22,364 bases of DNA from IMG/VR virus record IMGVR_UViG_3300031951_001306, positions 1 to 22,364 of that record. One strand, 5' to 3'. The position numbers and the translations under genes are program-made. This stretch comes from a virus. Positions 1-22,364 of this stretch are shown here, one piece after another (the stretch's first letter is position 1; each line of letters opens with the position of its first letter). The notes under the pieces are model-generated. The model searched no databases. It saw nothing but the letters and a program-made list of their open reading frames with translations, and had not been told where the DNA came from.

Positions 1-646
1 ATACTTCAAATACACCGGCGCCGTTAATATCAATGCCAGATAATTGCAACGTATTGACGGTACCGTATATTACAGGATTGTCTCCGTTACGATAATCATA
101 CGTAAAATTATAAATTGAAGCGCTTTTTAAAAGTGCATTACCTTGATAATTAGTAATAGTATAATTGTCGACTACAGATGAAGTATTAACCGTTACATTA
201 GGCAATGATCCAAAAATAATTTCAGTTACGTTTTGTTTAACTGGGTCAATGTCTATTGGTTGTCTCCAACGAATATTTGGTTGAATGTCATCTTCCGTAA
301 CTGAAATAGATCCTGTGCTAGCAACGTATCCACAAAGTATAATTTCTCCAGCACCTGGCGGAGTTTCTTCATCAACATATATAGATACAATTATCGACTG
401 TTCTGTAGATTCTAAATCTAAATCAGCCTCGTAATAAATTGGCTGACCGTTAGAGTCTAGAACTTCAATAAGTACATCTGATTCTTCTATAAATTTATCA
501 GACCCTTTAAATTGAAATAAATTCTTACCTGCTGTAAGTAACTCAGGAAATTTTGTAATTTGAAAATAATCAGAAGAATATCTACTATTATCTTCAATTA
601 TAACTGGTAATTCTGCTAAGCCTTGGTACTGTAATTCGCGCGCCAT
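1..646 (-). CDS. Phage structural protein, N-terminal part (C-terminus outside window)
   Basis: An open frame runs from an ATG at 644-646 to the left edge of the window without a stop, giving 215 codons. The product begins MARELQYQGLAEL and is rich in beta-strand-type sequence with many Asp, Thr and Ser residues. No enzyme motif, signal peptide or membrane segment is visible. That composition, and the similarity in style to the structural genes at 5263-13965, suggest a virion protein (tail, baseplate or fibre), but I do not recognise the family with certainty. It follows the Mre11-Rad50 gene by 43 bases. The gap carries the recurring ATATTTAT motif and a weak inverted repeat, so it is probably expressed from its own late promoter. 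There is no Shine-Dalgarno sequence. The start is chosen because it is the first ATG after the motif. Confidence 0.75.
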   Translation of the reverse strand, partial: MARELQYQGLAELPVIIEDNSRYSSDYFQITKFPELLTAGKNLFQFKGSDKFIEESDVLIEVLDSNGQPIYYEADLDLESTEQSIIVSIYVDEETPPGAGEIILCGYVASTGSISVTEDDIQPNIRWRQPIDIDPVKQNVTEIIFGSLPNVTVNTSSVVDNYTITNYQGNALLKSASIYNFTYDYRNGDNPVIYGTVNTLQLSGIDINGAGVFEV

Positions 647-649
647 TTA

Positions 650-677
650 ATAGATACTTTTTTATATAAATATCTAT
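650..677 (-). promoter_or_regulatory. Weak inverted repeat overlapping the late motif
   Basis: ATAGATA at 650-656 and TATCTAT at 671-677 form a perfect 7-bp inverted repeat with a 14-base loop. It ends 3 bases before the ATG at 646. The stem has only one G-C pair, so stability would be low. The arrangement resembles the stronger hairpin at 7026-7059. Confidence 0.35.
665..674 (-). promoter_or_regulatory. Candidate late promoter motif upstream of the 646 structural gene
   Basis: The coding strand reads GATATTTATA, ending 18 bases before the ATG at 646. The same 8-mer ATATTTAT lies upstream of five other structural genes in this window. Its position and repeated use suggest a -10-like late promoter element for the gp55-type sigma factor. 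This is inference from recurrence; no transcription start is known. Confidence 0.5.
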
Positions 678-689
678 CAATAAATTATA

Positions 690-3600
690 TTAGGTTGTAT
701 ACGAGTACTGTATCTTTGAAGATCCGTTAACTTTAGTAATTTCAATTAGCTTATCAACAACATCTCTCATAGAATCAATATGCGATATAACTAGCATAAA
801 AGAAAATTGTGTTTTAAGATAATCAAATAAATTAAACATACTATTTAGGTTGTCAGAGTCTAATACACCAAACCCCTCATCAATAGCTAAAAAGTTCGGT
901 CTAGGCAAGCTGCTAATGTTAATTAATGCAGTGCGAATAGCTAATGATGATATAAACTTTTCCATACCAGATGTTAATTCAATTGGCCAAAAATTGTCTT
1001 GATCGTATACAATATAACAATTAATGTTTTTACCATCCATTTCCAACATTAAATTAAACTCAACTAATTGACTTAATATATTGTTTATTTCCTGTTCAAT
1101 ATACGGCACTGCCATTGTAATTAAATCGTACGGAACTCCATCTCGATTAACAGCTTCTAAATAATATTCATAGTATTTGTACTGTTTCTCTAAATTTTTA
1201 AGTTTATCAATAGACTCTTCAGCTTTTTCTTTAGTAGCAGTTGCCATTATTAAACGAGAATTGCAATTCATTAATTGATCAGATACGTCATGTAACAATG
1301 TTTGCAGTTCAGATTTTTTATCTGCTAACAAATCAATATCAAGTTTCAATTGGCTATTAGTTTTAATAATCGATTCTTTTTTATAGTATTCATCAATTTT
1401 GTTATTAACTTTTTCTAAATTAGTAGTCAATTGATTTGCTCGATTATCAATTTGATGTACATCTGATTCAAGTTTAAGTTTTAACGATTCTTTTTGATGT
1501 ATAGATGTGCTTAAACTATTATACGATTCTTTTTCGCTTAAGGAAGCCTCTAAACTTTGAATTTTTGTGCGTATAATTTCTAACTGATTTATGATGTTTT
1601 TTGCTTCTAATTTATCAGTTTCAATAGAAGCTTTTGTAGCAATAGCGTCTTTAACAAATACATTATCCATACAAAACTTACAATTTTCATCATACTTCAA
1701 ATCGTTTAGCTTTTCCATTTTTTCTAGCTTTGCGCGAACCTCTGCCTTCAATCGTTCAACTGTACCATGTAATTCTTTTTCAGTTTTTTTACATTCATTT
1801 AAAACGTCAATTCTAGCTTGTATTTCTGAAATATTAAATTCATTAAGTTGTAAACGTAAAGAATCTATTTCATTGTCTACTGTACTAATCCTAGAGCCCG
1901 AAGCTTGCAAATCTACTTGCAACTGGCTAGATAGCAACGTAGCTTTTTCTTTTAACAAATTTAATTCTGTTATGTTTTCAATTGAAGTATCGACTGGTAT
2001 TAGTTGTTTAGTTAATTCTAGTATATCAGCATCAATAATATCAATTGATGTTTGATACGAGGCTTTAAGAGTATTTAATTCTTTGCTTTGCTCAGTTGCG
2101 ATTGTTATTTTATTATTTGCCTCTGCTAACTGAGTCGAAAAATCTTGTTTTTGATACTCTTTAACTAAGGTAGCTACTTCTTTTATGTCTGTATTAGCAG
2201 CACTATATAAATCTTCAAATATATTAATATCTAAAAACTGACTTAATAAATCTTTACGATCTTTTTGAGCCATATCAATAAATCCTGAATTGTTGTTTTG
2301 CACTGACAATGCAGTTAAAACAAAATCTTCGTATGTGCCTAATATATTTCGTATGTGATCGTTAGTCTCACTTCGCTCTTTACCATTTAAAGACTCTTGA
2401 TTACCCGAAGAATCAATTGAATAAAAATCAACATCAACTCTTACGTGATTACCACGGCCTTTAGTTCCTGTTTTTTCAATAACGTAAATTATATCGTCTA
2501 ATTCAAAAGTAAATTTGCAACTAAACGAAGTCGATTGATTATTTAATACATTAGCTGCTTTAGAGGTTCGTCCACATTTATCAAAAATACAATATGTAAT
2601 AGCGTCTAACATAGTAGATTTACCAGAAGCATTCGGTGCAAATATTCCATGCACACCTTTCATATTTTCAAAATCAATATAATTGTTAGCACCGTAACTA
2701 AACATGTTACTAAATTCAAATCGTTTAGGTATCCAAGACACATTTCGAGTTGAATCTAAACGACTTATTGAAGAGTTTACTGTACGATTAACATGACGTA
2801 TACCGTCTAACATTTCTTCCGATAATGCAAATTTATTATCTAAGTATTTAGATATAAGTTCATTTTGATACTCAACGTCTCTAACATCTCCTATATTAAT
2901 TTTTTGAACTCGCGTTTTGTTAGTAGTAAAATCGTTTATCTTTTGTATAGTATATTCGTCAATATTAAATTTAGTTTTAACTTCAGCGAGTATACTTTTT
3001 AAATCAGCGGCGTCTGTAGACTGAACTTTAACACGCAATCGTATAGTCTTTCCTAATAACAAGTCAGGCAACGGTGTATATACTCCTTTGTCAATTTCTA
3101 AAGTATAATAACACTTATCGTTTGGTATTTCAACAAACTCTGACTTTTTAGAATCTGTGTCCCATACTAACAATCCATGTATTAACGCTTCTGCATAATT
3201 TTGTTGTATAAGTGAACCTGGATATGCTATTGTTTTTGCTTCATTAAGATATTGTGCTGGCTTATGTATATCGCCTAATAACGTTAATTCATATCCATCA
3301 AATAAAGCTACGTCTACATGATCGTTGACTAAACGAAATCCAATATCAGTAACTGCATTATTAACTGCACCGTGATGAAGTGCAATTTTATACTTGCCTT
3401 CAAATGTATTAGCTCGTATAAAATCCTTAGGTTTATCAAAAACTGACATAACTACAAAGTGTTTATCGGCCATCTCATATACCCCAGAATCTTTAAGATA
3501 ATACAAGTTAGGATGATTAAGAGCGTTAACAATAGGAGTTAATGCATCTAATCTAGAAGCGTTATTTAAGTTGCAGTCGTGATTACCTGTAATTAATATC

Positions 3601-3860
3601 GTAGGAGCTATATCAGAAAACATTTTAAAGAATTCTTGCACTGACTGAACCAATTCCGGTGTCATATCAGTTTTAGCGTGAACAATATCACCTCCTAAAA
3701 ATATAATATCGTTAGGTTGTATTGTTGATTTTATATAATCAACTGTACGAGCAAATACTGTCTTGTATTCTTTATGCCGTTTCAAGTTTCGTATATGGAT
3801 ATCAGCTAAATGATAAATTTTATCAATTTTAGTTAATCCAATGTCAATTTTTTGTATCAT
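690..3860 (-). CDS. Fused Mre11-Rad50 (SbcD-SbcC, T4 gp47-gp46) recombination nuclease
   Basis: One uninterrupted 1056-residue frame holds both subunits of the SbcCD/gp46-gp47 complex, which resects DNA ends for recombination-dependent replication. Residues 1 to about 240 carry metallophosphoesterase motifs: D20-x-H22, GGD at 56-58, GNHD at 92-95, H162/H163 and GDIH at 196-199. Residues of about 330-370 look like the Rad50-binding tail of Mre11. The Rad50 part then starts, with Walker A APNASGKST near 408-416, two long coiled-coil segments flanking a zinc-hook CKFC at 727-730, a signature SGMEK near 964-968 (Met replaces the usual Gly), Walker B FLAIDE at 990-995 and an H-loop ISH. In T4 these are two proteins of 339 and 560 residues. 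The start ATG overlaps the primase stop as ATGA, so the genes are probably translationally coupled. All key residues are present and it should be active. Confidence 0.93.
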   Translation of the reverse strand: MIQKIDIGLTKIDKIYHLADIHIRNLKRHKEYKTVFARTVDYIKSTIQPNDIIFLGGDIVHAKTDMTPELVQSVQEFFKMFSDIAPTILITGNHDCNLNNASRLDALTPIVNALNHPNLYYLKDSGVYEMADKHFVVMSVFDKPKDFIRANTFEGKYKIALHHGAVNNAVTDIGFRLVNDHVDVALFDGYELTLLGDIHKPAQYLNEAKTIAYPGSLIQQNYAEALIHGLLVWDTDSKKSEFVEIPNDKCYYTLEIDKGVYTPLPDLLLGKTIRLRVKVQSTDAADLKSILAEVKTKFNIDEYTIQKINDFTTNKTRVQKINIGDVRDVEYQNELISKYLDNKFALSEEMLDGIRHVNRTVNSSISRLDSTRNVSWIPKRFEFSNMFSYGANNYIDFENMKGVHGIFAPNASGKSTMLDAITYCIFDKCGRTSKAANVLNNQSTSFSCKFTFELDDIIYVIEKTGTKGRGNHVRVDVDFYSIDSSGNQESLNGKERSETNDHIRNILGTYEDFVLTALSVQNNNSGFIDMAQKDRKDLLSQFLDINIFEDLYSAANTDIKEVATLVKEYQKQDFSTQLAEANNKITIATEQSKELNTLKASYQTSIDIIDADILELTKQLIPVDTSIENITELNLLKEKATLLSSQLQVDLQASGSRISTVDNEIDSLRLQLNEFNISEIQARIDVLNECKKTEKELHGTVERLKAEVRAKLEKMEKLNDLKYDENCKFCMDNVFVKDAIATKASIETDKLEAKNIINQLEIIRTKIQSLEASLSEKESYNSLSTSIHQKESLKLKLESDVHQIDNRANQLTTNLEKVNNKIDEYYKKESIIKTNSQLKLDIDLLADKKSELQTLLHDVSDQLMNCNSRLIMATATKEKAEESIDKLKNLEKQYKYYEYYLEAVNRDGVPYDLITMAVPYIEQEINNILSQLVEFNLMLEMDGKNINCYIVYDQDNFWPIELTSGMEKFISSLAIRTALINISSLPRPNFLAIDEGFGVLDSDNLNSMFNLFDYLKTQFSFMLVISHIDSMRDVVDKLIEITKVNGSSKIQYSYTT

Positions 3861-4807
3861 AAACTAAATAATTTGTATTCAATAAACTTTGAAAAAGTTA
3901 ATGGTTCTGTTTCTTTAATTAAACTGCACATTCTTTCAAATCCAATTTCTGCAGGATCTTTTTCTTGCAAATCAACAAAATAAACTTCTACCCCGTTATT
4001 CATAAAATACTCTGCGTGTTCTAATGCTTGCTTTTGAGCATCTTTATCTAAACAAATGTATAACTGTTTAACTTTATTTTCTATAATCTTTTTACGTAAA
4101 TCTTCTGATATTGTTTTACCAAATAAAGGTATTGCATTTCTTCTAACTGCTATTGCGTCAAACGCACCTTCAACTAACACTAACGGAAGACTCCAATTTA
4201 TAAACAACTCAAACCCAACGCAATTTTTTGACACGTCTGGGTTTTTATGTTTAAATGATTCTGCATCGTAATAAGCTCTCCCTACGAAATAGTTAAGTTT
4301 TCCATGTTCATTATAACTCGGAATAATAATTTTGTGAGCGTATTCTCCCGACTCACAATAACCTATTCCATATTTTACTATTTCTGCCAATGTTAAATTT
4401 CGTTTATTCTGTAAGTAAAAAATAGCATTTTTATACTCGATAGAATCTGAATGTTTATATAATGGTATATACTCTTTAGGCAGGTCGATTACTGTCGTAG
4501 ATGCTTGTATACCTGCGATCTCTCTATCGCTATATCTTGTGTTACCGTTAACGAGTTTGTATAGTTCTGATAGCCTATCACGGCTTACGTTTAATGCTTT
4601 AAATAAGGTTGAAAGCTTCTTACCGGCTTTATTACACACCCAACAGTGCCAAGCATTTTCTCCTTTGTCGTTTGTAATAAGTTGCACTTCTAGCTTCTTT
4701 TTACCTGTTTGACAAAATGGACAATAATACGCTTTATTTCCTTTGTTAGTGTCTTTTCCTTTACCTAAAACAGAATCAATTAAATCTGTAAGTTTAGTAT
4801 TTACCAT
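3857..4807 (-). CDS. DNA primase, T4 gp61-like
   Basis: This 316-residue protein would make RNA primers for lagging-strand synthesis. A zinc-binding domain at the N-terminus has C29-P-F-C32 and C55-W-V-C58. A Toprim catalytic fold follows, with the conserved glutamate E213 in VLVEGAFDA and the D254-x-D256 pair in ICLDKDA, then a DPAE segment at 284-287. Length and order match T4 gp61 (342 residues) and it has no fused helicase domain, so a separate gp41-like helicase is expected elsewhere in the genome. It lies between a Holliday-junction resolvase gene and the Mre11-Rad50 gene in a recombination/replication cassette. Its stop overlaps the next start by 4 bases. There is no Shine-Dalgarno sequence before the ATG at 4807, and the late motif is absent from the 37-base gap upstream, which suggests expression with the endonuclease gene or from an unrecognised early or middle promoter. 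Confidence 0.9.
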   Translation of the reverse strand: MVNTKLTDLIDSVLGKGKDTNKGNKAYYCPFCQTGKKKLEVQLITNDKGENAWHCWVCNKAGKKLSTLFKALNVSRDRLSELYKLVNGNTRYSDREIAGIQASTTVIDLPKEYIPLYKHSDSIEYKNAIFYLQNKRNLTLAEIVKYGIGYCESGEYAHKIIIPSYNEHGKLNYFVGRAYYDAESFKHKNPDVSKNCVGFELFINWSLPLVLVEGAFDAIAVRRNAIPLFGKTISEDLRKKIIENKVKQLYICLDKDAQKQALEHAEYFMNNGVEVYFVDLQEKDPAEIGFERMCSLIKETEPLTFSKFIEYKLFSL

Positions 4808-4844
4808 GGAGGTAATATATAATTTTCATACGTAAAATACAAAT

Positions 4845-5249
4845 TTATTCAGAATACCAACTTTCAGGTATTGTTTTATCGGCATACTTAAACCCATACT
4901 TATCACACCAAGAAGCGTAAGTGGTCTTAGATGCTTTGCTAATTTTAGCTTTTGAATTTTGAAATAAAAATCTAATATCTAATTCAGGATGTTGTTCTTT
5001 AATTAGAATATGTTTTTTTCGGTCTGCCATTAGAAACCTTCCTTTAGTTTCGACAAATATTCCGTTAGGCAATCGAAAGTCAGGTTTATATTTATGATTT
5101 GACGCTGGTACGATATACTGAATTACGTTTTTTTCGTACTCGCCATCAATACCTTTAGATTGAAGCTCTTCACTTATTTGCATTTCAAGTCCACTACGGA
5201 ACCCGTATTTAGCTGCAACGGCTTTTTTTGAAAATTTTGCTCTTGCCAT
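4845..5249 (-). CDS. T7-type endonuclease I, Holliday-junction resolvase
   Basis: This 134-residue protein closely resembles phage T7 endonuclease I (gp3), which cleaves four-way and branched DNA and helps clear recombination intermediates before packaging. Shared segments include FRSGLE, PASNHKYKPDF, LPNGIFVETKG, DRKKH and EQHPELDIRFLF. The catalytic residues known in T7 (E20, D55, E65, K67) map to E22, D57, E67 and K69, all present with the same spacing. The T7 protein is 149 residues, so this one is full length, with a shorter basic C-terminal tail. It precedes primase and Mre11-Rad50 and follows a structural gene. The leader has a weak AAGG five bases from the ATG, one of the few Shine-Dalgarno-like sites here. 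In T4 the resolvase role is filled by the unrelated gp49, so this looks like a replacement from a podovirus-type source. Confidence 0.95.
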   Translation of the reverse strand: MARAKFSKKAVAAKYGFRSGLEMQISEELQSKGIDGEYEKNVIQYIVPASNHKYKPDFRLPNGIFVETKGRFLMADRKKHILIKEQHPELDIRFLFQNSKAKISKASKTTYASWCDKYGFKYADKTIPESWYSE

Positions 5250-5262
5250 AACCTTATTTTAA

Positions 5263-7017
5263 TTAAATATCAAATCGCACTATAATATTAGTGTCAACAT
5301 TGTCTCGTTTTCGTATCGGGCTAGATAATTTACCAACTGCTAATAATTGTCCACCTTCGTCATATAATCCAACTGTTGTGATATACGGTCCAAATGCATC
5401 GTTTGTTAACACCCAATCTTTAGGTAATTCACTATTCGGATCGTTATTTTTACGTATTGTTGGATTCATAGTAAAATTGTATTCGTCTTCTGCTAACTTA
5501 CACACATACTCATGCTCGTATAACGTTTGAGTAGCGTTATATGTAAAGTAAAAGCTATCGAACATATTAGTTCGAGCTTGATTACTATTGTTCTCTCGAT
5601 CAGTTAGCTTATCTCCAAAGAAATAATTACCTTCAGTCGATCCTTGCTTTAACTGATTATAATACGCCCGGGGATCTGATATAACTACCATACCGTGTTG
5701 GTAAAATACATTTCCTATTACTGGCGTATTTAACAGTGATTTTGTATCGTATAGCGTGGCTATTTCTGTTGTCGTTAACGCTTTATTAAAAATAAATATT
5801 TCGTCAAGCTCTCCTATAAACGCATCCGAAGCTCGAAGACCATCTAATGTCGTAGTATCTACTGCTCTATTGCCGAACATAAAATCATTGCTATTACCAA
5901 CGTAATCTAACGATCCTATAGACATTGTTTCAATTAAAGCACTATTAATGTATAATGATATATTAGACCCTGACTTTACAAAAGTTAAATGTTTAGGCTG
6001 ATTATCTGCTAATGTAGTAATTATTTGTACAGCTCTAGAACCGTCAGAAGTTCTAGCAACTAATGCTGTCTGGTTTGATGTAGTTGTTTTAATAATAATA
6101 TCAACTGGAAATTGTGGACTATATTTGTTAATTATCTTAGTAAAATCAGATTCTTTAGAACGTACATCTCGTTTTGAAACTAAACATCTATACGTGTCGT
6201 CATTTGGCAAATCATTTTTAAACCAAAATGCTAATGTAAAATCTGAACCTGATCCAAATTGAAATTCTGGAATATGTGTTAGTCGTAAATAACTACCTGA
6301 ACCTAACAATTTAATTGAATTACCAATAGAAGTTCTGTCAGTGATAAAACTAGAAGTTATGTAATACTTATTAGCAGTAATGTGTGCAGGGAAAGAAGGA
6401 TGAGACTCAAACTCTGCACTTCTAGAAGTTTCGGATATCCACGCGTCAGTGTAAGTTAAGTCATTAAATCCTAAATAAAATATTTCATTTGAAATTTTAG
6501 CTGGTAAAGATTCATCTATTAAATTACCATATCCATCATCATATAAACTAAAAGAAACTGGGGATGTATAATAGCTAGCATCTCCTAACGACCCTGTATA
6601 TGTTAAACGAACTGAATTTGCTTTTATGCGCTCTCCAAACTTTTTCTGCGGTATACTTATTACAAATGCGTTGTCGTATAAAGACTTTTCAATCATTTCC
6701 GGATCAGCATAACCAAACGTTTCATATGGTTTTGCTGAACGTTTGTAATATAAATGATCTATACTATAATAAATTTCAGAAGCACTTTTTGATACGTAAT
6801 GATTTATAAGTGCCGATGCACTTTCAATATTTTGACGAGATCTTAAAGTAACTTTATTACCAAAATATAATCTAGGGTTAGGTTTAATTGCGGTTAATCG
6901 ACCTAACCCTTCAGAATCTAAACTAGACGTAGCTATAAATTGATATGACTTATAAACCTTAAAAGGAGTTATAGTTCTGTCACGAGAATCGATACGTTTA
7001 AATACACCAGGCTTCAT
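5263..7017 (-). CDS. Structural protein with LamG-like lectin domain and shared C-terminal domain
   Basis: This is a 584-residue virion-type protein. Residues of about 226-426 look like a laminin-G/concanavalin A-type jelly roll, from a strand around FTLAFWFKND to the closing GELDEIFIFNKALT, a fold often used to bind carbohydrate. The last 85 residues carry EYNFTMNPT, then YITTVGLYD and LLAVGKLS, and match the end of the neighbour at 7079-8494. The N-terminal 200 residues are beta-rich and unrecognised. I chose the ATG at 7015-7017. An in-frame TTG at 7048-7050 would add 11 residues but lies in the loop of the hairpin at 7026-7059. A role on the tail, baseplate or fibre exterior is likely from the lectin fold and neighbours. 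The exact position in the virion is unknown. Confidence 0.82.
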   Translation of the reverse strand: MKPGVFKRIDSRDRTITPFKVYKSYQFIATSSLDSEGLGRLTAIKPNPRLYFGNKVTLRSRQNIESASALINHYVSKSASEIYYSIDHLYYKRSAKPYETFGYADPEMIEKSLYDNAFVISIPQKKFGERIKANSVRLTYTGSLGDASYYTSPVSFSLYDDGYGNLIDESLPAKISNEIFYLGFNDLTYTDAWISETSRSAEFESHPSFPAHITANKYYITSSFITDRTSIGNSIKLLGSGSYLRLTHIPEFQFGSGSDFTLAFWFKNDLPNDDTYRCLVSKRDVRSKESDFTKIINKYSPQFPVDIIIKTTTSNQTALVARTSDGSRAVQIITTLADNQPKHLTFVKSGSNISLYINSALIETMSIGSLDYVGNSNDFMFGNRAVDTTTLDGLRASDAFIGELDEIFIFNKALTTTEIATLYDTKSLLNTPVIGNVFYQHGMVVISDPRAYYNQLKQGSTEGNYFFGDKLTDRENNSNQARTNMFDSFYFTYNATQTLYEHEYVCKLAEDEYNFTMNPTIRKNNDPNSELPKDWVLTNDAFGPYITTVGLYDEGGQLLAVGKLSSPIRKRDNVDTNIIVRFDI

Positions 7018-7025
7018 AATAGTAG

Positions 7026-7059
7026 ATAGGCTCTTTAATATAAATATCAAAGAGCCTAT
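7026..7059 (-). promoter_or_regulatory. Perfect 11-bp hairpin with the late motif in its loop
   Basis: ATAGGCTCTTT at 7026-7036 pairs perfectly with AAAGAGCCTAT at 7049-7059, leaving a 12-base loop. In the coding strand the loop reads GATATTTATATT, which contains the recurring late motif. The 3' arm ends 8 bases before the ATG at 7017, so a transcript containing both arms would place a stable hairpin within the ribosome footprint. A transcript starting inside the loop or 3' arm would lack the upstream arm. There is no U-run after the stem in the direction of transcription, which argues against an intrinsic terminator. Confidence 0.7.
7039..7048 (-). promoter_or_regulatory. Candidate late promoter motif upstream of the 7017 structural gene
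   Basis: The coding strand reads GATATTTATA in the hairpin loop, ending 21 bases before the ATG at 7017. It is identical over 10 bases to the motif at 665-674. It is proposed as a gp55-type late promoter element on the basis of recurrence only. Confidence 0.5.
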
Positions 7060-7078
7060 TAATTGGTATTTTTAATTA

Positions 7079-8494
7079 TTAGAAGTCTAATTTAACTTTA
7101 ATTAACGCTTCTTTTTCAAACGATTTTTGCACTGCTTGAGAAAGTTTAGCAACTGCTAACAATTCTTGGCGATCGTTATACATACCTACGGTTGTAATAT
7201 ACGTTCTAGGATCTCCGATAAACGTTGGCTGTCTAAATTCTCCTAATGATCCGGTAGTAAACGTTGGGTTATTTGAAAAATTATACTCTCCGTTTTTAAC
7301 TCTTACAAAATAATGAGTTGATGTAATTGTTTCTGCATTACGAGCATTGAAATTTTCAAATCCTTCATTGGCAGCAAAGTTATTTCGACCTTGTATAAAT
7401 GCACCGGATATTGCAGTAACTAGTTTAAATGCATTATCTCCATTTACATCTGATCCGGTTACGGAATTAAATGAAGCTGATGCATTAAGCATAGTGCCGT
7501 CTAATACAATAATACCTAAATCAGGATAAACTAATCCAAAATATCTAGGTGCAGATGCATTCCATATACCTTCTGCTATAGAACCAGATACTACATTATA
7601 CACTGCTCCTGAATTTCCTTTTAAAGATTCTTGCGTATCTCCTGAATCGTCAATTAATGTAATTATTCGAGATCCGCTTACTTTTACATTTGATCCAGTA
7701 TGTACAGAATTAATTACGTGTGAACCTGATAGCGTAGCTAGTGACAATTGCCAGTTACCTGGATCTAATTTTTCTTTTAATGCACTGCGGTTAAAATTAA
7801 TTACATATATTTGATCAGAACTTCTATTGGCTCCAGTCGAATCAAATGTAAACGTTGTATCACCTGGCTCTAAAAGTAATAGTCTATACTGCGAATATAC
7901 TGCTCTTGTAGGAGAATCGTTATTAGTTCCATCAGCATCAGATCCAGAACCTAATCTATGACCATATGCTACTGAAAAATACGATGTAGCCCCATCTGTA
8001 CACTCATAGTAATATTGTTTTTGTGTATCAGTTTGAACTGAGCTTGTAAATAAAAACGACATCGAAGCTTCTCCTCCGAATAGTCCGCGAGTAACGATTG
8101 TTTTTTGATTTTCAATTACATCTTCTGTTAAATTAAATCTAGTGTACACTCGTCCACTATTTCTGACTAATTGAGCTTGTGCCGCTTGAGCTCTTACAAT
8201 ACTGTTTGCAATCGATTGAGCTCTTTCTTCAACTAAACGATCAATTTGATCTTGATTTAATTGAGGTCTAGCGGTTGCAATTTGACCTACAGATGCTTGA
8301 GACACTGGCTGAGCAACTGGTCTTCCAGTTGCGCTAACTAGCGATGCAGCGTTTGGTAATACAGCCCCAGCATTCGGTCTTAAAGATACGGGACTTCCTC
8401 CAGTGCCAGTAGTAGTACCAATTGGAGATATCCTAGGTATTACTGTATTTCCTGTCTGAGTTGTATTAGTTGTTGTACTAACTGTTCTTGCCAT
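7079..8494 (-). CDS. Structural protein with C-terminal domain shared with its downstream neighbour
   Basis: This is a 471-residue protein. Residues 1 to about 75 are low-complexity and rich in Thr, Ser, Gly, Pro and Ala, probably a disordered arm. A short helical, Gln/Ala-rich segment follows at about 78-110, then a beta-rich body. The last 70 residues contain EYNFSNNPT, YITTVGMYND and LLAVAKLSQ, which align with the end of the 584-residue protein encoded next. The two proteins therefore share a terminal module, perhaps for docking to the same tail or baseplate partner. There is no enzyme motif, signal peptide or membrane segment. A degenerate form of the late motif (AATATTTAAA, near 8506-8515) lies in the 19-base gap upstream. 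I recognise this only as a T4-like phage structural family; its place in the virion is not determined. Confidence 0.8.
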   Translation of the reverse strand: MARTVSTTTNTTQTGNTVIPRISPIGTTTGTGGSPVSLRPNAGAVLPNAASLVSATGRPVAQPVSQASVGQIATARPQLNQDQIDRLVEERAQSIANSIVRAQAAQAQLVRNSGRVYTRFNLTEDVIENQKTIVTRGLFGGEASMSFLFTSSVQTDTQKQYYYECTDGATSYFSVAYGHRLGSGSDADGTNNDSPTRAVYSQYRLLLLEPGDTTFTFDSTGANRSSDQIYVINFNRSALKEKLDPGNWQLSLATLSGSHVINSVHTGSNVKVSGSRIITLIDDSGDTQESLKGNSGAVYNVVSGSIAEGIWNASAPRYFGLVYPDLGIIVLDGTMLNASASFNSVTGSDVNGDNAFKLVTAISGAFIQGRNNFAANEGFENFNARNAETITSTHYFVRVKNGEYNFSNNPTFTTGSLGEFRQPTFIGDPRTYITTVGMYNDRQELLAVAKLSQAVQKSFEKEALIKVKLDF

Positions 8495-8513
8495 TTTACT
8501 TTTCTTTTAAATA

Positions 8514-9194
8514 TTATCTTGCAGAGTTAATTAATGGTACGTTTAATGCAGTCGACAATTCAACTTTCTTAACAGTTAAACTGATAGTAGCACGTCCGCC
8601 GGTTTCGTTTCCAATAACAGTTATAGTTGCTGTTTTAGTTCTTACTAACTGCTGCTTAGCTACTACGTTAAATGTAAATCCTGTAAACGCAACACTCTGA
8701 GCGGCATCAGCATCTCCAATAAATTGAGGTACTGTTGCTGTAACGGCACGAGCCGGAGCAGATACAACTTGAATGTCAGCAACGTCAGAGTCGCTTAATA
8801 TTAAAGTGTATCCTAATGTACTATTACCTCCAGTAAAGTTAACCGTGGTTGGGTTAATTGGCGCAACTTGTCCAGGGGCCGTTAAAGAAATAGACGTTTG
8901 TCCAACTTGAATAACTGGAATGCGGCTTGTTTTCTTTGGAAGTGTTACTAATTTATACTTTAACATTTGCGATTCATCTGGTGTCGCTTCTACTAACGGC
9001 ATATTTTCAATAATAATGCCGTAGTAATTAGTACCTAGCGGGTGAGCTGGATTCCATAAATCGTAATCAACTTCATCATCTGCTAATGCAAATTGAGTAA
9101 TTTTAAACTCGCTACGACCTTTTGCTAACAATTCTCTTCCTTTTTTAGTTAGAATTGCGTCTACCGTAATTGAGCTATTATCTAAATATCCCAT
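8514..9194 (-). CDS. Structural protein with conserved N-terminal domain and Ig-like C-terminus
   Basis: This is a 226-residue protein. The N-terminal part (about 1-95) has a compact conserved-looking segment with TKKGRELLAKG, FALADDEVDY and HPLGTNYYG, a pattern I associate with structural proteins of environmental T4-like phages. Residues of about 95-215 are Val/Thr-rich beta sequence in the style of an Ig-like or cadherin-like fold, common in phage surface proteins. There are no cysteines, membrane segments or catalytic motifs. It lies between the 1574-residue protein and the 471-residue protein and is preceded by a late motif. The function is inferred only as virion assembly or surface attachment. 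The start at 9194 is the first ATG downstream of the motif and has no Shine-Dalgarno sequence. Confidence 0.78.
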   Translation of the reverse strand: MGYLDNSSITVDAILTKKGRELLAKGRSEFKITQFALADDEVDYDLWNPAHPLGTNYYGIIIENMPLVEATPDESQMLKYKLVTLPKKTSRIPVIQVGQTSISLTAPGQVAPINPTTVNFTGGNSTLGYTLILSDSDVADIQVVSAPARAVTATVPQFIGDADAAQSVAFTGFTFNVVAKQQLVRTKTATITVIGNETGGRATISLTVKKVELSTALNVPLINSAR

Positions 9195-9210
9195 AATTAA
9201 TTCTGTTTTA

Positions 9211-9224
9211 ATTTATTAATAAAT
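9211..9224. repeat. 14-base perfect palindrome
   Basis: ATTTATTAATAAAT reads the same on both strands and overlaps the late motif at 9218-9227. It lies 17 bases before the ATG at 9194. It could be a protein-binding dyad, but perfect A/T palindromes of this size also arise by chance in AT-rich gaps. Confidence 0.4.
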
Positions 9225-9227
9225 ATG
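9218..9227 (-). promoter_or_regulatory. Candidate late promoter motif upstream of the 9194 structural gene
   Basis: The coding strand reads CATATTTATT, ending 23 bases before the ATG at 9194. It shares the 8-mer ATATTTAT with five other sites before structural genes. Confidence 0.48.
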
Positions 9228-9240
9228 TATCTGCGAAATT

Positions 9241-12200
9241 TTATATTGGCTTTTTACCAGGACCGTTAATTAAACTTTCAATAGTCGTTGGTTGATTTTT
9301 AGAAAACACAATTTTTTTCTTATTAACTTTAGTTACTTTAACAACCGGACCGCCATCTACTGTATTTGAAGTGTTAATGTTTATACCAGGCCCTGTAAGC
9401 TTAGATCCATTATATTTCATATTTTCTTGTCCAGCTGCTTGAGAGTCTTGCACATCTGCTATTTTATAACTAGATGAATAAGGAGCTCCTATGCTAGCAG
9501 AATATGCACTGCTATAAAAATACTGTTTAGTTAATGCCTTTTTCGAACTTCGTTGACCGTCTATAAACAATCCTATAGGAGTATAAGAATCTTTATACGG
9601 TATCCATACATTTCCTAATAATCGTTTAGATGGCCACTCTAACATAGTAGCTCGGTTACCAGAGCCTGTTAAAATTCTAAAACCAGTATTACTAGAAGAC
9701 GCCCATAGTTTAGATTTTTTATTTTGTTCAGTGCGAAATACTTGATAAAAATCGTAAAAACTAGCGTCTAATGTACTATCAATTGAAGTGTATGTTGAAG
9801 TTACTTTATCGTTATATGAGTATTCAACGTCTCCATTAAACACTGACCCATATGTTGAAGTTACTTTATCGTTATATGAATAATCAACATCTCCATTAAG
9901 TATAGTGTTATACGAAGTGTCAAAATCAGGTACCATATCTATAGGCTGTGCCGGATCAATTAAACTTGCACTCATGTATTCTCCTCCTGGAGCAGGCAAC
10001 ATGTTATATGCCGTGTTAAGTATAGTATGTAATCCTGATAGCGAAGCGCTGGCTACTTGTATAGTACCTTCATTGTGTAAATATTCAGATATTAACGTTG
10101 GGTTTGGATCGTCAATAACAGCGTCGTAATCAGGCTTTGTACCAGTTAGTACTGGGTTTGGATCGTCAATAACAGCGTCGTAGTCTGGTTTAGTTCCTGA
10201 TAATACTGGATTAGGATCGTCAATTAAGGCTTGTATACTAAGCTCTTCAACAGATGGACGTGTAGTGCGAATTCTGCTACGTTCTAATACATTAGGCTCT
10301 ATTAATAATCCAGTTATTGGATTGACTCGTTCTGGTAATAAACGTTTTATGTATTTGAATACAGTAAAGTCGTATATTTCCAATGCTCGGAAAAACGCTT
10401 CAAAGTCGTTTTTATTTTCGTATTTTTTCCAATAGCCCCTGGAAAAATTAACTAAATCTGTGTATCTATCCTCGTATAAATCTCCAGGCTCTCCTATATA
10501 ATCGTCAATTTCAAAATATCCTAATTGATTAAATATGTCTTCGTTGATTGCATTTTGTGGAGAGAAGTATATTCCAACTCTATTAGAGTCTAATGAGTAT
10601 TTATCAAAACTTGATTTTTCCACTCTTCGCTGACTACTTAAAGTAGCGTTAGGATCTAAACTTGAAGACTCAATGCGAACTTTATCTGCATATAAACTAT
10701 TTCCAGCTAATGATGGTGACGGAGTGTAATACGTTTCTTCAAATCCTTCAAAATTAATAGAACTAGTATTGCTATATCCTGAAAAATATATTGCGTTACT
10801 TGTATTAAAACTTTGATTGGGATGATTACTTAATTGTGCAGATTGCGTTAATGGAAATGCTTGAGACCCTATAGATAATTGACTACCCCATGCATATATT
10901 CCTATATTATGCACACCTGGACTACTTCCTGATCCTGACCACTGAGTCCAATTTGATGTATTAGAGCCAGATACTAAATATATTTCTGTTCGAATAGGAG
11001 ACTGCAATGGATCTATAAGAGTAAACGTTATTGAATAACGGTTCCAACCGTTATACGATGCCGACTCTGCTCGAGCTATAGCTCCTCCAGTCGGAACAGG
11101 ATTGGCTACTACAGACCCAGTGCTAAAATACGCAGATTTAGCAACGCCATTAGCACTACTACAACTTACAAATAATCGAATAGTTTGGTAATTTTTTTCT
11201 TTAATAAATGTACTAAAAGTGTACGTAGCTGTCGGTAATGAAGTTTGTGTTCTAGTAACGTAGTGAAACGTAACCGTACCCGAAGCTTCGGCTAACAATA
11301 TTGAATTGCTAGATCCATCTGGAGCAGCAATTGCTACTGAAGATGTACGAGCGTTAATTTGAGACCATCCCGCAAAATTTGAAATGCTATTTGGTAATAC
11401 ATTTCGAAATATGCTTGCAGACTCTATTACATTACTAGCTAACGGATATCTTTGTAATAATCTATCGTAAGGCGCTGCTGACTCTTCTCCCGTAGTAAGA
11501 ACGTTTCTATCAACGTTGTATGTATACGTTTCTGGAGAAGCGGCATGCTCTTCAATTGTAGCATCGTTTAACGATCCTGACCATAAACGAATTTCGTGAA
11601 AGTGTCCATTAAATTTACTTACTGAAGCAGCTGGGCCTGACAGTCCTGATTTTGACGCAGATGCAAAGTTAATGTAATTGGAAAAACGGCGAAACGTGTC
11701 AGTTACGTCAGGAAATACGTTTAAATCTCCATTAATACTAGCAGATTTATTGTATATTGTTTTACCGTATAACGATTTAACAACATTAAACGATGCTGTG
11801 TTATTTGTATACTCAATAGCTACTTGATGCCATGAATTGTCAAATACATTTAAGTTTGACGCTGATATAGCAACTCCAGTAACGCTATTAAACAACGTTA
11901 ACGTTCCGTCGTTATTATCAGCAGATTCTTTTGTTAACGTTAATTGATACACATCGTCTACTGACGCACTTGATATAGAGCATATTGAATAGTATGTATT
12001 TGGAGCGTAGCCAAAGTTATTATCAGTTTTAAATCGAAACTCTAATACATTAGCAGACGCTGTTACATTTGCACTATTAGTAAATGGAATTAATGGAAGC
12101 TGTAAACTACCGGTAGTTGACAACCAACCGTAGTGAAATTTATCGTGTATATATTGTGGATAGTGACTTCCATCGGTAAACGTAGAAGGGCCTCCATATT

Positions 12201-13965
12201 CTTTAATAGTTAATATACTTGAAGGTATACCGTAACAAGCTAAAAGTGCTTTAATTGAACGAGACGATCCTTTAGATTTTAATATATACGGTAAGTTATT
12301 AACTAAACGTCTCCAAAGTTCTTTTGTCGTTGTTTCAGAAGATTGAGTTAAATCGGCATTGCTTCCGGACGCGTCAGTTCCTAACGAATACTTCCATAAA
12401 TCATGGGCTGATCTTCCATTAAGTAATTGAAATCCTTGAGACTTTGCTACGTGATACAGTAAATCAGATGACATACCATCTTTAGGATGCTCTTCTCTAG
12501 AATTAATTGAGGTTAAATGTTTAACATACGACCATAAAATGTCAAAATGCTGACCTAACATATACACAAACGTTGAAAACTCTTCGTTATTTTCATCGTC
12601 TAATATATGTTGCGGAACTGTATTTAACAACGAATGTAAATTATTCTTATCAAATATTTCAGCATCGTCTAATAAATCATAGTAGTAAGTTAATCCAGCA
12701 GCGGAATCAGTAGCTACGTTTTTATAAAAATAATCATACACATCATCCCCTTGACCTGTAATGGCTTGTTTTGGCCATGGCTGTATATCGTAGCTAGAAG
12801 TTAAATGCGTGTAAATTCTACTTCCAGTAGACTCAAAAAACAAATACTTTTCGAATCCATCAAACCCACTTACAACTGCATTTCTTTTTCTATACGTATC
12901 TTCTAAGTTTACAATTGCCTCAGATCCGCTAGTGTCTAATAACGTTTGAATGGAATCTGTATACGACTCTATTAATTGAAGTTTATAATAGAAATTTTTA
13001 ATTCTTTCCGTAGCATTACTAAAATGCACAAAATTTTCAAAGTCATTATAATTTACATTTAAATCTACTCCAGATAAACTTCCAGAAAAATAACTATCAA
13101 TTAACTGCTGTGACGTTTGTACATTTGTAGATAATAAATCTGTCCACGTTTTGTAGCTTGTTGCAACACTTTGACCAGCTAATTCTTCTAAGTCAAAATT
13201 CGGACCAGCTATTTTATTTAATACAGGAGGAGTTACTTTTGCAACTAAATCAATGGTATCAACCCATGGAGCAATTATTTCTTCACATATCCATAACTGT
13301 TGCTTTTCTCCATATTTAGCTGGTAATGGAGCGTATAACTTTACAACTATTTCAAAATATCCATTAGCATCTTCTTGAGTACGAAGATTTACAATTTGAT
13401 AAATTTCATTTTTACCAAAGTTTAATACAAAAGAGTCAAATAATTTATTATCATCTAATGTATTTAATCTAGATACAAACGCTTCGTATTGAGCTTGTAT
13501 TTTTTTACTTTCAGTTTCAGAAAATTGTAAGCGAAGCTCTCGTCTGGAAGGAGAAATTTCACGTATCCATAATTTGTGACTATCAAATAATCCTAATGAC
13601 TCGTCTAAAAAGTTATGTACAATTTTATACTGACCTCTATTAATACCTAACGACTCTAACTCATCAATTAAATTTATTTCTAAATTGCTAATTGTAGGGT
13701 ATCCTTTGTTAGTACCTACAGTATAATTAATAGATTGATCTCCTGTTAAATAAATTCCGTCTAACGTGTATACATGTAGCTCTAATCTAGGAGGCGTAAC
13801 TGCTAAACTAGGTATATTAATTTTAGATAAATCTTTATTTGATTTAAGAGTAACGGCAAACTTTTTTACTGGTAATAAACTTAAATCTGTTGACTCTAAT
13901 CTACTACCTTGTATAGCATTAGATGTTTTAAGTATCTGAGATTGATTTGTATATGTTTTTAACAT
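9241..13965 (-). CDS. Giant multidomain structural protein with lectin-like domains and tandem repeats
   Basis: This 1574-residue protein is the largest in the window. Residues 1 to about 600 form a body with a conserved-looking segment near 547-592 (LWRRLVNNLPYILKSKG, then CYGIPSS and KEYGGP), which I associate with large tail or baseplate proteins of environmental T4-like phages. Residues of about 623-810 resemble a LamG/concanavalin-like jelly roll ending HEIRLWSGSLND. Residues of about 860-1040 resemble a carbohydrate-binding jelly roll of a kind common in tail proteins. Two tandem repeat blocks follow, at about 1245-1288 and 1355-1391. The rest is a beta-rich tail. Its position after the gp25/gp6 block suggests a baseplate wedge or fibre-bearing role, perhaps analogous to T4 gp7 or gp10, but no homology to either can be shown here. 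The start follows a late motif. Confidence 0.8.
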   Translation of the reverse strand: MLKTYTNQSQILKTSNAIQGSRLESTDLSLLPVKKFAVTLKSNKDLSKINIPSLAVTPPRLELHVYTLDGIYLTGDQSINYTVGTNKGYPTISNLEINLIDELESLGINRGQYKIVHNFLDESLGLFDSHKLWIREISPSRRELRLQFSETESKKIQAQYEAFVSRLNTLDDNKLFDSFVLNFGKNEIYQIVNLRTQEDANGYFEIVVKLYAPLPAKYGEKQQLWICEEIIAPWVDTIDLVAKVTPPVLNKIAGPNFDLEELAGQSVATSYKTWTDLLSTNVQTSQQLIDSYFSGSLSGVDLNVNYNDFENFVHFSNATERIKNFYYKLQLIESYTDSIQTLLDTSGSEAIVNLEDTYRKRNAVVSGFDGFEKYLFFESTGSRIYTHLTSSYDIQPWPKQAITGQGDDVYDYFYKNVATDSAAGLTYYYDLLDDAEIFDKNNLHSLLNTVPQHILDDENNEEFSTFVYMLGQHFDILWSYVKHLTSINSREEHPKDGMSSDLLYHVAKSQGFQLLNGRSAHDLWKYSLGTDASGSNADLTQSSETTTKELWRRLVNNLPYILKSKGSSRSIKALLACYGIPSSILTIKEYGGPSTFTDGSHYPQYIHDKFHYGWLSTTGSLQLPLIPFTNSANVTASANVLEFRFKTDNNFGYAPNTYYSICSISSASVDDVYQLTLTKESADNNDGTLTLFNSVTGVAISASNLNVFDNSWHQVAIEYTNNTASFNVVKSLYGKTIYNKSASINGDLNVFPDVTDTFRRFSNYINFASASKSGLSGPAASVSKFNGHFHEIRLWSGSLNDATIEEHAASPETYTYNVDRNVLTTGEESAAPYDRLLQRYPLASNVIESASIFRNVLPNSISNFAGWSQINARTSSVAIAAPDGSSNSILLAEASGTVTFHYVTRTQTSLPTATYTFSTFIKEKNYQTIRLFVSCSSANGVAKSAYFSTGSVVANPVPTGGAIARAESASYNGWNRYSITFTLIDPLQSPIRTEIYLVSGSNTSNWTQWSGSGSSPGVHNIGIYAWGSQLSIGSQAFPLTQSAQLSNHPNQSFNTSNAIYFSGYSNTSSINFEGFEETYYTPSPSLAGNSLYADKVRIESSSLDPNATLSSQRRVEKSSFDKYSLDSNRVGIYFSPQNAINEDIFNQLGYFEIDDYIGEPGDLYEDRYTDLVNFSRGYWKKYENKNDFEAFFRALEIYDFTVFKYIKRLLPERVNPITGLLIEPNVLERSRIRTTRPSVEELSIQALIDDPNPVLSGTKPDYDAVIDDPNPVLTGTKPDYDAVIDDPNPTLISEYLHNEGTIQVASASLSGLHTILNTAYNMLPAPGGEYMSASLIDPAQPIDMVPDFDTSYNTILNGDVDYSYNDKVTSTYGSVFNGDVEYSYNDKVTSTYTSIDSTLDASFYDFYQVFRTEQNKKSKLWASSSNTGFRILTGSGNRATMLEWPSKRLLGNVWIPYKDSYTPIGLFIDGQRSSKKALTKQYFYSSAYSASIGAPYSSSYKIADVQDSQAAGQENMKYNGSKLTGPGININTSNTVDGGPVVKVTKVNKKKIVFSKNQPTTIESLINGPGKKPI
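9791..9900 (-). repeat. 60-base in-frame direct repeat, two copies
   Basis: The 50 bases at 9791-9840 recur at 9851-9900 with 46 identities, a period of exactly 60 bases. In protein this gives two copies of a 20-residue unit containing GDVxYSYNDKVTSTY (residues about 1355-1391 of the 1574-residue protein). The mismatches show the copies are diverging, not freshly duplicated. Confidence 0.9.
10100..10230 (-). repeat. 54-base in-frame tandem repeat, about 2.4 copies
   Basis: Units begin at 10100, 10154 and 10208, with an exact 54-base period and a partial third copy. Each encodes an 18-residue unit with the core IDDPNPVLTGTKPDYDAV, at about residues 1245-1288 of the 1574-residue protein. The Pro/Asp/Gly-rich sequence suggests an extended linker. 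Confidence 0.92.
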
Positions 13966-13976
13966 TATACTTTTTT

Positions 13977-13986
13977 AATAAATATC
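13977..13986 (-). promoter_or_regulatory. Candidate late promoter motif upstream of the 13965 giant structural gene
   Basis: The coding strand reads GATATTTATT followed by a run of A, ending 11 bases before the ATG at 13965. It lies in one of the two longest gaps in the window (46 bases). Confidence 0.52.
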
Positions 13987-14011
13987 ATTTAACAAATTAA
14001 TATACAAAAAA

Positions 14012-14569
14012 TTACTTTTTAGAATTTAAAGTAGAAATAGTGCCTTCTAACTTTTTAATTTGTTTATTTGACTCGTTTATCGAAGTACGTAGTTCTGTTT
14101 CTAAACGTTTATCCAATTTAATTCTATCTTCTAATCTAGCATTTTCTATTTTTAATCGTTCGATTTCACGAGTTAAATCTGCAATTTCATCGTTAATTGA
14201 ACGAGTAGGTAAAAATTCTTCAAACTCAATATCAATAATCTCATTAAATTTTGCGTCTTCAAATTTAGAAACTTGCAAATTAATAGTGTAACGTTTACGT
14301 TGATTGTCTTGATTTAAGTCAATTAATAATTGACCTCCAGAATTTCTAGAAAACGTCTCGTATACATTAGGATCTATTTTTAATAAATCAATTTCTCCTT
14401 TTTGTAGTTTATCAGGGCTTACTTCCTGTATAGAATATTTAACTACGTCTGGAGTGCTAGATTTTTTAGTATCAGATTTTATGTTTGGTACCCTGTAATT
14501 AGCCCCTGCTTTTAATGCAGCAGGAATTCTAGGTATCGCTTGTATTCTTAATTTTTTAAGGTCTAGCAT
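14012..14569 (-). CDS. Uncharacterised baseplate-region protein with C-terminal coiled coil
   Basis: This is a 185-residue protein that I do not recognise. Residues 1-50 are basic with many prolines. Residues 50-125 are a mixed region with LLIDLNQDNQ and ending EFEEFLPTRS. Residues of about 127-182 form a long charged helix with heptad-like spacing (EIADLTREIERLKIENARLE), a probable coiled coil and so an oligomerisation or scaffold element. It begins on the last base of the DNRLRE-type gene (TAATG junction), so translation is probably coupled. It is the last gene of the baseplate block, before a 46-base gap with a late motif. A structural or assembly-factor role is inferred from position only. 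Confidence 0.75.
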   Translation of the reverse strand: MLDLKKLRIQAIPRIPAALKAGANYRVPNIKSDTKKSSTPDVVKYSIQEVSPDKLQKGEIDLLKIDPNVYETFSRNSGGQLLIDLNQDNQRKRYTINLQVSKFEDAKFNEIIDIEFEEFLPTRSINDEIADLTREIERLKIENARLEDRIKLDKRLETELRTSINESNKQIKKLEGTISTLNSKK

Positions 14570-15660
14570 TATCTTGTAATTTTAAACATAAATTCATTGG
14601 AAGTAAAATATTCATCAAATCCATTTAGATTTGATTTTATTTCAAACTTGTAATATCTTTCAGGATACATCATTGTAGTGTAAAAATCAAAATAACTTCC
14701 AGAAACGTCTATATTAAGTTTAGTATTATTACTATAAGGAATAATAATGTTATTGTTATGTGCATCACGTATTTGATAATACGATCCAGAAGGTAATGCG
14801 TATTCGTTACTAAATACTGAATTTTGCTGAAAATGTGGTCTAGGAAACATTGGTCTAGAACCTAAATAAATTCTAGCCTTAGTGTCTTTAATAAATTGAC
14901 CATTTAAGTATTTAGTGTATATAATAGGGTTATTGCTCTTAGCAATTACTGTCATAGAGCCCGTATCATATACTTGAGTACCTGGCCAGGATATAGTTAA
15001 TACTGGCTGATAAACAGTTTGTGTATTAGCGCCATAGAATTGTAAAAGCACATCAGGATAGGTAGATTGAGTAAGTTCGCTATTTTTGAGCTTAACCAAA
15101 AATCCTTCATTTGCTACTCCACCTAACCATTGATTAACAATATTAGTTACGTTTAAATTTACTTCATTTGAAGAATTAAAATTAAACGACTGTGATGTGT
15201 AATATAAAGATCCTGATATCCAATTACATCCACCTGATACTTCATTAAATACTTTTTGGGTACCAGATCCTGTCAAGTTCCATTGATCGACTACAACTCC
15301 TCCGTTTGGAGAATACCAGGTAACCCCATCATTAATTTTAGTAAAGTCTTTATATCCAGATCCATTAAGCCAACTTCCAGTAATAGCAACTGCTTCAATA
15401 GTATACGAAAACGGTAAATCAGAAATTTCTGCAGTAGTAAAAGATAAGCTAGCAGTATAATTTCCTCCTATACTTAAACTTTCGTTAGCTAGCATTTCTT
15501 GTATTTTCGCAGTGTCAAATTTAATTAAAAATCTAGTTTCATATATATCGGCACCTGATGTAGTTTTGCCTAATTCTAATATAGGATCTAACCCTGTATT
15601 TCTGTCAGGATTTTTTTCGTATATTGTTGCGTCTTGTGTTGGAAATATTGACCAAATCAT
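14569..15660 (-). CDS. Structural protein with DNRLRE-like beta domain
   Basis: This is a 363-residue protein. The first 220 residues match the pattern of a DNRLRE-type (CBM96-like) domain: an opening PTQDATIYEKNPDRNTG, then RFLIKFD, a hydrophobic strand with the AVAITGSW segment, a TW-containing stretch and VTNIVNQWLGG. Such domains are known in secreted carbohydrate-active and adhesion proteins. The C-terminal 140 residues are a second beta-rich region with many Tyr and Phe. No signal peptide is visible, as expected for a virion component. It lies directly after gp6 with a 10-base gap and shares one base with the next gene. A baseplate-peripheral or fibre-attachment role is inferred. The family assignment is from pattern alone and needs a profile search. 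Confidence 0.75.
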   Translation of the reverse strand: MIWSIFPTQDATIYEKNPDRNTGLDPILELGKTTSGADIYETRFLIKFDTAKIQEMLANESLSIGGNYTASLSFTTAEISDLPFSYTIEAVAITGSWLNGSGYKDFTKINDGVTWYSPNGGVVVDQWNLTGSGTQKVFNEVSGGCNWISGSLYYTSQSFNFNSSNEVNLNVTNIVNQWLGGVANEGFLVKLKNSELTQSTYPDVLLQFYGANTQTVYQPVLTISWPGTQVYDTGSMTVIAKSNNPIIYTKYLNGQFIKDTKARIYLGSRPMFPRPHFQQNSVFSNEYALPSGSYYQIRDAHNNNIIIPYSNNTKLNIDVSGSYFDFYTTMMYPERYYKFEIKSNLNGFDEYFTSNEFMFKITR

Positions 15661-15670
15661 ATTTTATGTG

Positions 15671-17539
15671 TTATAATGATACTACTTTACCAATGATATC
15701 TTGATTCATATATTTAACTTCAAATATTGAAGGATCTAATGAAGGGTATATAACACCGTCTTTTGTAGCAGCAGTGATATCATATACATTACTAGAGTAT
15801 CCTTTTGTAGTGTCATGCAAATTGACTATTTGAATTTTAGTGACAGTTTGCACGCCTTCAATTCTATCTAATTCAGTATATAGTTTAGATAACATGATCG
15901 GTTGATTAATTTGCATTTTATTATTATTAAATAATTCTTTTAGCTTATTAATACATGCTACTAGTACTTGATTAGAATTATAATTTGGCAATGTAATTAC
16001 GTCAAATATTATTCCTATGTTAACAATAAACGCGTCTTTTATGTTAATAGCGTCTGTTAACATACGATATTGATTTAAGTATACTTGCAAATTTTCTTTA
16101 ACTGCTCGATTTAATGGCTCAAAGTTTCCAGATGCATTATATCCTAAAGTATATAGATTTAGTGCTAGCGGATTTGCTACTTCTTGATTATTAGAAGCTA
16201 TTTGATAATCTTGAATTACATACGCTTTTGCCACTGAGCCAAATCTAGCCGGCATAGAATACGTGCGAATCACATAGTCTTGAGCAGTAACTGATCGTTG
16301 CTGTGCTGCAAAATGTGCCATAGCGTTTAATCTAATATCTTCAATTGACTCTTCTGACTTACCGCCTGTTGCAGGATCTGGGTTTGTGCATGCAACAGAA
16401 GCTTTTACTCGATTTAATAACGTAGTGTCTAATCCTTCATTATTAATTTCGTAAGTTACTCCTGTAATGTTTTTTAATGTAAATGCCGGCACGTTTGATT
16501 CAACGCCGCCGCCCGTTGTATACTTAACTGTCAATGTAGTATTAGCCGGAGCCAATCCATATGATTTAGTATACATGAAATTTGAAGGGTCAATTGGGTG
16601 ATCAAATTGCATCTGTAACCCAATTAAACTAGAGCCTACATTGTCAGGATTAGGAATAATTTCTTCATCTGCATCTGTACTAGTACCTGCCCCGAATTGA
16701 ATTTCTAACGCTCCATTAGATCTAAATTTAGTTATAAATCTTCTAGCAGTTTTTTTCAATTTTAATAAATACGGTACTGATGAGTGTATTGATAGCTCAG
16801 GATCATTCGCTGCTGTATTTTGTACAGCTTCAAAAACTGTGTCTTGTGCTAAATACGGTACTTCGGTCCATGTATTGTTATCTGAGTCTGTTATAGACAC
16901 AACTTCAATAATATTATCTGCACCTATTAATACTTTGTCAAATCTTCTAGGAGTAGTAAAGTCGTATGTAGTAGTAACAACTGTTCCTGCAACGGCATTA
17001 ACTGATTTTTTAAGAAGATAGTATGTTGGATTTTTAGTAACATTATCAACTTCATATATTGACAATTCGGTAGTATTAAAACTACTAGACGCTCTAAAAT
17101 TTACAGAGTCAATAGTACGAAATTCAATATCTGTGTTTTCTGCTTGCACAGTCATTCCAGCTGGAATAGTTAATGCATAATCCCAATCCGGAACTTTATT
17201 TCCTGACCCGTCTGTTTTAGCTGGTATTAATTGAAATAAATCTAATTTAACTGTCGCAGCTACTTTATTTTTTGGACGATACCCGATGTTAGATGCTAAT
17301 GCTAATAAATTAGTTCTGTCAGTTGCATATGCTAACATCGACTCTTTCATTTGATCATCCATATAATATGATAATACGTCGCCTATATAAGCCGCCATTT
17401 CAATTATCATTGTACCTGGAGACGCTTCATTAAAATCTGTATATGTATTAGGAAAGTATGTTTTAGCAAATTCGATCAAATTTGTTCGAAATTCTGAAAA
17501 ATCTTTATTTAGATAACTAACCTCTTTTTTCTCTTTCAT
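15671..17539 (-). CDS. Baseplate wedge protein, T4 gp6-like
   Basis: This 622-residue protein is the size expected for T4 gp6 (660 residues), which forms the inner ring of the baseplate with gp25 and gp53. The N-terminus has the family pattern YLNKDFSEFRTNLIEFAK, FNEASPGTMIIEMAAYIGD and LSYYMDDQMKES, seen in gp6 of marine T4-like phages. A central baseplate-J-like beta region follows, then RSVTAQDYVIRTYSMPARFG and a KAYVI strand near residues 420-450, then an alpha/beta C-terminus. The gp25-like gene is immediately upstream with a 4-base gap, the same pairing as in many contractile injection systems. There is no Shine-Dalgarno sequence. The ATG at 17539 is the only start that keeps the conserved N-terminus without extra sequence. 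Confidence 0.92.
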   Translation of the reverse strand: MKEKKEVSYLNKDFSEFRTNLIEFAKTYFPNTYTDFNEASPGTMIIEMAAYIGDVLSYYMDDQMKESMLAYATDRTNLLALASNIGYRPKNKVAATVKLDLFQLIPAKTDGSGNKVPDWDYALTIPAGMTVQAENTDIEFRTIDSVNFRASSSFNTTELSIYEVDNVTKNPTYYLLKKSVNAVAGTVVTTTYDFTTPRRFDKVLIGADNIIEVVSITDSDNNTWTEVPYLAQDTVFEAVQNTAANDPELSIHSSVPYLLKLKKTARRFITKFRSNGALEIQFGAGTSTDADEEIIPNPDNVGSSLIGLQMQFDHPIDPSNFMYTKSYGLAPANTTLTVKYTTGGGVESNVPAFTLKNITGVTYEINNEGLDTTLLNRVKASVACTNPDPATGGKSEESIEDIRLNAMAHFAAQQRSVTAQDYVIRTYSMPARFGSVAKAYVIQDYQIASNNQEVANPLALNLYTLGYNASGNFEPLNRAVKENLQVYLNQYRMLTDAINIKDAFIVNIGIIFDVITLPNYNSNQVLVACINKLKELFNNNKMQINQPIMLSKLYTELDRIEGVQTVTKIQIVNLHDTTKGYSSNVYDITAATKDGVIYPSLDPSIFEVKYMNQDIIGKVVSL

Positions 17540-17543
17540 TTTG

Positions 17544-17996
17544 TTATGTTAAAGTTTGCCGGGCTGAAGTAGTAAGTAAAAATGTAACTGGTTGATTAAT
17601 TCGTTGTCCATTAACAGATATACTTATAGTAACAGTAACTCCATGCTCAGATAACTGTGTTTTTGAATCTACAGCTTCTACTGCCACTACATTCAATTCT
17701 TCAATAGTAACGTATGGCATCCAAAATTCTATTGCTGATGCAATAGAATACTTAATATCGCCTATTAGTTTTTCTGTAATGTTATTAAATAGCGAACTAT
17801 ATACATCAGTACCAAAAAATGGTTCCATTATACGTTCTCCTTTTCTAGTTAATACCAAATTTTTTAAATTTGACATTACTTGCTCGTTAGTAGAATATGA
17901 CGACTCAAATAAACGTCCACCAGCAGTAACTAAAGGCAATTTTATTCCAACTGCCGTGTTTTGTTTAGGTGCGGTATATTTTATTTGATATGCCAT
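17544..17996 (-). CDS. Baseplate wedge protein, T4 gp25-like
   Basis: This 150-residue protein matches the gp25 family (T4: 132 residues), which sits at the junction of baseplate inner ring and sheath and is conserved in tailocins and type VI secretion (TssE). Visible family features are LKNLVLTRKGERIMEPFFG, with the ERxMxPxFG motif, followed by a helix (EKLIGDIKYSIASAIEFWMPYV) and two C-terminal strands ending VTISISVNGQ. The start ATG overlaps the stop of the preceding gene (TAATG), with AAAGGA seven to eight bases upstream, one of the best Shine-Dalgarno-like sites here, consistent with strong coupled translation. The gp6-like gene follows after 4 bases. Confidence 0.93.
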   Translation of the reverse strand: MAYQIKYTAPKQNTAVGIKLPLVTAGGRLFESSYSTNEQVMSNLKNLVLTRKGERIMEPFFGTDVYSSLFNNITEKLIGDIKYSIASAIEFWMPYVTIEELNVVAVEAVDSKTQLSEHGVTVTISISVNGQRINQPVTFLLTTSARQTLT

Positions 17997-18451
17997 TACA
18001 ATCCTTTCTTCTTATCAATTGCTTTCATTAAAGCTGAATAATCTTTTGTTAATGCACTAACTACATGATCAGGCAATTCTTGTGCACTAACTCTACGACC
18101 TTCAGTGTCAGTCATAGGTAATACAGATGCCTGTCGTGGACTTCCCATCATAGGATTCATAGAAGCTTGCATAGTTGGCCATTCATCAAACTCTCCGTAA
18201 TCTAACCTACCAAAACCTGCAGTTTCATTTAATAAATCATTTAACATAGAATTTTTTGATAACTGTTTTGTTGCTGCTGGCTTTTTACGCACAGCATACT
18301 CGTCTTGTAAAATATTATCTTGCACTGAAAAAGTTGGTTTTTTAGTAACAGACTCGTTTAAAGACATTTTTAAAAATTCTTCTCTTACTGCACTACGTAC
18401 TTCTTCTTTAATCATTTTACGTAGCGACTCGATAAAAGTTTTCGCATTCAT
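17996..18451 (-). CDS. Uncharacterised small protein of the baseplate operon
   Basis: This is a 151-residue protein that I do not recognise. The N-terminus (about 3-30) is an amphipathic, charged helix with KMIKEEVRSAVREEFLKM. The middle, residues 30-110, is polar with several Met-Pro-Gly stretches and is probably flexible. The C-terminus is helical and lysine-rich. There are no cysteines and no membrane segment. It is preceded by a 40-base gap with a late motif and overlaps the gp25-like gene by one base, so it heads a coupled run of gp25, gp6 and the genes after them. Position suggests a baseplate assembly factor or minor structural protein. That is inference. Confidence 0.72.
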   Translation of the reverse strand: MNAKTFIESLRKMIKEEVRSAVREEFLKMSLNESVTKKPTFSVQDNILQDEYAVRKKPAATKQLSKNSMLNDLLNETAGFGRLDYGEFDEWPTMQASMNPMMGSPRQASVLPMTDTEGRRVSAQELPDHVVSALTKDYSALMKAIDKKKGL

Positions 18452-18462
18452 AGTTTCTTTTT

Positions 18463-18472
18463 AATAAATATT
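18463..18472 (-). promoter_or_regulatory. Candidate late promoter motif upstream of the 18451 gene and gp25/gp6 run
   Basis: The coding strand reads AATATTTATT followed by AAAAAG, ending 11 bases before the ATG at 18451. The spacing and the A-run match the site at 13977-13986. Confidence 0.52.
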
Positions 18473-18491
18473 CAATTTAGAAAAATACGGG

Positions 18492-19673
18492 TTACGGAGT
18501 AGTTTTCTTTTTAGTAAATACTGAATCGCTTATAAGCGTAGGTAATTGTGCTTGCAACGCTGCAACGGCTGCCCATGTAGGCGACGCGTTAACTGTACTA
18601 CTAGGGCCTACTGGAGTTATAACTGTAGACACTCCTAAGGCATTTATTAAATTATTCATCCATGTTTGCCATGATGTACCTAAAACTAATGCCTCAGTAG
18701 CATTAGTACCCAATAATATTTTTTGACCTCCGTTAATAACTACAGTTTGTTTAGCGTCTATAGCTACGTTAGTTTCTGAACTTAATCCAATACCATTTTT
18801 AGCAAACGCAATAATTTCTTTTTGGCTGCTATTAAAAATAATTCTGCCAGAAGATAACATTAATTGTGGCGTCTTTCCCCAATTTTCTTTTTGCCAAGAA
18901 TCTATTTGAACACTTTTATTTGCACTTAGCGACTTTGACGACTGCTCAAATGTCAATTCTTGTCCAGTTGACAGAACAATAGTATTATCATCTTTTGTAA
19001 AATCTTCAGTTACGTAATCGTTAATTTTACCTGTAGATTGAACTTGTCGTGTATTTCGAATCGTAAGTATAGGATCTCCTGGATTTGCTTTATTCCAATT
19101 TGGCTCTACAGCAAACTTTCCTGATTTTTGAGTAGCACTTAATCGTATAGAGTTTCCATAACGACCTTCAATTAAAACGTCGCCGACATATGGCTGCAAC
19201 GGTTTAACATTTTCATTTTCTGCAAAATCTTTATCAATCTTTGGTTCTTGAGTAGTAGCACTTGCTCCTGCAGACGCGGCTGCATAATTCGAAGAGTTTC
19301 CCGATATACCATTTTTTGACGCGTCAATTTTTACAGAAGTTGGAATTCCGTTTTGATGTATACTGGACTGTAGTGACACAATATCAATGTAATAAAACTC
19401 ATATGAAGAACGTAATCCAGAAACGTACGGGCCTGGAGCTTTAACTAACAACACTACCTCTCCTACTATAGGTATTCTTCGTACACTTCTATTTAATGGT
19501 ATTGCAGTTACGACTTGATCTGACTCAGGGTTGTCTGCGGAAATACCACTATCTAATAAACTAACTTTAATCATACCAACGGCTATTGGCGTTGTTTCAG
19601 TATACAAAACCTCTAAAACCTCTGCAGGTGCAAAAGTTGATTGTTCGCCTCGTACGTTAAATGATAATCCCAT
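18492..19673 (-). CDS. Baseplate central spike/hub protein, gp5-like without lysozyme domain
   Basis: This is a 393-residue protein. The N-terminal 110 residues look like an OB-fold (EVLEVLYTETTP, MIKVSLLDSG, VGEVVLLVKAPGP), as at the base of T4 gp5 and VgrG. Residues of about 162-180 have the GDVLIEGRYGNSIRLS pattern typical of the segment that follows. Residues of about 200-320 are short strands in series (IVLSTG, LSANKSVQIDS, IGLSSETNVAIDAKQTVVING), like a trimeric beta-helix spike. The T4 protein carries a lysozyme domain between these parts; here only about 50 Ala/Ser/Gly-rich residues are present, so peptidoglycan cleavage must come from another protein or be absent. The start shares one base with the preceding gene. 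Confidence 0.82.
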   Translation of the reverse strand: MGLSFNVRGEQSTFAPAEVLEVLYTETTPIAVGMIKVSLLDSGISADNPESDQVVTAIPLNRSVRRIPIVGEVVLLVKAPGPYVSGLRSSYEFYYIDIVSLQSSIHQNGIPTSVKIDASKNGISGNSSNYAAASAGASATTQEPKIDKDFAENENVKPLQPYVGDVLIEGRYGNSIRLSATQKSGKFAVEPNWNKANPGDPILTIRNTRQVQSTGKINDYVTEDFTKDDNTIVLSTGQELTFEQSSKSLSANKSVQIDSWQKENWGKTPQLMLSSGRIIFNSSQKEIIAFAKNGIGLSSETNVAIDAKQTVVINGGQKILLGTNATEALVLGTSWQTWMNNLINALGVSTVITPVGPSSTVNASPTWAAVAALQAQLPTLISDSVFTKKKTTP

Positions 19674-20104
19674 TATAATCCGTCTTGAATATCGTTAATA
19701 GCAGATTCAATTTGCGTTTGTTGATTGGACAACTCAACCACTTTTTCGTTTAATGCTTTTTCTGATCCGGCTATTGAATCTAACTCGCCCATTAATTGAC
19801 GTTTTTCTTCTTCAGATAACATCCAACTGTTACCAGTCTCAGCTTGTACTCTATTATTTGTAGAAATTAGCCGTTGTACAACAGCGGCTAATTTTACTAA
19901 AGCTTCATCATTTTTAACGCCTACTTCTAAATACTCTTTAATTAAAGGTACTATTACTGTAGCATCTCCAACGTTTTTAATTAAAGGGCGAAGCTCTCCA
20001 ATTAATAAATTAATTTGTCGATCTTTTTTCTTTGAGTTGTCGTAAACATCTTTCATGAGATCGGCAAATGATTTGCCTTTAAATATCTCAATATCAAATT
20101 CCAT
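19673..20104 (-). CDS. Uncharacterised helical protein upstream of the spike gene
   Basis: This is a 143-residue, mostly helical protein. The opening EFDIEIFKGKSFADLMKDVYDN and the segment LLIGELRPLIKN look conserved, as in environmental T4-like phages. The last 50 residues form a coiled coil (NEKVVELSNQQTQIESAINDI). There are no cysteines, membrane segments or enzyme motifs. It sits between the late sigma gene and the spike gene, and its stop overlaps the spike start by one base. An assembly role for the baseplate hub is plausible by position (T4 has small hub factors such as gp26 and gp51), but no homology is claimed. The late motif ends only six bases before its ATG. Confidence 0.75.
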   Translation of the reverse strand: MEFDIEIFKGKSFADLMKDVYDNSKKKDRQINLLIGELRPLIKNVGDATVIVPLIKEYLEVGVKNDEALVKLAAVVQRLISTNNRVQAETGNSWMLSEEEKRQLMGELDSIAGSEKALNEKVVELSNQQTQIESAINDIQDGL

Positions 20105-20110
20105 CTTTAA

Positions 20111-20120
20111 AATAAATATC
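20111..20120 (-). promoter_or_regulatory. Candidate late promoter motif just before the 20104 gene
   Basis: The coding strand reads GATATTTATT, then TTAAAG and the ATG at 20104. The motif fills most of the 16-base gap after the sigma-factor stop. If it is a -10 element, the transcript would start at or near the start codon. Confidence 0.5.
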
Positions 20121-20897
20121 TTACTCTAAGAATTCTGATTTTTTAAATTTACTAAGACTTACTGTTGCATTACCAGTGTGAATATAGTTATAATACATTT
20201 CTTCGTATATACGCTTCATCATATTAATAACTCTTGTTATATACTGTGTCTTTACTCCGGTTCTGTCACGAATCATAATATACAATGCCTTTTTATTAAA
20301 GTTTTCTATATTTTCTCGATTTCGAAACAATTCTAACACAGAATCGGCTACACTAATATCAGAATGCTTTTTGAAAAACGTAGCTAAATTAGTATCCATA
20401 AACGTAACGAACAAATTCATGAACTCACGCATTTCTTCCTGCTCTTGCTCTTGCAATACTTCATTAATCACATTTCTGCTAGCGTCTATAGCTTCAACTT
20501 CATCTGTGTTTTTAAACTTATTGTAATTAGTATTGTTATGCACAATAAGATAATTTTTAGCTATAATAGAAAAATACGAAAATGCTTTGCCTTTGCCTGG
20601 CTGATACTTATGTATTTTTTCATTTAAAAACGCTACAACTTCATGCTTTACATCTTCATACGGTATATCAAAATGATAAAACTTAAAAGTGTGAATGATA
20701 TTTTCAGCTAACTTATCAAAAGCGTACTTAATTTCTGAATCGTAAATTTTATTACGTTCCGCTTCATCTTCAATAGTGTTATATAAGATAATTGCATTTT
20801 CAGTATCTTTTGTAAAGTACTGTTTGCCTTTTGGCTTTCTGCCTGGACGTTTAACTGTTACAGTTTCGTCATTTATTTGATTTACTACTTCACTCAT
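20121..20897 (-). CDS. Late-transcription sigma factor, T4 gp55-like
   Basis: This 258-residue protein resembles the gp55 family of minimal sigma factors, which bind host RNA polymerase core and recognise late promoters as a -10 element only. Residues of about 50-130 give a sigma region 2-like helical block: an acidic DSEIKYAFDKLAENII, then YEDVKHEVVAF, KYQPGKGKAFSYFS and IIAKNYLIVHNN. T4 gp55 is 185 residues, so this one has extra N- and C-terminal sequence. The N-terminus has KRPGRKPKGK at 16-25, similar to an AT-hook, which could add non-specific minor-groove binding. The start ATG lies inside the end of the upstream membrane-protein gene (8-base overlap), so the two are translationally coupled. 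It is followed by structural genes carrying a shared upstream motif, its probable targets. Confidence 0.88.
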   Translation of the reverse strand: MSEVVNQINDETVTVKRPGRKPKGKQYFTKDTENAIILYNTIEDEAERNKIYDSEIKYAFDKLAENIIHTFKFYHFDIPYEDVKHEVVAFLNEKIHKYQPGKGKAFSYFSIIAKNYLIVHNNTNYNKFKNTDEVEAIDASRNVINEVLQEQEQEEMREFMNLFVTFMDTNLATFFKKHSDISVADSVLELFRNRENIENFNKKALYIMIRDRTGVKTQYITRVINMMKRIYEEMYYNYIHTGNATVSLSKFKKSEFLE

Positions 20898-21171
20898 ACA
20901 TTTCGTTTATAACATCAGACAGCTCATTAGCCATCTCACGTATTTCTTTAAATACAAATCCAACTTCATCATCAGCTTCAAAAGAACCTTTGATGTCTAT
21001 TTCAGTTAATCGAGTGTTGATATCAACGACTTGATCTTTAATTTCATCTAATACATCCTGCAATGCAGTTACTTGATCTTCAAGAACTTCATTTTGCTTC
21101 ATTAAGTTATAGTTACCATACAGGCTAACTCCTAACAAAAGTATACATACTATTAATATTGCTAATTCCAT
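20890..21171 (-). CDS. Small membrane-anchored coiled-coil protein
   Basis: This is a 93-residue protein. Residues of about 3-18 (LAILIVCILLLGVSLY) form one hydrophobic segment that would act as an N-terminal membrane anchor. Residues of about 24-60 are a charged heptad-like helix (NEVLEDQVTALQDVLDEIKD), a probable coiled coil. The C-terminus is acidic and helical, ending NEMYE. I do not recognise the family. The layout is reminiscent of inner-membrane spanin components, but it lies between an HD-domain gene and the late sigma gene, without an outer-membrane lipoprotein partner, so lysis function is not supported. It overlaps the HD gene stop by 1 base and the sigma start by 8 bases. Confidence 0.78.
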   Translation of the reverse strand: MELAILIVCILLLGVSLYGNYNLMKQNEVLEDQVTALQDVLDEIKDQVVDINTRLTEIDIKGSFEADDEVGFVFKEIREMANELSDVINEMYE

Positions 21172-21923
21172 TATCCAAATAATTCGTCAAACATTCCTTT
21201 TAAAGAGCTATCTACTACAGGATCATTAATCTTAGTCATATTACTTTTAACTGATTTAGACTCTACCGGTGTTGCCACTGCCGTAGAAGCGTGTGCTAAC
21301 GCTCCTTCTGCTAACGTAGATAAATGGTCAGCGTGATGCAATAAGATTGGTAATTCCGTTTTAAGAGAAAACTCAGGAGCTACTCCCATTAAATACGATT
21401 CATTACCTTTAGAATATAACCCATCATGTAGTTTAATTGCTAAATATTCATTTTCAGAAAATTCAATGCCAGCTTGTTGCAAAGTAAAAATACTTCTATC
21501 TGGCACTTTCATAAAGGTTAATTTAGGATTAATCTTATACACTTGACCTCTTTTAATATGCCAATCTGAATCGTTAGGAATATAATAATCTTCGTTTAAA
21601 TCTCCTACTTTACCTAAATCGTGATTAAGAGCTGCAAAAATCATTTCTTCTTTTGTAAAAGAATTCATACGACTTTTGAATATTGTTTGCCATACATCAT
21701 ACAATCCTATACTAGCATCACATACGCGCAATACATGATCTACATATCCGCCGGGATAACAATTGTGTCTGGTAGTATGCGAGCTAGCAGGAGCTAACAT
21801 CATACGATCGGCTAGATCGTTATACAGTTTAACTAATTTACTTCTCCTAGGTTCAGAGATGTGCGTTTCAATAACCTTAATAAGGTTTTCAAAATTCTTT
21901 GCTATAACTTCTTCTTGACTCAT
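21171..21923 (-). CDS. HD-domain metal-dependent phosphohydrolase
   Basis: This 250-residue protein has the ordered HD motif: H63 in GGYVDH, H101-D102 in LNHDLGK and D199 in HHADH. H53 is a possible further ligand. HD-domain enzymes hydrolyse phosphate esters of nucleotides, including dNTPs, (p)ppGpp and cyclic nucleotides. Which substrate applies here cannot be read from the sequence. Phage relatives are often considered part of nucleotide metabolism. The last 10 residues, LKGMFDELFG, resemble the clamp-binding tail of T4-type DNA polymerases (RB69: ASLFDMFDF), which would tether the enzyme to the replisome; this is inference. It starts one base after the ClpP stop and overlaps the next gene by one base, so the block is a single coupled operon. 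Confidence 0.88.
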   Translation of the reverse strand: MSQEEVIAKNFENLIKVIETHISEPRRSKLVKLYNDLADRMMLAPASSHTTRHNCYPGGYVDHVLRVCDASIGLYDVWQTIFKSRMNSFTKEEMIFAALNHDLGKVGDLNEDYYIPNDSDWHIKRGQVYKINPKLTFMKVPDRSIFTLQQAGIEFSENEYLAIKLHDGLYSKGNESYLMGVAPEFSLKTELPILLHHADHLSTLAEGALAHASTAVATPVESKSVKSNMTKINDPVVDSSLKGMFDELFG

Positions 21924-21924
21924 A

Positions 21925-22364
21925 TTAAATAACTTGATCTATAATTCCTAATTCTAATGCTTTTGCTGCTGACATATAAAAATCTTTTCTACACGCCTTT
22001 CTCCAAAACTCTTCATTCTGTTTTGTTTTCTCTGCCATTAGTTTATAAAACGACTCTTCTAACTCGTCAATATGATCAGCATTAGCTTTAATGTCAGCTG
22101 ACTTACCATATATTTCAGCCGAAGCTTCGTGCACCATAATAGTAGTCGAATTGCTAGCAGCGCGCAACCCAGTTGCACAACATAAAATCATTGCAGCGGC
22201 ACTCATAGCTCTACCACGTGCAATTACATTAACAGGCACAGACAACGTTTGAATGTAATCAATAATACCTAAAGCCTCGTATACATCACCACCATTAGAG
22301 TTAATTAATACTGTAATAGGATCTTTAGCATTTTCTTCAGGTCGATTAGATAATATGATTCTTG
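21925..22364 (-). CDS. ClpP-like serine protease (N-terminus outside window)
   Basis: The frame is open to the right edge, so only the last 145 residues are seen. An in-frame TTG at 22245 is not the start, because conserved sequence continues upstream (VLINSNGGDVYEALGIIDYI). The ClpP fold is clear: INSNGG, GRAMSAAAM with the nucleophilic serine, MVHEA with the catalytic histidine, and KDFYMSAAKALELGIIDQVI. Aligning the last block with E. coli ClpP puts alanine (in RKACRKD) at the place of the catalytic aspartate, so the triad may be incomplete or rewired. Possible roles are processing of head proteins or altering host ClpXP proteolysis; no adjacent head gene is visible to decide. It heads the operon with the HD enzyme and late sigma factor. 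Confidence 0.9.
   Translation of the reverse strand, partial: RIILSNRPEENAKDPITVLINSNGGDVYEALGIIDYIQTLSVPVNVIARGRAMSAAAMILCCATGLRAASNSTTIMVHEASAEIYGKSADIKANADHIDELEESFYKLMAEKTKQNEEFWRKACRKDFYMSAAKALELGIIDQVI

Follow-up and report, generated by a model that had tools for sequence, protein, structure and literature searches.

In phage T4, gp46 and gp47 feed recombination-dependent replication by DNA-end processing. Fusion of Mre11 and Rad50 into one protein was described in 2011 for Mimivirus R555 together with twelve further sequences, one of them from Bacillus phage 0305phi8-36 (Yoshida, Claverie and Ogata, PMC3175470). That study noted that the Mre11 C-terminus is about 28 Å from the Rad50 N-terminus in the T. 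maritima structure, so that a linker of 9-12 residues suffices, and proposed that the fused Mre11/Rad50 assembles in cis. R555 homologues were very abundant in aquatic viral metagenomes, and their scaffolds carried phage primases (of Twort, SPO1 and others) and T7-gp3-like endonucleases (PMC3175470). The initial annotation of the present locus asked whether its fusion had been described before. The kind has been, with the same structural rationale (PMC3175470); the fusion itself is therefore not new, and the gene studied here is a good example of a known form.

The fused gene and its surroundings

The window analyzed here is a whole virus record of 22,364 bases. Positions 690 to 3860 of its minus strand hold one uninterrupted ORF of 1056 codons, which starts with ATG and has no internal stop, so that there is a single ORF here and not two separate genes of the T4 gp46/gp47 type. 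The ORF itself, its PHROG and Pfam matches and its motif conservation identify it as a fused SbcD-SbcC (Mre11-Rad50) gene encoding 1056 amino acids, in agreement with the initial annotation, which had read nuclease and ATPase in one frame without a stop or frameshift. Its product is very probably a single-chain Mre11-Rad50 (SbcDC) protein of the kind known as the Mimivirus R555-like family, and the phage a large tailed one.

The Mre11/SbcD part (2769 to 3860, minus strand) covers residues 1-364 and consists of a phosphoesterase domain at about 10-234, a cap at 239-307 and a Rad50-binding helix pair at 329-364; its assignment is based on Metallophos, phrog_100, the predicted model and structural matches to SbcD. 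The linker, residues 365-374 approximately (2739 to 2768, minus strand), was delimited by predicted secondary structure and by conservation in 65 fused sequences. The Rad50/SbcC part (693 to 2738, minus strand), residues 375-1056, contains ATPase lobe I with Walker A, a short coiled coil and the zinc hook, and was assigned from AAA_23, phrog_77, motif conservation and structure matches. When the two halves were searched separately against PHROG profiles, as had been suggested, residues 1-380 matched the SbcD-like phrog_100 (E 2e-27) and residues 381-1056 the SbcC-like phrog_77 (E 9e-56). Pfam Metallophos (residues 14-200) and AAA_23 (384-620) both scored above their cut-offs. The NCBIfam matches to SbcC/Rad50 subfamilies were weak and stayed below the cut-offs, which is unsurprising for a phage protein that has diverged.

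All five phosphoesterase motifs with their metal ligands are present in the Mre11 part, which marks it as an Mre11/SbcD nuclease, and the metal-site residues D20, H22, D58, N93, H94, H163, D197 and H199 are invariant in the 65 fused sequences. The complete set of Rad50/SbcC ATPase motifs was found as well: Walker A (residues 408-416), the Q-loop (Q521), the zinc hook (C727-x-x-C730), the signature ELTSGME (S964-G965), Walker B ending in D994-E995 and the H-loop (H1027). Among the same 65 sequences, G413, K414, S415, S964, G965, D994, E995 and the hook cysteine C730 are invariant, and C727 and H1027 are at least 90% conserved. The motifs named earlier thus all lie where they had been placed, most of them invariant, and the histidine left as H162/163 is H163. 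Since the metal-site and ATPase residues do not vary in 65 relatives, both active sites look intact and functional, as judged from the sequences.

The fusion is immediately preceded upstream by a DNA primase gene (3857 to 4807, minus strand; phrog_47, E 4e-32; Toprim_2), whose stop overlaps the ATG of the fusion as ATGA, so that translation of the two may be coupled. A phage endonuclease I gene of the T7 gp3 type (4845 to 5249, minus strand; PF05367, E 3e-58; phrog_945) shares the operon direction with both. Baseplate wedge genes are found at 15671-17996, and the phage is therefore a contractile-tailed one. Beside the replication genes, positions 5263-7050 encode 595 residues that include a concanavalin-like lectin (LamG) domain; this protein probably lies on the virion surface. 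The window also contains a 1574-residue ORF (9241-13965) without a PHROG match and, at 21925-22362, a gene for a ClpP-like protease (PF00574, E 8e-33), the start of which is cut off by the contig edge.

The join between nuclease and ATPase

A monomer structure model built from 65 sequences had a mean pLDDT of 84 and a pTM of 0.50, and replaced a weak earlier model from 17 sequences (pLDDT 74). With this pTM, the model does not establish how nuclease, helix pair and ATPase are placed relative to one another. In comparison with PDB structures, residues 8-308 matched the SbcD/Mre11 nucleases 7dog, 4m0v and 4nzv (Z 23-25), and the ATPase part matched Rad50/SbcC heads (7yzo and 3qf7, Z 30-32). Among viral models, the structures that matched best were full-length giant-virus DNA repair exonucleases of 1215-1389 residues, with proteins of Tupanvirus, Harvfovirus, Yasminevirus and Catovirus at the top, all of them predicted models matched by fold only.

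In the predicted model, nuclease and cap extend to residue 307 and are followed by a low-confidence loop at about 311-319, two helices (329-344 and 348-363), a linker of about 10-11 residues and the first Rad50 strand (375-384). The helix pair, as modelled, is at the place of the Rad50-binding helix-loop-helix of Mre11. The predicted join thus falls between the Rad50-binding tail and the Rad50 N-terminus, the location proposed from the letters of the sequence. Cap and helix-loop-helix are retained and the linker is short, as in R555-like fusions, for which linkers of 9-12 residues have been published. After the linker comes an R-N-x-x-W-x-P stretch (372-378), in which R372, W376 and P378 are at least 90% conserved in the 65 fused sequences.

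Two alternatives, in which the two parts would also occur as separate polypeptides, concern this region. An internal start might yield a separate Rad50 in addition to the full fusion, leaving the stoichiometry unfixed, and an in-frame ATG at residue 386, the only conserved one near the join, is present in 62 of the 65 relatives. However, M386 lies behind Rad50 strand 1 (375-384) and inside the Rad50 fold, so that the product would lack this strand; the sole Shine-Dalgarno-like string nearby in the window is at codon 323, far from M386, and split Rad50 proteins, too, normally have methionine or leucine at this motif. We consider such a second product very improbable. Slightly less probable still is that a protease cuts the linker after translation and the protein works as two subunits. 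The linker is short and exposed and the phage encodes the ClpP-like protease at 21925-22362, but the linker region is conserved (R372, W376 and P378) and not a variable loop, it contains no known cleavage motif, and the ClpP-like protease is not tied to it.

The single-chain protein, then, is the preferred reading of the join. It would be a rather unlikely extension of this reading that the RNxxWxP linker is a working part, coupling the nuclease in cis to the state of the ATPase; the fused chain could then not release its nuclease, and end cutting in this phage family would be regulated unlike that of split Mre11-Rad50.

Intact, interrupted and split relatives

A protein scan returned 28 viral loci, most of them 49 to 79% identical, and at least 554 stretches of viral contigs matched in an alignment-based scan. 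In the survey of fused versus split relatives proposed by the initial annotation, 107 of 120 fetched loci have a single ORF spanning the query from before residue 100 to beyond residue 900. Most of the other 13 are cut by a contig end; also among the 13 are two loci with a frame interrupted by an inserted gene (L002 and L027) and the bacterial-MAG loci L119 and L120, with a short SbcD-like match only. Among the matches listed, the closest full-length relatives are other fused viral proteins, as befits an R555-like protein. Fused homologues are also present in the isolated Microcystis phage Mel-JY01 and in uncultured phages of 484 kb and 735 kb. In Tenacibaculum phage pT24 (L128, 5995-9927), one CDS annotated as metallo-phosphoesterase is a 1310-residue Mre11-Rad50 fusion, a more distant homologue with Walker A and the CxxC hook. 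In plasmid records, the matches were only partial and Rad50-like, and none was a fusion that covered 80% of the query.

The window comes from a metagenomic contig, a source in which a chimeric assembly or a sequencing frameshift could join two adjacent genes into one apparent frame. Many contigs, independent of one another and drawn from different metagenomes, show the same single frame, which excludes this reading for practical purposes, and the fusion is found as well in the isolated phage Mel-JY01 and in a pT24 gene annotated as one CDS. No conserved stop or restart was found at the join among the fused relatives; neither of the observations named beforehand as speaking against the fusion was thus made. 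The fused form is standard in, and conserved across, a large phage group, and the fusion in the window comes from an aquatic-type phage. No second split copy was found in six long IMG/VR contigs: by profile search, four had one SbcC match and no SbcD match besides the fusion, and the other two, together with one further contig, had no SbcD match at all. The 735-kb phage LR756501 carries extra SbcC-like and SbcD-like matches.

In L002 (5980-10205) and L027 (6004-8861), the fused gene is broken in the nuclease domain just after the last metal-binding motif, GDIHK. The gene stops about 25-40 codons past this motif and resumes behind an inserted gene that is endonuclease-like, so that two pieces of nuclease domain are produced. 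By family, the insertions match HNH/homing or Vsr/MTES_1575-like endonucleases, and the added tails are alike in both loci (EYxxEExxxxEDELxxYLxxGW and KxRxKRVxP). A group I intron was rejected for these interrupted relatives, as there was no Rfam match at the gathering score. Phage Aeh1 has a similar arrangement in its split nrdA with mobE (PMC2988022). At the same site, the frame of L006 (6001-9222), L007, L018 and L035 is unbroken and has 21 extra residues (TLQEYSCEELVVNESKLTTKKIKHIKPAIKY), which resemble the two tails joined and look like a scar healed after loss of the inserted gene.

At the other end of the gene, the last 60 codons or so of the fusions in L010 (8940-10122) and L011 (1569-4742) are unlike those of close relatives. 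In L010, the C-terminal sequence normally seen (ISHIDSMRDVVDKLIEITK) closes an ORF further downstream (9316-10122), which looks as though a substitute 3' end had come in with an invading gene. The ORF of L114 (3-100) opens with an intein-end-like stretch (LIRYNGKISISGN) directly before CNLNN, where the nuclease has its GNHD-C metal-site motif.

Separate genes were found in T4, as had been claimed, and in five other phages (S-SSM7, Twort, EF24C, PM135 and pEa_SNUABM_12). In a midpoint-rooted tree that combined 19 fused sequences with the concatenated sequences of six split phage pairs (25 in all), fused and split forms were on opposite sides of one branch with a support of 100/99. Because of the long branches (pT24 and PM135) and the midpoint rooting, the tree says only that one fusion event is possible within this sample; fusions in a wider set are not monophyletic (Yoshida et al., PMC3175470). 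Bacterial, plasmid-borne and eukaryotic fusions have been published as well.

Proposed function and comparison with known systems

T4 gp46/47 and SbcCD are the models for the function proposed here. Most likely, a pre-assembled MR complex would tether and resect phage DNA ends for recombination-dependent replication. Each chain would supply one nuclease and one ATPase head, and the helix pair would pack on the coiled-coil root of its own chain or of its partner's. Two chains would dimerize through their nuclease domains and, with ATP, through their heads, giving the usual M2R2 complex, with zinc hooks linking the coiled-coil tips. Such a complex would bind, tether and resect the phage DNA ends, feeding recombination-dependent replication, and may also help to degrade host DNA. 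The nuclease to ATPase ratio of 1:1, which the initial annotation expected the fusion to fix, follows from the single chain, and a functional gain from pre-assembly would be plausible.

The suggestion of 2011 that the R555-like fusions of aquatic metagenomes belong to phages is now a direct observation: the fusion is present on phage contigs that also carry genes for baseplate, primase and endonuclease I, and in a Microcystis phage that has been isolated. The phage group of the window is the phage source predicted in PMC3175470. For structural studies of Mre11-Rad50, single-chain MR proteins also offer a naturally occurring 1:1 construct, and the fusion in the window has an intact metal site and a short coiled coil.

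Like the R555-like fusions, the protein has Mre11 N-terminal and Rad50 C-terminal in one chain, with a linker of about 10 residues and the helix pair kept, and its gene adjoins primase and T7-gp3-type endonuclease genes, as on the published scaffolds of R555 homologues. R555 itself is 1351 residues in length, its coiled coil is long and two of its metal-site residues are changed (PMC3175470), whereas the window fusion has 1056 residues, a shorter coiled coil, all metal-site residues intact, and a bacterial instead of an amoebal host. The homologue in Microcystis phage Mel-JY01 (WWT39521) is fused in full length and about 42% identical over 99% of the length, although it is annotated by its ATPase half only ("AAA domain containing protein"); a primase is likewise nearby upstream, but a GIY-YIG gene, not endonuclease I, lies upstream of the primase. 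T4 gp46/gp47 and the T4-like, SPO1-like and T5-like SbcC/SbcD pairs share the enzymes, their order (nuclease gene upstream) and the short coiled coil, but they are encoded by two separate genes and lie on the other side of the supported branch from all fused sequences. The solved folds of E. coli SbcCD and cellular Mre11-Rad50 match both parts of the window fusion, but these proteins have separate subunits, longer coiled coils and no linker.
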